From: Deltaproteobacteria bacterium
GTDB lineage: Bacteria > Myxococcota_A > Polyangia > HGW-17
DNA length: 64,000 nt
Reading direction: 5' to 3'
NCBI GenBank assembly: GCA_016937155.1
Contig: JAFGWM010000011.1
Coordinates: 1-64,000, forward strand
The notes beneath the pieces are model-generated. The model was not told the origin of the DNA. It searched no databases and saw nothing but the letters and a program-made list of their open reading frames with translations. The translations under genes were made by a program, and so were the position numbers. Positions within the stretch are counted from its first letter, which is position 1. Each line of letters opens with the position of its first letter. Positions 1 to 64,000 of the stretch are shown here, one piece after another.

Positions 1-286
1 CGCAGTTATTAGGATCATAGTCAGTATTTACACACAAACCGCTGCATTCAGTGAGCCCTGCCTGACATGATACATCACATGTACCGCCACTGCACACTTC
101 CCCCTCTTCACACGCATTTTCACATTCGCCACAGTTAAATGGATCTGTCTGCAAATCAGTGCATCCGGAAATACACTGTGTTTCCGTTTCGGCGCATGAA
201 GTAGAGGAGCCGGAATCATCACATCCAGCCCCTAGAAGCAGAATTGTAAAAATAGTTAATGAAATCAATTTAAAGTTCAGTTTCAT
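1..286 (-). CDS. Cys-rich lipoprotein, C-terminus cut off by window edge
   Basis: This reading frame starts at ATG 284-286 on the minus strand and runs off the left edge, so only about 95 residues are visible. A good ribosome site (AAAGGAG) lies just upstream at about 292-299. The N-terminus is a lipoprotein signal peptide with the lipidated Cys at about residue 22, followed by DDSGSS. The mature part has the repeat pattern C-x3-C-x-DL-x2-DP-x-NCG-x-C and then C-x2-G-x2-C, with a second copy starting before the edge. Such repeats are frequent in secreted proteins of Myxococcota and related deltaproteobacteria. The function is unknown, and surface exposure is inferred from the Cys modules. Confidence 0.8.
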   Translation of the reverse strand, partial: MKLNFKLISLTIFTILLLGAGCDDSGSSTSCAETETQCISGCTDLQTDPFNCGECENACEEGEVCSGGTCDVSCQAGLTECSGLCVNTDYDPNNC

Positions 287-468
287 TTATCTCTCCTTTG
301 GTTTGACGGTTGTCTTATGCCCTTTAAGTAATGCTATTAACATCGGAAGTCTTTTCATTTACTTTATTAGTATTTTTTTGGGTGAATTGAGTTCGGTATG
401 GATATGGGATACTCATTGACCATTTTTAATATTGAATGTAATATCCAGCCGCGTAAATGAGGGAAATA

Positions 469-1983
469 ATGGCCTCTGAAAAAAAGAATAAAAATATTCT
501 GATTGTTGATGATGAAATGGTTATCCGGGATGTTCTCGAGGATTTTCTCACTTCCGAAGGGTATGATGTTGTGACGGTGGAGAACGGGATGGATGCTCTT
601 GAAGAACTGGAAGAAGAACATTTCGATGCTATTCTGAGTGATCTCATGATGCCTCAGATGACAGGGCTTGAGCTCATATCTGAAATCTCAAATCGTGGTC
701 TTAATATCATCACAATTATTATGACCGGCTATGGAACCATTGAAACTGCAGTTGCAGCAATGAAAAGTGGTGCTTTTGATTATATTCTGAAACCTTTTAA
801 GATGGATGAAGTGCTCAGTGTGCTGGAGAGAAGTTTTGAAAGACTTCATCTGCAGCAGGAAAATATCAGTCTCAAGGAAACTCTGAATCTGTACAGAATT
901 TCTGAGGCCATAGCAAAAAGCAGGGAAATAGACACTATACTGGGTGCAATTCTTGACGCAACGGAAGTTGAAACAGACCCTGATTATATTCTGCTTTATA
1001 TCGGAAGTCCCAGTGGTGAAGCTCCCAGTATTCACGAGCGGGTGGGGGGAAGGATCGGTTCATCGGGAGAAGGTATCAGGGTAAATGTTGAAGCTCTGTT
1101 TGAAACGCTTCACAATGAAATTGGCGTAATTATGGAGTTTGACGAGATAAAACCATTTCTTACAGATTTTCAATTGCCTCTGACACCCCGTTCAATGTGT
1201 GCAGTTCCCCTGAAGGTACCTGGTGGAAATGTGGGTGTATTGTCAGTACTCAGTTTTACGAAAAAAGTTATATTCCGGGAAGGTCATCGGAAGTTTCTCT
1301 CAATACTTGCCACAAGAGCCGCAACTTCCTTTGAAAATGCAAGACTTTTTACTGAACTGAAAAGTACCAATCAGGAGCTTTTAGAAGCCAACAGGAGTAT
1401 AAAGGAAAACTTCAGACAAACAATTCTGGGATTTGCCAGAGCAATTGAACAAAATGATCAGTATACCCGTGGGCACAGTGACAGAGTAGCGGTTTATTCA
1501 AGAATGATTGCTGAAGAAATGGAACTGACAGGGCATTTTGTTGAGGACATTACTTTTGCGGGACAGCTTCATGATATTGGAAAAATTGGTATCAGTTCAC
1601 AGAAACTCAATAAGGCAGGAAAACTTAATGCCCCTGAAATAAGAATGTTCAGGAAGCATCCGGAGATGGGAAAAAGAATTCTGGAACCCATTCCCTTTAT
1701 GAGACATCTTATACCCGGAGTTTTCTGCCATCACGAAAAGTGGGATGGTACAGGTTATCCTCAGGGACTTTCAGGTGAAGATATTCCATTGATGGGTAGG
1801 ATAATTGCAGTTGCAGATACTTATGATGCAATGACTTCTGATAGATCATACAGAAAAGCTCTTAATACAGATGTAGCGGTTACGGAGCTTAAAAACAACA
1901 GCGGAACACAGTTTGATCCCGATGTTGTCAGGGCGTTTCTGAATGCTCTGAAAACAAAAAATATAGAGGAATTTGATGGATAG
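469..1983 (+). CDS. Response regulator with REC, GAF-like and HD-GYP domains (c-di-GMP phosphodiesterase)
   Basis: The 504-residue protein has three parts. Residues about 8-125 form a receiver domain with acidic pair D14/D15 and phospho-acceptor D58 in SDLMMP. Residues about 150-300 look like a GAF sensor domain. Residues about 315-495 form an HD-GYP domain with [20 protein letters not shown] and a [10 protein letters not shown] segment, the set of metal and substrate residues known from active cyclic-di-GMP phosphodiesterases. I chose ATG 469 (MASEKK) because GAGGGA lies just before it; an in-frame ATG at 457 is the alternative. The gene overlaps gyrA by 8 bases, so the two are probably co-translated. 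The domain assignment is firm; the signal sensed is unknown. Confidence 0.93.
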
Positions 1984-4657
1984 TAATAATTCAGATCAGT
2001 TTGACGGCGGACATAAAAATATTCAGCCTATTAATATTTCAGAAGAAATGAAAAAATCATTTCTTGATTACAGTATGAGCGTAATTGTTTCCAGAGCACT
2101 TCCTGATGCCAGGGATGGTCTGAAACCGGTTCACCGGCGTATTTTATACACCATGCACATACTAAAAAACAATCCTGGTGGATCCTATAAAAAATCTGCA
2201 CGTATTGTCGGTGATACCATGGGTAGATTCCATCCACATGGGGATCAGGCTATTTATGATGCACTTGTGAGGCTCAGTCAGGATTTCTCAATGAGATATC
2301 CACTTGTTGATGGTCAGGGTAACTTTGGATCCATCGATGGGGATCCCGCTGCTGCAATGAGGTATACTGAAGTCCGAATGGATCGCAGAGCCGTTGAGCT
2401 TTTGCAGGACATTGAAAAGAAAACCGTAGACTTCATACCCAACTATGATGATAAGGAATTTGAACCCAGTGTTCTTCCAACAAGGATACCCAATCTTCTG
2501 GTCAATGGTGCCAGCGGTATTGCTGTTGGTATGGCAACAAATATTCCACCACATAATCTCACTGAAATAATTGATGGGCTTGTTCACATGATCAAGAATC
2601 CTCAGTGTGATGTGAAGGAACTTATGTCCTTTATAAAGGGTCCTGATTTTCCCACAGGTGGGATTATTTATGGTCAGAAGGGAATTTATGATGCATTTAC
2701 CACCGGTAGAGGCAGGGTTATTGTAAGGGGTGTTGCTAATGTTGAAACAACAAAAAATGACAGGAATATCATAGCAATAACAGAGATACCCTTTCAGGTT
2801 AATAAAGCACTTCTCATCGAAAAAATCGCCGACCTTGTTAAAAATAAAGTGGTTGAGGATATAAGTGATATTCGTGATGAATCAGACAAACGGGGTATGA
2901 GAATAGCTATTTTCCTGAAAAAGGATGCGGTACCAGAAATAGTCATCAACAAACTGTACAAACTCACTGCTCTTCAGAACACTTTTGGCGTAAATATGAT
3001 TGCCATTGTTGACGGAAGGCCCAAACTCCTCACTCTGAAGCAACTTCTTGAAAGGTTTTATGAACACAGGCGTGAGGTTATTATCAGGCGAAGTGAATAT
3101 GAATTAAGTGAAGCCAGACACAAAAGTGAGATAGTCAAGGGTCTTGGAGTTGCATCTCTGGATATTTCTGAAGTTATCAACATTATTAGATCAAGTCATG
3201 ATCCTGAGGAAGCCAGAAATCGTCTGATGCAGCATGATTTTGTTGGTATGGGAAGGTTTCTGGAAAAAGCTGGTCTTGGCCCTGATGATGTGGCAAAAGC
3301 TGAAAAGCACTACAGACTTAAGGATTTTCAGGCTCAGGCAATTCTGGACATGCGCCTTCAGAGACTTACGGGTCTGCAGCAGGATAAACTCGCAGATGAA
3401 TTCAGAAGTCTTTACGAAAAAATTACTCTTTTGGAATCATTGCTTGGAAGTGATGAACTTCTTAAAGAAGAGATCATAAGAGAACTTCTTGAAATACAGG
3501 CTAAATTCGGAGATGAAAGAAAAACCGAGATTGTCAATGAGAGTGGTGAGCTTACGGTGGAAGATCTCATCGAAGATGAGCAGATGGTTATCACAATGAC
3601 CAAATCCGGCTACATTAAAAGAACTCCCGCAGCTCTATACAGAGCTCAGAATCGTGGTGGAAAGGGTAAAAAGGGAGCACAGACTCTGGATGACGAGGAT
3701 ACTGTTACTCATATTATCGCCGCAAGTTCCCTTAAACATCTTCTGTTTTTCACTAATACAGGTCGGGTTTTCAAGCAGAAGGTTTATACTCTTCCCAAAT
3801 CGGGACCTCAAAGCAAGGGGAAAGCTCTTATTAATTTCCTTGGACTTCAGGAAAATGAAAAAATAGTAGCCCTTCTCCCTATCGAATCTTTTGAGGAAGA
3901 CGGACATATTTTCTTTGCAACGAAAAAAGGAATTGTAAAGAAAACCGCTATTGAAGCATTCGCAAATATCAATCAGAATGGAATTATTGCCATTAAAATA
4001 GATGATGATGACAATCTTCTCAATGCAAGGCTTACAAACGGTGAGATGCATATTCTCTTGGGAACCCGAAGTGGTCTGGCTGCAAGATTTAATGAAAGTG
4101 ATGTAAGATCAATGGGTAGAGTTTCCCGTGGAGTTAAGGGAATTGGTCTTCGTGGGGATGATTATGTCGTTGAACTGGCAATTATAGATCCATCAGATGA
4201 AACCTCAACTGTTCTAAGTGTCAGCGAAAAGGGATTCGGAAAACGATCCCCTATTCCTGAGTACAGTATGCACAAGCGTGGTGGCAAGGGACTCATCTCA
4301 ATTGTTACAAATGAACGAAATGGAGAAATGGCCAGTATAATGGTTGTTAGTGATGATGATCATTTGATTGTTCTGACTGAAAAAGGACAGATTATACGTC
4401 TTGCAGTCAGTGATATAAGTGTTCAGAGCAGAAATACTCAGGGTGTAACTCTTATGAGATTTGAGACAGATGACAGAATAAGGGATATAACTCTAATCAA
4501 GGGTGGGGAGGATCGAACTGACGAAGATGATGAAAATTCTGAACTGGACGCTGATAATGATATGGTAGAACAATTCACTGATAAAGAAAATACTCCTGAA
4601 GAATCATCAGAAAATAACACTGAAAATGAGAGTGAATCACCGGAAGATACTGAATGA
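1976..4657 (+). CDS. gyrA: DNA gyrase subunit A
   Basis: GyrA is the breakage-reunion subunit of gyrase, which introduces negative supercoils together with GyrB (not in this window). The 893-residue protein has the winged-helix and tower core, with catalytic tyrosine Y130 in AAMRYTE. It also has a C-terminal beta-pinwheel with a GyrA-box variant, QNRGGKG, which favours GyrA over ParC. The last 50 or so residues form a very acidic tail. Position 91, equivalent to E. coli Ser83, is Gln, while the Asp equivalent to Asp87 is kept. ATG 1976 has AGAGGA 5 bases upstream; a TTG one codon earlier is less likely. The gene overlaps the HD-GYP gene upstream and atpZ downstream. Confidence 0.95.
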
Positions 4658-4863
4658 GCAGATTCAGTATAAAGGATATGAAAGCCAGTATTCTCGGTCT
4701 GGAAATGGGGATAAGTATTGCTCTTGGTATTTTCGGTGGAAACTACATTGACGGAAGATACGGAACAAAACCCTGGGGAATATTTTTGGGTCTTGCACTT
4801 GGCCTTGGGGCAGCATTCCGCAGTATGTGGAAAACAGTAAAATCTGTTTCCGATGATAAATAA
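4654..4863 (+). CDS. atpZ: AtpZ/AtpI-family small membrane protein
   Basis: This 69-residue protein has two transmembrane helices with glycine-rich packing ([14 protein letters not shown] and [16 protein letters not shown]). That matches the AtpZ/AtpI family, small proteins often encoded with F-type ATP synthase and linked to c-ring assembly or Mg2+ uptake. No atp operon is next to it. Its ATG overlaps the gyrA stop as ATGA, so it is probably translationally coupled to gyrA and is the last gene before the terminator at 4969. The family assignment is fairly secure from the helix pattern; the role here is inferred. Confidence 0.75.
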
Positions 4864-4968
4864 GTTCATACAGTTACATCATTGTTAATTCCAAGTTTTC
4901 TTTAACATCACGATTTTTAAGTCTTTTTCAGTTTGGCTTGGGTATGCTTTTGTAAGTTCTTGCAAAGC

Positions 4969-4994
4969 GGGTGATTATAAATTACCCTTTTTTT
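4969..4994 (+). terminator. Intrinsic terminator after the HD-GYP/gyrA/atpZ operon
   Basis: GGGTGATT at 4969-4976 pairs with AATTACCC at 4980-4987. This gives an 8-bp stem with one G-U pair and a 3-base loop, followed at once by seven T. It lies about 105 bases after the atpZ stop and 100 bases before the next gene, so it separates the two transcription units. Confidence 0.85.
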
Positions 4995-5092
4995 AATGTG
5001 TTAGACATTCCGGATTTCAGAGTTAAGCATATGGGAGTAATCCATTTCTGATGAATGCTGCTGATTTCCCGGTAAGTTGCAGGGTTTAGAAC

Positions 5093-6436
5093 GTGAAAAA
5101 AACCATAGCAAGAATAAGGCGAAGAATTGGGAAGCCACTGTCTCAGATTCCTGTTCATGTCAGGTGGCTTACAGCTATATACAGGTTTTTTGTTCATGTT
5201 TTCAGAGTATGGAATATTCGTGATTCATTTCGTATTGCGAGTGCTCTTGCATTTGAAACACTTTTTTCTCTTGTTCCTCTGGCGGCTCTGGCTCTCTGGT
5301 TTATTGATGCAATAGGTCAGAGTGTTCATGTCAAGGCTTTAAGTGAATACGTTGGAAAGCAGCTTTTCCCCTCATTTGGTATTGATGCGGTTCATATGAT
5401 TACAAAGCTGGCATCAAGGATAAAAGGTGATTATCTGGGGACCGTAGGTGCGGTAGCTACAGTTTTAATAAGTGTTCTGGTTTTTTTAAGTGTAGAGAAG
5501 GCTTTTAATGAAATATGGGAAGTCAGGAAAAAAAGAGGATTCTTCAGTCAGTTCAGCACATACTGGACTCTGGCTTCTCTGATTCCCCTGATTACTCTTC
5601 TTGTTTTTCTGAGAAGAGCAGATTATCCTGTTATATCCAGTGATTATACCGCCCATGCTATTTTGTTGTTTTTGTTTTTTCTGTCAAATAAACTTATTCC
5701 AAACACACCTGTTAAAAACTTCAGTGCTCTCGTGGGAAGTGTGTTTTCATTCACTCTTTTTCAGGTGGCCAGAATTGCATTTTCAAAATACTTTACATCA
5801 AAATATTTTGGTATTTATGGTGAAATAGGTGTTTTATTTCTGATGCTGGTCTGGATATATTATATCTGGCTGGTGGTAATGTTTGGAGCAATAGTTGCTT
5901 TTGTAACTCAGAGGTTTTCATATCTTGAGGACAGAAGAATAACAGAAAGCCGGTGGGCAGTATATCCTGGTGAACCGATAGCTTGGAGAGCCTGGTCAAT
6001 TCTTGATTTTATGTACACCAACAGGGAACTGCATGATTCTCAGGCAATTGCAGCAACTATTGGTGAAAGTTCTGATATGGTGGAACTAATCTGTCAGAAA
6101 ATGGAGGATGATGGACTCGTGTTCAGTGTTGGGGGAAGATGGGGTCTAGCAATTGAAGATGCAAAAAGAATTTCCCTGGCCAGGGTAGCAAGAACATTTT
6201 CAGAAATTGTTCCTGCATACGCTGGAAAATCATCATTTATCTGGCAGGAAATGTCGGATTATTTCATTGAAATAGGGGAGAAAATCTCTTTACAGGAAAT
6301 GTCTGAAAAAGATAATTCTGACATTTCAGTTCATAAATTCACCCGTGAAATGGAAGTAGCTTCAGTAACTGAAGAATCATGTGGCGACGGGGTTTATGTT
6401 GCATCTGAAGAACCCAATGAAAAAGCAACTGAATAG
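5093..6436 (+). CDS. YihY/BrkB-family inner-membrane protein with C-terminal winged-helix-like region
   Basis: The protein has 447 residues and starts at GTG 5093. After a basic N-terminus there are about six transmembrane segments with family landmarks (ASALAFETLFSLVPLAAL near residue 50, and FGAIVAFVTQRF near residue 270). The YihY family was once mis-called ribonuclease BN; it is now regarded as a membrane protein family of uncertain, possibly transport, function. Residues about 295-385 look like a winged-helix domain found in a subset of the family, followed by a charged, probably disordered tail. It starts an operon with the CPBP protease gene 2 bases downstream. The ribosome site is weak (AGGG). 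Confidence 0.85.
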   Translation: MKKTIARIRRRIGKPLSQIPVHVRWLTAIYRFFVHVFRVWNIRDSFRIASALAFETLFSLVPLAALALWFIDAIGQSVHVKALSEYVGKQLFPSFGIDAVHMITKLASRIKGDYLGTVGAVATVLISVLVFLSVEKAFNEIWEVRKKRGFFSQFSTYWTLASLIPLITLLVFLRRADYPVISSDYTAHAILLFLFFLSNKLIPNTPVKNFSALVGSVFSFTLFQVARIAFSKYFTSKYFGIYGEIGVLFLMLVWIYYIWLVVMFGAIVAFVTQRFSYLEDRRITESRWAVYPGEPIAWRAWSILDFMYTNRELHDSQAIAATIGESSDMVELICQKMEDDGLVFSVGGRWGLAIEDAKRISLARVARTFSEIVPAYAGKSSFIWQEMSDYFIEIGEKISLQEMSEKDNSDISVHKFTREMEVASVTEESCGDGVYVASEEPNEKATE

Positions 6437-6438
6437 CA

Positions 6439-6999
6439 ATGGTTAGAAAAAATATAAAAGGTGCCGGACATCTTAGCGTTTTCATATATTTTTTTCTTTT
6501 TCTGGTGATGGTTTCACTTCTATGGATATTTCGTAACACCAAAGCCGGACACTCACTTAACTTACTTCTGCTGATTCATGATGTTAAACTATTTGTAATA
6601 GTTCTTTTCCTGGGTGGAGGAATAATATTTATCAGTGTGAAACTTTTTGATATGTATGACTCATCAGGCCTTACAAAGAATGAGTTCATGGAGATGTCAA
6701 AATCCCTGAATGATGCTTCACCATTCACCCTTGCACTGACAAGTTCTTTGGCAGAAGAATTTTTATTCAGGGGACTCATTCAGTATGTCGGAGGGTATTA
6801 TGTTCAGGCAATATTTTTTGGTTTTATGCACTGGCCTTCTGGAAAAAAACTTATAATTTGGCCTGTATGGGCACTTCTCAGTGGATCAGTTTTCGGATTG
6901 ATGGTGAGTTATACCGGTAGCATCTGGGGCGTTGTGATAGTTCATTTTGCGATAAATCTGACATCTCTTAGAGAACTCAGGAAAGATCATATTCAATGA
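6439..6999 (+). CDS. CPBP-family intramembrane metalloprotease
   Basis: This 186-residue multi-pass membrane protein has the three motifs of the CPBP (Abi/CAAX-like) protease family: EExxxR as E106-E107-x3-R111, the FxxxH motif ending at H131, and a third motif with H169 in VIVHFAINL. These are the expected catalytic and metal ligands, so it is probably active. Family members process membrane peptides or act in bacteriocin immunity. Nothing nearby encodes a substrate such as a prenyltransferase or bacteriocin. It follows the YihY gene by 2 bases and overlaps the next gene as ATGA. Confidence 0.85.
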   Translation: MVRKNIKGAGHLSVFIYFFLFLVMVSLLWIFRNTKAGHSLNLLLLIHDVKLFVIVLFLGGGIIFISVKLFDMYDSSGLTKNEFMEMSKSLNDASPFTLALTSSLAEEFLFRGLIQYVGGYYVQAIFFGFMHWPSGKKLIIWPVWALLSGSVFGLMVSYTGSIWGVVIVHFAINLTSLRELRKDHIQ

Positions 7000-7967
7000 C
7001 TTTTTTTGTTTTCCTGGCACAGGTTGTTTTTTTAGTCTCAGGGTTGGACAATCAGAGTTCATCAACTGTCAGCAAACAATCAGTCACCGTGATTATTCAG
7101 GGAGATTGCTATTTTATATTTGAAAATGGAAAAGTGTTTCTAAGAGACAAATTTGATGGACAGCCTCTGGTGGGGAAAGAAGTAGTAGTAAAGCAAAGCA
7201 ATACTATAAAAAAATATACATCAGATTCCTCAGGTCAGGTGGATCTGAGCCAGAGTGGAAACATAAAACTCATCTGGTATGGTGACGAAGTTTATCATAA
7301 GTGTGAGCTTGACATCTTTATAAAAAGCAAAACACTCAGGAGTAACCTGAGCAATTATATCCATTATTCAATACTTTTTCTGACTGTTGTATTTTCCTTG
7401 GTGGTTTTAGTAAAAAATAAATATTTTAAAAAATCAGTTTCCCTATCTGAAAAATCCACCGTCACCATTAAAGAGAACAGTTGGTTCAGTAGGGCTTTCA
7501 GGAAAAATCAATTCTATTCGGGAGTTGTATTGAGATGGTTAAATGATCAGGTTGTAGAAAATGCAGTAATTACATTATATGATGGAATTGAGTTTGTGGA
7601 AATTGCTGTTATGTCATCGGGTGAGTTTTCATTTACGGGAAAATACCTTGAATTGAGAGTAACTGCTGAGGGTTTTTTTCCGATTGAAATGAAACTTGGA
7701 AATGGATCTAACATTACCCTGAGAATGATGACTTTGAGAGAATATGCTCTTTATATTCTTAAGACACTGTGTCGGAGAAATGATCTGGATCGACCTGGTA
7801 TTTATACGCCCAAAGAAGCACTTGCTCATAATGTTCCTCCAGATGAATTTATAAGGGAAATTGAAAACATTGCTTATTCGAGTCTTGATATAACAACTCA
7901 GGAACTTATTGAACTTCTACATAAATATTCAATAAAGGTTCCAAATACAAACTCATACACTGATTGA
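6996..7967 (+). CDS. Unknown membrane-anchored protein with two beta-rich modules
   Basis: I do not recognise this 323-residue protein. It begins with a hydrophobic signal-like segment, followed by an extracytoplasmic part of about 100 residues containing PLVGKEVVVKQ and TSDSSGQVDL, which resembles a carboxypeptidase-regulatory or Ig-like beta fold. A single transmembrane helix follows at about residues 120-143. The cytoplasmic part again starts with a beta-rich module (VLRWLNDQVVENAVITLYDG). The last 80 residues are helical, with YTPKEALAHNVPPDEF, loosely like the tail of DUF4129 proteins. ATGA overlap with the CPBP gene places it in the same operon. Confidence 0.65.
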   Translation: MTFFVFLAQVVFLVSGLDNQSSSTVSKQSVTVIIQGDCYFIFENGKVFLRDKFDGQPLVGKEVVVKQSNTIKKYTSDSSGQVDLSQSGNIKLIWYGDEVYHKCELDIFIKSKTLRSNLSNYIHYSILFLTVVFSLVVLVKNKYFKKSVSLSEKSTVTIKENSWFSRAFRKNQFYSGVVLRWLNDQVVENAVITLYDGIEFVEIAVMSSGEFSFTGKYLELRVTAEGFFPIEMKLGNGSNITLRMMTLREYALYILKTLCRRNDLDRPGIYTPKEALAHNVPPDEFIREIENIAYSSLDITTQELIELLHKYSIKVPNTNSYTD

Positions 7968-8071
7968 GATCTTTTAAATTTTAAGAAGTACATCAAAAGG
8001 GAAAAACAAAAATTTATTTTCACAATAAAAACAGGTTTTTATATTTATTGTAAAGTGCGTTCATATATTTT

Positions 8072-8087
8072 TGTGACGTCAATCACC
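8072..8087 (+). promoter_or_regulatory. CRP-like operator 1
   Basis: TGTGA-N6-TCACC matches the CRP consensus TGTGA-N6-TCACA at 9 of 10 half-site bases. A second such site follows with its centre 23 bases downstream. The regulator encoded at 40695 has the CRP-type recognition residues. Confidence 0.5.
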
Positions 8088-8094
8088 GCTGAAA

Positions 8095-8110
8095 AGTGAG
8101 GCATATCACA
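8095..8110 (+). promoter_or_regulatory. CRP-like operator 2
   Basis: AGTGA-N6-TCACA also matches the CRP consensus at 9 of 10 half-site bases. It ends 13 bases before a perfect TATAAT at 8124-8129, with no good -35 box there. The spacing is not the standard class I or class II distance, so activation and repression are both possible. Confidence 0.5.
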
Positions 8111-8123
8111 GTTGTATAGCATT

Positions 8124-8129
8124 TATAAT
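8124..8129 (+). promoter_or_regulatory. Candidate -10 box (TATAAT) downstream of the CRP-like pair
   Basis: This is a perfect TATAAT without a recognisable -35 hexamer, as expected for an activator-dependent promoter. Transcription from it would give a leader of about 185 bases before the gene at 8321. The hexamer is short and can occur by chance in AT-rich DNA. Confidence 0.35.
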
Positions 8130-8239
8130 TAAAACTTTCTGTGCTGTAACTAATTGTTTTGTTATGACAATTTAGATTTCCTGGACAATAATTTATTGTT
8201 CCGGAAACCAAAACAGTCAATTCAGTTATTAGTTTGTGC

Positions 8240-8268
8240 TTGACTGAAAAGTTTAAGTAACCTATCCA
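8240..8268 (+). promoter_or_regulatory. Sigma-70-type promoter for the barrel/metzincin operon
   Basis: TTGACT at 8240-8245 and TATCCA at 8263-8268 are separated by 17 bases. The -35 box is nearly consensus and the -10 box is moderate. The predicted start lies about 45 bases before the GTG at 8321. Confidence 0.5.
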
Positions 8269-8320
8269 TATATGTGCCTGAAGAGGGCATTTCACTCACC
8301 CTTTCAAAAGGAGCCTGGTC

Positions 8321-9547
8321 GTGAAAACAATGAAGGCTTTTGTTTTAACAGTTTTTTTGTTGTTCGCCACAACAGTATCAGCCAACCCCCAGTCCGGTTC
8401 ATCTATTCCCGGAAGTGAAGATAAATCTGATGTAACTATCAAAAAATCTGCTTCCAAGGATGCACTTCACGGTCTTATTTTCCGCCTGGGACTGGGATCT
8501 AACCACAGGTTAAATCTCGAACCGGAAAATGCCGAATGGGTATCAAGTTATCATTTTACCCTCGGTTATAGGCTTGGGAAGGAGCTTTTTGGTAAGGGAT
8601 TTTTCAAACCCCTTACCGTAAGTGCTAACTTTTCACTTTCAAATGAGCTTGTCGGAAATGATCCCAGATACAGGACAGCTTATTTTTCCGACTCAAGTCT
8701 GTATACTTCGAGTATGTCATCACTGGCTCTTGTAGACAGTGTGTACACTCCAAAAGAATCAGACAGTACACCTCGAATTGTTTCGGGTGCGATGAAAAGA
8801 CCGGATTACAGCGATGTTGTAATTAATCTGTCTCATCCAAGTATCTATACTATTCCAGTTGCGAAAATCGGTATCAGTGGATCTTTCAGTGCAACGGTAC
8901 CTACTTCACTTACTTCCCGTAATGTTGGTCTTAAAACCAAGCTTGACTACAGCATCGGTTTTTCAAGATCATTTAAGATAGGCTCAATGAGTCTTGGTCT
9001 TGAATACGGATTCGGGTTCACTCAGTATTTTTATGATTATGAAACAGCGTCAATTAATTCCAATGATGATCCTGTTTATGTGAACGGCATAGCATATGAT
9101 CCGCTAACCTACGATGGCGTTTCAAGGAATACCGAGTTTGCGTTTACCAATATGCTGGGTGTTTCCTTCTCTCCAATAAAAAAACTCAGTGTGAACGCAT
9201 CATATGGTCTTCTCACAATGAGAAGTTATAATTTTTCAAACTGTGAGTACACAACTCCTGATGGAATGATAATCAATGTATGTGATACAACGACAGCAGT
9301 TCGTACATATGATGATGGTGGCAGGGGAAGAAGAGACTATCAGATGTTTTCTCTTGGCGCTTCCTACAAACTGCTTGATTATCTCTCCCTCTCGCTGACT
9401 CTGAATACCTTCACTCCTCAATTGAAACCGAGTACTGAAGAGTATCAGCAGCCATTCCTGAGTTTTGACAGAAATAATTATTCAAGCGTAATGTTCAAAG
9501 TTAGTTATTCATTTGATTCATTTTATAACAAGGTAATAGCAAAATAA
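8321..9547 (+). CDS. Outer-membrane beta-barrel protein of unknown function
   Basis: The 408-residue protein has a Sec signal peptide (MKTMKAFVLTVFLLFATTVSA, split after SA). It is then made of alternating amphipathic strands such as SYHFTLGYRLGKELF, FKIGSMSLGLEYGFGFTQYF and MFSLGASYKLLDYLSLSLTL, typical of an outer-membrane barrel or transporter-like protein. I do not recognise the family. GTG 8321 is chosen because AAAAGGAG lies 7 bases upstream; ATG 8330 is an alternative. The metzincin gene follows 23 bases later with its own GGAGG, so the two are probably one operon, and the barrel might work with that lipoprotein. Confidence 0.75.
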   Translation: MKTMKAFVLTVFLLFATTVSANPQSGSSIPGSEDKSDVTIKKSASKDALHGLIFRLGLGSNHRLNLEPENAEWVSSYHFTLGYRLGKELFGKGFFKPLTVSANFSLSNELVGNDPRYRTAYFSDSSLYTSSMSSLALVDSVYTPKESDSTPRIVSGAMKRPDYSDVVINLSHPSIYTIPVAKIGISGSFSATVPTSLTSRNVGLKTKLDYSIGFSRSFKIGSMSLGLEYGFGFTQYFYDYETASINSNDDPVYVNGIAYDPLTYDGVSRNTEFAFTNMLGVSFSPIKKLSVNASYGLLTMRSYNFSNCEYTTPDGMIINVCDTTTAVRTYDDGGRGRRDYQMFSLGASYKLLDYLSLSLTLNTFTPQLKPSTEEYQQPFLSFDRNNYSSVMFKVSYSFDSFYNKVIAK

Positions 9548-9570
9548 CTCGTATACCGGAGGACACAGTT

Positions 9571-12500
9571 ATGTACCGATCAAGAAAACCCTTAATTCTC
9601 GCGCTGCTTGCAGCATTCATTGTGATGGGTTGTGCAGAAGAACGGCCTCCCCGTTCCTATGTTCAGCCACACGTAATGGCAAAAACTGATTTTGTAGGTC
9701 AGTGGTATTATGCACCGACCACAGTTGATATCGGTTATGCCTCAACTGTTACATTCATTGGTGAAACATCAATGGATGTTGCAATTATCTACTGGGATAT
9801 CCAGGAAAAAAATATTTTTGCCCGCCTCGCTTATGACCGTATTGACGGTGCAGAGACAGGAACCCATGAAGCATGGGAAGGTGAAATTATCGGAGCATGG
9901 AGTATCAGCCATTTCGATATTATCCGTGACTATAATGCTTCCACCGGTGAAGAGATTAACGTTATCCGTGAATCCACTGAAAGACCCTGGTATGAGAGAG
10001 AATTCATCAGGATCGACTGGACTAAGAATCTGGCTACCTCATGGGCACTGTTCTGGCCTCAGTACACTAAAATCGACAGTATCGGTTTCAGCCCTACAGA
10101 TCCTTCAGATCCTCTTTATCCAAAATATGTCAGAAACGAAGACAATGAACTTACTTATATCGGTGTAACTGATAAAGTAATCATGGCTCCTGAAATGAGA
10201 CAGCTTGATGGATGGGATTTCGCTGGTCTTACTGCGATTCCTGATTGTTTCTTCTATGGAACAACCACATCTTGTAATGCTTCACAGATCGTAATGAGAC
10301 ACGCGTTCTGGAAGAAAAATCCTGATAAGGAATATGAGCCGATGGAATACACCATGGCTGATCAGGACCGTTTCGGTTTCTTTGATACAAAAGTACTTAC
10401 ATACAATCGTCAGTATGGCATTCTCATTCAGGAAATGAAACAGTATGCAAACAGATGGAATTTCTTCCAGGAATCATTCAAAAAAGCTACTGATCAGATT
10501 ACAGCTGAAGTATATGCTGATGACGAAAATCACGAAGAGGTAGATGGCGAGCTGGTTTCCTGCCCCGGTGGCAATGAACCATGCCGTTATCTTGATGATA
10601 ATACAAAAGTTTATCTCATGGGTCTCCCCGTTTATGATAAAAGCGATGTAGCTGATGCTGACAAGGACGATGTATTTTGTCCAGTTGCTGATGATTACAA
10701 TGCTGAAAAACCCTGTTACTATATCAGTGATGGTTATACTTACTACAGACTTGCTCCGGACTGGAAAGACGATCGCTATGCAGCACGTCCAATTGGTCTC
10801 AGATACAATGCTCGTAAACTCAATCCAATAGTTTATCATCTCAACAAAAGCTTCCCTGATTCACTCTGGGGTGTTGATGAAAACGGTAACAGAACAGCAG
10901 AACCCGATCCCACAAGTGCTATCGCTCTTACAATCGGTGACTGGGCTGATTCTCACAATAACTGGCTGGATCTTGTTGGTGTAGACCGCACTGTAGTTGC
11001 TGCTAACGGAAGCACAGTTACAGTTGAATCAGTATGTCTGTGTCCTTACACACCTGCTGATACTCCAGACGATGAAGTTCCTTTTGCTTGGGGTTCTAAT
11101 GGCACCATCAGATGTCAGAAAGATATCCGTCGCGGTGATTTCCGCTGGCCTCAAATAAACTGGGTTGATGAAGCTCAGCAGTCATCTCCTCTCGGTTATG
11201 GTCCACCTCTTCCAGATCCAAGAACCGGTGAATCAATTTCCATGGTAGCTAACATTTACGGTGAAGCTCTTGATGGTTACATTGCATATCAGAGAGATAT
11301 GGTTAGAGCTCTCACTGATGATAATTTCCAGTGGAGTGAGTATCTCCTTGGTGATTATCAGGCAGCTTGGGTTAAGCTTTTCAAATACGGCACAAAGGGT
11401 AAAGACGGACAGTTTGAAATGCCAAAGGCATACTACAACTGGCAGAGACTTGGTGTAGTAACATCAAATGATCTTATCCGTAAGAGATTCCGTGCAATGG
11501 ATACTTCCTGGGCATCAAATCTGGCAAGAGACACACCTCTTATAACTGACAAGGGAAATACTGCTTTCTATAAATCAATTATGCGTCGTGTAAGTGTTTT
11601 AGCTGACTCCGGAGCATTCGGTGACGGAACTGGTGTTTACACTGGTTATTCCAAACTCAATATTCTTCGTGACAGCCCAATCGAAGACAAAATGATGACA
11701 AATCAGGTTCTTCTTTCACAGGCAAACACTGTTGTAGAAGCTGGCTATGATCCAATCAGTGTTGATGCAAGTCTTCTTCCATACGGAAGTGAAGTGCGTC
11801 AGAGAATCAGTCCTTTCACAAGCATGAATGTTGCTTATCACAGAGCAATTGATAAGGCTAAAATACGTCACCAGAAAAACACAGTTCTTTATGCTGATGT
11901 TCCTTTTGCTGATACATTCTCATATGGTATTGCAAAACAGCTTGTTGACACATACTGCGGTGGTTCCTGGAACAACGAAACTTTCGGAACATGTGGCGAC
12001 ACAATTTATGATGTACTCAGATCTGAAACTTTTGTTGGTGTTACTATTCATGAAATGGGACACAACATGGGTCTTCGTCACAACTTCAAAGGTACTTACG
12101 ATGCTATGAACTTCTTTGATCCCTACTGGGAAATCAGAGGTTATGATGGCACAATGGGTCCAAGAACAAGTGATCCTATCACTCAGTACGAAATTGAAAA
12201 CAGAATCGGTGATTACGCTTACACCTCAATCATGGACTACAATGGTGCATGGAATGGTGACTTCCTGAAAACAGGTAAGTATGACCGCGCTGCCATCAAC
12301 TTCGGATATGTAAGATATCGTCAGATATTCAAGAGTGTTATAGATACCAACGGTATTTCAACTATGCAGGATTTTGTTGAATTCTCATATCCAGCTCCGT
12401 TACTTCTCTATGAAGCTCCACAGTCAATTCATTATACCGCTTTCCATGATTATGCAGATCTCACTGCGGACAACAGAGAATTTGTTCCAAACGCGTGGAT

Positions 12501-13914
12501 CAAGAAAAGAAGACTTAACAATAGTGAAATGTGGGTAACTGAAGCTGACGTTGATCCTACAAATCAGAGCCGTTACATGGTTCCATTCATGTACTGCAGT
12601 GATGAATTCAGAAATCTCTCTCTTGGATGTAACCTCTTCGATCAGGGCGCTGACCTTTATGAAATAAGTTCATACCTCATCGAAAGATATGAGAACAACT
12701 ATGTTCTGAATAACTTCTCTCGTGGTCGTTATACATGGGGATGGGATGAAGGCTCTTATCAGGGAAGAATCGTTTCCAGATACTTTGATATTCTCCAGAA
12801 TCACGCACAGTACTACATGCTTTGGCTTGGTATCTTCAAGGATTATTTTGAAGAATATTACGGAGCAAAGGGTGTTGAAGACTTCTTCTCTAACGACGTA
12901 AGTGGTTGGGGTTGGTGGACAACAGCAGTCAGTGATATTTTCTCAACATTCTTCAGAGTACTTACAATGCCACAGCCTGGTTACTTCCAGAAGGTTACAG
13001 ATCCAATGGGAACTGAATACTTCAAATTCAATACCGACGAAGAAATTTATTGTTCCGACTTCAACCCAGGTGGTGACTGTGAAGTTAATATACCGTTGAT
13101 TGCCGGTAAATACATTGATGACAGTTGGGATTTCGACTATGGTTATGAGTGGTATCTCAAGATGACTCGTCGTGGACAGTTCTTTGACCGTCCGGTAGCT
13201 ATTCAGATGCTGGCTGAAGCAACAAACAACTTCCTTGGCCGTGATACTCAGGAAGACTTCAGAAAGTATACTCTGAACTTCGCAAGAATATATCCAAACC
13301 AGATTATGGATCTCTTCGCTGGTATTCAGGTAAATGACTGGGGTAAAATTGCTCCCAAGTATTGTGGTAATGACACAGATGGTACAGCAATAATTGCTCA
13401 CCCCTATGCTGGTGATGATGTGACCGGTAACTGTCCAAATGGTGCAACCGGGGAATACATTGATCCAAATAACACCTTCACTGTCCAGCTTTACAGTGCA
13501 GTTCTCGGTATGGCAATGTTCCCGATGAACTACTCACAGGAATTCATTGATCACTCAAGAATTTACGTGAGAGGTAATGGCGAAGGTATCGACTTTGATC
13601 CTGCATCAACCGTGGAATTCATTGATCCCTTCAGTCAGAAGGAATTCATTGCACTTGAGTATCCAATGGCAGGAACAACAGATACTTCAATCGGTGCCCG
13701 TATGCTTCATTATGCAAACGATCTTCTCGATGAATACAATCTTGCTGAAGCTGATTACATTCTTGCAGGTGGTGATCCTGACCTTGCTCCGGATGAATAC
13801 GATGCATATGTTTACACCAAGAGAAATCTTGTAAACTACATTGATAATCTGGAAATGGTTCGTGGTCTTACCAGAACCCTCGAATTTGCAGACTTCCAGC
13901 CTCCTTCATACTAA
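9571..13914 (+). CDS. Very large zinc metalloprotease lipoprotein (metzincin, EcxA/DUF5117-like)
   Basis: The protein has 1447 residues and a lipoprotein signal with the lipid Cys at residue 21 (VMGCAEE). The zinc site HExxHxxGxxH is complete (H827, E828, H831, H837) and is followed by NFKGT. A Met-turn lies about 50 residues later (SIMDY, M888). This arrangement matches the EcxA-like zinc-dependent metalloproteases with DUF5117/DUF4953 regions known in Bacteroidetes and proteobacteria. About 800 residues precede the catalytic domain and 500 follow it, with several Cys pairs that may be disulfides. TTC, AAC and TAC codons are more common than in neighbouring genes, suggesting strong expression. 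It is probably cell-surface or periplasmic; its substrate is unknown. Confidence 0.85.
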   Translation: MYRSRKPLILALLAAFIVMGCAEERPPRSYVQPHVMAKTDFVGQWYYAPTTVDIGYASTVTFIGETSMDVAIIYWDIQEKNIFARLAYDRIDGAETGTHEAWEGEIIGAWSISHFDIIRDYNASTGEEINVIRESTERPWYEREFIRIDWTKNLATSWALFWPQYTKIDSIGFSPTDPSDPLYPKYVRNEDNELTYIGVTDKVIMAPEMRQLDGWDFAGLTAIPDCFFYGTTTSCNASQIVMRHAFWKKNPDKEYEPMEYTMADQDRFGFFDTKVLTYNRQYGILIQEMKQYANRWNFFQESFKKATDQITAEVYADDENHEEVDGELVSCPGGNEPCRYLDDNTKVYLMGLPVYDKSDVADADKDDVFCPVADDYNAEKPCYYISDGYTYYRLAPDWKDDRYAARPIGLRYNARKLNPIVYHLNKSFPDSLWGVDENGNRTAEPDPTSAIALTIGDWADSHNNWLDLVGVDRTVVAANGSTVTVESVCLCPYTPADTPDDEVPFAWGSNGTIRCQKDIRRGDFRWPQINWVDEAQQSSPLGYGPPLPDPRTGESISMVANIYGEALDGYIAYQRDMVRALTDDNFQWSEYLLGDYQAAWVKLFKYGTKGKDGQFEMPKAYYNWQRLGVVTSNDLIRKRFRAMDTSWASNLARDTPLITDKGNTAFYKSIMRRVSVLADSGAFGDGTGVYTGYSKLNILRDSPIEDKMMTNQVLLSQANTVVEAGYDPISVDASLLPYGSEVRQRISPFTSMNVAYHRAIDKAKIRHQKNTVLYADVPFADTFSYGIAKQLVDTYCGGSWNNETFGTCGDTIYDVLRSETFVGVTIHEMGHNMGLRHNFKGTYDAMNFFDPYWEIRGYDGTMGPRTSDPITQYEIENRIGDYAYTSIMDYNGAWNGDFLKTGKYDRAAINFGYVRYRQIFKSVIDTNGISTMQDFVEFSYPAPLLLYEAPQSIHYTAFHDYADLTADNREFVPNAWIKKRRLNNSEMWVTEADVDPTNQSRYMVPFMYCSDEFRNLSLGCNLFDQGADLYEISSYLIERYENNYVLNNFSRGRYTWGWDEGSYQGRIVSRYFDILQNHAQYYMLWLGIFKDYFEEYYGAKGVEDFFSNDVSGWGWWTTAVSDIFSTFFRVLTMPQPGYFQKVTDPMGTEYFKFNTDEEIYCSDFNPGGDCEVNIPLIAGKYIDDSWDFDYGYEWYLKMTRRGQFFDRPVAIQMLAEATNNFLGRDTQEDFRKYTLNFARIYPNQIMDLFAGIQVNDWGKIAPKYCGNDTDGTAIIAHPYAGDDVTGNCPNGATGEYIDPNNTFTVQLYSAVLGMAMFPMNYSQEFIDHSRIYVRGNGEGIDFDPASTVEFIDPFSQKEFIALEYPMAGTTDTSIGARMLHYANDLLDEYNLAEADYILAGGDPDLAPDEYDAYVYTKRNLVNYIDNLEMVRGLTRTLEFADFQPPSY

Positions 13915-13927
13915 GTTGATTTTTTAA

Positions 13928-13952
13928 CGGGTGATGCTTAACGCATCACCCG
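13928..13952 (+). terminator. Hairpin after the metzincin gene
   Basis: CGGGTGATGC and GCATCACCCG form a perfect 10-bp stem with a 5-base loop, 13 bases after the stop codon. The sequence after it (GCTTATTC) has no real T run. It could be an intrinsic terminator of modest strength or a 3' end that protects the mRNA. Confidence 0.65.
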
Positions 13953-14041
13953 GCTTATTCCCCAAATTATTATCCATAAAAATTAAAAAAGAATTGACTA
14001 TAATCCGACAAACTCCTAAAAATCAACGCCGGAGGTGTATT

Positions 14042-15247
14042 ATGAAACATCAGAAAATTGGCGAAAGCGCAAAAAACTATACGAATGAATGTAAAGAATT
14101 TCTTAAGGATATAATTTCCATCAGGAGTGTATCCTGTGAGGAAAAAGAGGTTGTTCAGCGTATAAGTGAAGAAATGAAAAAGGTAGGTTTTGATGAAATC
14201 AAAATTGATGGTCTTGGAAATATACTTGGAAGAGTAGGAAACGGACCAACAGTTATTGCGATGGATTCACATATAGATACTGTTGATGTTGGTGATCCTG
14301 AATTGTGGGATCACGATCCCTTTGATCCCGTTGAAAAAGACGGAATTATATACGGACGCGGAGCAAGTGATCAAAAAGGCGGAATAGCAGCAATGGTATA
14401 TGCTGCAAAAATCATCAAGGAGCAGAACCTTGATAAGGACTGTACGGTATGGATGGTTGGAAGTGTGATGGAAGAGGATTGTGATGGACTCTGCTGGCAG
14501 TATATCATTAAGGAAAAAGTAATTAATCCTGAAGTTGTTGTTCTTACCGAACCTACGAATCTTAATCTCTACCGTGGTCACAGAGGGAGAATGGAAATCG
14601 AAGTGGAAACAAAGGGAATTTCCTGCCACGGCAGTGATCCAACAAGGGGTGATAATGCAGTTACAAAAATGGCTCCTGTTATCACACAGATTGATCAGTT
14701 GAACAAGGATTTGAAACCAACGGAATTTCTTGGTAAAGGAACAGTGGCAATAAGTCATATTAGAAGTACTTCACCATCACTTTGTGCAGTAGCGGATTCT
14801 TGCACTATTCATCTGGACAGAAGACTCACAGAAGGGGAGGACGAAACTGTAGCTGTTAATCAACTGAAGGAACTTCCAGGGGTAAAAAATTCCGGTGCAC
14901 GGATTAAGGTTCTTGATTATGCTGCTAAAGCCTATACCGGCCTTGTCTATCCCACGAAGAAGTTTTACCCTACATGGACACTGGGAGAAGAACATATGGC
15001 AGTGCAGGCCGGCAAAGCCGCTGCTGATGATATACTGCAAAGAGAAGTTATCATCGATAAATGGGTATTTTCAACTAATGGTGTGGCCACCGCTGGAATG
15101 TTTAATATACCAACCATTGGTTTTGGACCTGCAAATGAAATATATGCACATTCAGTTGCTGATCAGATTCCCATAGAGCATCTTGAAAAGGCAATCGGTT
15201 TTTATGCTGCTTTCGTTGCAGAATATATGGAAGCTAAAAACAAGTAA
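14042..15247 (+). CDS. ygeY: YgeY-type M20-family hydrolase (selenium-metabolism-linked peptidase homologue)
   Basis: This 401-residue protein is an M20/M25/M40 metallopeptidase-fold hydrolase. It has the metal-site segments DSHIDTV, GRGASDQKGG and EED, and the glutamate and histidine of the dimer domain. The segments WDHDPFDPVEKDG, LYRGHRGRMEIEV and LGEEH closely resemble YgeY, a hydrolase of unknown exact substrate often found with selenium-dependent molybdenum hydroxylase genes. None of those partners is present here. ATG 14042 is supported by GGAGGT 5 bases upstream and gives the usual N-terminus. A possible promoter (TTGACT at 13994, TAAAAA at 14017, 17-base spacer) precedes it. Confidence 0.85.
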   Translation: MKHQKIGESAKNYTNECKEFLKDIISIRSVSCEEKEVVQRISEEMKKVGFDEIKIDGLGNILGRVGNGPTVIAMDSHIDTVDVGDPELWDHDPFDPVEKDGIIYGRGASDQKGGIAAMVYAAKIIKEQNLDKDCTVWMVGSVMEEDCDGLCWQYIIKEKVINPEVVVLTEPTNLNLYRGHRGRMEIEVETKGISCHGSDPTRGDNAVTKMAPVITQIDQLNKDLKPTEFLGKGTVAISHIRSTSPSLCAVADSCTIHLDRRLTEGEDETVAVNQLKELPGVKNSGARIKVLDYAAKAYTGLVYPTKKFYPTWTLGEEHMAVQAGKAAADDILQREVIIDKWVFSTNGVATAGMFNIPTIGFGPANEIYAHSVADQIPIEHLEKAIGFYAAFVAEYMEAKNK

Positions 15248-15263
15248 ATGAAAGGTTTATCAG

Positions 15264-15689
15264 ATGATACAGCGAACTCTTGCACTTATCAAACCAGATG
15301 CAGTTAAATCAAACTACATTGGAAGTATCATAAATATAGCTGAAAAAAGCGGACTAAAAGTAGTTGCATTGCAGATGTTTCATTTTACACAGAAACAGGC
15401 CAGAGGATTTTATGCTGTACACGAGGGTAAACACTTTTTTGATGGTCTTTTGCAGTATATAACTGAGTCCCCACTTGTAGCTATTGTTTTTGAGGGGGAA
15501 GATGCTGTGACATCCTGGAGAAATCTCATGGGGGCAACTGATCCTCAGAAAGCTGCAGAGGGTACCATTCGTAAACTTTATGCAGAAAGTATGACACGTA
15601 ACAGTGTTCATGGAAGTGATTCTGTCGAAAATGCTGAGATAGAGATAAATTATGTTTTTGGCGGGCGTTATATAAATGGACTCGCCTGA
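15264..15689 (+). CDS. ndk: Nucleoside diphosphate kinase
   Basis: This enzyme transfers the gamma phosphate from ATP to nucleoside diphosphates, which balances NTP and dNTP pools. The 141-residue length is standard. The start TLALIKPDAV and the catalytic loop NSVHGSDS with phospho-histidine H116 are present. The gene lies 16 bases after ygeY, and its 3' end overlaps rlmN by 14 bases, which suggests coupling with that gene. Confidence 0.97.
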   Translation: MIQRTLALIKPDAVKSNYIGSIINIAEKSGLKVVALQMFHFTQKQARGFYAVHEGKHFFDGLLQYITESPLVAIVFEGEDAVTSWRNLMGATDPQKAAEGTIRKLYAESMTRNSVHGSDSVENAEIEINYVFGGRYINGLA

Positions 15690-16797
15690 ACTGTACAGTC
15701 TGACACGGTCCCAGCTCAGGGATTTTTTGTTTGATTATGGACTTCAACCATTTCGAGGGGATCAGATCTTCAGATGGCTTCATCGTGATGGAGTCAGAAC
15801 CTGGGACAGGATGTCAAATCTGTCCAAGGATTTGAGGGCGAAGTTATCTCATGAGATTCCGATACAGTTTCCGCTGACAGATTCCGAAATTTCTATCAGT
15901 AATGATGGTAGTGTGAAATTTCTTCTGGATGCTCAGGGTAGCCTTATTGAAAGTGTTCTTATTCCATCGGGAGAGAATGATTCAAGAAATTTTACACTAT
16001 GTGTAAGTACTCAGGCAGGATGTGCAATGCGCTGCAGCTTCTGTATGACTGGAACTCTTGGATTTATCAGGAATTTAACGCCAGGGGAAATAGCAGCTCA
16101 GGTTATAAGGGCTGTGGACTACATTGGTGAAAATTCCCTGAGTAAAAAGGAGCCAAGGGAACAGTGGCTCTCCAATATCGTATATATGGGGATGGGTGAA
16201 CCATTACTGAATGTGGATAATGTTGTCCGAAGCATCGGTATTCTTACTGATAAAACCGGTATGGATTTTTCATCCAGGAGAATTACTGTTTCAACATGTG
16301 GTGTTGTTAATGGAATTGAAGAGTTTGCAAAAGGAAATACCGGGGTGAATCTGGCGGTTTCTCTGATGAGTGCAGATGACTCTACTAGAAGCAGCCTTAT
16401 GCCAGTAAATAGAAAGTATCCACTGAATATTTTAAAAAAGGCTCTTGAAAATTATCCCCTTAAACCCAGACAGAGGATTACTTTTGAATATATTCTTTTT
16501 AAGGATATTAATGATTCGAGATCTGATGCGATGAAGCTGGTGAGCTTTCTTTCGGGACTGAAGGCCAAAGTAAATATAATTCCTTACAACACCAGTGATA
16601 CAGTACTTTATGCTGATGACAGGGAGTTAATTCCTTCTTCGAAAAAACGAGTTTTAGAATTTTCCGAGTGGCTTCGCTCAAAAGGGCTGACTGTTACCAT
16701 AAGGAAAAGTTACGGTCAGGACATCAAGGCTGCATGTGGTCTTCTGGCGAGAACTAAGAATTCTGCAGAGAGTCAGCAACCTCAGATGCAGCGTTAA
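15676..16797 (+). CDS. rlmN: Dual-specificity 23S rRNA/tRNA adenine C2-methyltransferase
   Basis: RlmN is a radical-SAM enzyme that methylates A2503 of 23S rRNA and A37 of some tRNAs. The 373-residue protein has the radical-SAM cluster C116-x3-C120-x2-C123 in GCAMRCSFC, the MGMGEPLLN motif, and C354 (KAACGLL) as the second catalytic cysteine. It starts inside the ndk gene, overlapping by 14 bases. Its 3' end overlaps the opposite-strand OYE-type gene by 44 bases. Confidence 0.96.
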   Translation: MDSPELYSLTRSQLRDFLFDYGLQPFRGDQIFRWLHRDGVRTWDRMSNLSKDLRAKLSHEIPIQFPLTDSEISISNDGSVKFLLDAQGSLIESVLIPSGENDSRNFTLCVSTQAGCAMRCSFCMTGTLGFIRNLTPGEIAAQVIRAVDYIGENSLSKKEPREQWLSNIVYMGMGEPLLNVDNVVRSIGILTDKTGMDFSSRRITVSTCGVVNGIEEFAKGNTGVNLAVSLMSADDSTRSSLMPVNRKYPLNILKKALENYPLKPRQRITFEYILFKDINDSRSDAMKLVSFLSGLKAKVNIIPYNTSDTVLYADDRELIPSSKKRVLEFSEWLRSKGLTVTIRKSYGQDIKAACGLLARTKNSAESQQPQMQR

Positions 16798-18667
16798 AAC
16801 CGCCTGAAGTTGCAGTGTAGATATCCCCGGTCTGGAGAGCATCGCCCGCCAGTGTTATTTTTATTCCTTTTTCCCTTAATTTGAGGGCAATTTCATCAAG
16901 TGGTGACATACCGGTTGCATTGATAACTGTATCGAATTTACGCCAGAAAAGTACGTTGCCATCTATTTCATATTTGACTTCATCATCAGTAAATTCCTTT
17001 ACAGATGTATTTAATGACACAGTTATATTTGAGTTTTTCTCAAGCCTTGCCATTAGAAGTTTTTTTGTAATCATTTCCATGTCATTGGCGATTGTATCTG
17101 TTCTTTTTGTAATTGTTACGTGATGATTTTTTCCCAGAATTTCTGCTGCTTCCACTCCAATCATTCCTGCCCCCAAAATGAGAACACGATCACCCTTTAC
17201 CAGAGAGGGATTCTCAAAGAAATCAGTTCCATTGATAACGTACTGGTTTTCGATTCCTGGAATTGAAAGAGAATTGGTGACACTTCCGGTAGCCACAATT
17301 ACATGATCAAATTCACCAGGATCCAGTTGAGTGATTTCATAGTTGAGCTTGATGGATTTTACAGTGGCTTCACATTGCCTGATGATACTTCCAAGGGGTT
17401 TTGTCATGCTTTCTTTAAAAGGAGCTTTGGGCGCCTGAGTAAACTGCCCCCCAAGTGATTTCTCCTTTTCAAATAAAGTTACATCAGCGCCCCATTTGCT
17501 GAGCCATATGGCACTTGTCATTCCAGCGGGACCACCACCAATCACTGCTATTTTTCCTTTAATTTTACGGAGAGCAGGAGTGCTGTCTACTGATGGGTTA
17601 GCTATACATCCTAATCCTTTACCATTTTTAACATTTGCGAGACAACCCTGAAGACAGTATCCGCACCGTGTGATATCATCACGTCTATTTTCCAGGTATT
17701 TATTTACAAATTGAGGATCTGCCACAAGAGGTCTTCCTAATGCGATAAAATCACAAAGATCTTCATTTTCAAATAATTCAAGTTTTTCAAATGAACCCAT
17801 TCTTCCGGCTACGATGAGAGGAAGAGTTGTCATTTTACGTATTTTCCTTACTGCATCAATCTGTGGGTTTTCTGGAAGAGCCATATGTGAATAATACCAA
17901 GGTGGGGATGTGCAGGCATTGCCAAAACCAGTGTGAATTGCATCAAATCCGGATTTTTCAGCCATTTCGATGATTATCCGGTTGTTTTCAGGTGTAAAGG
18001 GGACGGGACCAAAATCGTTTCCGCTTATTCTAACTATGACAGCCATTTTTCCACGGTTGTTTTTTACAATATCGAAAAGTTTCTTCATGAAAAGAGCAGG
18101 ATCCTTACCATACTCATCTGTTCGTTTATTTGTTTCTGTACTGAGAAACTGCTGAACGAGATAACCGTGGCCTGCTTGAATTTCCACAGCATCAAAACCT
18201 GCGTTTTGAGAATTAATCAGGGCCTGTTTCCAGTCTCCAAGGATTTCTTCAATTTGCAGTTTAGTCAGTTCCTTGGCGGTTTTTCCGGTAGCTCCGCAGA
18301 TAACTTCAGATGGAGCCAGAGGATCTGTTTTTGTTGCCATAGGATTTGCTGCTCGTCCTGCATGATTGAGATTAATACATGCAGTTGAACCTTTTTCGTG
18401 AATAATATCGGTAAGTTTTTTTAGTTCACTTGAACTGAATTCATTATGAATTGTCAGTTGTTTAGGGTGTTCCATACCATGTGGAGAAACACTCATTGGT
18501 TCAAGAATAACCATAGATACTCCACCATCCGCAATGCTGGTGTAATATGATATGTGTCTTGGGGTTACTTTTCCATCACCGTTTCCATAGGCGGTTTTAA
18601 CTCCTGCCATCAGGAATCTGTTTGAAAAATTGATGTCTCCTATTTTTCCTTTTTTTGAAAAAAACAT
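16754..18667 (-). CDS. OYE-type flavoprotein with Fe-S and FAD/NAD(P) domains (2,4-dienoyl-CoA reductase-like)
   Basis: The 637-residue protein has the three-part layout of the FadH / NADH oxidase family. Residues about 1-330 form an FMN TIM barrel (NRFLMAGVKTAYGNGDG; INLNHAGRAANP). A 4Fe-4S cluster segment RCGYCLQGC with a fourth Cys 11 residues on (LGCIANP) follows. Then come an FAD site, GKIAVIGGGPAGM, and an NAD(P) site, LILGAGMIGVEAAE. It probably reduces an activated double bond of an unknown substrate. ATG 18667 is chosen because GGAGG lies 6 bases upstream; an ATG 12 codons earlier has no good site. It is the last gene of the redox operon, 98 bases after the FTR-rubredoxin gene. Confidence 0.88.
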   Translation of the reverse strand: MFFSKKGKIGDINFSNRFLMAGVKTAYGNGDGKVTPRHISYYTSIADGGVSMVILEPMSVSPHGMEHPKQLTIHNEFSSSELKKLTDIIHEKGSTACINLNHAGRAANPMATKTDPLAPSEVICGATGKTAKELTKLQIEEILGDWKQALINSQNAGFDAVEIQAGHGYLVQQFLSTETNKRTDEYGKDPALFMKKLFDIVKNNRGKMAVIVRISGNDFGPVPFTPENNRIIIEMAEKSGFDAIHTGFGNACTSPPWYYSHMALPENPQIDAVRKIRKMTTLPLIVAGRMGSFEKLELFENEDLCDFIALGRPLVADPQFVNKYLENRRDDITRCGYCLQGCLANVKNGKGLGCIANPSVDSTPALRKIKGKIAVIGGGPAGMTSAIWLSKWGADVTLFEKEKSLGGQFTQAPKAPFKESMTKPLGSIIRQCEATVKSIKLNYEITQLDPGEFDHVIVATGSVTNSLSIPGIENQYVINGTDFFENPSLVKGDRVLILGAGMIGVEAAEILGKNHHVTITKRTDTIANDMEMITKKLLMARLEKNSNITVSLNTSVKEFTDDEVKYEIDGNVLFWRKFDTVINATGMSPLDEIALKLREKGIKITLAGDALQTGDIYTATSGGFNAASEVADSLQNS

Positions 18668-18765
18668 TTTTTCCTCCGAATAATTTTTGAAAAAAGATCT
18701 CATTTTCTTCCATAAAATTACACTTAATTAAAAATAAATCTATAATTTTTGTGAGAATATGCCCG

Positions 18766-19296
18766 TTATATACTTCTGGTAACCAGGGATGTTTTTTCAA
18801 AACGGTCAGATTTTGCTTTGCAGACAGGACATTTTACAGGAGGGAATTCAACTGATGCCAGATAACCGCAGACGGTGCATCTCCAGACGGGAACTGTTTT
18901 TGAATTAAAGGAAACAGTATCTGAGGATTTTTCTGCCTCAGTTGTGGAGAATTTGCCGGAGTGTCTGTCAGGAATTGGTTTGATTTTATTGCCGCTATTT
19001 ATGAACTCTTCAGTCTGATAAAGTCCGCAATAACACATGCCGAATTGTGCCAGATCCGAGTCTCTGTAGACACAGGGACAAATAATATCCCGATCGGTAT
19101 TTAAATCACCATTTGCCATACGGCAGGGACAGGAAGGGTAACCATATCTGTTTTCATTTATGATCATTCCATCCACAAGGTCATTCAGAAGTTCTTCATC
19201 ATCAGTCAGGCTGTAAACTGTTTTAGAAGTTTCTTCAATCAGTTTCTTTTTATAACTTTCTATTGTGTCAGGAGAATTTTGAGTAAAATCTGTCAT
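18766..19296 (-). CDS. Ferredoxin:disulfide reductase catalytic subunit fused to rubredoxin
   Basis: The 176-residue protein combines two domains. Residues about 10-110 match the ferredoxin:thioredoxin reductase catalytic chain, with paired cysteines C56-P-C58, C73-P-C75 and C88-Y-C90 that hold a 4Fe-4S cluster and an active-site disulfide. Residues about 136-165 form a rubredoxin with C140-x2-C143 and C156-x2-C159. Rubredoxin-fused FTR enzymes are known from methanogens and some bacteria as ferredoxin:disulfide reductases. The glutaredoxin gene upstream overlaps it by 4 bases, so that protein is the likely partner. Electrons would flow from ferredoxin to the disulfide; the rubredoxin may relay them. 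Confidence 0.9.
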   Translation of the reverse strand: MTDFTQNSPDTIESYKKKLIEETSKTVYSLTDDEELLNDLVDGMIINENRYGYPSCPCRMANGDLNTDRDIICPCVYRDSDLAQFGMCYCGLYQTEEFINSGNKIKPIPDRHSGKFSTTEAEKSSDTVSFNSKTVPVWRCTVCGYLASVEFPPVKCPVCKAKSDRFEKTSLVTRSI

Positions 19297-19577
19297 TTTG
19301 AAAGAGCCTTCCGGATATCATCCTCTTCAAACCCTATGATAGCCTGCTCGTTTACAATGAGCGTAGGATAGGTCAACCTTGGGTTCCATGGTTTTAGCTC
19401 TGTTTCTTTAAATCGATTTTTGTGTTCCGAGGGAATCAAATCAACATAGATATATCTGAAAGCAACTCCTTCTTTTTCCAGGAGGCGTTTACATTTACGG
19501 CACCAGCCACATGTGCTGAGTGCAATCAGACTGATATTACCAGCGTTTCTGCCGTCTACTGTACTCCATTCAACCAT
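19293..19577 (-). CDS. Glutaredoxin-like protein
   Basis: The 94-residue thioredoxin-fold protein has the active site STCGWCRKC (C23, C26, and an extra Cys at 29) and a cis-Pro segment, LTYPTLIVN. It resembles NrdH/glutaredoxin-type redoxins. AGGAG lies 5 bases before its ATG. It sits between the esterase and the ferredoxin:disulfide reductase gene, overlapping both by a few bases. The likely role is to pass reducing power from that reductase to protein disulfides. Confidence 0.88.
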   Translation of the reverse strand: MVEWSTVDGRNAGNISLIALSTCGWCRKCKRLLEKEGVAFRYIYVDLIPSEHKNRFKETELKPWNPRLTYPTLIVNEQAIIGFEEDDIRKALSK

Positions 19578-20223
19578 CTCTACTCCTTATGTGAGATACA
19601 AAAAGTTTCTCCATATGATGAACAATGACTTCAAGGCTCTGTGACATATTGTGGTCATCATCGGTCTCTATCAGCTTAATACCGGAATTTAAAAGTGCAA
19701 CATCTCTGGATGCTTTTATCGGAATGAGTGTGTCCCTTAACCCGTGGCAAATCACTGCAGGAACTGATATTTCAGGGATTCCCGCATATTTTCCAAGATC
19801 ACTGAAAAATTCATAATGGACATTTTTTGAGACACCATCACTATCAGGTATGGGAAGAAATCCAACGTTTTTCCATATTTCCAGATTTTCATCACCTATG
19901 TGTTTTGAAAAATGTTCAGTTAAATTAAAGGCTGGGGATATAAGAAACAGAGATTTCACTCTTGATGGGTTTTCAGCAGCCCACGTGGCGGCAGTAAAAG
20001 CACCAAGTGATGAACCGGCAAGAAACACCTCTTCATCAGTTATCTGCTGTTCTAGTATACTTAAGGAGTTGCTTACTGTCTGTTTTTCAAAGGATGGTAT
20101 ATTCAGTGACAGTCTTACGGTATCAAAACCAAGAGCATTAAAATATTTTTCTATGTAAATTCCTTTGGTGGAATCCTTACCTGAAGCAAATCCGTGGAGG
20201 TAATAAATTTTTGGAATTTTCAT
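19570..20223 (-). CDS. YqiA-like alpha/beta hydrolase
   Basis: This 217-residue protein starts KIPKIYYLHGFASGKDS, with the HG oxyanion element, and has the nucleophile elbow GSSLGAF with the serine at about residue 70. The likely catalytic His lies in DDDHNMS near residue 193. It resembles YqiA-type esterases, small single-domain hydrolases active on short-chain or palmitoyl-CoA esters. Its place inside a redox operon (ATGA overlap with the VKOR gene) is unexplained. The substrate is unknown. Confidence 0.8.
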   Translation of the reverse strand: MKIPKIYYLHGFASGKDSTKGIYIEKYFNALGFDTVRLSLNIPSFEKQTVSNSLSILEQQITDEEVFLAGSSLGAFTAATWAAENPSRVKSLFLISPAFNLTEHFSKHIGDENLEIWKNVGFLPIPDSDGVSKNVHYEFFSDLGKYAGIPEISVPAVICHGLRDTLIPIKASRDVALLNSGIKLIETDDDHNMSQSLEVIVHHMEKLFVSHIRSRDG

Positions 20224-21899
20224 TTTTTTAACAGGTTTTCCACTTCCTTTAAAAGATTTTTAGGGGAAATCTCTCTGTCATTTATAAAAAATGTGGGAGT
20301 AGAATTAAGTTTTTTATCAATGCCTTCCTCAATTTCCTTCTTTAATTCACTAATTATTTCAGGGCTATGAAGGCATTTTTTGATTTTCTCCCTATCCAGT
20401 GAAAGTTCCTTTATGATATCTTCAGTGGAAAAACCAGATTTGCGATGTCTGAAAATGAAATCATTGGCTTCCCAGAATTTATCCTGTTTTCCTGCACACT
20501 TGGCTATCATTGAGTAGTTACATGCATTTTTATGAAATGGTTTTTTCAATAAAGAGTTACAGGAATGATCCAGAGGAAAGTGATGATGAACGAGTCTTAC
20601 TTCCTTGAAGTGTTTTGAAACGATATCTCTGGCGGCTTTATGATATTTTTTACAGAATGGGCATTCGTAATCACTGTATTCATGGATAACAATCACCGGA
20701 TCTTTTGCACCAATCCAGTAATTTCCGTTTTTGTCTTTTCCAGACATGGATTCGAGCATGCTTTCAATCATCTGAATACTGAGTCTGCGTTCCCTCTGTC
20801 CATTGATCAGATAAACAGGGGTTCCAGAGAGTTTCATTTCATTACCTTCCCGGATATCATTTGAAAGTTCCTTTATAACCTCTTTGCCTGCAACACATTT
20901 TTTTAATTCTCTTGCGTCAAGTTTCAAAATATTAGCAGCCATGTATGCGCTGATTCTTTTCTTTCGGTTTGAGTAAAGAAGGTCATTTGCTTCCCAGAAT
21001 TTCCCCAACTTACCGGCACAGATTGCGATTTTTGCTTTTTCACATGCACTTTTATGAAATGGTTTTGTAACAATCGGATTACATGCCTGATCCAGTGGAT
21101 AGTGTTTGTGTATAAGTCTTAATTTTTCAGGGTATTTATTAACAAGTTCTCTCATCCTGTTGTGGTATTTGGCGCAAAATGGACACTCATAGTCACTGAT
21201 TTCAGTCAGTGTCACCAGAGGATTTCTTGACCCTATCCACCAGTGACCTTCATCTGTTTTCCCTGTACTTAGCCTGGAAAGATCAGTCGATAACTTATAT
21301 TCAGTTTTCCAGTATTTCGGATAGAACGCTATTAGAGAACCTACAGTCCCAAGTCCGATAACAGCGATAAGTCCGGTAACAGGAATTTTTCCAAGGAAGA
21401 ATTTTGCTGTATCAAACAAAAGTGTCACTGGATTATCTTTGTGTTTTAGCAGCATCCAAATAAGTATTCCAAGAAGGGAAAAGTTTATTATATATGTTCC
21501 AAAGCAAAAAATGCAGATGGAACTTATTTTTGTAATGGAGATATATCCTAATGTTGCACTGACCAGACATCCTATACCCACAAAAGCCAAAGACCAACCG
21601 ATAGCAATTCTCCGGATTTTCTTAAAGTTTCCCATAACTGCTCCGGCAAGCATGAACAGATAACCCACCATTCCCCATACACTTACTGGAACCGCTGCAA
21701 ATACGCTGTATGAATTTTCAGCTACTGTTTCACAGTTAAAACCTTCATTTATGCTGCAAACACTGCTTGCGGCAGCATAGTCTGTCTGAAGAAATACTTT
21801 GATGTGGAGAATTGTCAGGTAGATACTGAAGGAAAGGCCTATCAGAATAAGTCCTGCCATTATTCTGAATGGTACAGGTGAATATTTTTTGTCAGTCAT
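20220..21899 (-). CDS. VKOR-DsbA-DsbA triple fusion, oxidative protein folding
   Basis: The 559-residue membrane protein has an N-terminal VKOR domain (about residues 10-155) with loop cysteines C48 and C56 and active-site C129-I-F-C132. After a further membrane helix come two periplasmic thioredoxin-fold domains, each with DYECPFC (C239/C242 and C413/C416) and a cis-Pro loop (SGTPVYLIN, NSTPTFFIN). The two DsbA domains share PLDxxCN, PFHKxAC, CAGK and KFWEAND segments, so they arose by duplication. VKOR reoxidises DsbA by passing electrons to quinone. Fusing it to two DsbA copies gives a self-contained disulfide-forming machine. It is the first gene of the minus-strand redox operon. Confidence 0.9.
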   Translation of the reverse strand: MTDKKYSPVPFRIMAGLILIGLSFSIYLTILHIKVFLQTDYAAASSVCSINEGFNCETVAENSYSVFAAVPVSVWGMVGYLFMLAGAVMGNFKKIRRIAIGWSLAFVGIGCLVSATLGYISITKISSICIFCFGTYIINFSLLGILIWMLLKHKDNPVTLLFDTAKFFLGKIPVTGLIAVIGLGTVGSLIAFYPKYWKTEYKLSTDLSRLSTGKTDEGHWWIGSRNPLVTLTEISDYECPFCAKYHNRMRELVNKYPEKLRLIHKHYPLDQACNPIVTKPFHKSACEKAKIAICAGKLGKFWEANDLLYSNRKKRISAYMAANILKLDARELKKCVAGKEVIKELSNDIREGNEMKLSGTPVYLINGQRERRLSIQMIESMLESMSGKDKNGNYWIGAKDPVIVIHEYSDYECPFCKKYHKAARDIVSKHFKEVRLVHHHFPLDHSCNSLLKKPFHKNACNYSMIAKCAGKQDKFWEANDFIFRHRKSGFSTEDIIKELSLDREKIKKCLHSPEIISELKKEIEEGIDKKLNSTPTFFINDREISPKNLLKEVENLLKK

Positions 21900-22269
21900 C
21901 CGAAAACCTCTTAATAATCATATGCTCACCAAGTGGCGCGGGAAGTCTGTACTTCCCTGTTGATAAATCGGGAAAAATTTAACTGTTTAACCAAATTTCT
22001 CAACATAAAATTTCCAAAATTCGGTATTTTATGGAATAAGAATTCATCGATTTTTCATTCCGGCTTCTGAAAGAAATTTGCAAAATCAGCATAAATCTTT
22101 GTAACTAGTAATAAATTAAAGATAAAATCTATTGTTGAAAATTGGTATTTATGTCATATGATTACTTTTTTAAAACTCTGTAGTTTCGTTTTTCGGGTGG
22201 TTCATCAGCCGTACTTTCCGGATTGCAAATTGTTTCGGTCCAACTACACTAAGATTTGGAGAATAATCC
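21900..22269. other. 370-base divergent intergenic region
   Basis: No gene is seen. This AT-rich stretch separates the minus-strand redox operon from the plus-strand gene at 22270, so it should hold promoters for both. The only structure I can point to is an inverted repeat, CATAAAAT (22004-22011) and ATTTTATG (22026-22033), arms 14 bases apart, which could be an operator. No good -35/-10 pair was identified. Confidence 0.4.
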
Positions 22270-22719
22270 ATGGATATTAGAACATTTTTTTCAAAAATAA
22301 GATCCGAGTTAACCTTTTCTCTGGAAGGTTTTTATACTCCTGATAAAGGTTCAAAGATGGGACAGATACTACCGGTTTTTGTTGAATTGAAAACAGGAGT
22401 TAACAGATTTGGCACTTACCGTGAATCTGATTTTTTTTCAGGAAGAATTTCCATAAGAGGAATGGGTGACAGTGAAATTTCAGGTAAATTATTTTTAAAA
22501 CCTTTCTGCAGAACATACACCGTATTTTCATGGACAGTTGAAGGGGAAATTTTCAGTGTTACAGTGTATGCAAGACAAATTTTAAAAAATCTGATTCTTA
22601 TGAGAGAAACATCAGTTGAAGCTATTGTTGAATCAGGAAACAGTGTTGTGGGAAGTATTAATCTTGTTTTCCCTATTGAGCAACTTGGCCGTTTTTGGGA
22701 ACAAATGACTGGAAACTGA
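22270..22719 (+). CDS. Unknown small protein
   Basis: The protein has 149 residues, no signal peptide and no transmembrane helix. It is rich in beta strands (RISIRGMGDSEISGKLFLKP, TVFSWTVEGEIFSVTVYAR). I do not recognise a family. TTTGGAGAA 6 bases before ATG 22270 is a fair ribosome site. It is a single gene whose stop codon abuts the stop of the opposite-strand lipoprotein gene. Confidence 0.6.
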   Translation: MDIRTFFSKIRSELTFSLEGFYTPDKGSKMGQILPVFVELKTGVNRFGTYRESDFFSGRISIRGMGDSEISGKLFLKPFCRTYTVFSWTVEGEIFSVTVYARQILKNLILMRETSVEAIVESGNSVVGSINLVFPIEQLGRFWEQMTGN

Positions 22720-25700
22720 TTATTTTTTTATAAACACAATATCCTGCTGTTCTGTTTCATCAAAGTCCATGCTGAATTTTCTGAAGCGTTTCCATCTGGC
22801 GGGTGATACTTCCGTATAATTAATCACACTGTTGATTTTCAAATGTGCACTGCCCCCATTGTTAGCGGTAAGTTTTCTTTTTATAAATCCATAGTCGGCT
22901 GTGATGGAGCGTTCCACTTCTGAATCAACTCTGTATCCGTCAGGTGGGAAAATCTTCAATTCCATAATGCGCACGGGTGAATATCGTGTGAGCATGGGAA
23001 GAGTTCTTTTCTGATGAACATGATATCCACGGGCAAGTCTTGACAACTGAAAATAGTTTTTCAAATGCAGTTCAGAACCCCTTTTATAAAGAATCAGTTC
23101 AAGTTCCCAGTTTATTAACACTGAATTATCCTCATTTTTGCTGAATCTGAAATTCCTCAGAACAGCTCCGGGATATGCTTTTGACAGGGTTGTACTTTCT
23201 ATATATCTTCTGATTTTATTGTTATCAAAATGACCAAATAATTTGAATTTTCTGGCTGCACTGAAACCAGTTAATTTCTCAGATAATTTTAAAATGCATT
23301 TATCGCCTTCACAATTTATTGTCCCTTTTATCTCCAGTTTTGAAGATTTAACCTGACCAAATTTACCGGTTTCCCCTGTCTCAGGATCAATAAAAATTGA
23401 ATTCTGCAACGCAGGTGGAATGCTTCCTGGGGAAAGTAATGAATATCTCAGGTCCTGAAATTTTCCATCAGGAGTTATATTAAGGGGGATTACAAATGTT
23501 TTTAATTCAGGGAAATTGGTGAATGGAACGATATGTCTCATTGGAACAGCATAAACAGTTTTTACATGAAAACCTGCATAGTGGGCCATCGATGTAAACA
23601 TGTGTGCTCTCGAACCCTTTCTGTTCCAGAATATATCAACAACTTTTGTGGATGATGATGATGCAATATTTTCAGTAATCCATTTTCGTATGTTTCCAAG
23701 ACAGCCTTGTTTTTGTATGCAAAGTTTTTTGACTAAAGTTTTAATTTCCGGAGAACCTGTTAATTCATGGGGTACATCACTCTGTACAATGGCTGAGAAA
23801 ATTTTTTGATCAAGGTTTCCCGTAATTCTGATACTGGGAAAACTGCCACTGTATGAAGACATGCGTCTTTCTCCCGGTGTGGGACTGTTATAATGCATTT
23901 TGAATGTTGTTTTTTTCAGAGATGGCGAAGGATAAGTCACTTCCGGTTCTGGAAGTTTACCGGTGGAATCCAGCAGAATTTTCATTGTTTTTGGGGAAAT
24001 GACAGTATGTGTGGAAAGAAGAACGGGATAAAACCTCTGGGTGAAATAAAAACGTGGTCCCCAGAAAACACCCTTCGCTCCTTTTATACCTGAAAATGGC
24101 AGGATGTATTCCACCCTTACAATATCCCCACTCTCCAGATTGCGCATGCTCCAGCTTGCCTTTTCAGGGGTTAGAAGCGGTCTTATTCTGCTGCCATCAG
24201 GTTTTATTGTCTGGAGAGAAACAACCACAGCATTTTCCGGAACACTTATTTCTCCAAATTCCTCGATGGAAGAGTTGGTGGGAAGATAAATCAGTTTACG
24301 TATATAGTGATAACCGGCTCCTGACTCGAATACCCGGGTTTTTGTTTCATCAAGGATAAAGGTCGCACTCTGAGATTCAGATATTTCAGGTGGAAAATTT
24401 TTTAGTAATTTGTGGTGATCGTCTGTCAGGTTAAAAGGGAAATTGCTGCCAGTCCTGTGGAGGATTTTCAAAAGGGAAGTGTGAAAAGGACTTTTTGAAA
24501 GATGTTTTTCAAGAAACTGGTGCACATCCTTTATATCGCGAATCTCCATCATAAAGTCCGTAAGTTTTAAAACAAATTCCTCGATGCCGGAAAATCTGTT
24601 GTAGTTCTCAAGTAGAAGTTTTACAGCTTCGTTCTGGTCTTTTGATTTTTTTCGAAGGATCAAAGCACCGGTTACAACTTCTTCCCATGTCTGAAGTCCA
24701 TATTCCATACGGTTTTTTAATTCATCAAAGGCTTCTTTTTGTAAATTCAGGCTGTATAAATTTTCCACCAGATCATCTGCAGTTCCTGTTAGTGCTTTGA
24801 TCTGTTTCATCCAGCGCAATGCGGCAACTTTGTCATGGCGATATAACTCAAGTTTAACCAGAGCTTTAAATAATCTGGCATCCTCTGAGTGAGAATAAAT
24901 ATGCTTTTTTAGTAATTTCTCAGCATCCTTGTGTTTTAGATCCCATATGAGCTTTTGGGCTTTTTTTAAATCACATTCAAAGCAGTTTTTTATGTCAAAT
25001 TTGCCATGAATATATGATTTCCATTTTCCACTGTATTTATCAGTGGATTCATTTGCGAGATTTGGGCGAAACCTGGGTGGGACAGTGGGATCCTTTAAAA
25101 TTGCTTCAGCATATATTTTCGCGGCAATTTCATATTTATCCACTGACTTTTGAAGCATAAACCGGCAGATAGTATATTGTGAGTATCCGCAAAGAGAAGC
25201 ATTATAAAAAAAGGAATTGCTTTTTCCAGGTAGTTCAAGAATTTCAAATGAAGATAGTTTGGAAACTTTTCCAATGATTTTACAACTTTTTCCGGTAAAA
25301 ACCTTAAAGTAGGATGTATTTCCGTTATTCCTGATTGAACTGAGGAGGATTGTGTGATCACCTTTGGAAAGTTTTATTCTCAGGGGAATTTTACCGTACA
25401 GAGAAAGCGAGTAATTTCCAGCATCAAGAATTCTTGTGTTGTTAATAAAAAGTACTGATGGAGATCTGGAATAAACTACCGGGTTAATAATTTCATCTTT
25501 TTCGCAGTGCAGATTCAGAGAAGAATCACTGAGTTGATATGAAACACTGCATCTTTCATCAGTAAAACCTCCTGAACGGCTAAAAAAATCTCTTACTGAT
25601 GAGTAACATTTTTTCTCTGATACTTCATTTCCTCTTATGATATCTGAACCTGGAAAAAAATTTCTGGTTATTTTAAGTCTGGTTTCAAGTTCTTTTCCTG

Positions 25701-26187
25701 GATGAAAGTCAGGATTATTTTTGAAAAAAATTCCAAGGGATTTGAGAGTTTTTTTTGTTAATACATCAAGTTTCCTTATTCGGCTGATTGCAAAAAGTTT
25801 TGATTCATAATAAAGGGTGTCTGATGGCGCCTTCAGAAGGTAGAGTATATAGCTCCCGGTTGCATCAGAATTGGCAGTATCCAGTTCAGAGCGTATACCC
25901 CTAAGCAGAAACTGTGTTATTTTTTCCCCTTTGCATTTTTTCTTATTCAATTTATCCACCCATTTGTGCATGGGAGTATATAAAAGTTTTAAAACCTCTT
26001 CATCAACCAGGTGGCAGGAGGGATTATTAACATTGAGAATTTCTGGTCGATACTCTTGGGTTTCCGGTCTGGATGTGGTTTTGTGGTTATGGTTACATGA
26101 TGCTGTAAATACATGAAATAAAACTACTAAAACAAATAACAGCTGCTTTTGTTTCTGTTTTTTTTCACAAACTATCTGCGCTTCCAT
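22720..26187 (-). CDS. Giant lipoprotein with DUF3857 and transglutaminase-like (probably inactive) regions
   Basis: The 1155-residue protein has a long basic N-region and a lipobox (FTASC, Cys about 31). The N-terminal half holds helical repeats that look TPR-like (KALVKLELYRHDKVAALRWM). The middle, from about residue 600, resembles DUF3857: a beta domain with FESGAGYHYIRKLIYL and LESGDIVRVEYILPF. Next is a transglutaminase-like region in which the usual GDCKDKA is replaced by RKGSRAH, so the catalytic Cys is missing. ATG 26187 is preferred because GAGG lies 5 bases upstream; an ATG at 26220 overlaps the upstream gene further. It follows the GT-C gene with a 16-base overlap. Confidence 0.75.
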   Translation of the reverse strand: MEAQIVCEKKQKQKQLLFVLVVLFHVFTASCNHNHKTTSRPETQEYRPEILNVNNPSCHLVDEEVLKLLYTPMHKWVDKLNKKKCKGEKITQFLLRGIRSELDTANSDATGSYILYLLKAPSDTLYYESKLFAISRIRKLDVLTKKTLKSLGIFFKNNPDFHPGKELETRLKITRNFFPGSDIIRGNEVSEKKCYSSVRDFFSRSGGFTDERCSVSYQLSDSSLNLHCEKDEIINPVVYSRSPSVLFINNTRILDAGNYSLSLYGKIPLRIKLSKGDHTILLSSIRNNGNTSYFKVFTGKSCKIIGKVSKLSSFEILELPGKSNSFFYNASLCGYSQYTICRFMLQKSVDKYEIAAKIYAEAILKDPTVPPRFRPNLANESTDKYSGKWKSYIHGKFDIKNCFECDLKKAQKLIWDLKHKDAEKLLKKHIYSHSEDARLFKALVKLELYRHDKVAALRWMKQIKALTGTADDLVENLYSLNLQKEAFDELKNRMEYGLQTWEEVVTGALILRKKSKDQNEAVKLLLENYNRFSGIEEFVLKLTDFMMEIRDIKDVHQFLEKHLSKSPFHTSLLKILHRTGSNFPFNLTDDHHKLLKNFPPEISESQSATFILDETKTRVFESGAGYHYIRKLIYLPTNSSIEEFGEISVPENAVVVSLQTIKPDGSRIRPLLTPEKASWSMRNLESGDIVRVEYILPFSGIKGAKGVFWGPRFYFTQRFYPVLLSTHTVISPKTMKILLDSTGKLPEPEVTYPSPSLKKTTFKMHYNSPTPGERRMSSYSGSFPSIRITGNLDQKIFSAIVQSDVPHELTGSPEIKTLVKKLCIQKQGCLGNIRKWITENIASSSSTKVVDIFWNRKGSRAHMFTSMAHYAGFHVKTVYAVPMRHIVPFTNFPELKTFVIPLNITPDGKFQDLRYSLLSPGSIPPALQNSIFIDPETGETGKFGQVKSSKLEIKGTINCEGDKCILKLSEKLTGFSAARKFKLFGHFDNNKIRRYIESTTLSKAYPGAVLRNFRFSKNEDNSVLINWELELILYKRGSELHLKNYFQLSRLARGYHVHQKRTLPMLTRYSPVRIMELKIFPPDGYRVDSEVERSITADYGFIKRKLTANNGGSAHLKINSVINYTEVSPARWKRFRKFSMDFDETEQQDIVFIKK

Positions 26188-27713
26188 AAATACCTCGACC
26201 CACATGGGTTTCCTGACCATGTTTTAATTTTATACTCTCTGAAGTTCCTGATTAATATATAATTTTCCCATAGCCAGGGCAACTGATTGTAGTATATTCT
26301 TCCTTTTCGATCGTGAACAATGTAGTTGTAACTGCTGTTTTTCATTGAAACATGAATTGAATCAGGGGTTTTCATTCCACTTGCTCTAATGTCATTCAGC
26401 GCATGCATGTGAAAATGGTATTTTCCGGTGATCCTGTAGGAGAGAAAAGGATGATAAGGGATCAGAATATTTTCATTCCGGAATTGTTTTAAAAAACTGA
26501 TGAATTTTTTTGCTCTGATATGTGAATGTGTATCAGGAGTATGTTTCCTGAAAAGGTTTTCTTTTGGAAACCGCACCCATGTGTGGATGATGAAAACAGC
26601 TGCGAAAATAACAGTGAAGACTGGTGAAATTTTAGAATTTCCATAGGCGACAGACTCGTGAAATGTCCAGACGAAAAGTGTGAGAATGAAAAAACTTCCG
26701 GGAATGAGTGCATTTGTGTGAGCCCATTGTGTTGCCATACTTGTTGAAGAGGCCCAAATTCCGGTAAGGGCCAGAATCAGAAAAAAAATACTGTAATGGT
26801 CTAAAACCCTGTCTCTGACAAACTTATAGAGTAAAAATAAACTGCTGGCAGAGAAAAGCAGAAAATATCTTTCAAGGAGTCTGACGGGAGTTTCCGGCCA
26901 AAAAACTGAGTATGAAAAGGTATGTGTCTTATGAATAGTTCTGATATAAAACCAGAACCACCCATCCGAGAAATAGTTGAAAATGAGAGTTGATAACCCG
27001 CATAGAATTGCAGTTGTGATGAAAAGCCCGGTAAATGCACGTATACTGCGGTAAATGCTCCACAGTCCTGCACTGATAATGAAAAACACAGCGGTCTGTT
27101 TTGTCCAGAATGCACAACTCAGCAGTATTCCGCTTATAATACCGGTACGAAAATCATCAGCATCAATTATTGTGATTGATCCTGCAAATACAAAAAACAG
27201 CCATAACGAGTCGACTCTCGCAAGATCAACGAAAGATCCCGTGAAGAAAAAATCGAGTAAAAAGAGTGAAAGTAGAGCTGAAGAGAAGATCGTTGGGTAA
27301 AAAAAATGTGAAGTTTTTATAAGAAAAAAACGATAAAACTTATTTTTAAGATAAAAAAACAATAAAATTCCGGTGCCAGTCACTGAAAAAATACTCACCA
27401 TACGGGGGAAAAAATAACCGGGATAAAGAGTAAAAAGTGGCACATTTATGTAGTAATAAAGTGGGGTGTATGCGAAAGGAATAAAATCAGCACCAGGTGA
27501 TCTGTAGATGTTTTTGCCATGGGAAACTTCGATAATATGTGTAAGAACACCACCTTCCATCCATTCCAGATCCATCGGATAAGTAAGACGGGAGTAAAAT
27601 AAGGGTATGAATTTATAGAATATTATTAAAGTGGTTGCAAAAACAGAAGTTAATATAAAAATAACCGCTGCATTCCCAGGATTTTTTTTGATCTGTTCAA
27701 TTATATAATGCAT
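26172..27713 (-). CDS. GT-C-type membrane glycosyltransferase
   Basis: This 513-residue protein has about ten transmembrane helices and a large first external loop with the acidic motif DLEWMEGG. That is the layout of GT-C-fold glycosyltransferases (GT39/GT83, ArnT-like), which use polyprenyl-phosphate sugars on the periplasmic side. Other GT-C-like landmarks are FAYTPLYYYINVPLF and GILLSCAFWTKQTAVFF. A soluble C-terminal domain of about 100 residues follows. Acceptor and sugar are unknown. It is upstream of the giant lipoprotein gene in one operon, so that protein might be a partner or a substrate; this is only inference. Confidence 0.78.
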   Translation of the reverse strand: MHYIIEQIKKNPGNAAVIFILTSVFATTLIIFYKFIPLFYSRLTYPMDLEWMEGGVLTHIIEVSHGKNIYRSPGADFIPFAYTPLYYYINVPLFTLYPGYFFPRMVSIFSVTGTGILLFFYLKNKFYRFFLIKTSHFFYPTIFSSALLSLFLLDFFFTGSFVDLARVDSLWLFFVFAGSITIIDADDFRTGIISGILLSCAFWTKQTAVFFIISAGLWSIYRSIRAFTGLFITTAILCGLSTLIFNYFSDGWFWFYIRTIHKTHTFSYSVFWPETPVRLLERYFLLFSASSLFLLYKFVRDRVLDHYSIFFLILALTGIWASSTSMATQWAHTNALIPGSFFILTLFVWTFHESVAYGNSKISPVFTVIFAAVFIIHTWVRFPKENLFRKHTPDTHSHIRAKKFISFLKQFRNENILIPYHPFLSYRITGKYHFHMHALNDIRASGMKTPDSIHVSMKNSSYNYIVHDRKGRIYYNQLPWLWENYILIRNFREYKIKTWSGNPCGSRYLWKRR

Positions 27714-27729
27714 CGGTATGAATAAAACT

Positions 27730-27816
27730 TGGTGCGGTCGGAGAGACTCGAACTCTCACAAGCGTTCGCTCACTAGAACCTGAATCTAGCGCGTCTACCA
27801 ATTCCGCCACGACCGC
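27730..27816 (-). tRNA. tRNA-Leu (anticodon CAG)
   Basis: The minus strand folds into a class II tRNA. The acceptor stem pairs GCGGTCG with CGACCGC, followed by discriminator A and an encoded CCA (27730-27732). The anticodon loop TTCAGGT sits on a 5-bp stem CTAGA/TCTAG. A long variable arm follows, and the T loop is GTTCGAGTC-like. Anticodon CAG reads CUG leucine codons. It is divergent from the small gene at 27934. Confidence 0.95.
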
Positions 27817-27879
27817 TCAAGTGTATCAGGCAAAGTGAAATTAATTGGAAACTATATTGGTGTCAAGAGAAAAAAGCAC

Positions 27880-27908
27880 TTGACAGTAATGAAAAATTTT
27901 ACTAGATC
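27880..27908 (+). promoter_or_regulatory. Promoter for the small gene upstream of rpmI
   Basis: A perfect TTGACA at 27880-27885 is followed, after 17 bases, by TAGATC at 27903-27908. The -10 box is weak, so the exact start is unsure. It lies 26 bases before ATG 27934. Confidence 0.4.
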
Positions 27909-27933
27909 AGCTTCTCTCGGATGGAGGTTAGTT

Positions 27934-28092
27934 ATGGCGTCTCTGACGAAACAGACTGAAACAAAAAGAAGAATGAAACGTGTTAAATCTGGCAAAGCCA
28001 GAAAAAATCAGATGAGTGCAAAATCAACACTCAGTAACGAGGAACTTTTCGCTGGTTTTGGCGAGCCTGGACAAAAAACACCTGAGAAGTAA
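27934..28092 (+). CDS. Small, very basic protein of unknown function
   Basis: The 52-residue protein MASLTKQTETKRRMKRVK... is rich in Lys and Arg in its first half and has an acidic, Phe-containing tail (NEELFAGFGEP). GGAGG lies 6 bases before its ATG, which is much better than the longer reading from 27835 that lacks a site. Short basic proteins of this style occur in many deltaproteobacteria, and some bind nucleic acid or ribosomes; the role here is only inferred from charge and from the ribosomal genes next to it. Confidence 0.65.
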   Translation: MASLTKQTETKRRMKRVKSGKARKNQMSAKSTLSNEELFAGFGEPGQKTPEK

Positions 28093-28182
28093 TTTTCTCA
28101 TTGTGTTTTTGAGGGCTTGTGTCTATAAATTACCGGCTCGGGCCTGTTCGGGTTTTGAGATTTCTCATTGAGGAGTATTTTT

Positions 28183-28386
28183 ATGCCTAAAATGAAAACA
28201 AACAGCAGTTCCAAAAAGCGTTTTAGATTTACTGGTACTGGTAAGGCAAAAAGGGCTAGCGCAAGAAAAAGTCATATCCTTACAAAGAAAACCACTAAAA
28301 TGAAAAGACGTCTCAGAGGTACTAGCGTTATCGACAAGACAAATATGATTGGACTCGCAAGACTTATGCCCTATGGCAGAAGATAA
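28183..28386 (+). CDS. rpmI: 50S ribosomal protein L35 (bL35)
   Basis: This 67-residue basic protein has the bL35 pattern ([23 protein letters not shown], then HILTKK and MPYGRR at the end). AGGAG lies 7 bases before ATG 28183; an in-frame ATG at 28168 overlaps the ribosome site and is unlikely. It is followed by rplT after 22 bases. The usual upstream partner infC is not present. Confidence 0.95.
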
Positions 28387-28408
28387 CTGCGAATCAGGAG
28401 ATTGAGTT

Positions 28409-28756
28409 ATGCCAAGAGCAAAAGGTGGATTTAAAACACACAGGCGTCACAAGAGAATATTGAAAGCCGCCTCAGGTTATTTTCTCGGCCGTGGTAAACT
28501 CTGGAGAACAGCTGTTATCCAGGTAAGAAGAGCATGGGCTGCTTCCTTTGTGGGAAGAAAAGAAAGAAAACGTAATTTCAGAGCTCTGTGGATTCAGAGA
28601 ATTAATGCTGGTGCCCGTCAGGTAGGTACTACCTACTCAAGGCTTATCCATGCGTTGAAAGTGAATAATGTGGAGCTTGATCGTAAAGTACTCAGTGAGA
28701 TCGCAATCAGTGAACCTGAAGTATTTGAAAAAATAGTTTCATCAACAAAAGTCTGA
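28409..28756 (+). CDS. rplT: 50S ribosomal protein L20 (bL20)
   Basis: This 115-residue protein matches bL20 along its length (MPRAKGGFKTHRRHKRILKAA, GRGKLWRTA, RINAGAR, YSRLIHAL). L20 binds 23S rRNA early in 50S assembly and in many bacteria represses its own operon. It is co-transcribed with rpmI. The usual downstream genes pheS and pheT are absent and ihfA follows after 65 bases. Confidence 0.97.
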   Translation: MPRAKGGFKTHRRHKRILKAASGYFLGRGKLWRTAVIQVRRAWAASFVGRKERKRNFRALWIQRINAGARQVGTTYSRLIHALKVNNVELDRKVLSEIAISEPEVFEKIVSSTKV

Positions 28757-28821
28757 GAATTTTCAGATAGTATTTTATACAAAACACAATTCATGTTGTT
28801 GTTATTTCCAGTGAGGTACAG

Positions 28822-29100
28822 ATGACCAAAGCTGATATCATTGATAAAGTGTATGAAAGCGTAAGCGGACTTTCCAAAAAAGAAGCAACAATGCTTATTG
28901 ACAGCATTTTTGGTACAATAAAAGAAACCCTCAAAAAGGGTGAAAGCATTAAAATCAGTGGATTTGGTAATTTTGTGATAAGATCAAAAAATGCCAGACC
29001 AGGACGTAATCCCAAGACTGGTAGTAATATCACAATAAGTGAGAGAAGGGTTCTTACTTTCAGACCCAGTCAGATAATGAAAAAGGCATTGAACGACTAA
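28822..29100 (+). CDS. ihfA: Integration host factor alpha subunit
   Basis: The 92-residue protein is a DNA-bending protein of the HU/IHF family. It starts MTKADIIDKVYESVSGLSKKEA and has the beta-arm GRNPKTGSNITISERRVLTF with the Pro that kinks DNA. The alpha type is suggested by NARPGRNPKTG and by the MerR-like gene that follows, as in the ihfA-merR arrangement of many proteobacteria. GAGGT lies 5 bases before the ATG. Confidence 0.93.
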   Translation: MTKADIIDKVYESVSGLSKKEATMLIDSIFGTIKETLKKGESIKISGFGNFVIRSKNARPGRNPKTGSNITISERRVLTFRPSQIMKKALND

Positions 29101-29101
29101 A

Positions 29102-29461
29102 TTGACGGATAACTCGGAACTTGACAGATATTCAATTCCCATGCTCGCTGCCGAAGTAGGTGTAAGTGAGGGTGTTGTTGGTTTCTGGCTTGATGAGTTT
29201 TCTGATATTGGTTTTACTGCCGATCCTGAAGGATATATGGATGATAAGGGGTACGCACTGGGAAAATTGATTTATCGTCTTATCTATCAGGAGTTTTTTA
29301 CCCTTCGGGGAGTTAAAAGGAGATTGAGGGATTTCGAATCAAATTTTCTTGACACTCCTCAAGACGGTGATATTAATGACTCTCGTATTCGCGGGAATCT
29401 TGAATTTCTCAGATACGAGGTTAATGAACTGCTTGAACTTATTTCCTCGATAAAGAAATAG
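29102..29461 (+). CDS. MerR-family-like transcription regulator
   Basis: The 119-residue protein starts with YSIPMLAAEVGVSEGVVGFWLDEF, a winged-helix DNA-binding head of the MerR type. It includes a FTLRGVKRRLRDFE segment and ends in a short coiled coil. The start is TTG 29102, one base after the ihfA stop; the next in-frame ATG would remove part of the first helix. A MerR-like gene after ihfA is a common arrangement. No metal-binding Cys is seen, so the effector is unknown. Confidence 0.75.
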   Translation: MTDNSELDRYSIPMLAAEVGVSEGVVGFWLDEFSDIGFTADPEGYMDDKGYALGKLIYRLIYQEFFTLRGVKRRLRDFESNFLDTPQDGDINDSRIRGNLEFLRYEVNELLELISSIKK

Positions 29462-29474
29462 GTTAAGGTTCAAT

Positions 29475-29549
29475 CGGAGCGTGGCGCAGTCTGGTTAGCG
29501 CACTTGACTGGGGGTCAAGGGGCCGGAGGTTCAAATCCTCTCGCTCCGA
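29475..29549 (+). tRNA. tRNA-Pro (anticodon GGG)
   Basis: The acceptor stem pairs CGGAGCG with CGCTCCG. The anticodon stem CTTGA/TCAAG holds the loop CTGGGGG with anticodon GGG, and the T arm is GGAGG-TTCAAAT-CCTCT. The tRNA is 75 bases long without CCA; the following bases are CAA, so CCA is not encoded. A terminator follows 6 bases later. Confidence 0.95.
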
Positions 29550-29555
29550 CAACGA

Positions 29556-29582
29556 GGGACGTATTTACGTCCCTTTTTTTTT
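29556..29582 (+). terminator. Intrinsic terminator after tRNA-Pro
   Basis: GGGACGTA and TACGTCCC form a perfect stem with a very small loop, followed by nine T. It lies 6 bases after the tRNA and ends the rpmI-to-tRNA-Pro unit. Confidence 0.9.
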
Positions 29583-29744
29583 CTAAAAAAATCGTCTGTA
29601 TTATTTAAGATTTTCATATGTAACAGGGGCTGGTGATATGGGAATCCCTTTAGCTAAAACAATATGACGGGATAGGCCGTTTAAGGGGATTGGGTGGTTT
29701 TAAAGTGTACTGAAGCTTGAATTAGAACTTGGTAATATGTTTAA

Positions 29745-30839
29745 TTAAAAGCACATTTCAACGTTTTCTTCTGCGCATTTATTATCTGCAGTTGAGCAGT
29801 ATCCAAGGCATTCATCATCATCTTCGCAGTCTTGTCCAGCAGCTTTTTTGGGAGCACATGTACCATCCCCTGCGTATCCATCAGGCATGTAGCAGTAAAG
29901 ATCTTCGAAAACATCACATGTTGTCATTGTGGTGTTTGCAAGATCAAAACAGGTATCCCCTTCGTGAACAAATAACTGGCATGTCCCAGTTAACTCTTGG
30001 AAATCATTTATCTGGCATGTAATTCCCTCAAAAAGGTTACACATATTGGTTCCTGATATATCACAAACATCACCAATATTTGAGAGGAATTCTATTTCAA
30101 CGCAAGTTCCAATAGTTGCTCCATCAGGAAGATTACAGGAAAGTCCGTGAAGGCACTGGTTTTCATATTCACATTCGGCGTCAACATCTCCTCTGGGCTG
30201 ACATGTATCTGAATAATAGTCACAGTAAAGATCCCATGCACACCAGTCATTGGTACTGTCACATTCATCATCAAGTTTAAGTTCTTCTTCAAATACTGTA
30301 CAGACACCGTTTATACATCTGGTGTTTTCATCACACTGGGCATTTGTTACACAGCTTTCTCCCTCTACACTACCATCCTCACAAACACCTGGACACTGAT
30401 GTTCAATGTTGCAGTATCCACTGGCACATTCATCACTGATTGAACAATCTTCACCATTTTCCAGAGTACCGATAAATACACCAGCACAACTTTCAGGAGT
30501 GATAGCATCCATTTCCACACATCCGAGATCAGCCATATCAGACAGGCACTTTACGGCTTTGCTGCCATTGTATATAATTCTTCCTTCTTCTGCTGCCTCA
30601 ATTATCATATCAAACGATTCAGTACCATTGGAATCAATGAACTCAAGACAGTTATCCACCGACCCGAGAGCTGATATGAATGGATTAGTGTTACACTCAA
30701 GAACTTTTTCACACATGAGATTCATGTATTCTGATCTCACCTCTGAAAGTTCAATTGTTTCTCCAGAAGAAGTATCATCATCACAAGCGATAAAAATACT
30801 GAATGATAGTATAAGTGTTAAAATAACAGATTTGCGCAT
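29745..30839 (-). CDS. Cys-rich lipoprotein (Dickkopf-like Cys modules)
   Basis: The 364-residue protein has a lipoprotein signal with Cys19 followed by DDDTSSGE. After about 100 residues come repeated disulfide-rich modules of the type GxxCxxSDECASGYCN, and CxxxDCxWDLYCDY-like segments, similar to the Dickkopf N-terminal Cys-rich pattern common in Myxococcota surface proteins. ATG 30839 has GGAGG 6 bases upstream; a longer reading from 30866 has none. It is a single gene. Surface location is inferred; the function is unknown. Confidence 0.8.
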   Translation of the reverse strand: MRKSVILTLILSFSIFIACDDDTSSGETIELSEVRSEYMNLMCEKVLECNTNPFISALGSVDNCLEFIDSNGTESFDMIIEAAEEGRIIYNGSKAVKCLSDMADLGCVEMDAITPESCAGVFIGTLENGEDCSISDECASGYCNIEHQCPGVCEDGSVEGESCVTNAQCDENTRCINGVCTVFEEELKLDDECDSTNDWCAWDLYCDYYSDTCQPRGDVDAECEYENQCLHGLSCNLPDGATIGTCVEIEFLSNIGDVCDISGTNMCNLFEGITCQINDFQELTGTCQLFVHEGDTCFDLANTTMTTCDVFEDLYCYMPDGYAGDGTCAPKKAAGQDCEDDDECLGYCSTADNKCAEENVEMCF

Positions 30840-30968
30840 GGTTTCCTCCTGTTTTGTTAAATACATGCTACAAACGTGAGTGTATCTTGAAAAACTGCAA
30901 TTGCAAGATTTGGAACTTTACTGAAAAATATTTTCTATTCAGAATTTATATCCTGAATATTGCTCCAT

Positions 30969-32066
30969 TCATGGAATTCTTACTACATTCAAAAAATGTT
31001 TTTCCGTTGAAGGCTCGATGTCAATTGTCAGAAAATGCCTACCGATATTATCAAATTTCATTGGCCATCCACCACCACCTCCTGAAATGTGAGCATCTAT
31101 CCCGGCATAAGAAAATGAGTAATAAGTATGTATATGGCCGAAAATCATAAGATTAACGAGTCCCCCTGCCAGCTTGGCGATCAATTTATAAGCTTCCTTT
31201 CTGCTTCCAAATGATCCATTACGTATGCCCCATGGATCAACCGGTGGGATATGTGTTATAAATAGATGAAATTTATCAGAATTTTCATCAAGAAAGTTGT
31301 CTAGAAGAGTATAATTTATGGGATCAATTGAAGCACTTGCACTGTCAACAAGGGAAAAAGCGGCATTTTTAAAAGTAAAAAATACAGAGTGTTTTCCAAA
31401 AATATTGTGCCAGATGGATGGATCTCCAACCCCGGTGTCATGATTTCCACAGGTGGTGTACCATGGAATATTCAGTTTTTTTAACTCATTCTGGAATCTT
31501 ACTAGTTCTGATTTTTCACCCATATCCATGAGATCTCCGGATGATAAAACAAATCTTATTTCCGGATCTGAGTTTATGGTTTCAAAAATATCCTGAATAT
31601 TAATTATTCCTTCCTGAATGTCTGATAGTACAGCTATTCTGAATGAAGAATTTTCAACCGCATCAATTGGTCCTATGTATAGAACTGAGGTGGAGCCAGG
31701 TTGAAGAGATAAATGCCATATTTTTTTTGTGGGAAGATCCGAGGCTATTTCATATGCAGTTGCATCACCTGTTATGGAAATTATACTTCCAGGCATTGCA
31801 TTAAGTACTGTAAGATTCCATTCTGAATCTGAGATTTCATCAGTAGTGAGAGTTATATACTGTTCAGGAGCCTGAAACCATATCTCCAGTTCACCATTTT
31901 CCATTTTTCTTACAGTTCCGAGTCCTCCTTCAATGGATACAAGCAGTCCATTAAAATAATCAGAACCAGTTTCCTTATCAATCTCGGCTCTTTCCTGAGA
32001 ATTTCTTATACAACTGGAAAACACCAGCAGAAAAATTAACTCAATACATATTTTATGAAATTTCAT
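30969..32066 (-). CDS. Calcineurin-like metallophosphoesterase lipoprotein
   Basis: The 365-residue protein has a lipobox (VFSSC, Cys19). An N-terminal beta domain of about 130 residues resembles the purple-acid-phosphatase N-domain. The calcineurin-like core then shows LSDIQ, SSGDLMD, CGNHD, THIPP and FGHIHTYY. All main metal-ligand motifs are present except that the first is D-x-Q instead of D-x-H, a variant also found in some related phosphatases. It is probably exported and active on a phospho-ester. It starts 1 base after the stop of the 32068-33156 gene, so the two are one operon. Confidence 0.85.
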   Translation of the reverse strand: MKFHKICIELIFLLVFSSCIRNSQERAEIDKETGSDYFNGLLVSIEGGLGTVRKMENGELEIWFQAPEQYITLTTDEISDSEWNLTVLNAMPGSIISITGDATAYEIASDLPTKKIWHLSLQPGSTSVLYIGPIDAVENSSFRIAVLSDIQEGIINIQDIFETINSDPEIRFVLSSGDLMDMGEKSELVRFQNELKKLNIPWYTTCGNHDTGVGDPSIWHNIFGKHSVFFTFKNAAFSLVDSASASIDPINYTLLDNFLDENSDKFHLFITHIPPVDPWGIRNGSFGSRKEAYKLIAKLAGGLVNLMIFGHIHTYYSFSYAGIDAHISGGGGGWPMKFDNIGRHFLTIDIEPSTEKHFLNVVRIP

Positions 32067-32067
32067 A

Positions 32068-33156
32068 TCAGTACCTTATAACCATTCCCAGTACGGTACG
32101 ATAGGCCATACCAGCTTCAAAAAGAGCTCTGACTCCCAGTAGTTTATTAAAGAAATAATGCCCCTGAATACCGAAGTGTCCTAGAACACCATCTCCCATA
32201 CCTCCGGCTCCAAGGCCAGCTGCCCAGTCATCATGGCGGTGATTATAGAAAATTTCCAGTTCACCATTTTTATTGGAACCCAGGTAGATACCAAATGAAA
32301 ACCGGAAAAGTAGAAGTGATGAGTAATCCTTATCGGTGGGAGTAAAATCATATTTTACTCTTTCCAACGCCGCTCCGAGACTAATTTCGCTGAAAGACCC
32401 CTTTAGTGAGCCATGGAAATGATGAAGCTCCATTCTGCCTCCACATGAAATTTCATAGGTCTGTGTGGAAAACAATTCATTTGGGAATTTATGCCATGAC
32501 CACGCGACTGTTATTTCGAGTTTCGAGTTGTCATTTCTAAATTCAGATGGTGCCTTTCCCAAAAGGATATATGACGTACTGAGTTTCAGTTTTTTATTAC
32601 TATCTTCGGGGGCATAATAACCTTCAATGCCGGATACTGTTTTTCTGAAATTGAAAAAGACTGATGAATAGGAGAAAAAGTCATAGTTAAACTGGGGGTC
32701 ATGAACATGCATAATGTTCTGTTCCAGTTGAATTGTGTAAGGTGTTTTATTTGAAAAACTATTTTTTGCTCCTGTATTCAGAGTTCCGAAAAGATCCGCC
32801 AGTGTAGATATTGAAAACAGGCCGAATCCTGTGAGAGCAACCGGATAAGCAACGAACATAACTTTTTCAGAGGCATTGCTGAATAAAATAGGGAGAAAAC
32901 CCGAAATAAGTATACCAAGACCTGTCGCTTTGGCATAAAACAGTTTTTTCGCACCGGTATTATCACCAGTCATATAATGGCCACCACCTGAAATTATTAT
33001 TCCGGGAATAATACTTGCCACTCCCCCCAAAATAAGATTTCCTGTTGACACATTATGAGTAATTACTTCTTTTTGTCTGGTTTCCGGTGTTTTTCCGTTT
33101 ATAATCTCTGTTTTTGGTAACCCGGAGAATAGAATAAAAACTGCAACATAAAACAT
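32068..33156 (-). CDS. Unknown membrane protein with C-terminal barrel-like region
   Basis: The 362-residue protein starts with a signal-like helix, then two or three hydrophobic segments (ILGGVASIIPGIIISGGGHYMTGD; LGILISGFLPILF; ALTGFGLFSIST) and a long C-terminal part of alternating strands that looks like an outer-membrane barrel. The GGGHYMTGDNTGAKK region resembles a motif in small uncharacterised 'P-G-x-G-H-Y' membrane proteins. I do not recognise a function. The metallophosphoesterase gene follows at once. Confidence 0.6.
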   Translation of the reverse strand: MFYVAVFILFSGLPKTEIINGKTPETRQKEVITHNVSTGNLILGGVASIIPGIIISGGGHYMTGDNTGAKKLFYAKATGLGILISGFLPILFSNASEKVMFVAYPVALTGFGLFSISTLADLFGTLNTGAKNSFSNKTPYTIQLEQNIMHVHDPQFNYDFFSYSSVFFNFRKTVSGIEGYYAPEDSNKKLKLSTSYILLGKAPSEFRNDNSKLEITVAWSWHKFPNELFSTQTYEISCGGRMELHHFHGSLKGSFSEISLGAALERVKYDFTPTDKDYSSLLLFRFSFGIYLGSNKNGELEIFYNHRHDDWAAGLGAGGMGDGVLGHFGIQGHYFFNKLLGVRALFEAGMAYRTVLGMVIRY

Positions 33157-33334
33157 AGAACTTTGTATCCTTTCTCCTGAATCCTGATTAGTAACAGATA
33201 AATCGTTAGTTTTCTAATTTTTCAAATTGAAACACTTTTTTATCATCAGGTTTTTCTGAATTATTTTACTTATTTTCCGTTAACCTGTATTTGTTATGAT
33301 GTCTGTAACAGGGAATGAATAATTTCCAAAATCT

Positions 33335-35911
33335 ATGGTGAAACAGATGTATCATAAGATATTTTCAAAATTTACTGTTTATATATTTACAGCTCTATTT
33401 TTTTTACCTCTTGAGACTCGGGGGCAGAATCCTGTTAAGAATGCAGTTATTCCAGATTCTGAATCTGAAAAAAAAGTAACTTTTTCAACCGTGCTGCTGA
33501 ATAGTAAAGCCCTAGGAAATAATAATAAAAAAGACGATAATTCCAGGATTTCCATACCCAAACAAAATTCAACCAGCGGGAAAACTTCAGATATCAGAAA
33601 CGTGCGAATTCTTTATTTTTCGGATTTGAATGGACGATTTGCTCCTCCTGGATGTTCAAAAGGAAATGACAGCAGATCATTTCTGCAACTTAAGCTTCTT
33701 GCGCGGAAAATAAGAGTTAATTCAATGGACGATGGAAAACAGCCTCCCATTGTGATTAGTGGTGGAAATATGATCTTCCCCGATGCCTTTGGCAATTTTA
33801 TTTTCTCTGATGAAAAACGTTCCAGATGGGGTGTCCGTCTCATAAAGGATATGGCGATTGATTCAATTGCACTGGGATTGAATGATCTCAGTGCTCCAGA
33901 TGGAAAACTCGAACGGTACCTCAAAAGTGGTTTCTCTGAAAAACTTCAGTTTATAGGTACAAATATTGAATGTACCGGGAAAAAGGATCCAAGATGTGGG
34001 AAATACATAAAACGTTTTGGAATAATTGAAAGAAATGGCGTCAGAATAGGAGTTGTAAGTCTTTTTAATCCTGATCATCATAAACATCTTGTTAAGAAAA
34101 ACGGGAAATGGCTGAAATTTGAGGATCCGGTAAAGGCATGGAAGAAATGGTCCTCCTGGCTTTATAGAATAAAGAAAGTTGATGCAATTATTCTGGTGAG
34201 TCATCTGGATAGAGCTATTACTTATCCTTCATCAGTCCTGAGTTTTTTGAGAAATTCCGGTGATATTGAACCCACACTGGTGCTGTCCTCAGGCACTTTC
34301 CGTCCTGACTTCAGGAATCAGAGTTATATTCCGGTTATAAAACAGACTCAGGGACCGTGGATGGTAGGCTCATCCAGAGATGCCCAGTCACTTACAAGTA
34401 TTGATTTGAAATTCAGAGTTATGGGGACTAAAAAGATCCTCGTACGTAAAAAAACGAGAATAAGGAATCTGGTTCCCAGACTTCAGAGACTTCCACTGAG
34501 AGAAAAATATCAGATTTCAAAAATGATGAAGAAATTCTGTAAAACCACCGACAGACAATTAGGAGGTGCTTCATTCAAAGGAAGTTTCAGCCCCGAGCAG
34601 TTTCTTGGATATATTATGGGTATTTTACGTGTGGTGTACAGGAGTGAAGTTGCATTTCTAAACCATGGAATTCTTTATGATGATATGTTTCCACTGAGAG
34701 GAAAGGTAACTGAGGAAAAAATAATCAGAACCATTCTTACGGATAATCAGTTAGTTACGTTTACAGTTAAGGGTAGCGTTCTCAAATCACTGCTAGGTGG
34801 TTTTATAACTGAAAAAAATGGTATCTCGGTCCTTGGTATAACAAAAAAGGATTCCAGTTTTTATGTGAATCACAGAATTGTTGACGATGAACAGCATTTC
34901 AGAGTTGTGACAACGAAATTTTTAGCTGAAGGGGGAGGGGGATTTATCAGCGCACTTACCACAGGAATTTCTGAAAAAAATGAAGGAATAAGAACTGCGG
35001 TACTTAAATGGTTTGAAAAAGGAATGTCCACCAGACTTACAGGAAATCCTCAGGTATCGATGAAAGATTTTCCAGATATGTGGAAAAGTTATGTGTTTTC
35101 AAGTGGTATGAATATGGGATTTAACTCAGGGGGAATTGCCATACTGAATGACAATATTTATCCGGATAAAACTCAACTATCAAGGCAGAATCTGAAGCAG
35201 TTTAATCTGGACTTCTCATTTAATGCGGGAATATCCAGTGCGTCTAATGCTCTTAGTTTAACGTCCAGAGTACTTTATGGTAAGACCTGGTCCTATGTGA
35301 TAAATGAGGAAACCGGTGAAAAAATCGACGCCATAAATGAAACTACAGATGAGATTAAAATGAATCTTCTGTACCAGTGGAAGAGACCGAAAAACTTCTG
35401 GTTCGGTAATAAATGGTATTCACCTGTTCCATTTGCAGATATTGGATGGCAGACGGAATTTACACCGTCAATTGATGAAGAGACCAAAAGGTATAATTTG
35501 TACACTGCAATTTCGGGTATTGGTTGGGAAATCTGGGAAAGCAGATTGTTTTTCAAGATAGGAGCTGGTTTCAGAGAGGAACTGAGTGCTCAGGATGAAA
35601 AAAGTCAGGCGACACTATATGCCGGCTGGCAGCTCATCAATGGTGATATTATGAAACTCAAGCACTTTACCCTCAAGGGTGAATCCCGTCTGGATATGTA
35701 TGTTTTTAAATCCACAAGAGATGGTATTTTTTCAAGTGAAATAAGTTCTTCAAATAAATTATACATTTCTCTCACAGAACGGTTGTTTCTAAATATTACA
35801 AATGAAGTTTATGCCTTTAAAAAAGCAAGTGGAAGATGGTCTGTTGGAGTTGATTTACTGTTCGGACTGAATGTTATCTACGATATGAGAATTCCGTTTT
35901 TTGTATTCTGA
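33335..35911 (+). CDS. Degenerate 5'-nucleotidase fused to an outer-membrane-like beta domain
   Basis: The 858-residue exported protein has a signal peptide ending near LETRG. Residues about 85-390 follow the calcineurin-like phosphatase fold of the UshA/5'-nucleotidase family, but the metal motifs are altered: SDLNG for SDxHG, SGGN for GGD, GLND for GNH. Residues about 405-560 match the 5'-nucleotidase C-terminal substrate domain (FLNHGILYDDMFPLRG; FLAEGGGGF). The last 270 residues are strand-rich and end in FFVF, like an outer-membrane barrel. It is probably catalytically dead or altered, perhaps a binding protein. ATG 33335 is assumed; there is no strong ribosome site. Confidence 0.72.
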   Translation: MVKQMYHKIFSKFTVYIFTALFFLPLETRGQNPVKNAVIPDSESEKKVTFSTVLLNSKALGNNNKKDDNSRISIPKQNSTSGKTSDIRNVRILYFSDLNGRFAPPGCSKGNDSRSFLQLKLLARKIRVNSMDDGKQPPIVISGGNMIFPDAFGNFIFSDEKRSRWGVRLIKDMAIDSIALGLNDLSAPDGKLERYLKSGFSEKLQFIGTNIECTGKKDPRCGKYIKRFGIIERNGVRIGVVSLFNPDHHKHLVKKNGKWLKFEDPVKAWKKWSSWLYRIKKVDAIILVSHLDRAITYPSSVLSFLRNSGDIEPTLVLSSGTFRPDFRNQSYIPVIKQTQGPWMVGSSRDAQSLTSIDLKFRVMGTKKILVRKKTRIRNLVPRLQRLPLREKYQISKMMKKFCKTTDRQLGGASFKGSFSPEQFLGYIMGILRVVYRSEVAFLNHGILYDDMFPLRGKVTEEKIIRTILTDNQLVTFTVKGSVLKSLLGGFITEKNGISVLGITKKDSSFYVNHRIVDDEQHFRVVTTKFLAEGGGGFISALTTGISEKNEGIRTAVLKWFEKGMSTRLTGNPQVSMKDFPDMWKSYVFSSGMNMGFNSGGIAILNDNIYPDKTQLSRQNLKQFNLDFSFNAGISSASNALSLTSRVLYGKTWSYVINEETGEKIDAINETTDEIKMNLLYQWKRPKNFWFGNKWYSPVPFADIGWQTEFTPSIDEETKRYNLYTAISGIGWEIWESRLFFKIGAGFREELSAQDEKSQATLYAGWQLINGDIMKLKHFTLKGESRLDMYVFKSTRDGIFSSEISSSNKLYISLTERLFLNITNEVYAFKKASGRWSVGVDLLFGLNVIYDMRIPFFVF

Positions 35912-35912
35912 A

Positions 35913-38120
35913 TCACCAGGAGAAGGTGATGAAGTTAACTATATTGTCATCAGAATCCGGTATGGTGTCGCTGTAGGGATCCTCCGGGTCAGTTGAGGAA
36001 ACAGCGGTCATAATCATGACTGAATTGTCAACATCCAAAATAGTATCACTAATATCTATTGAGAAATCTATACTGTCAACCAATCCTGAAACTGGGGATA
36101 TTACTAATGATGATGGCGTAGCAACCTGTGTCCATACATTGTTTTCACTTTCATAGTAGGAGATACTGCCCTCTTCAAGAATAATGGAAATCATGTTTCC
36201 ACCTACATGGTCAACCAAAGTAACATCGTGGTAACCATCAATGGTGCAGCCTGAGTGGAATACAGTGCGGAAGTATAATGTTCCATCCATATGGAGAGCC
36301 CATAGTTCTTTAAGATCACACTCATAAATTGAAGTGTCATGATCTCCCTCAGCATCACCTTCCGGAGTGAGATTCAAAAGATTTGTTCCCAGAGTTATGA
36401 TTCTTTCAGAGGTCCACTGGTTTCCATCTCCGTCAGTAAAAGTGAACTCAAGATTTATTGCTTCCCCTGCTGTGGTGGAAGATGGGATTGTAATGCCCCA
36501 TGGAGAACAGGAAGCAAATTCACCAGCCATAAGGCCGTCCGGTGTGCAGACAGAGCTTGCCGGTGGAGTAAGAGTTACACCTTCGGCAGTTGATGAAGAA
36601 AGAACATTTAACGAAACACTTATTTCTCCACTGGCATCAAGTGCCCCTGAGTTAATGGCATTAAATGAAAGTTCAATTTCTTCTCCGGGATCTCCAACTC
36701 CATTTCCATTATCATCAGAAGTAATCTCCAAAGAGTTGTAGGTAATATTGGCATAAGGAACTTCAATCAGAACCGGGAACGACCATATATTGCTGTCCTC
36801 ATCGGCAATTGCAAGATTGAGCAGTACCGGAGAATTATCTTTGTGATTCTCCCCAATATCAAAAACAAACGGAGTGGTGTTTATAGCCTGACCTCCAGCG
36901 GTAATATCACCGAAATCGCTGGAAGAAGTATTTATAATCACATCTGTATCAACAGTAGAAATTTCACCAACTACTCCAGAAGCATCAGTACCACCAATAT
37001 TTCTGATAGTTACATTCATGGAGATCTGGCTTCCGGGTGTGACAACAACAGGTGAGAGCTCTATTCCCGAATTTTCAAGGATTGCCGGGGCAATATCCAT
37101 AACTAAGCAATATCCGTTTGTCGCATTCTGATAGCCCTGAACTTCAAGAAAGTATGTTTTTCCGGATTCAAAATCATAGATTATTTCTTCATTGTCAGTG
37201 GTGGACCAGCTGTATGCCAGTTCATTCATCTCAGCGTTATAAAGAAAAATGTCCAGATCCCCGCCGGAATTTGAGAACAGGGCATTTATTGAACCGGTGA
37301 ATGCTGTATCGGGAGTGAATGTATACCAGTCCTTCCAGTTTGGCCCGCATGTATAACCACAGATCTGTGTTGAAGGAAAAGATGAAACATCAATTATGAC
37401 AGCACTTTCAGGAGTGGTGTTTCCAAGGTCATCTTCTGTGCATCCGCAATCCACATCCCCTGTGCAATCAGGATCATCGCAGTCTATAAGCCCATCCATA
37501 TCATTATCGGTTCCATCACCGCATTTTTCGTCAGGAACCATACAAAAACCATCTTCGGTGTTACACAGTCCTGTAACTGAGCAGTCTTCAGATGATTGAC
37601 AGTCAGCCCAGCAAACATTTACAGCATCATCAATCTGAAAGCATCCCATTCCATCACGGCAGTCATTACCACCGAGTTCACATTCAGGAAGGCAATAGCT
37701 CTCTCCGGATGTAAATTCGACGCATGCAAAACCTTCTTCCTCACAGGTGTCGGTACATGGTACCATGCAGGCACCCGATGGCACACCATAGGAAATTTCA
37801 TCAAAGCACTCAATTGAATCACCGATACATTCAGCGGATGAGCTGCATGGTTCAGCAGTTCCGCTGACAGCATCATTGTTGCATCCTGATGTATCAAAGG
37901 TTGCACAGTCATCTGAACATCCCAGCGTTCCTCCGATAAATCCCTGGGATGAACATGTTTCACCTCTCAGGTAGTCAGTGTCACACACTTCACCATCTTC
38001 AATGATACCATTTCCACATCCCTGAATATTATTTGTGTTGTTATCATTGTTGGTGGAATCATCGTCACAGCTAAATACCAATAACACTGAGGTAAGTAGG
38101 ATCAGTACAATATTTCTCAT
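35913..38120 (-). CDS. Large surface lipoprotein with Cys-rich, PPC-like and Ig-like domains
   Basis: The 735-residue protein has lipid Cys18 followed by DDDSTNNDNNTNN. Next come Cys-rich modules (CGNGIIEDGEVCD, CSSxxECIGD, CGDGTDNDMDGLIDCDDPDC) known from Myxococcota secreted proteins. A pre-peptidase C-terminal-like domain (about residues 250-345; DWYTFTP, GGDLDIFLYN) follows, then two or three CARDB/Ig-like domains (VTIRNIGGTDASG; FNAINSGALDASG). It has no catalytic domain, so adhesion or a structural role is likely. GGAGAG lies 6 bases before ATG 38120. Its stop meets the plus-strand gene at 35911. Confidence 0.8.
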   Translation of the reverse strand: MRNIVLILLTSVLLVFSCDDDSTNNDNNTNNIQGCGNGIIEDGEVCDTDYLRGETCSSQGFIGGTLGCSDDCATFDTSGCNNDAVSGTAEPCSSSAECIGDSIECFDEISYGVPSGACMVPCTDTCEEEGFACVEFTSGESYCLPECELGGNDCRDGMGCFQIDDAVNVCWADCQSSEDCSVTGLCNTEDGFCMVPDEKCGDGTDNDMDGLIDCDDPDCTGDVDCGCTEDDLGNTTPESAVIIDVSSFPSTQICGYTCGPNWKDWYTFTPDTAFTGSINALFSNSGGDLDIFLYNAEMNELAYSWSTTDNEEIIYDFESGKTYFLEVQGYQNATNGYCLVMDIAPAILENSGIELSPVVVTPGSQISMNVTIRNIGGTDASGVVGEISTVDTDVIINTSSSDFGDITAGGQAINTTPFVFDIGENHKDNSPVLLNLAIADEDSNIWSFPVLIEVPYANITYNSLEITSDDNGNGVGDPGEEIELSFNAINSGALDASGEISVSLNVLSSSTAEGVTLTPPASSVCTPDGLMAGEFASCSPWGITIPSSTTAGEAINLEFTFTDGDGNQWTSERIITLGTNLLNLTPEGDAEGDHDTSIYECDLKELWALHMDGTLYFRTVFHSGCTIDGYHDVTLVDHVGGNMISIILEEGSISYYESENNVWTQVATPSSLVISPVSGLVDSIDFSIDISDTILDVDNSVMIMTAVSSTDPEDPYSDTIPDSDDNIVNFITFSW

Positions 38121-38252
38121 GCTTCTCTCCGTATGAAAATTTTCAGCATAATTGCATAAATTCTGATAGCTGAAATTCAAAAAAAGTCAAAGAATAAAAA
38201 AATATCCTGTAAGTTGTATATTTGATTAGTTTTCATTTTTCGACTGTTTATC

Positions 38253-38268
38253 CTGATATAAACATCAG
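38253..38268 (+). promoter_or_regulatory. LexA-like SOS box upstream of uvrD/pcrA
   Basis: CTG-N10-CAG with AT-rich interior (CTGAT-ATAAAC-ATCAG, a 5-bp inverted repeat) matches the core of the gammaproteobacterial LexA box. It lies 110 bases before the helicase gene, a known LexA target in E. coli. Deltaproteobacterial LexA proteins often use other motifs, so this is tentative. Confidence 0.4.
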
Positions 38269-38377
38269 TTGTATTTTTTTATTTTTAGTATCGGCAGATG
38301 TATTCAGAATATTTTTCATTCCAACTTCAGCTTGTAATGAGCGCAAAAATACGGCACAAGTCTCGGGGAGTTTTAGA

Positions 38378-40525
38378 ATGAGCCGATTTATTGAGGATCT
38401 GAATAACAGACAGAGAGAAACAGTTGAAACCCTTTCAGGTCCAATGCTGGTGCTGGCTGGTGCCGGTAGTGGGAAAACAAGAGTTTTAACCAGAAGAATA
38501 GCTAATTTAATAGAAAATGGAGTTTATCCACACAGGATTATTGCTGTTACCTTCACCAATAAAGCTGCAAAAGAAATGCAGCAGAGAGTTAATGAGCTTT
38601 TGGGGGATGGTGCAATGGGGCTGTGGATGGGTACATTTCACTCCATAGCTGCAAGACTTCTGAGAATTTATGGTAATGAGGCAGGAATAGATCCTGATTT
38701 TGTCATATACGATGCGGACGATCAGAAATCCATAATTAAAAGAATACTCAAGGACCGAAGTATGGAGGTTGATGCATCTGTACTTAGAAATACCATCGCA
38801 CTTTTTGAAAATTACAGGAGAAAAAGTATTCCCAAGTTGTATGCTCCATGGAACGAGATTTATAAGAAGTATATGGAGACCCTTGTGGAAAGTAAAGCGG
38901 TTGACTTTACTGGACTTATTGAATATGGGGCAAAACTGCAGAGTGTGATATCCACTTTGTGGGATCATGTTCTTGTTGATGAGTTTCAGGATACAAGCAA
39001 TATTCAGTTTGAATTTCTCAGACAGATGGTTGGTAAAGACCGGAATATATGCGTAGTGGGTGATGATGATCAGTCCATTTATTCATGGCGAGGGGCAAAT
39101 CCTGAATACCTTCTCAAATTTGAAAAGGAATTTCCCGGGGCAAGAAAGATCAAACTTGAAGAAAATTACAGGAGTACAGGGTATATAATCAGAGCGGCTT
39201 CTTCTCTGATTTCAAAAAATACTGTGCGTCATGATAAAACGTTAAGAACAATGGCTCCTGATGGGGATAAACTGACTCTGGTGAGACTTGATAACGGCAG
39301 GCTGGAAGCCAGATGGGTTATTGCCAGAATAAACCTGCTCTCCGAATCAGGCGTTTCTCTTTCAGATATTGCAGTGCTCTATCGGATAAATGCACTTTCA
39401 AGAGCCCTTGAGGAGGAATTAACCAGAAACGGCATCAATTATCGTCTCATTGGAGGGCTGAAATTTTATGAACGTGCTGAAATCAAGGATATAATTTCCT
39501 ATCTCAGGCTTGCAGTTTCCAGAGACAGTGAAAATGATATTCTCAGAGTGATGAATACTCCAAGAAGAGGTATTGGACAGAGCTCTATTGAGAAAATAAG
39601 AGCTGTTCAGAAAACAGATAAAATATCCCTGTGGGATGCTCTCAAATCTCCAATGGCAGAAATTTCCGGATCCGCCAGAAAAGGGATCCTTGAATTCGTA
39701 TCCATTGTTGAAGAACTTTCCTCTCTTGCTCAAAACGAACATCCAGTTGTTATTCTCACCCATCTGATGGAAGCCACTTCCTGGCTGGGAATGAAGGGCT
39801 CTGAAGATCCTGATGAACAAAGCAGATTTGAAAACATGATTCAGTTGCAACAGAGTTTTGAGGAAAGACATCAGGAAATTCCTGATCAGTTGCTTCATGG
39901 ATTTCTTGACGAAATTTCTCTCCTGAGTGGTGAGGACCAGCCTCAGGGGGAGGATGGTGTGACACTTATGACAATACACAGCGCCAAAGGTCTGGAGTTT
40001 GATCATGTGTTTCTTCCAGGATGGGAAGATGGTGTTTTTCCCATGAAAAGAAAAGATGAAGAGGTAAATATTGAAGAAGAGAGGCGTTTGGCTTATGTTT
40101 CAATTACAAGAGCCAGAAAAAGAGTTTATATCAGTTGTGCATTGGAAAGAAGTGTGTGGGGACCTCCTATTCCTGCTAAGCCCTCACCATTTATCAGGGA
40201 ATTACCACTGGATTGTCTGGACTGGGAGGGTATAGTCCGAAAATCTTCATCTTCTGAGGAAAGCTCAAGACAGTCATACAAAAACAGTGTTTCATCCCAG
40301 CGAGCAACTGGGAGAAGGAATATTTCGCCTTCAAGCGCATTGAAGGATGTTAGCGAGAAAGTTGAATCTGACGGTTTTGCCCCTGGTGTGTTTGTAAATC
40401 ATGTAAAATTCGGTCACGGCAGGATCATTTCCGTGGTCGGAGAGGGTAAAATGCGTAAAGCTATTGTGAAATTTCAAAATGGTGAGTCCAAAGTCATCAT
40501 CACATCTTTTCTCAAAAAAGCATGA
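38378..40525 (+). CDS. uvrD: UvrD/PcrA-type DNA helicase
   Basis: This superfamily I 3'-5' helicase acts in nucleotide excision repair, mismatch repair and removal of stalled polymerase. The 715-residue protein has LNxxQ (Q12), Walker A AGAGSGKT (K33), DEFQDTS, GDDDQSIYSWRGA, a TIHSAKGLEFDHVF motif and an arginine-finger segment. The last 45 residues form a Tudor-like domain (FVNHVKFGHGRIISV) typical of PcrA/UvrD, which contacts RNA polymerase. ATG 38378 follows GGGGAG and gives the family N-terminus; a longer frame upstream is AT-rich, hydrophobic and not homologous. A LexA-like box lies upstream. Confidence 0.93.
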   Translation: MSRFIEDLNNRQRETVETLSGPMLVLAGAGSGKTRVLTRRIANLIENGVYPHRIIAVTFTNKAAKEMQQRVNELLGDGAMGLWMGTFHSIAARLLRIYGNEAGIDPDFVIYDADDQKSIIKRILKDRSMEVDASVLRNTIALFENYRRKSIPKLYAPWNEIYKKYMETLVESKAVDFTGLIEYGAKLQSVISTLWDHVLVDEFQDTSNIQFEFLRQMVGKDRNICVVGDDDQSIYSWRGANPEYLLKFEKEFPGARKIKLEENYRSTGYIIRAASSLISKNTVRHDKTLRTMAPDGDKLTLVRLDNGRLEARWVIARINLLSESGVSLSDIAVLYRINALSRALEEELTRNGINYRLIGGLKFYERAEIKDIISYLRLAVSRDSENDILRVMNTPRRGIGQSSIEKIRAVQKTDKISLWDALKSPMAEISGSARKGILEFVSIVEELSSLAQNEHPVVILTHLMEATSWLGMKGSEDPDEQSRFENMIQLQQSFEERHQEIPDQLLHGFLDEISLLSGEDQPQGEDGVTLMTIHSAKGLEFDHVFLPGWEDGVFPMKRKDEEVNIEEERRLAYVSITRARKRVYISCALERSVWGPPIPAKPSPFIRELPLDCLDWEGIVRKSSSSEESSRQSYKNSVSSQRATGRRNISPSSALKDVSEKVESDGFAPGVFVNHVKFGHGRIISVVGEGKMRKAIVKFQNGESKVIITSFLKKA

Positions 40526-40694
40526 TTTTTAGTGACGAAGATAACATTCAGGGGAAATCAACGTGGCGAAAATGTCACACTATACGGCAAATATTTTTAT
40601 CTTCAGATGATTTGTTTTAATAAAAATAAATAAAAACAATGCTATATGGGGTTTGGCATTTGTGTTGCTCTTACAAATTCTGTGAGGTGACATC

Positions 40695-41369
40695 ATGAGA
40701 CTAGTTAAACAGCATGTAGATTTTCCAACACTATTAAAGAGACTATCCCCTTTTAAGGCAGTCAGTGATGAAGCAATGAGGGACCTGGAACAGAGATTTG
40801 TGTACAGAAGATACTCCAGGGGAACAGTTATATCTGAGAGTTCAAGGGAAGTTGATGAGATTTTCCTGATACGTAACGGGAAGGTACATATATATCTGAA
40901 GAATTCCGAAGGTGAGGATCTTTTACTTCACAGCTTATCTCAGGGTGATGTATTTGGACGTAAGCTTGGTGGTTTCAGCGCTGCTCTTCCAACAGAAATC
41001 AAGTGTATGGAAGAAATGGGGGTTCTGGTGCTAAAATCTGACACTCTAGCTGATCATATCAGAAGGTTTCCGGAGACTTCCCTTATTCTGGTGAATATTA
41101 TGGCTTCAAGGCTCCAGGAAAATTATGAAACAATGGCATGTCTGAGTCTCGGTGATGTCAGCAGCAGACTGGTGAGACTTCTGAAAAGACTTGGAGAGAA
41201 AGATGGAATAAGAGATGATGAAGGAATTCTTCTTCCCAATCGTTTTACTCAGCAGGAACTTGCTCAGATGATAGGTGCCAGAAGAGAGACTGTATCAAGA
41301 CTGCTCAGCAGTTTTGTGGAAAATGGCACTCTTACGAGAAGGAATCGCAATCTTGTGCTGAGGTTTTAA
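40695..41369 (+). CDS. CRP/FNR-family transcription regulator
   Basis: This 224-residue regulator has a cNMP-binding-like beta barrel (about residues 20-120), a long dimer helix and a C-terminal winged helix FTQQELAQMIGARRETVSRLL. The recognition helix has R197, E198 and R202, the same triad CRP uses to read TGTGA. FNR differs there. The cAMP-binding cassette is not well conserved (GDVFGRKLGG, no clear Arg-Ser pair), and the FNR-type N-terminal cysteine cluster is absent, so the effector is unknown. GAGGTGA precedes the ATG. Two TGTGA-N6-TCAC-like sites occur upstream of the gene at 8321. Confidence 0.9.
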   Translation: MRLVKQHVDFPTLLKRLSPFKAVSDEAMRDLEQRFVYRRYSRGTVISESSREVDEIFLIRNGKVHIYLKNSEGEDLLLHSLSQGDVFGRKLGGFSAALPTEIKCMEEMGVLVLKSDTLADHIRRFPETSLILVNIMASRLQENYETMACLSLGDVSSRLVRLLKRLGEKDGIRDDEGILLPNRFTQQELAQMIGARRETVSRLLSSFVENGTLTRRNRNLVLRF

Positions 41370-41461
41370 TCTTCAGTTGTAATCTGACACCGGTTTTTCA
41401 TAGTTTCATAATGTAATTACCGTGATATTTTCTGAAAAACGATTCAGTGTTCAAATTCAGC

Positions 41462-41490
41462 TTGACAACAGTCAGAACAGACATTATTCA
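41462..41490 (+). promoter_or_regulatory. Candidate promoter for rho
   Basis: Perfect -35 TTGACA at 41462-41467, spacer of 17 bases, and weak -10 TATTCA at 41485-41490. The gap to the rho ATG is about 280 bases. Confidence 0.35.
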
Positions 41491-41596
41491 TATTCTCGAA
41501 TTTATCCTGCGCTTTTTTACATTTTAATTAGACATTAACTTACAGGAACGAGCCTATTGGGTGCCGGATAAACCGAATTCATTTGCCTGAGTTGTT

Positions 41597-41618
41597 ATAC
41601 CCGTTATTTTTCGGGTAT
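41597..41618 (+). promoter_or_regulatory. Hairpin in the rho leader
   Basis: ATACCCG and CGGGTAT pair over 7 bp with an 8-base T-rich loop. It lies in the untranslated region of rho. The T-rich loop and lack of a following T run make a terminator unlikely; a leader structure is more likely. Confidence 0.35.
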
Positions 41619-41771
41619 CCCCTGATAGAAGGAAATAAACCGAGAGAGGTATCGAAACCATAAACCAATTCCCCACTTAAATATTCCTAAGGAACTTTTA
41701 ATTCTTGTATAAATATTATTCAACGTTTAACAAAATGAAATTGACGAAACGAAACAAAACAAAGGAGAGTC

Positions 41772-43019
41772 ATGAATTTATCTGAAATTAAACGCCTACC
41801 AATGAAAGAACTTGTTCACCTTGCAGCATCCTATGATATAGCTGATGCTGTTAACCTGAGAAAACAGGATCTTATCTTCCGCATCCTCGAATCTGCTGCC
41901 ATTAGTGGTGAAACCATTATCGGTCAGGGAGTTATTGAAATTCTTCCTGATGGATACGGTTTCCTTAGATCCCCCGATTATAACTACCTTCCTGGTCCAG
42001 ATGATATTTATGTGTCCCCTTCACAGATAAAGAGATTCAATCTCAGAACAGGTGATACAGTTCAGGGAGAGATTCGTCCTCCAAAAACATCAGAGAGATA
42101 TTTTGCACTCCTGAAGGTTGATCAGATTAATACTGAACCTCCTCGTGCCCAGCTTGATAAGATACTTTTTGATAATCTGACACCTCTTTATCCTCAGGAA
42201 AAACTGGTTCTCGAATCTGATCAGAAAAATATGTCCACACGTATTGTTGATCTTCTAACTCCTATCGGACTGGGACAGAGATGTCTTATTGTTTCACCTC
42301 CAAGAGCTGGTAAAACAATGCTGCTTAAGGATGTTGCAAATGCAATAAGTGCAAATCATCCTGATTGTGTTCTCATGGTGCTTTTAATAGATGAAAGACC
42401 GGAAGAAGTTACAGATATGGAAAGATCCGTCAGGGGTGAAGTGATTTCTTCAACTTTTGATGAGCCGGCTGCAAGACATGTCCAGGTTGCCGAGATGGTT
42501 ATTGAAAAAGCCAAAAGACTTGTTGAACACAGAAAAGATGTTGTTATTCTTCTGGATTCAATTACCAGACTGGCTCGTGCCTACAATACGGTGGTTCCGC
42601 CATCAGGAAAAATACTTTCCGGTGGTGTTGATTCCAATGCACTGCACAAACCAAAACGTTTCTTCGGTGCAGCAAGAAATGTTGAAGAGGGTGGAAGCCT
42701 TACAATTATTGCAACTGCTCTAGTTGATACTGGTTCCCGTATGGACGAAGTTATTTTTGAGGAATTCAAGGGTACCGGTAACAGTGAAATTCATCTTGAC
42801 AGAAAGCTTATGGAAAAGAGAATTTTCCCCTGTCTGGATATTAATAAATCAGGTACAAGAAAAGAGGAGCTCTTACTTCCTCCTCATGTACTCAACCGTG
42901 TATGGATTCTCCGTCAACTGTTGCATCCACTCAATGTTATTGATGCTATGGAATTTATGCTGGATAAACTTGGAAAAACAGAGTCCAATCAGGAGTTTGT
43001 AGACTCCATGTCTGCCTGA
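41772..43019 (+). CDS. rho: Transcription termination factor Rho
   Basis: This hexameric RNA-dependent ATPase ends transcription at Rho-dependent sites. The 415-residue protein has the N-terminal helical head ([20 protein letters not shown]), a cold-shock-like RNA-binding domain ([23 protein letters not shown]), the Q-loop and R-loop region, Walker A SPPRAGKT, and [27 protein letters not shown] lies 4 bases before the ATG. It is followed by two genes (43046, 43537) with overlap or short gaps, forming an unusual operon. Confidence 0.97.
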
Positions 43020-43045
43020 TAAATATACTGGAGAATATTCTAACT

Positions 43046-43537
43046 ATGGATCCCACTAAAATAATCAGTAAAATTGGAGACAATAAGATTGTTTCCATTG
43101 TTGATGAATTGAATTCAGGACAGTTTAAAAGAGTTCTTCTCAAGGGTGATGTATCCACAAGAATTCCCATAAGTGTGGTATCGCTGAAGGCAAGAACCAG
43201 AATATGGAAAGAGAGACTTCTTGAAGCACTCAATACAAAAAACTTTCCACTTTCTGAAACCCTTCTTTACGAATGGCTTTTAAATCGCAGAAGACAGCTT
43301 CTCTCTGATTATCTTGACAAATTAAATGTTAAGCATAAACGAGGCGAAACAGATGAAACTTTCCTGAAAACAGTTCCAGAAGAGACCCTGAGAGCAAAGG
43401 CAAGGGAACTTGCAAAGGTTCATTCACTGCAGGATGTTGCAATATATGTCCATTTCCTTGATTACCACCAGGAATGTGATGTTTTTGAGGGTGATGAGTA
43501 TTTTGTAAATGCCCTGAATGAAGAGTCAGTTTCCTGA
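43046..43537 (+). CDS. Unknown helical protein in the rho operon
   Basis: I do not recognise this 163-residue protein. It has no signal peptide or transmembrane helix and is rich in charged helices, with a Trp- and Arg-containing central region (TRIWKERLLEALN; LLYEWLLNRRRQLL) and an acidic tail. Its ATG is 26 bases after the rho stop, and its TGA overlaps the next ATG by one base, so all three genes are probably co-expressed. Function unknown. Confidence 0.65.
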   Translation: MDPTKIISKIGDNKIVSIVDELNSGQFKRVLLKGDVSTRIPISVVSLKARTRIWKERLLEALNTKNFPLSETLLYEWLLNRRRQLLSDYLDKLNVKHKRGETDETFLKTVPEETLRAKARELAKVHSLQDVAIYVHFLDYHQECDVFEGDEYFVNALNEESVS

Positions 43538-44319
43538 TGAAAAAGAAACTGCCCCGGGAAAGGCGGACAAAAAACTGCCCGTGGCATCCCGGGGAAGTAG
43601 CAAACTGCACGTGTCAGGTTTGCCATGTTCATGGCTGCGGTGAATGTATCAAATCATACAATGGGATAGAAATGTGTCCTGAATGCAGAAAAAGGCGCAG
43701 GGGATACAGGCTGAAGGCTATGCTTATCAGCCTCATTTTTGCAGGTCCATTGATTCTTTCAGGTTATCTGATGTACAGCAGTCTTTCAAAGGATAAAAAA
43801 GGATCAGATGAAGTTCAAAAGTACAGTAAAAAACTACTGAAGGATCCCAGAGATGATTTCTCCAGAATAAAACTGATTGCACTGTATGAAGCACGTGGTG
43901 AGACATTAAAGGCTGTTTCTCATCTGGAAAGCATTGTTTCAAGACATCCCAGAGAAACTTATTATTTAAGAAAACTTGTGAGGATGTACCTGAAACTCAA
44001 AAAAGCTTCAAGAGCCCTGGAGTTAACTCAGAAACTTCATTCGCTGGAACCGGATAATCATGAAAATTATAAACTTGAGGGAAAAGCTCACCAAACCATG
44101 GGGAGTTTCCAGCAGGCTGAAAAATCATATCTGGTGGCATACAGTCTTTTCCCAAGGGATATGGACCTTATTTATTCCATAGTTGGTCTGTACACTGAAC
44201 TGAACAGACATCGGGAAGCAGAGCAGATCCTTTCAGATGCACTTACCAGAGTGACTGATTCCAAACAAAGAAAAATGCTGTATAAAAGTCTGGATGAAGT
44301 CAGGAAACAGCTTAAGTAG
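43537..44319 (+). CDS. Membrane protein with N-terminal zinc-ribbon/B-box-like domain and TPR repeats
   Basis: The 260-residue protein starts with a Cys/His cluster, CPWHPGEVANCTCQVCHVHGCGECI then CPEC, within residues 14-52, giving several C-x2-C and His ligands in a B-box-like arrangement. One transmembrane helix (about 62-80) follows. The outer part has about four TPR-like helix pairs (LKAVSHLESIVSRHP, RALELTQKLHSLEP, QQAEKSYLVAYSLFP, REAEQILSDAL). B-box-TM proteins occur in Myxococcota, but I do not know a function for this one. Confidence 0.7.
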   Translation: MKKKLPRERRTKNCPWHPGEVANCTCQVCHVHGCGECIKSYNGIEMCPECRKRRRGYRLKAMLISLIFAGPLILSGYLMYSSLSKDKKGSDEVQKYSKKLLKDPRDDFSRIKLIALYEARGETLKAVSHLESIVSRHPRETYYLRKLVRMYLKLKKASRALELTQKLHSLEPDNHENYKLEGKAHQTMGSFQQAEKSYLVAYSLFPRDMDLIYSIVGLYTELNRHREAEQILSDALTRVTDSKQRKMLYKSLDEVRKQLK

Positions 44320-44521
44320 TTTCTGCGTATTTTACCAAAAGCCTAAAAATGAAGGGGTAAGTTTATTTAGAAATGCATGTTTCTTAAGTAATGCCTGAAT
44401 TCATTGTGATGCAACATAATGGGGATTATCGGGTTTTTGTTTGATATTTTTCTCCGAAACATTACAGTGCCATTGCCGGGGGGAAACTGAAAAATTTTAT
44501 TATTGAATACAGGTATTAAAT

Positions 44522-46552
44522 ATGAGTGATTTAGAGATTGGCGATCTTTTTGCGATACTGGAAAAAAGTACTGACAGTGCACCGGAACGCAGTGATAAGG
44601 GAGAAAAAACTGTCACTGAAGTTTTAGAGAAAAAAAGCAGAAAAAGAACAAGAGCTGAGGAAATGGGTGAAAAACAGAGAAGCATTTCCATAAGTGAGTT
44701 TTTTGCTAAAAATAAACAGCTTCTTGGTTTTGATTCACCGGTGAGAGCTCTTATGACCACAGTGAAAGAAGCTGTTGATAATTCTCTGGATGCCTGTGAG
44801 GAAGCTCATATACTGCCAACAATAATGGTGGAAATAGAGCAGCTTAATGAAGAAAGACTCAGAGTTGCGATTCAGGATAATGGTCCTGGTATTGTTAAGG
44901 CCCAGGTTCCCAGAATTTTTGGTCAGTTGCTTTATGGAAGCAAGTTTCATTCACTTAAACAATCCCGTGGGCAGCAGGGTATTGGTATCAGTGCAGCAGG
45001 TATGTACAGTCAGTTGACCACAGGTAAAACTGTTAAGATTACCAGTAGAATAGGTCCTGAACATCCGGCGCATCATTTTGAACTTTTACTTGATTTACAA
45101 AAAAACAAGCCCAATGTGGTGAAGGATCTCATTGTTGACTGGGAAGAACCCCATGGAACCCGTGTGGAACTGGAGATAGCCGGGCAGTACAAAAGTGGCA
45201 GGCATAGTGTTGATGAATATCTAGGACAGACAGCAGTTGCAAATCCTCATGCAGAGATCTTTTATATAAATCCGAAAATGGAAAAAATGCATTTTCCAAG
45301 GGTGAGTCAGGCTTTACCGAGGGAACCGAAATCTGTTAAACCACATCCCCATGGCATAGAACTGGGCCTTTTCATTAAGATGATTCGTGAAAGTGCCGCC
45401 AAAAAGGTTGGGAGTTTTCTCCAGCATGAGTTTTCCAGAGTCACTCCAAAGATAGCTGAAACAATATGTAACGGAGCCGGTGTAGATGTAAAGAAGCGAC
45501 CAACACGTCTGAGCGCCGAAGAAATAGAAATGATACATAAGGAAATGGGGCTGGTTAAAATAATGGCCCCGACTTCAGACTCCATTGTTCCAATTGGTGA
45601 AATACTTTTAAGAAGAGGTTTAGCCAGGCAGGTCAGTGGAGCTGAGTTTTATGTATCCAAATCCAGACCTCCTAAGGTTTATCGTGGAAATCCATTTATT
45701 GTGGAAACGGCAATTGCATATGGTGGAGAACTAAGGGGGAATCTGGAACATGGAGATATGGACGATCTTTCTATAGCAGGTGTATATCTCGATCCTGAAA
45801 AAACAATTAGTGCAGCCTTGCTTGATCTTCCTGGTTTTACCAGGAAAAAGGTTACTGATTTATGTGACAGATGTAATATTGGAACCAGAACCAGAGTTAA
45901 GAATCTTGAAATTGAAGAACTGGAAAGTTTAAGGCATAGTTACAATGATTTCGTTAAAAAGGAAGCCAATTCTTCACCTGCCCAGATCATAAGACTGGCA
46001 AACCGTGTACCGCTTTTATACCAGCTTAAGGCTTGCGCAATATCAAAATCAGTTATGGATATCAACTGGAGGAGATACAACATAAATCAGCCTAAAGGTG
46101 GTTATCCTCAGGGACCTTTGATCATTATGGTTCATCTGGCAAGTGTATGGGTTCCTTTTACATCTGAGAGCAAAGAAGCTGTTGCTCATTTCCCTGAAAT
46201 TATCGAGGAAATAAAACTTTCACTTCAGGAATGTGGTCGTGAACTGGGAAATTACCTTAGTAAAAAGGTAAAACTTCGTGCTGCTCAGGAACGCAAGGAT
46301 ATTTTTGTCAGATACTCCACCGAACTTGCGCGTGCCCTTGCAAATATTACAGGGGATGATCTGGAAGAAATTGACGGATATATAAAAACTGCAATGGAGA
46401 ATTTCACTACAGCCAATTATGAAATGGAAAAACCGGCTCTGGAAGAGGATGCTGTCAGTGTAGAAAAGTGGGAGAGCGATGGGGATGACGGTGATGATTT
46501 ACCTGAACAGAGCAACAGCGGGACTGAAAATGATGAAGAAGGTGAAGAATAA
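44522..46552 (+). CDS. top6B: DNA topoisomerase VI subunit B
   Basis: This is the ATPase subunit of the type IIB topoisomerase, known mainly from archaea. The 676-residue protein has a GHKL site: E83 and N87 in KEAVDNSLDA, DNGPGI (D119), and GQQGIGISAAGMYSQL. A helix-two-turn-helix domain and a transducer domain with the switch lysine region (LLYQLKACAISKSVMDINWRRY) follow. A charged extension of about 50 residues precedes the usual start (ISISEFFAKNKQLLGF). The acidic tail resembles the one on GyrA. top6A overlaps by one base. Operon order and domain set match archaeal Topo VI. Confidence 0.95.
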   Translation: MSDLEIGDLFAILEKSTDSAPERSDKGEKTVTEVLEKKSRKRTRAEEMGEKQRSISISEFFAKNKQLLGFDSPVRALMTTVKEAVDNSLDACEEAHILPTIMVEIEQLNEERLRVAIQDNGPGIVKAQVPRIFGQLLYGSKFHSLKQSRGQQGIGISAAGMYSQLTTGKTVKITSRIGPEHPAHHFELLLDLQKNKPNVVKDLIVDWEEPHGTRVELEIAGQYKSGRHSVDEYLGQTAVANPHAEIFYINPKMEKMHFPRVSQALPREPKSVKPHPHGIELGLFIKMIRESAAKKVGSFLQHEFSRVTPKIAETICNGAGVDVKKRPTRLSAEEIEMIHKEMGLVKIMAPTSDSIVPIGEILLRRGLARQVSGAEFYVSKSRPPKVYRGNPFIVETAIAYGGELRGNLEHGDMDDLSIAGVYLDPEKTISAALLDLPGFTRKKVTDLCDRCNIGTRTRVKNLEIEELESLRHSYNDFVKKEANSSPAQIIRLANRVPLLYQLKACAISKSVMDINWRRYNINQPKGGYPQGPLIIMVHLASVWVPFTSESKEAVAHFPEIIEEIKLSLQECGRELGNYLSKKVKLRAAQERKDIFVRYSTELARALANITGDDLEEIDGYIKTAMENFTTANYEMEKPALEEDAVSVEKWESDGDDGDDLPEQSNSGTENDEEGEE

Positions 46553-47652
46553 TGAGTAACAGTGCATCCAGATCCCGAGAGGTAATGAAAAAAATTATTA
46601 AAATGGCCAGAAGTACCATAGGTGATTTTAAGGCTATGAATAACCCCAACCTTAATATTCCGGTAAGAAGTCTCTCCAATATTATTTTTTCAGAGGAACG
46701 TGGAATGATAGAGATGGGGGATAAGACTCAGGAGAGACTTTTTTTCCATCAGGGAATGAGTAAGAAATTCATGCAGACATTTCTTGTTGCAAGTGCATGT
46801 ACTGAACTTCTTAAAGTAGAAAAGACAACTTCCATCCGTGATCTTTTCTATATGACCAAGCATACTCTTTCCAGAGGTGAGAATACTTTTGATGATCAGA
46901 GTGAATCTGATGTAATAATTGAAGATATTGAAGTTTCTATGGGAGCACTCAGGGAGGAACTTCATCTTTTTGCCTCCAACAGAGGCACAATGGTGGGTAA
47001 TCTGACTCTGGTGGACAGTGGAGATACAATAAATGCCAGAAAAATCGGTTCTGGAGGATGGGGTATTCCGTCAATAGTTGAAGACAATGTAATTAAATTT
47101 AAAAACTGTGATGCTGATTTTATTCTGCTTATAGAGAAAGATGCTGTCTGGAGGCGTCTTAATGAGGATAAGTTCTGGAAGAAACATAACTGTATTATGA
47201 TTCAGAGTCAGGGTCAGACATCAAGGGGAGTAAGAAGGCTTATCCGTAGAATGCATGATGAGCTCAACCTTCCTGTTTATGTTCTGGTAGATAATGACCC
47301 GTGGGGACTTTATATCTACAGTGTCATAAAACAGGGCAGTATCAATCTTGCATATGAATCTGTACGAATGGCAATTCCCGATGCAAGATTCCTTGGCCTC
47401 AGTTCCTTTGATCGTGAAAAATTTGATTTGCCTGATGTGGTTACCATCAGTCTTGATAAAAACGATGAAAAAAGAGCAAAGCAGATGCTCGCTTATCCAT
47501 GGTTCAAAGAGGCAAAATGGCAGAAAGAACTGAAAAAACTTCTGGATTCGAGAGTTAAGTTGGAACTGGAAGCCTTGAGTGCCAAGGGAATTTCATTTAT
47601 TTCAGAAAGTTATCTCCCCGAAAAAATTTCATCGGGAGACTATCTTGACTGA
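46552..47652 (+). CDS. top6A: DNA topoisomerase VI subunit A
   Basis: This is the DNA-cleaving subunit, related to Spo11. The 366-residue protein has a winged-helix (CAP) domain with catalytic tyrosine Y100 in SIRDLFYMTK and a Toprim domain with E195 (LLIEKDAVW) and D247/D249 (VLVDNDPWG). All metal and nucleophile residues are present, so the enzyme should be active. Translation is coupled to top6B (TAATG). The end overlaps phoU on the other strand by 13 bases. Confidence 0.95.
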   Translation: MSNSASRSREVMKKIIKMARSTIGDFKAMNNPNLNIPVRSLSNIIFSEERGMIEMGDKTQERLFFHQGMSKKFMQTFLVASACTELLKVEKTTSIRDLFYMTKHTLSRGENTFDDQSESDVIIEDIEVSMGALREELHLFASNRGTMVGNLTLVDSGDTINARKIGSGGWGIPSIVEDNVIKFKNCDADFILLIEKDAVWRRLNEDKFWKKHNCIMIQSQGQTSRGVRRLIRRMHDELNLPVYVLVDNDPWGLYIYSVIKQGSINLAYESVRMAIPDARFLGLSSFDREKFDLPDVVTISLDKNDEKRAKQMLAYPWFKEAKWQKELKKLLDSRVKLELEALSAKGISFISESYLPEKISSGDYLD

Positions 47653-48308
47653 TTTTTGTGTGAGTGCCTGATTATGCTTCCTTCGCACATGTATATAATA
47701 TCTTCAGCTATATTGACAGCAAGGTCGCCAACTCTTTCAAGATTTCTGGAAATTCCCATCATGTGGATATAGATATCAAGTTTTTCCACTGATTTCAGTA
47801 TTGAGCTTTCAACAGTGGAGTACATTTCCCTGTTTAAAGTGTCCAGAGTATCATCCATGATTCTGACTTTATGTGCTCTTTCCGGTGCGGTTTCACTGAG
47901 GGCATCAAAACATTCCTTGAGCATCAGTATTGCGGTCTCAGACATTTTTCTAAAGTTATAAGGAATAGTGGTTTTTTCATTCTCAGCTAGAAAGATTGCT
48001 TTTTCAGCTATATTGGAAGCAAGATCTCCAATCCGCTCAAGATCATTGTTCATTTTTAAAATAGCAACTATTAACCTGAGGTCCCCTGCTACTGGCTGAT
48101 AGAGTGCAAGAACTTTCAGGCACTCTTCCTCAAGTTCAACTTCAGTTAGATCTATTTTTCGATCATTTTCAATTACCATTTGAGCCAGATCGGTGTTTCT
48201 GGTCAGAACTGCTTCCACTGCGAGGGAAACACTTTCTTCCACCATACTTTCGATTGTATAAAGCTGGTTGAGCAGCTCATTCATTTCTTTTTTCAGCCTG
48301 AGTGGCAT
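47640..48308 (-). CDS. phoU: Phosphate uptake regulator PhoU
   Basis: This 222-residue protein has two PhoU helical bundles, each with the metal-binding pattern E/D-x3-D (LERIGDLASNIAE near residue 90, LERVGDLAVNIAE near residue 190). PhoU links the Pst transporter to the PhoR/PhoB signalling pair. It is the last gene of the porin-pstSCAB-phoU group. Its end overlaps top6A on the other strand by 13 bases. Confidence 0.95.
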   Translation of the reverse strand: MPLRLKKEMNELLNQLYTIESMVEESVSLAVEAVLTRNTDLAQMVIENDRKIDLTEVELEEECLKVLALYQPVAGDLRLIVAILKMNNDLERIGDLASNIAEKAIFLAENEKTTIPYNFRKMSETAILMLKECFDALSETAPERAHKVRIMDDTLDTLNREMYSTVESSILKSVEKLDIYIHMMGISRNLERVGDLAVNIAEDIIYMCEGSIIRHSHKNQSR

Positions 48309-48346
48309 GTTTAAATCCTTTCATTTACCTGTCACAGATCAGTACC

Positions 48347-49129
48347 CTAACTGAAGGATCCGGTGATATATTCTTCAGTCTTTTTTTCAATCGGGTTTGT
48401 AAAAAGTGTTCTTGTGTTATTGAATTCCACAATATATCCCTTATAAAAAAATGCAGTATAATCACTGATACGGGCAGCCTGCTGCATATTGTGGGTAACT
48501 ATCACTATGGTATATTTTCCACGCAATGAATCCACAAGTTCTTCAATTGCCGAAGTGGCAACTGGATCAATGGCACTTGTTGGTTCATCCATTAAAAGGA
48601 TTTCCGGTTCCACAGCTATGGCTCTGGCAATGCATAATCTTTGTTGCTGGCCTCCGCTTAATGCTAGTGCACTTTTAGATGTTATATCTTTTACTTCATC
48701 CCATAAAGCAGCCTGTTTTAAAGCTTTTTCAACCCTTAAGGAAAGTTCTTTTCTTTTTATTTTATAATGAAGTCTGATTCCATAAGCGACATTATCGAAA
48801 ATAGACATGGGAAAGGGTGTGGGTTTTTGGAAAATCATTCCGACCTTTTTTCTTAACTCAAGGGTATCAATCTGGTTTTCCAGAATATTGATTCCATCAA
48901 GCACCACTTTGCCTTCAGCTCTCTGATTGGGATAAAGTTCAAAAATGCGGTTATAAATTCTCAAATGAGTTGATTTTCCGCATCCACTGGGTCCAATGAT
49001 GGAAGTGACTTTCCCTCTGTGAATATTAAGATTGTTATCAAACAGAACTTTGTTTGCTCCATAAAAAAATGAAAGATTTTCAGTAGATATGGCGTAAGTG
49101 GAATCATCGGATAAATTGTTTCTGTTCAT
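48347..49129 (-). CDS. pstB: Phosphate ABC transporter ATP-binding protein
   Basis: This 260-residue ATPase has Walker A GPSGCGKS, the signature [16 protein letters not shown], Walker [13 protein letters not shown] and the His-loop [10 protein letters not shown]. It matches PstB of the high-affinity phosphate transporter. The gene is 47 bases after pstA and 38 bases before phoU. Confidence 0.97.
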
Positions 49130-49176
49130 AAAATATTAGACTCCCTGAAAATAACAAAACAGTTGAGGATCTGATT

Positions 49177-50046
49177 TTATTTGTATTTATTTAATCTGTC
49201 AGAAAAGAGCATCCTTGTCCCAATAGTAATAATAAGAACTCCTCCCATTATCAAAAGAGATGCTCCCCATGCTATCTGCACCAGATCATTATAGGGCTGA
49301 GGAGCATAGTTATAAATTGTCATTGTAAGATTTGCAGTGTCGCTGTTAAGATTTTCCGGCCAGAACTGACTGAATCTTGCAGTAAAAATCAATGGTGCAG
49401 TTTCTCCACTGACCCTTGCAATGGAAAGTAAAACTCCAGTAATCATACCCGATTTTGCTGCACGGAAAAGGATTGAGACGGTAATTTTCCATCGTGGTGT
49501 TCCCAGGGCCAAAGCACTTTCCCTGAGGGTGTCAGGGACCATTCTGAGCATATCTTCGGTTGTTCTGGATATAACAGGAACCATTATGATACTCAGAGCT
49601 AATGCACCGGCAATTCCACTGCCGTGTTTTATGCGTGTAATTATAAGAGCATAAATAAAAATTCCGATAATAATTGATGGAACTCCCATAAGAATGTTTA
49701 CACCGAAACGAATGACTTTTCCTAAAATAGTATCCCGACCCCATTCACTGAGATAAACACCAGCACTTACACCTACAGGGATACCGATAATACTGCTGAT
49801 GAGAGTGATCATCAGTGTTCCATAAATGGCATTTTTCACCCCTCCACCCTTGATGCCAGCGGGACGCATATTTTCAGTGAAAAAATCTATGTTAATTGCG
49901 TCAATACCCTTGATAAACACATCTTTAATAATTATGAAAAGTATAAAAAGACCAAGGAATGCCATGAGAATACTAATTATTTTTAGTAGTTTTTCTCCTG
50001 CTTTCCTTCTGAATAAAGATTTTGCCGGAAGCTCTCTGATACTCAA
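49177..50046 (-). CDS. pstA: Phosphate ABC transporter permease PstA
   Basis: This permease has about six transmembrane helices and the EAA-like loop LRESALALGTPRWKITVSILFRAA. It forms the membrane channel together with PstC. I chose TTG 50046, which overlaps the pstC stop and has AGGAG 7 bases upstream, giving 289 residues. The alternative is a GTG at 50085, inside pstC, with no clear ribosome site. The protein is otherwise typical. Confidence 0.92.
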   Translation of the reverse strand: MSIRELPAKSLFRRKAGEKLLKIISILMAFLGLFILFIIIKDVFIKGIDAINIDFFTENMRPAGIKGGGVKNAIYGTLMITLISSIIGIPVGVSAGVYLSEWGRDTILGKVIRFGVNILMGVPSIIIGIFIYALIITRIKHGSGIAGALALSIIMVPVISRTTEDMLRMVPDTLRESALALGTPRWKITVSILFRAAKSGMITGVLLSIARVSGETAPLIFTARFSQFWPENLNSDTANLTMTIYNYAPQPYNDLVQIAWGASLLIMGGVLIITIGTRMLFSDRLNKYK

Positions 50047-50969
50047 TTCAGTGCTCCTGATTTTTTTGCAATTCTTTGTATCCACCAGTTTGAAGCTAAC
50101 TGCATGATTATTGTGATAGCAAACAGTATCAGTGCCAGTTCCATTAGTACCCCATAAAATAATGGTTGATCTGCTGCCTCACCAAAATCATTAGCCAGAG
50201 TGGATGCAATGGTATTTCCTTCTCTGAATATCTCAGTCGTGAAATTATGACCGTTACCGATAACAAAAGTAACGGCCATAGTTTCGCCGACTGCTCTTCC
50301 GAGCCCCAGAAAAGTTGCTCCCACAAGCCCCCTGAGTGAAGCAACAAGGGTTATATCTCTGGTAACCTCCCATCTGGTTGCCCCCATTCCAAAACCTGAT
50401 TCTTTTAAAACAGGATTAACCATTTTAAACACATCTCTCATCACTGAAGTGATGTAAGGTATGATCATTACAGAAAGTATTACACCGGCAGTGAAAACTC
50501 CCTGTCCCCCAATGACTTTTCCTCCGAATACAAACCAGAGAAATTTTATATTCTGGAATGCGGGAATTATATTTTTTTCCAGAAATGGTGCCAGAACGAA
50601 AAGTCCCCACATTCCGTAGACTATACTTGGAATTGCAGCGAGTAGCTCTATCGCAAATCCAACTGATGTGCTGAGAATTGGAGGTGAATATTCCACCAAA
50701 AAGAGGGCTATCATGATACTTAATGGAAGTGCAATAAGAAGGGCAATAACAGTGCTTACAAGAGTACCGAAAATACTGCTTGCAGCACCGAAATTTCCTT
50801 GAACCGGATTCCAGTCCGCTGAAAACAGGAAGCCGAAACCGAAACGGGAGAATGATTGAAAACTGGAAATTATCAGTATGATAAATATCCCCGCAAGAAC
50901 TGTCAGAATAAAAATTCCACTAAGTGCTGTTATACTATGAAATATTTTATCTGACTTTATTTTAGGCAA
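50043..50969 (-). CDS. pstC: Phosphate ABC transporter permease PstC
   Basis: This 308-residue permease has six transmembrane helices and the EAA-like loop LKESGFGMGATRWEVTRDITL. It pairs with PstA. It follows pstS by 37 bases and overlaps the start of pstA. Confidence 0.95.
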   Translation of the reverse strand: MPKIKSDKIFHSITALSGIFILTVLAGIFIILIISSFQSFSRFGFGFLFSADWNPVQGNFGAASSIFGTLVSTVIALLIALPLSIMIALFLVEYSPPILSTSVGFAIELLAAIPSIVYGMWGLFVLAPFLEKNIIPAFQNIKFLWFVFGGKVIGGQGVFTAGVILSVMIIPYITSVMRDVFKMVNPVLKESGFGMGATRWEVTRDITLVASLRGLVGATFLGLGRAVGETMAVTFVIGNGHNFTTEIFREGNTIASTLANDFGEAADQPLFYGVLMELALILFAITIIMQLASNWWIQRIAKKSGALN

Positions 50970-51006
50970 TTTGGTACTCCTGCATATCTGTTACAGGCCG
51001 GTTAAA

Positions 51007-52035
51007 TTATTTTACTGTGAGTGTTTTCCATTGTTTTTCAACAAGCCTGACTACTTTGGATGGCATAGGAACATAATGTAGTTTTTTTGCACTTTCGCCT
51101 CCATTTTCATAACACCATTTGAAATAGGATGTGAGTGCCTTTATTTTCCCTTTGTCCGGTTGAACCCTGTGAATAAGGATGAATGTTGCCCCTGTAATGG
51201 GCCAGGAATCTTCACCATTTTGATCAGTCAAAACCACTCTGAATCCTGGTGTCTTTTCCCATTCGGCATTTGCTGCTGCTGCCTGAAAGCTACTGGAAGA
51301 TGGTTTTACGAATTTTCCTGATTTATTTCTGATCAGTGTGAATGGTATGGAATTCTGCAGTGAATATGCATATTCCACATAACCTATGGAGTTTTTGATT
51401 TTTTTTATGTTAGCGGCAACGCCCTCATTTCCTTTTCCTCCAATTCCACATGGCCAACTGACGGCTTTTCCGGTACCTGTATTTTTCTTCCACACCGGAC
51501 TGACTTTACTAAGATAATTTGTAAATATCCATGTGGTGCCACTACCATCAGCTCTGTGGATAGTATTTATTTCTTCATCAGGCAGCTTCAGTGTCGGATT
51601 GATTTTTACTATTTCATGATCATTCCACTTTTTCACTTTGCAACTGAATATTCCAGAAATGATTTCAGGTGTCAGTTTCAGTTCACCGGTTTTAATTCCC
51701 GGAATGTTAAACACAACAACAACTCCACCCATAAGCATGGGGAACTGCATGAGACCATGTTTATCCAGTTCTTCAACTTTAAGTGGTTTATCACTTGCTC
51801 CAAAATCAACAGTTTTCTTTTTTATCTGAGCAATTCCAGCTCCACTACCAACACTCTGATAATTAATCTGAATATTTGTTTTCTGATGGTATTCATAAGC
51901 CCATTTTGAGTAGGCGGGAAAAGGAAATGATGCTCCGGCTCCGGATAGATTTTTTCCTGATACTGAGCCTTTTGTGTTGCAACCATATGATAAAGCTGCA
52001 AATGCAATTAAAACTGTGACTGCATAGATTTTCAT
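51007..52035 (-). CDS. pstS: Phosphate-binding lipoprotein PstS
   Basis: This 342-residue binding protein has a lipobox (SYGC, Cys19, then NTKGS), the phosphate-site signature GAGASFPFP near the N-terminus, and HRADGSGTTWIFTNYLSK. It delivers phosphate to PstCA. Unlike the Cys-rich surface lipoproteins in this window, its lipid Cys is not followed by DDD, consistent with a periplasmic place. Confidence 0.96.
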   Translation of the reverse strand: MKIYAVTVLIAFAALSYGCNTKGSVSGKNLSGAGASFPFPAYSKWAYEYHQKTNIQINYQSVGSGAGIAQIKKKTVDFGASDKPLKVEELDKHGLMQFPMLMGGVVVVFNIPGIKTGELKLTPEIISGIFSCKVKKWNDHEIVKINPTLKLPDEEINTIHRADGSGTTWIFTNYLSKVSPVWKKNTGTGKAVSWPCGIGGKGNEGVAANIKKIKNSIGYVEYAYSLQNSIPFTLIRNKSGKFVKPSSSSFQAAAANAEWEKTPGFRVVLTDQNGEDSWPITGATFILIHRVQPDKGKIKALTSYFKWCYENGGESAKKLHYVPMPSKVVRLVEKQWKTLTVK

Positions 52036-52129
52036 CTGAAACCTCCGTATAGTACAATTTACTGGATGAGTTAATATCTTCTGATTATGAGATTATTGTT
52101 AAGAAATTATAAAATTTCCAAGAAAACGC

Positions 52130-53275
52130 CTAATATTTGAAAAATGTGCTTAGGAATAAAGCACTTTTATTACTTCCATCTCCGCCAAATTTTGTATTGG
52201 ATTCCATCTGATAGTTTATAGCCAGCGCAAGCTTTTTACAGGGAGTCCAACTGATTCCTGCCACCAGTCTGGTCCATGTATCATCTGTATCACGATTTGA
52301 ATCGGTAAATATTCCATATGTTCCAAACAGTGCCAGATTTCTGTATTTCAATGCTAAATATGGGGAAATAACCATGGAGCCCTTATCTCCATCCTGACCG
52401 TTTTTAATCATCATGAATTCTACAAGTGCATCCACCATAGGGTGATTGAATCCCAGTGCACCACCAAATACGAATCTTCTGAAATCTTCAGTTACTGTTC
52501 CATCATCTAACTGATAGCCATCAGTTCCAAAATACAGATGAACAGCAAGTTTACTGAATATATGTTTTTTATCCGCTACTGGTTTTATAGTTATTCTTGT
52601 TTCAAAAAGGTTTGAGATAATCTCCTCTCCAGGGGCAGGGTCCTTGTACCCATTACCGTTGAAAATACCGGCGGTGATGTCCACAATACCTCCAATGAAT
52701 TTTCCGTTCCATGTTACTCCGGTATCGGCACTTGGAAAAAGCCCGAAATGATCCATGGAGGACTTCATTACATAACGGTACGACATGGTTTTGTCCATCG
52801 TTCCCACCCATACACGTGGTTGCTGTCCGAAGACAATACTATGATTTTCTGTAAGTAAAGTTTTAAAATAGGCATATTTTATATATCCTAGGAGAGGGTC
52901 ATGATCTGCCTGTTCAATGTCACCCATGTAGTTGCCGAAATCCAGAGTTGATCTTGCACTGAGCCATGAAGAAAGTTTAGTTTTGGCAGTCAGATATACT
53001 CTTGTGACATTGAATGTGCTTTCCTTTATATCATTTCCGCCGTTTTCCTCATTTCTCAGATCCATGTTCCAGTTTCCATGAAATTCACCACTGATTTTTA
53101 CACGTGATTTTTCTTTTTTGTTATTTTTGTACCCGGTGTTTTTTATTCCACGGGAAACATCATCATTTACTGTGGTTGCGGGTTTTGCCCCTGGTTCTCC
53201 TGGTAGTGTCTGGGCCATTGATGCCGACCCAAGGTACATTGATGCGATTAAAATTCCAGCCAGATTTTTTATCAT
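52130..53275 (-). CDS. Porin, phosphate-selective OprP/OprO-like
   Basis: The 381-residue protein has a Sec signal peptide (split near SMAQ). Alternating strands follow, and it ends in FFKY, an aromatic C-terminal residue expected for outer-membrane barrels. The N-terminal part SGEFHGNWNMDLR, SARSTLDFGNYMGDIEQA and FGQQPRVWVG fits the phosphate/polyphosphate-selective porin family. Its place just upstream of pstS in the same direction supports a role in phosphate entry. GGGAGGT precedes the ATG. Direct repeats at 53333-53365 may be a regulator site. Confidence 0.82.
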   Translation of the reverse strand: MIKNLAGILIASMYLGSASMAQTLPGEPGAKPATTVNDDVSRGIKNTGYKNNKKEKSRVKISGEFHGNWNMDLRNEENGGNDIKESTFNVTRVYLTAKTKLSSWLSARSTLDFGNYMGDIEQADHDPLLGYIKYAYFKTLLTENHSIVFGQQPRVWVGTMDKTMSYRYVMKSSMDHFGLFPSADTGVTWNGKFIGGIVDITAGIFNGNGYKDPAPGEEIISNLFETRITIKPVADKKHIFSKLAVHLYFGTDGYQLDDGTVTEDFRRFVFGGALGFNHPMVDALVEFMMIKNGQDGDKGSMVISPYLALKYRNLALFGTYGIFTDSNRDTDDTWTRLVAGISWTPCKKLALAINYQMESNTKFGGDGSNKSALFLSTFFKY

Positions 53276-53332
53276 TTTTACCTCCCGGTTATTACCCTTT
53301 TGCTGGGTAACAGTTGAGAGATTTCATACATG

Positions 53333-53365
53333 TGAAAGATGAGTAATGTATAAATGAACTGTGAG
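53333..53365 (-). promoter_or_regulatory. Direct repeat upstream of the porin-pst operon
   Basis: On the plus strand TGAAAGATGAG (53333-53343) and TGAACTGTGAG (53355-53365) agree at 8 of 11 bases and are 22 bases apart, two helical turns. Such spacing suits a PhoB-type dimer on direct repeats, but the bases do not match the E. coli Pho box well. Confidence 0.3.
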
Positions 53366-53460
53366 AATTATGTAAAAAGCAGCTTTTCTCCGGATGATTA
53401 CCGGAAAACATACCATCTGGATTTACCTGCTGGTAATTTCTATCAGGGCAAATTCTAAAT

Positions 53461-53480
53461 ACACTAAAACAACTTAGTGT
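53461..53480. promoter_or_regulatory. Inverted repeat upstream of the UDP-sugar dehydrogenase
   Basis: ACACTAA and TTAGTGT form a perfect 7-bp inverted repeat with a 6-base spacer, about 95 bases before ATG 53574. It could be an operator or a leader hairpin; nothing else supports a choice. Confidence 0.3.
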
Positions 53481-53573
53481 GAATTTCAGTTCTCATTAAG
53501 GAAAAATAATTTGTGGAATATTTCACCCGTTATGCTAGGAATGCCTGTTTACTATAAAGAACCGGAGGCGTTT

Positions 53574-54890
53574 ATGCTTAGAGAGAAAATTGTAGATAAA
53601 ACGGCAATAGTAGGTGTTGTAGGTCTTGGTTATGTTGGACTCCCACTTGTTATCGAGTTTGGCAACAAGGGATTTACTGTTTTGGGTTTTGATATTGATC
53701 CTAAAAAGGTCAAACTTTTAATGGAACATAAAAGTTATATAAAGCACATCAGTGCAGATAAAACAGCTAAACTCATAGATGAAAAAAGATTTATACCAAC
53801 TTCAGATTATTCAAGAATTTCTGAATGTGATGCAATTTTAATCTGTGTACCCACTCCTCTGAATCACCACCGTGAGCCTGACATGAGCTATGTTGTCTCC
53901 ACCTGTGAGAGTATTTCACCATATCTTAGAAAGGGCCAACTGGTTTCACTGGAAAGTACGACCTATCCCGGGACCACAGATGAGCTTGTAAAAGAAATAT
54001 TTGAAAGAAACAATCTTGTGGCTGGAAAGGATTTTTATCTTGTTTATTCTCCTGAGAGGGAGGATCCGGGGAACAAGGATTTCAGTACTTCAACTATTCC
54101 CAAGGTGGTGGGAGCAATGACACCTGAGGGACTTGAAAATGCAGTGGCACTCTATGATGCTATCATTGGAAAAACTGTTCCGGTCTCCAGTACCAGAGCT
54201 GCTGAGCTTACAAAACTGCTGGAAAATATTTACAGAAATATAAATATCGCCCTGGTCAATGAGCTTAAAATGCTTTGCGATAGGATGAATGTAAATATAT
54301 GGGAAGTTATAGATGCCGCTTCCACAAAACCATTTGGTTTCCATGCTTTTTATCCGGGTCCCGGCCTTGGTGGCCACTGTATTCCAATAGATCCGTTTTA
54401 TCTCACATGGAAAGCAAGGGAATATGATTTTCAGACTAAATTTATCGAGCTGGCAGGGGAAATTAATAATAACGTGACTTATTTTGTGGTTCAAAAAGTT
54501 ATGGATGCACTGAATCATTCAAAAAAATCCATCAATGGTTCGAAAATCCTTATGCTTGGAATGGCTTATAAAAAAGATATAGATGATCTTAGAGAATCAC
54601 CTTCACTGAAACTTCTCGAACTTTTGCGTGAAAAAGGTGCTAGTGTTGAATATAATGATCCTTATATTCCATCGGTTCCTAAAGTAAGTCCCATGAGAAA
54701 TTATGACTTTCATCTACAGAGTGTTGAGCTTACTCCGGAGAACATTGCTTCTTATGACCTTGTTCTGATAGTTACAGATCACAGTGATTATGATTATTCA
54801 GAGATAGTTGAAAATGCCCGCATAGTTGTGGATACAAGAAATGCCACTAAGAATGTTAAAATCTCAAGGGATAAAATTTTTATGGCTTAA
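53574..54890 (+). CDS. UDP-sugar 6-dehydrogenase (UDP-GlcNAc type, WbpA/WecC-like)
   Basis: This enzyme oxidises the C6 hydroxyl of a UDP-sugar to a carboxylate with two NAD+, supplying uronic acids for surface polysaccharide. The 438-residue protein has the NAD site VVGLGYVGLPL, catalytic Cys269 in GPGLGGHCIPIDP, and a C-terminal UDP-binding domain. It looks closer to the UDP-N-acetylhexosamine group than to UDP-glucose dehydrogenase, but I cannot prove the substrate. ATG 53574 follows GGAGG by 5 bases; a longer frame from TTG 53511 is less likely. A DUF4091 lipoprotein gene follows 23 bases later. Confidence 0.88.
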   Translation: MLREKIVDKTAIVGVVGLGYVGLPLVIEFGNKGFTVLGFDIDPKKVKLLMEHKSYIKHISADKTAKLIDEKRFIPTSDYSRISECDAILICVPTPLNHHREPDMSYVVSTCESISPYLRKGQLVSLESTTYPGTTDELVKEIFERNNLVAGKDFYLVYSPEREDPGNKDFSTSTIPKVVGAMTPEGLENAVALYDAIIGKTVPVSSTRAAELTKLLENIYRNINIALVNELKMLCDRMNVNIWEVIDAASTKPFGFHAFYPGPGLGGHCIPIDPFYLTWKAREYDFQTKFIELAGEINNNVTYFVVQKVMDALNHSKKSINGSKILMLGMAYKKDIDDLRESPSLKLLELLREKGASVEYNDPYIPSVPKVSPMRNYDFHLQSVELTPENIASYDLVLIVTDHSDYDYSEIVENARIVVDTRNATKNVKISRDKIFMA

Positions 54891-54906
54891 CTCCTTAAAA
54901 AAGGAG
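54891..54906 (+). promoter_or_regulatory. Hairpin that hides the ribosome site of the DUF4091 gene
   Basis: CTCCTT (54891-54896) pairs perfectly with AAGGAG (54901-54906) across an AAAA loop, and AAGGAG is the ribosome site for GTG 54914. The hairpin starts at the base after the stop codon of the dehydrogenase gene. A ribosome finishing that gene would cover the left arm and open the site, so translation of the two genes should be coupled. Confidence 0.55.
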
Positions 54907-54913
54907 AACTTCT

Positions 54914-57088
54914 GTGAAAATCAAAATTCTTCCAGTTTTTCTGACAGTATTAATCAGCACATGGGGATGTGACGATGACGGTTCCAATAAAAATCCCGGT
55001 ATTAAAACTGATCAGGGTCTTTATACGTATGTGCTTTCCCAGAGTAATCAAAGACAGATATGGACTACTTCAGTTACCAATAAAGTGAGGATGGATAATC
55101 TTCCACCGGAACAAACAGGTGACATATTAAAGGTTCATATGGCCAGAAACGAGTTTGAACCACTGAAAATTATTGTTCCTCCACAAAAAGGAAGTGTCAG
55201 TGTTTCGTCAATATCCGGTCTGGAACAACTTGACTATATGGTTCAAAAAGTAGAATTCGTGGATGGATGGGAAGAAAAGTTAGTGAAGGTTTCACAAGGG
55301 GAAACAATTAATCTGTCATCTTCCCAGAATACTGTTTTGTGGATTACCTTTCATTCAATTGAATCAACTCCATCAGGAACTCAGGAAACAGTTTTATCGC
55401 TGGATTTTGGCTCTGGAGATACAGTTGATATTCCACTTGAGATTTATATTTTTGACTTTTCCCTGCCGTTGTCACCGTCTTTTCACACTCAACTGAATGT
55501 GAGTATTTCATCACTTATGTCCAGTGGAAAAACAGTTGAGGATGTGAAAACCATGCTTTTTGAGCACAAAATGACTCCTAAATCAGTAACCTGGCCCAGT
55601 TCATTCTCATACACTATCACCTGGGATAACACCTCAAATCCTAATCAGTGCTCCTCTTTTTATGATGAGGAGGACGAAGGTGCTGATTACAGTATCAGAT
55701 ATTTAGCACTAAAGTATATTTCAGGTACTGGCTGGAATGGTGTTGGTTTTCCAACTTCCATGCTGTTTCAGTTTGTGGATAATTCTACTCCCAGACCTGA
55801 CACATTTTGTGGTGTCGCCAGGGGAGACCATTATGGCACCGAAGAGTACAATCAAAACTGGGGAGAATATCTTGGATCTCTTGAAAGTTATCTCATATCC
55901 AGTAATTATATTGAAAAAACTTATTACTATGTTCAGAATGAGCCTCAAAATGATGAGGACCATAAACTTGCGGCATATCTTTGTTCTCTTGTAAGATCCT
56001 ATGCTCCAGAATTGAGAATAGCTATCAGTGAGGAGCCTAAACCTGAAATAACTGAAGATCCTGAATGGGGATGTGGATACGATATCTGGATTGCACATAT
56101 AAGAGCACTTAATGAAAGTTATGCACTGGAAAGGCAGTTGCTTGGTGAAACGCTCTGGCTTTATTCCCTTGATCATGATCCTGAACCGTATTTTAATCCA
56201 ACACTGATTGAAAATCAGGGAATTCATCAGAGAATTATTCCATGGGTGAGCTGGACTCTCAGAGCCCGGGGATGGGCATATTACGATTTTGGCAGATTTT
56301 TTATTGATGGTGAGCCCACCGTAAGAGCTTCTCTTTTTCGTGAGGGCTTTGAGGATTATGAATACCTGCGTTTAGCCAATAACGGTTTAGAACCCGATCC
56401 TGGAACTTCATATGAAGTTGATACAGCCGTTTTCAGTGCTGCATCCTCTCTTACCAGCTTCACACGTTTGCCTGATGCTCTTTTAAAACTCAGAAATGAA
56501 TTGGGTTTTTATGTTGAAGGGACTTCCACAGAGATTCCTGTTCTTGAAGATAATACTCCAACAAGACCTTCAGGTAAGTATTTTATTAATTTTCAGAATC
56601 CTTCTGGTGAACCTTCAGATGAGCCTTTAACAGATGGTACAAATAACTGGATCAAAATAGGCTGGCAACCTTTTGATTCCGAGTTGATGTATGGATGGTA
56701 CGGGGAGTTTATTGATAATACTTCAATAGCTCTCTATGGATATGATAACACCAGTGGATTCACCGAATTTGAGAAAAGTTATCTATATGATGATTATGGA
56801 AGGGACAATCTTTTTGAATTCTCTATTGAAAATGGCACTTATGAAGTTACTGTATGTGCCGGAAGGCCCGCAAGAGGATATCCCTCAGATCCACACAACG
56901 TCACAATTGAAGGTGTGAAGGTTATTGACGATGAAATCACCACAGATGAAAACCCACAGTTTACAAGGACTGTAACGGTTCAAATTACAGATGGATCGTT
57001 AAGCCTCGTATGCGGAGGTAAAAGTAATTCTACGGGACAGTATTCATATACTTTTCTATCCTACCTTGTAATAAAACCCTCTATATAA
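54914..57088 (+). CDS. Lipoprotein with DUF4091 glycoside-hydrolase-like domain
   Basis: The 724-residue protein has lipid Cys19 followed by DDDGSNKNPG. It has an N-terminal beta domain, and a central region of DUF4091 type (residues about 190-500) with YYYVQNEPQ, RARGWAYYDFG and LFREGFEDYEYLRLAN. DUF4091 proteins resemble TIM-barrel glycoside hydrolases of unknown specificity. The C-terminal 160 residues form a carbohydrate-binding-like beta domain (WIKIGWQPFD; YEVTVCAGRPARGYP). The start codon is GTG with its ribosome site hidden in a hairpin. Neighbouring sugar genes suggest a role in polysaccharide processing. Confidence 0.78.
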   Translation: MKIKILPVFLTVLISTWGCDDDGSNKNPGIKTDQGLYTYVLSQSNQRQIWTTSVTNKVRMDNLPPEQTGDILKVHMARNEFEPLKIIVPPQKGSVSVSSISGLEQLDYMVQKVEFVDGWEEKLVKVSQGETINLSSSQNTVLWITFHSIESTPSGTQETVLSLDFGSGDTVDIPLEIYIFDFSLPLSPSFHTQLNVSISSLMSSGKTVEDVKTMLFEHKMTPKSVTWPSSFSYTITWDNTSNPNQCSSFYDEEDEGADYSIRYLALKYISGTGWNGVGFPTSMLFQFVDNSTPRPDTFCGVARGDHYGTEEYNQNWGEYLGSLESYLISSNYIEKTYYYVQNEPQNDEDHKLAAYLCSLVRSYAPELRIAISEEPKPEITEDPEWGCGYDIWIAHIRALNESYALERQLLGETLWLYSLDHDPEPYFNPTLIENQGIHQRIIPWVSWTLRARGWAYYDFGRFFIDGEPTVRASLFREGFEDYEYLRLANNGLEPDPGTSYEVDTAVFSAASSLTSFTRLPDALLKLRNELGFYVEGTSTEIPVLEDNTPTRPSGKYFINFQNPSGEPSDEPLTDGTNNWIKIGWQPFDSELMYGWYGEFIDNTSIALYGYDNTSGFTEFEKSYLYDDYGRDNLFEFSIENGTYEVTVCAGRPARGYPSDPHNVTIEGVKVIDDEITTDENPQFTRTVTVQITDGSLSLVCGGKSNSTGQYSYTFLSYLVIKPSI

Positions 57089-57127
57089 TTGAGATTTTCT
57101 TTATTGCTTGAAAAGGGAAAATGTGAT

Positions 57128-57153
57128 AAAAGCCCTTCCTGAATCGGGCTTTT
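57128..57153 (+). terminator. Terminator hairpin after the DUF4091 gene
   Basis: AAAAGCCC (57128-57135) pairs with GGGCTTTT (57146-57153) across 10 bases. The four T after the GC stem are short for an intrinsic terminator, but the site sits 40 bases after the stop codon. Confidence 0.6.
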
Positions 57154-57211
57154 GCCGAAAAATACATTTAAAATCCATTTGGTTTTAAGGATATAATGAA
57201 AGGAAAACAAA

Positions 57212-57697
57212 ATGAAAAAACTTATTCTTGCTGCTTTACTTGGTACATTTCTCGTGGCTGCTTGTGATGATGATTCCGATTCCAACAATACCACCAACAA
57301 TACTACAAACAACACAATTAATAATACCGCCAACAATACTACAAACAACACAACTAATAATACCACCAACAATACTACAAACAACGTAACAGACGGTGCA
57401 TGTAACAATGATGATGATCTTGCAATCATTAATGGTGACACTGTTGATCAGGACGATGTAGCAGGTGCATGTGCACAGGAATGTCTCATAAGCAGTGAGT
57501 TTGAAACATGTGTTAATGATTGTTTCGTCGAAGACACCGGTATCAGTGAAGCATGCAGTGCATGTTATGCAGCTACAAGTGCATGTGGCAAAGAGAATTG
57601 TCTCACTGAATGTATGGGTGGCGCAAGTGCAGAATGTGAAACATGTCTAGCTGAAAATTGTCATGATGACTTTGTAATTTGCTCAGGTATCAACTAA
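57212..57697 (+). CDS. Small lipoprotein with Asn/Thr-repeat linker and Cys-rich head
   Basis: The 161-residue protein has lipid Cys18, then DDDSDS and a linker of NNTT repeats (residues about 25-58). A Cys-rich domain of about 100 residues follows, with ten or more Cys in CxxxC and CxxC spacing (CAQECLISSEFETCVNDC; CSACYAATSACG; CETCLAENC). TNN-linker lipoproteins are characteristic of Bradymonadales and related deltaproteobacteria. The linker probably lifts the head from the membrane. The DNA encoding it is a 36-base tandem repeat. Function unknown. Confidence 0.8.
   Translation: MKKLILAALLGTFLVAACDDDSDSNNTTNNTTNNTINNTANNTTNNTTNNTTNNTTNNVTDGACNNDDDLAIINGDTVDQDDVAGACAQECLISSEFETCVNDCFVEDTGISEACSACYAATSACGKENCLTECMGGASAECETCLAENCHDDFVICSGIN
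57287..57385 (+). repeat. 36-base tandem repeat encoding the Asn/Thr linker
   Basis: Copies at 57287-57322 and 57323-57358 and a partial third at 57359-57385 differ by only a few bases. The unit is a multiple of three, so copy number changes would lengthen or shorten the linker without a frameshift. Confidence 0.8.
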
Positions 57698-57770
57698 TTC
57701 CTGTATCATTCCATTCAATCCACAATCTGTAAATTTACCAAAAGTATGACTTGAATCAGAGGGTTTCTTA

Positions 57771-57786
57771 TGGCAAGCTGACTGCA
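57771..57786 (+). promoter_or_regulatory. Sigma-54 promoter of glnA
   Basis: TGGCAAGCTGACTGCA matches the sigma-54 consensus TGGCACG-N4-TTGCA at all but two fixed positions. GG at 57772-57773 and GC at 57784-57785 are 10 bases apart, the required -24/-12 spacing. Transcription would start near 57797, 17 bases before ATG 57814. NtrC-controlled glnA genes commonly use such promoters. Confidence 0.75.
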
Positions 57787-57813
57787 ATTGGAACCATGAC
57801 TCAGGAGATACAA

Positions 57814-59223
57814 ATGTTTGAAGATCGTAAAGAAGCAGAATTATTTGCCAAAAAAGAAAATGTTAAATGGATTGATATTAAATTCTCTGATTTTGAAGGA
57901 AACTGGCGGCATGTGACTCTTCCTTCAACAGACCATACATGGGATCTTTTTGAGAAATCAGGGGTGGGTTTTGATGCATCAAGCGTTAAACTTCAGCCCC
58001 TGGAAAAAGCTGATATGGTTTTAAAACCTATCTGGGATACGGCGTTTCTAGATCCTTTTTTCCCATCAAAGACCCTGAGTTTTATAAGTGAGGCAAGAGA
58101 TATAAAGACTGATGAGCCATCGCCTTTTGATCCCAGAAATAAAGTAAAAAAAGCCCTGGAACTGGGTAAGAAACTGGGTATTTTTGATGAAGCTCTCTTT
58201 GCCCCCGAATATGAATTTTATGTTTTCAAAAGTGTAACCTTTAACAGGCGCGATCTTGGTATGGGATATACGGTGAAGCCACTGACTGATCAGGAGGACA
58301 GTAATGGTCTGTATTTACAGGCTCATCAGGGGTATCATGCTCTTCCTCCCTTTGATAAACACCTTGAGTATCGTATTCGTACAGCTGAAATACTTGAGGA
58401 ACTTGGAATTCCTGTTCATTATCATCACCATGAAGTTGGCGGTAGCGGACAGGGAGAATTCGAGGTTTCTTTAACTCCAGTTGTAAAAGCCGGTGACCAT
58501 GCCATGATGGTAAAGTATGTGGCCAGACAGATGGCACAGAAAATGGGTGTAAGTGTCACATTTATGCCTAAACCAATAGATAAGCATCCCGGAAGTGGTC
58601 TGCACTGTCACCAGACCCTGATGAAGGATTCAAAAAATCTTTTCTATAGAGTTGATGGTTATAGCGGACTCAGTGATATGGCTCTGAACTATATTGCCGG
58701 AATTTTGGATAATGGCAGTGCTCTTTTGGCTCTGACAAATCCCAGCCAGAACAGTTATAGAAGACTCATCCCCGGTTATGAAGCTCCCACCAAAGCGTTT
58801 TTCAGTCCGGGAAACAGAAGTGCCGCAATAAGAATTCCAACATATGCCAATAATCCTGATGAGCAGAGGATTGAGTTTAGATCACCTGACGCAACAAGTA
58901 ATCCTTATCTTCTTTTAGCCGGACAGTTAATGGCTGGTATTGATGGAATAGCAGAGAAAAAAGATCCGACAGCGCTAGGGTTCGGGCCAATTGAAGAGAA
59001 TATTTTCACCTGGAGTGATGAAAAACTAAAAACGCTGAAATCTCTCCCGACATCACTGGATGAAGCTCTTGATGCTCTTGATTCCAGACCGGAATTTCTT
59101 CTGAGGGGAAATGTTTTTTCAACTGAATTTGTGGAAAAGTGGATAAAAATAAAACGTGAAGAAGCTCTGGTTTTCAGAGGTGTGCCTCATCCTTTTGAGA
59201 TAGAGATGTACTATGGGGTCTGA
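57814..59223 (+). CDS. glnA: Glutamine synthetase type I
   Basis: This enzyme makes glutamine from glutamate, ammonia and ATP as a dodecamer. The 469-residue protein has the usual length, ATP- and metal-site segments (FAPEYEFYVF; NAEGHH-like YHHHEVGGSGQGEFEV; GSGLHCHQTLM) and the NRSAAIRIP motif. At the adenylylation site the E. coli NLYDLP is replaced by NIFTWS, so the modified Tyr is Phe398. GGAG lies 7 bases before ATG 57814. A longer frame from 57751 is ruled out because it would start upstream of the sigma-54 promoter. Confidence 0.96.
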   Translation: MFEDRKEAELFAKKENVKWIDIKFSDFEGNWRHVTLPSTDHTWDLFEKSGVGFDASSVKLQPLEKADMVLKPIWDTAFLDPFFPSKTLSFISEARDIKTDEPSPFDPRNKVKKALELGKKLGIFDEALFAPEYEFYVFKSVTFNRRDLGMGYTVKPLTDQEDSNGLYLQAHQGYHALPPFDKHLEYRIRTAEILEELGIPVHYHHHEVGGSGQGEFEVSLTPVVKAGDHAMMVKYVARQMAQKMGVSVTFMPKPIDKHPGSGLHCHQTLMKDSKNLFYRVDGYSGLSDMALNYIAGILDNGSALLALTNPSQNSYRRLIPGYEAPTKAFFSPGNRSAAIRIPTYANNPDEQRIEFRSPDATSNPYLLLAGQLMAGIDGIAEKKDPTALGFGPIEENIFTWSDEKLKTLKSLPTSLDEALDALDSRPEFLLRGNVFSTEFVEKWIKIKREEALVFRGVPHPFEIEMYYGV

Positions 59224-59226
59224 TAC

Positions 59227-62200
59227 ATGAAAAAAAAGAAAAAGGTTAACTCCCGGGGAAATATTCATTCATCCGGGAATCCTGAAGGGGAGTCATCGGA
59301 AAATATAATATATGAAAAGGATGACAGCTTTGGGGTGAATTTTATTCAAAAGTGGATATCTCCTGATAGATTTTTTCAGACCATGATGCTTCTGGGGATA
59401 CTCGGTGTAATCAGCGGGGCAATTTTGGGTTTCAGCCCGAAAACCGGATATTTTTTTACAACACTGATATCATTGATTTTCAGTTCTGCAGTTTCTTTTA
59501 TTTTCAATCCGGGGATATTCCATATCACTAAACTTAAAAATTCCGGTTCTTCTGAGTATTATTTTGGAATTCTTACATTAATTTCATTTTTCATTTTTGA
59601 GTATTTTTTCACTGGAATCTCTATTTCCGGAAATACTGTTTTCCATTTTGTTTTTTACTCAATTTTTCAGGGATTTTTCTTCTCGCTTTATAAAACCGGA
59701 AAATCAAAATATATTGATTATGTGGTGATACTGTCTGTTCTGACAGCAGTACTGACTTTTTCCTTTGGTATGGTGCATGAGTACCGCTATACAAGACTTT
59801 TTGTTGTACCTAAAATTATTGCTGTGTTTCCTTTTGCATCTCTGGTTGCAGCTTCCATCGCCATTGTCATATGGAAGGACAAAAAAAGACTGGAGATTTT
59901 AAAAAATCCTATTGTGATCCTTTTTGTTTTAACATTTGGATACGGTATTATTAATGTTCTGACATCCACAGTTCCTGGGATTTCCTTTTTCGGCAGTATT
60001 ATCAGGCAAATGGGTTATATTACCGTAGTCGCACTCGGTTTAACCGCGGTTGCTCTGGCTCTATGGATAAGAGGTGATTTTCAACGGGCTGAAAAGTTTT
60101 TACTTTTCATGATGTTTATGGGTATAGTCGTCAGCCTCAGAGCTTTTTACGAGGTTACAGATCCTATGGGAACCAGTGTAAGACCAAGCGGTTTTACCGG
60201 TAATCCGGATTTTTATGGAAGTAATCTACTGTTTTTCTCCCTAATTTCCTGGGTATTTTATTTTCGTACACAAAAAAGAATAATTGCCGGATTTGCTGGT
60301 TTAGCATGGATTGCTTCTTTTTTTGCACTTGTGCTGTCCCAGACCAGAGGTGCATGGGCGGGTCTCGGAATAGCATCCTTTATAGGAATGTTTGTTTTCA
60401 GATCCAGTAGAGAAGTGGATGTTAAAGAACTGAGACTGAGAGCCATTTATCTGTTGGTATTTACCGGGATATCTTTTCTGCTGTTCAAGGTTTTTATCAG
60501 CACAGCATTGCCTGAAACACAGAAACTTGCCCATGCTGTCTCTGATCTGAGAGACAGAGCAACGGGAAATTCATTTTTTGTACTGATGGCATATTCCCCC
60601 CTTCTTTTTAAAGCCGGTCTGGATCTTTTTGAGACAAAAATTGCCAAATTTAAATTCACCGGAGTGATAGTTCTTCTTTCGGGTCTGATTTTACTTGTTC
60701 CGGCATCGAGACATCCCGTTATAAAACAGGTTTCAAAGGCGGTGAGACTGAAAAAGCTACTTGATCCTGTTCATGGGGAAGCAAGGTTTAAACTGTGGAA
60801 AGATACGATACCCATGATCAGTGATAACCTTTTAAAGGGTACCGGACGTGAAACCTACAGGATAAATTTCCTTAAATATAAAACCTACAAACTGGCAATC
60901 AAGGATCCCGGAGTTAACTATAGAAGTTCACATAATATCTATCTGGATTATCTTGTTATGGAGGGTCTTACTGGATTTCTGATTTATCTTTCAATACTAA
61001 TAACAGCTCTTCTGATAGGTTTGAAATTTTCCCGATCATCATCTTCTGGAGCTGCCACTGTTGCTATGGCTGGAGTTTTGTGTATTACAGGATATGCAGG
61101 TCACAGTCTTTTTATTTATGATGTGATTCCCACGCTGGCATTTTATTTTCTGATTACCGGTATGATGGGAGGACTTATGTTTCGGAAAAATGACGAAACT
61201 GCTTTGGAAAATTCAGCATGGGGAATGAAAGATATTTCTGTTGTGAGCACTTTTGCCCTGATTTTTCTGGTTCTGATGTCTATAGTAGTTCCATGGCTGA
61301 TATCTCATCACACTGCGGATCGACTCAACAGTCGAAATCTGGCTCTGCAGGCTTCAATCAAAGTTTACATAGCAAATATGAATGAGTTCAGGAATGCTGA
61401 GAAGGAAATAGATATTCTGGAAAAAAAGAGCCAGATGTTTGAGCAGGGGAACAGAAATCCTGGAATTATAAGGAGTCTGGCTCATTATCTTAAAATCAGA
61501 CCTGAACTTGTCAAAAAATCACCCAAAAGGGTTATCAGTGCTGTTAAACGTATTATAACCAGAAACAGAACCGATATTGATGACAAAAAAACCACTTATA
61601 TGCTGAAGAATCAAAATAAGGTTGGAGAAACCTGTAAGGAGATGATGGCAAATGCTGAGATAATAGTGAGAGATGGGCCGAAAATGGGCTATCATCCCTA
61701 TATTGCCGGGCATACACTTCAGACAATTATTCAGGTTCCGTCACATGCCAGAGGTGGTATTTCCATAGAAAAACTTATGGATTTTATTGTTGATGCAAGT
61801 AAAAAAGGAATAAAAAATAATACGAATCCTGAAAGTGCATGGTCAAGACTTTCCAGCGCATATTACGCAAGGGGAACCCAGCATCTTCGGATGGGAAGAC
61901 TACCTCAGGCATGGAATGATTTTAAAAATGCTCTGAAATCAATAGAGGAATCTATTTCATATGATCGCTGGTACTATGATACTCACCGTATCAGGGCGAT
62001 TTTCATGCTTGATCGTTTTTGTGACGTTGATGAAGCTGAAAAAGAATTGAAAACCGTTTCTTCTATTGCTCTGGGAACATCTCACGGTGGTACAAGAAGG
62101 AACCTGTTTTCCTTTCTTCCTCTTTATCTGAAACTTACGAATTCTTTTCACGAGAAGGCTGCTGCTGAAGCAGGAGAAGAAAGAGCCAGACTTGTAAAAA

Positions 62201-62472
62201 GAACCGCCCGCTCTCTCATGATGATGGCAGAGATCGAGAAGGAAAAAAGAAAAGAAATAATGAAGAGGAAACCCGAAGAAAGCACTATGAGCAGGGAAAT
62301 AATTTCACGAATGGATGAAATTATAGCTTCAATGAAAAATGTCATTGCCGGAAGAGGTAACATGGAAAACATCGCTGCATCTCTGGCTAACTTCCAGGGA
62401 GGACGCATTTCACGTGTTTATTCCAGCTGTATCAGGAGTAAAAAACAGATGGAACAGGCCGGAAAGGAATAA
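59227..62472 (+). CDS. O-antigen-ligase/polymerase-like membrane protein with large C-terminal helical domain
   Basis: The 1081-residue protein has about 14 transmembrane helices in two groups. The Wzy/WaaL-type element LSQTRGAWAG (near residue 370) and a large periplasmic loop with RFKLWKDTIPMISDNLLKGTGRETYR fit the O-antigen ligase family. After residue about 700 a soluble part of 380 residues follows with long charged helices and a TPR-like segment (QHLRMGRLPQAWNDFKNALKSIEESI). Such fusions are known. The substrate is unknown. It follows glnA by only 3 bases. Confidence 0.82.
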   Translation: MKKKKKVNSRGNIHSSGNPEGESSENIIYEKDDSFGVNFIQKWISPDRFFQTMMLLGILGVISGAILGFSPKTGYFFTTLISLIFSSAVSFIFNPGIFHITKLKNSGSSEYYFGILTLISFFIFEYFFTGISISGNTVFHFVFYSIFQGFFFSLYKTGKSKYIDYVVILSVLTAVLTFSFGMVHEYRYTRLFVVPKIIAVFPFASLVAASIAIVIWKDKKRLEILKNPIVILFVLTFGYGIINVLTSTVPGISFFGSIIRQMGYITVVALGLTAVALALWIRGDFQRAEKFLLFMMFMGIVVSLRAFYEVTDPMGTSVRPSGFTGNPDFYGSNLLFFSLISWVFYFRTQKRIIAGFAGLAWIASFFALVLSQTRGAWAGLGIASFIGMFVFRSSREVDVKELRLRAIYLLVFTGISFLLFKVFISTALPETQKLAHAVSDLRDRATGNSFFVLMAYSPLLFKAGLDLFETKIAKFKFTGVIVLLSGLILLVPASRHPVIKQVSKAVRLKKLLDPVHGEARFKLWKDTIPMISDNLLKGTGRETYRINFLKYKTYKLAIKDPGVNYRSSHNIYLDYLVMEGLTGFLIYLSILITALLIGLKFSRSSSSGAATVAMAGVLCITGYAGHSLFIYDVIPTLAFYFLITGMMGGLMFRKNDETALENSAWGMKDISVVSTFALIFLVLMSIVVPWLISHHTADRLNSRNLALQASIKVYIANMNEFRNAEKEIDILEKKSQMFEQGNRNPGIIRSLAHYLKIRPELVKKSPKRVISAVKRIITRNRTDIDDKKTTYMLKNQNKVGETCKEMMANAEIIVRDGPKMGYHPYIAGHTLQTIIQVPSHARGGISIEKLMDFIVDASKKGIKNNTNPESAWSRLSSAYYARGTQHLRMGRLPQAWNDFKNALKSIEESISYDRWYYDTHRIRAIFMLDRFCDVDEAEKELKTVSSIALGTSHGGTRRNLFSFLPLYLKLTNSFHEKAAAEAGEERARLVKRTARSLMMMAEIEKEKRKEIMKRKPEESTMSREIISRMDEIIASMKNVIAGRGNMENIAASLANFQGGRISRVYSSCIRSKKQMEQAGKE

Positions 62473-62476
62473 ATCT

Positions 62477-63739
62477 GTGAGTACAAAAATTGCACTGGGG
62501 CTTCAATGGGGTGATGAAGGTAAAGGAAAAATAATTGATTTTCTTTCAGAAGATGTTGATCTTGTAGTTAGAGCTGCAGGAGGAGCAAATGCAGGCCATA
62601 CAATCAAAGCCGGGGGTATAAAATATGTTCTTCATCTTATTCCGTCGGGAATTGTACATCCTGATGTGAGATGTCTGCTTGGTTCCGGAATGGTAATTGA
62701 TCCTGATTCATTACTGGATGAAGTACTTTCTCTTGAAAAATCAGGAATAAGTGATGTTAGAACCAGAACAGGAATTTCCGGTGGTGCTCATCTTATTTTA
62801 TCGTGGCACACGGAAGTTGAGAAAAACAGGGAAAATTCTTCAAGACCTGTGGGTACCACACTACGGGGGATTGGCCCATGCTATGAATCAAGGGCATCCA
62901 GATATGGTATACCCGTATCTTATTTAAAATATCCTGATCTACTTGGAGAAGCATTAAACGATCTTTATCATAGTATGGATATCAGGTCTGAAATTAATCC
63001 TGAACTGATGAAAAAAACACTTCTGGAAAATCATTCCTGGATTATTCCCATGATCTGTGATGTGAGTCTGGAAGTACATAATGCCCAAAAAAATAACATG
63101 AGGATACTGATGGAGGGAGCACAAGGTGTTTTACTGGATGGAGTTCACGGAACATATCCCTACGTTACTTCATCTCAGACTGTTACCGGTGGAATTTATT
63201 CGGGTGTAGGAGTTGGTCCTCAGGATGATGATTGTGTCATTGGTATTGTAAAAGCTTATACAACAAGAGTGGGGAATGGACCCTTTCCAACAGAGCTTAA
63301 GGATTCCATGGGAGAGTTTATTGCCAGAGCAGGAAATGAATTTGGAGCCACCACCGGAAGACCAAGAAGATGCGGGTGGCTTGATATGGTTGCATTGCGA
63401 TATGCAGTAAGAATAACAGGTGTAAAAAAACTTGCTCTCACAAAGGTGGATGTTCTTGATGGTCTGGATGATGTATTCATCTGTAATTCCTATAAAAACG
63501 ATAAGGGTGATACTATTACTGATTTCCCTCCCTCTGGAGTTGAACTTGATAAGATGACACCGGTGTATGAATCATTTTCAGGATGGGAAAGTTCAGGGAT
63601 TAATAATATTTCAGAGAACCTTTATTCATACATCAGGACAATTGAGGATTTGTCAGGAGTTGAAGTTTCCATTATTTCCTTCGGACCTGATAGACTTGAA
63701 ACTGTATTAAGGGAAGATTTTTCAGGATTCCTGAGATAA
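62477..63739 (+). CDS. purA: Adenylosuccinate synthetase
   Basis: This GTP-dependent enzyme makes adenylosuccinate from IMP and aspartate, the first step to AMP. The 420-residue protein has the start STKIALGLQWGDEGKGKIID with the catalytic Asp, GGANAGHTI with the catalytic His, EGAQGVLLDGVHGTYPYVT, TRVGNGPFPTEL, and the C-terminal GTP site ALTKVDVLDGLD. GTG 62477 is the start. An in-frame reading from 62339 overlaps the previous gene and is not homologous. Confidence 0.96.
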   Translation: MSTKIALGLQWGDEGKGKIIDFLSEDVDLVVRAAGGANAGHTIKAGGIKYVLHLIPSGIVHPDVRCLLGSGMVIDPDSLLDEVLSLEKSGISDVRTRTGISGGAHLILSWHTEVEKNRENSSRPVGTTLRGIGPCYESRASRYGIPVSYLKYPDLLGEALNDLYHSMDIRSEINPELMKKTLLENHSWIIPMICDVSLEVHNAQKNNMRILMEGAQGVLLDGVHGTYPYVTSSQTVTGGIYSGVGVGPQDDDCVIGIVKAYTTRVGNGPFPTELKDSMGEFIARAGNEFGATTGRPRRCGWLDMVALRYAVRITGVKKLALTKVDVLDGLDDVFICNSYKNDKGDTITDFPPSGVELDKMTPVYESFSGWESSGINNISENLYSYIRTIEDLSGVEVSIISFGPDRLETVLREDFSGFLR

Positions 63740-63766
63740 TTCATATAATAATTCCATGATGATTGT

Positions 63767-63821
63767 TTGACATTTGAAAAAAGGTTATTACTAGGTAGTG
63801 TGTCCTTTTTCAATAAAGGAC
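63767..63821 (+). promoter_or_regulatory. Promoter and leader hairpin before lgt
   Basis: Perfect TTGACA at 63767-63772 has a weak TACTAG 16 bases later (63789-63794). A hairpin, GTCCTTT/AAAGGAC (63802-63821), ends right at the ribosome site GGGAGG. Confidence 0.35.
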
Positions 63822-63832
63822 GGGAGGTGCTT

Positions 63833-64000
63833 GTGAGTTTTACCTGGGATATTAATCCGGAAATTTTTAGACTGGGACCGCTGGCTGTAAGATATTACGG
63901 ACTGCTGTTTGTTGGTGTATTCCTTGGCGGTTTTTATTTTCTTCGATGGCAGATGATGCGTGTTGGATGGAAAGAAGAGGACGTAAGTGATTTTATCATT
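63833..64000 (+). CDS. lgt: Prolipoprotein diacylglyceryl transferase, N-terminal fragment
   Basis: This enzyme attaches diacylglycerol to the lipobox cysteine of lipoprotein precursors, the first step for every lipoprotein in this window. Only 56 residues are seen because the window ends. They include the typical start FTWDINPEIFRLGPLAVRYYGLLF and the first membrane helix. GTG 63833 follows GGGAGGT by 4 bases. Confidence 0.9.
   Translation, partial: MSFTWDINPEIFRLGPLAVRYYGLLFVGVFLGGFYFLRWQMMRVGWKEEDVSDFII

Follow-up and report, generated by a model that had tools for sequence, protein, structure and literature searches.

Conserved CRP-type operators upstream of a barrel-metzincin operon, and a candidate CRP-family regulator, in an uncultured myxobacterial relative

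The window, that is, the whole stretch of 64,000 nucleotides analysed here, comes from an uncultured myxobacterial relative with a genome of 4.1 Mb (G000). The first gene of the operon under study (8321-9547, + strand, GTG start at 8321) encodes a 408-aa outer-membrane beta-barrel, which matches no Pfam or NCBIfam family. An AlphaFold2 prediction, although of low confidence (mean pLDDT 56), resembles outer-membrane barrels of solved structure, with FapF as the best match. The second gene (9571-13914, + strand) encodes a 1447-aa putative lipoprotein metzincin protease carrying HEMGHNMGLRH and a lipobox-like N terminus, for which Pfam gives only sub-threshold matches to M12 and DUF4953. An M20-family peptidase gene (13931-15247, + strand; PF01546) follows after a gap of 16 bp and is probably part of the same operon. 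The barrel and metzincin genes are adjacent in the eight relatives whose contig extends far enough, and the same operon occurs in named records, namely Myxococcota MAGs, HGW-Deltaproteobacteria-17 and -22, and one Polyangiaceae MAG.

Upstream of the first gene lie two dyads (no strand assigned). Site 1, TGTGA-N6-TCACC, is TGTGAcgtcaaTCACC at 8072-8087 (centre 8079.5), and site 2, AGTGA-N6-TCACA, is AGTGAggcataTCACA at 8095-8110 (centre 8102.5). Each matches the CRP consensus at 9 of 10 positions, and the centres are 23 bp apart, exactly as an earlier note on this DNA had described. The ribosome binding site AAAAGGAG is located at 8306-8313 (+ strand), and its AAGGAGC is kept in most relatives. 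A small-ORF search gave nothing convincing, and a coding origin of the dyads was rejected; a search of 7900-8400 found no riboswitch or terminator. Downstream of the dyads, and before the conserved promoter described below, we notice an imperfect inverted repeat, TTTCCTGGACAATAATTTATTGTTCCGGAAACC (8176-8208), which is not seen in the sister species of the same genus (G001) and has no Rfam match and no terminator call.

How much weight a consensus match deserves was judged by pattern searches with mismatches, used in place of a scan with the full matrix. Six sites of at least 9/10 occur in the window, against 3.4 expected under a first-order Markov model. The four besides this pair are intragenic, so the earlier claim that no comparable site exists in the intergenic regions is valid for the window. 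Genome-wide, TGTGAN6TCACA with at most one mismatch occurs at 188 places in G000, compared with 128 for the reversed control. Moreover, a perfect 10/10 site, TGTGAGTGTTATCACA, lies 64 bp before holB, the gene for DNA polymerase III delta' (contig C48, 21031-21046; L125:2002), and the part of G001 that can be aligned there does not contain it. With 188 sites in the genome and an unconserved perfect one, the match score by itself is little evidence, and we rejected it as a mark of an operator. The pair is less common: two sites 16-40 bp apart are expected 0.017 times per 64 kb, and the pair with 23-bp spacing occurs only once in G000. As a pattern, GTGA..TCAC-9-GTGA..TCAC is found once in G000 with no mismatch and once in G001 with one, and its remaining matches are weaker, at or near control level.

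We collected relatives by orthologues of the operon's first gene and compared their upstream regions. GTGAY-N4-RTCAC was found 200-270 bp before the orthologous first gene in seven relatives of five lineages, where the flanks cannot be aligned. In G001, site 1 corresponds to TGTGACACAAATCACC and site 2 to TGTGCTTTATATCACA, again 23 bp apart. The orthologous site is TGTGACTAATATCACT in G002, TGTGATGGAGATCACT in G003, TGTGACCCATATCACC in both G004 and G006, TGTGACCCACATCACC in G007, and AGTGACCTGCATCACT in G009, which belongs to another family of the order. Upstream of the orthologous operon, G010 and G012 lacked the site, as did G053, which is more distant. From the site density, 0.0004-0.003 occurrences are expected per upstream region, although multiplying these values across the lineages would not yield a strict probability, given their shared ancestry. 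When all 323 intergenic dyad positions were tested with the sister species left out, 8072 ranked first for conservation; its conservation sum was 36 against a mean of 28.5 (SD 1.8), i.e. 4.1 SD above the mean.

Site 1 is kept throughout the family and in a second family of the order; site 2 is conserved within the genus only. The gene upstream in the window (6996-7967) went undetected in the flanking sequence fetched from G004, G006, G007 and G009, where the barrel-metzincin pair and the site persist, which indicates that the site belongs to the barrel-metzincin operon. By this distribution, site 1 appears to be the ancestral operator of the operon and site 2 a genus-level one. It is extremely improbable that the earlier reader simply picked two consensus-like dyads among many: the abundance of 9/10 sites (188 per genome) and the perfect, unconserved intergenic site before holB speak for chance, but they are outweighed by five lineages with diverged flanks, the unique tandem and the first rank among 323 dyads. 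The reading of this pair as a chance find is contradicted by conservation. Having the TGTGA-N6-TCACA dyad conserved upstream of orthologous operons that characterises CRP-type operators, the dyads at 8072-8110 are, judged from sequence, evolutionarily conserved CRP-type operators.

The earlier note had further placed a promoter beside site 2, at a TATAAT which indeed begins 13 bases past the site (8124-8129, + strand). This hexamer is probably not a promoter: it is unconserved in G001, lacks a -35 match and would set site 2 at -33.5, overlapping the -35 position. At -33.5, CRP usually hinders RNA polymerase. We rejected it in favour of the best-supported promoter at 8240-8268 (+ strand), in which a -35 TTGACT (8240-8245) is separated by a 17-bp spacer from a -10-like TATCCA (8263-8268), read as TTGACT...CCTATCCA, with a predicted transcription start near 8275. 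TTGAC-N17/18-TA, with CC preceding the TA, is kept in 10/10 orthologous operons, including those without the site. CTTGACN15-17CCTA is rare genome-wide (8 versus 62 in the control), which marks it as specific to this operon rather than as a widespread type of promoter. A run of 33 consecutive bases, TTTGTGCTTGACTGAAAAGTTTAAGTAACCTAT (8234-8266), is identical between G000 and G001 and includes the whole promoter spacer. The spacer contains an imperfect dyad, ACTGAAAAGTTTAAGT, at which a second regulator may bind.

The TTGAC...CCTA promoter is the only one conserved across the ten operons, and it lies about 140-160 bp downstream of the dyads, so a regulator bound there would act from a distance. 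In both G000 and G001, the two sites are centred 160.5 and 137.5 bp upstream of the -35; in the other relatives the distance is 133.5-169.5 bp. This distance has no fixed helical phase among relatives, and simple looping is therefore not favoured. Alternatively, a separate CRP-dependent promoter near site 2 might add to the conserved one and place the regulator at a class I/II distance. In G001, a -10-like hexamer, TATAGT, sets the site at -69.5, near the class I distance, and an extended -10 picked by eye in G000, TGTTATGAC, would set it at about -72.5. However, a -10/-35 pair at constant distance is not shared by the seven relatives and is missing altogether from the GC-rich ones, the promoter scan was at chance level, and TATAAT at 8124-8129 is unconserved. 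We consider such an additional promoter somewhat unlikely and retain action from afar on the promoter at 8240-8268.

The window also encodes P0001 (40695-41369, + strand), a CRP/FNR-family regulator. It is flanked by a uvrD/pcrA helicase gene and rho (38222-43019), and G001, G002 and G003 show the same gene order. Above cut-off, P0001 has PF00027 and PF13545/PF00325, i.e. an N-terminal cNMP-binding-type domain and a C-terminal Crp-type HTH, which place it in the CRP/FNR superfamily, and its PDB matches to CRP/GlxR reach 7e-22. The recognition helix reads ...GARRETVSRLL..., with the R-E-x3-R triad of CRP proper, as claimed earlier, and RRETVSR is present in all P0001 orthologues from families f1 and f3 (RRETISR in G003). 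The cAMP pocket is degenerate. At the cAMP-contact positions E72, R82, S83 and S128 of CRP proper, P0001 has R, L, P and Y, and it scores 74 bits on the NCBIfam CRP equivalog NF008732, whose cut-off is 266. The orthologues accompanying the site also lack all four residues; the more distant proteins of G008 and G011 retain E72 and R82. Thus, the recognition surface has been retained among the orthologues and the cAMP pocket has not, which strengthens the doubt about cAMP voiced in the earlier note.

We then compared P0001 with its paralogues. G000 has three CRP-like proteins with HTH_Crp_2 above cut-off and a fourth cNMP-domain protein (contig C48). Among these four, only P0001 has the complete R180/E181/R185 of CRP. 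L016 has R-E...A (TRETVSA), L018 has P-E...R (RPESFSR), and L128 has none of the triad. P0001 orthologues with 40-74% identity are present in 7/7 relatives with the site. In G010 (97% complete) and G012 (65% complete), the operon is present with neither a clear P0001 orthologue nor the site; the co-occurrence amounts to few independent events, since G010 and G012 come from the same family and the G012 assembly reaches only 65% completeness. It is conceivable that a different CRP/FNR protein occupies these operators, which would still be genuine and of CRP type, because at least three further cNMP-domain proteins are encoded in the genome (L016, L018 and L128). None of these carries the full triad, and in G010 an L016-like protein (TRETVSL) accompanies the operon, yet there is no site, which makes this alternative quite unlikely. 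The triad, the paralogue comparison and the co-occurrence support P0001, as proposed earlier, as the best candidate for the regulator, and we infer that it controls the operon. Autoregulation of P0001 was rejected, as its own upstream region has only 8/10 sites, at chance level and none well conserved.

A wider regulon was searched for with GTGAYN4RTCAC. Across the whole genome, the motif is not over-represented in G000 (8 versus 13 in the control), nor is it in G001 or G002. The only one of the 8 exact sites in G000 that lies upstream of a gene is that of the barrel-metzincin operon; the search of G000 yielded no further target in an intergenic region upstream of a gene, which is unusual for a CRP-type regulator. 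GC-rich relatives do show an excess, but so does G010, where a P0001 orthologue is lacking, and the inspected examples from G004, G006 and G007 are intragenic, so this excess is probably codon bias. On these grounds, a broad regulon was rejected. In G001, GTGATATATGTCAC (L134:2022, contig C90) coincides in part with the presumed -10 of a TTGACT promoter and is a candidate second target; it could be a repressor-type site, and the gene behind it encodes an Asn-rich, Cys-rich lipoprotein. Another lipoprotein of G001 (L136) was rejected as a second target, having no full-length relative in G000. A Cys-rich CGNGIVEPGEDCD-type domain of surface lipoproteins has at least 55 partial matches in G000, one of them at 37869-38099 of the window.

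Taken together, we think it reasonably probable that the dyads are CRP-family operators, most likely those of P0001, which would act independently of cAMP or on another signal, and distally on the promoter at 8240-8268. P0001 would read DNA in the CRP manner, with R-E-x3-R on GTGA/TCAC. Site 2, added or kept in this genus only, would allow two dimers to sit side by side. With the cAMP pocket lost, P0001 may bind without cAMP or respond to a different signal. It would act from afar, as the operator-promoter distance favours, the two sites being centred at about -196 and -173 relative to the predicted start; the means could be DNA bending, or aid to or block of another factor. We infer this distal action and slightly prefer activation as its sign. 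A more pointed version, which we regard as rather unlikely, is a cAMP-blind, nearly single-target CRP devoted to one barrel/metzincin operon through a distal operator 130-170 bp upstream, regulator and operator being gained or lost together in an uncultured Myxococcota lineage.

The earlier interpretation thus stands as to real operators, a best candidate regulator and a doubtful cAMP signal, and fails as to the adjacent TATAAT promoter. The dyads and P0001 represent fairly ordinary gene regulation of a known kind. Through them, a surface protease operon acquires a conserved operator and a candidate regulator that can be named, in myxobacterial relatives represented here only by metagenome-assembled genomes, and P0001 is a further CRP homologue that seemingly works without cAMP. 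The holB site serves as a control, illustrating that an operator can be recognised by its conservation but not by its consensus score alone.

Compared with Escherichia coli CRP, the proposed system shares the TGTGA-N6-TCACA half-sites with their 6-bp gap, the R180/E181/R185 triad and, judged by sequence, the fold. It differs in that P0001 lacks E72, R82, S83 and S128, no broad regulon was detected, and the dyads are not at -41.5/-61.5 of a recognisable promoter. Clp of Xanthomonas does not use cAMP but c-di-GMP. Like the proposed regulator, Clp is a CRP homologue with two sites in one promoter, through which it activates an extracellular-enzyme gene (PMC6430473). Clp, however, is a global regulator of an unrelated lineage. 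At engXCA, the -35 is overlapped by one Clp site, and the second is found upstream of that element (PMC6430473). MrpC of Myxococcus xanthus differs in binding hundreds of promoters and in its motif, TGTYN8RAC (PMC4320627), which the dyads do not match, as they begin with TGTG and AGTG and their fourth base is not Y. MrpC, for which no ligand is reported, binds alone, and its sites can be 112-274 bp upstream of starts; for such distal sites, the authors propose competition with an activator or malK-type DNA-bending help (PMC8844925). Likened by description rather than by sequence comparison with P0001, MrpC shares with the proposed system its CRP family, the phylum of the host and its distal sites.
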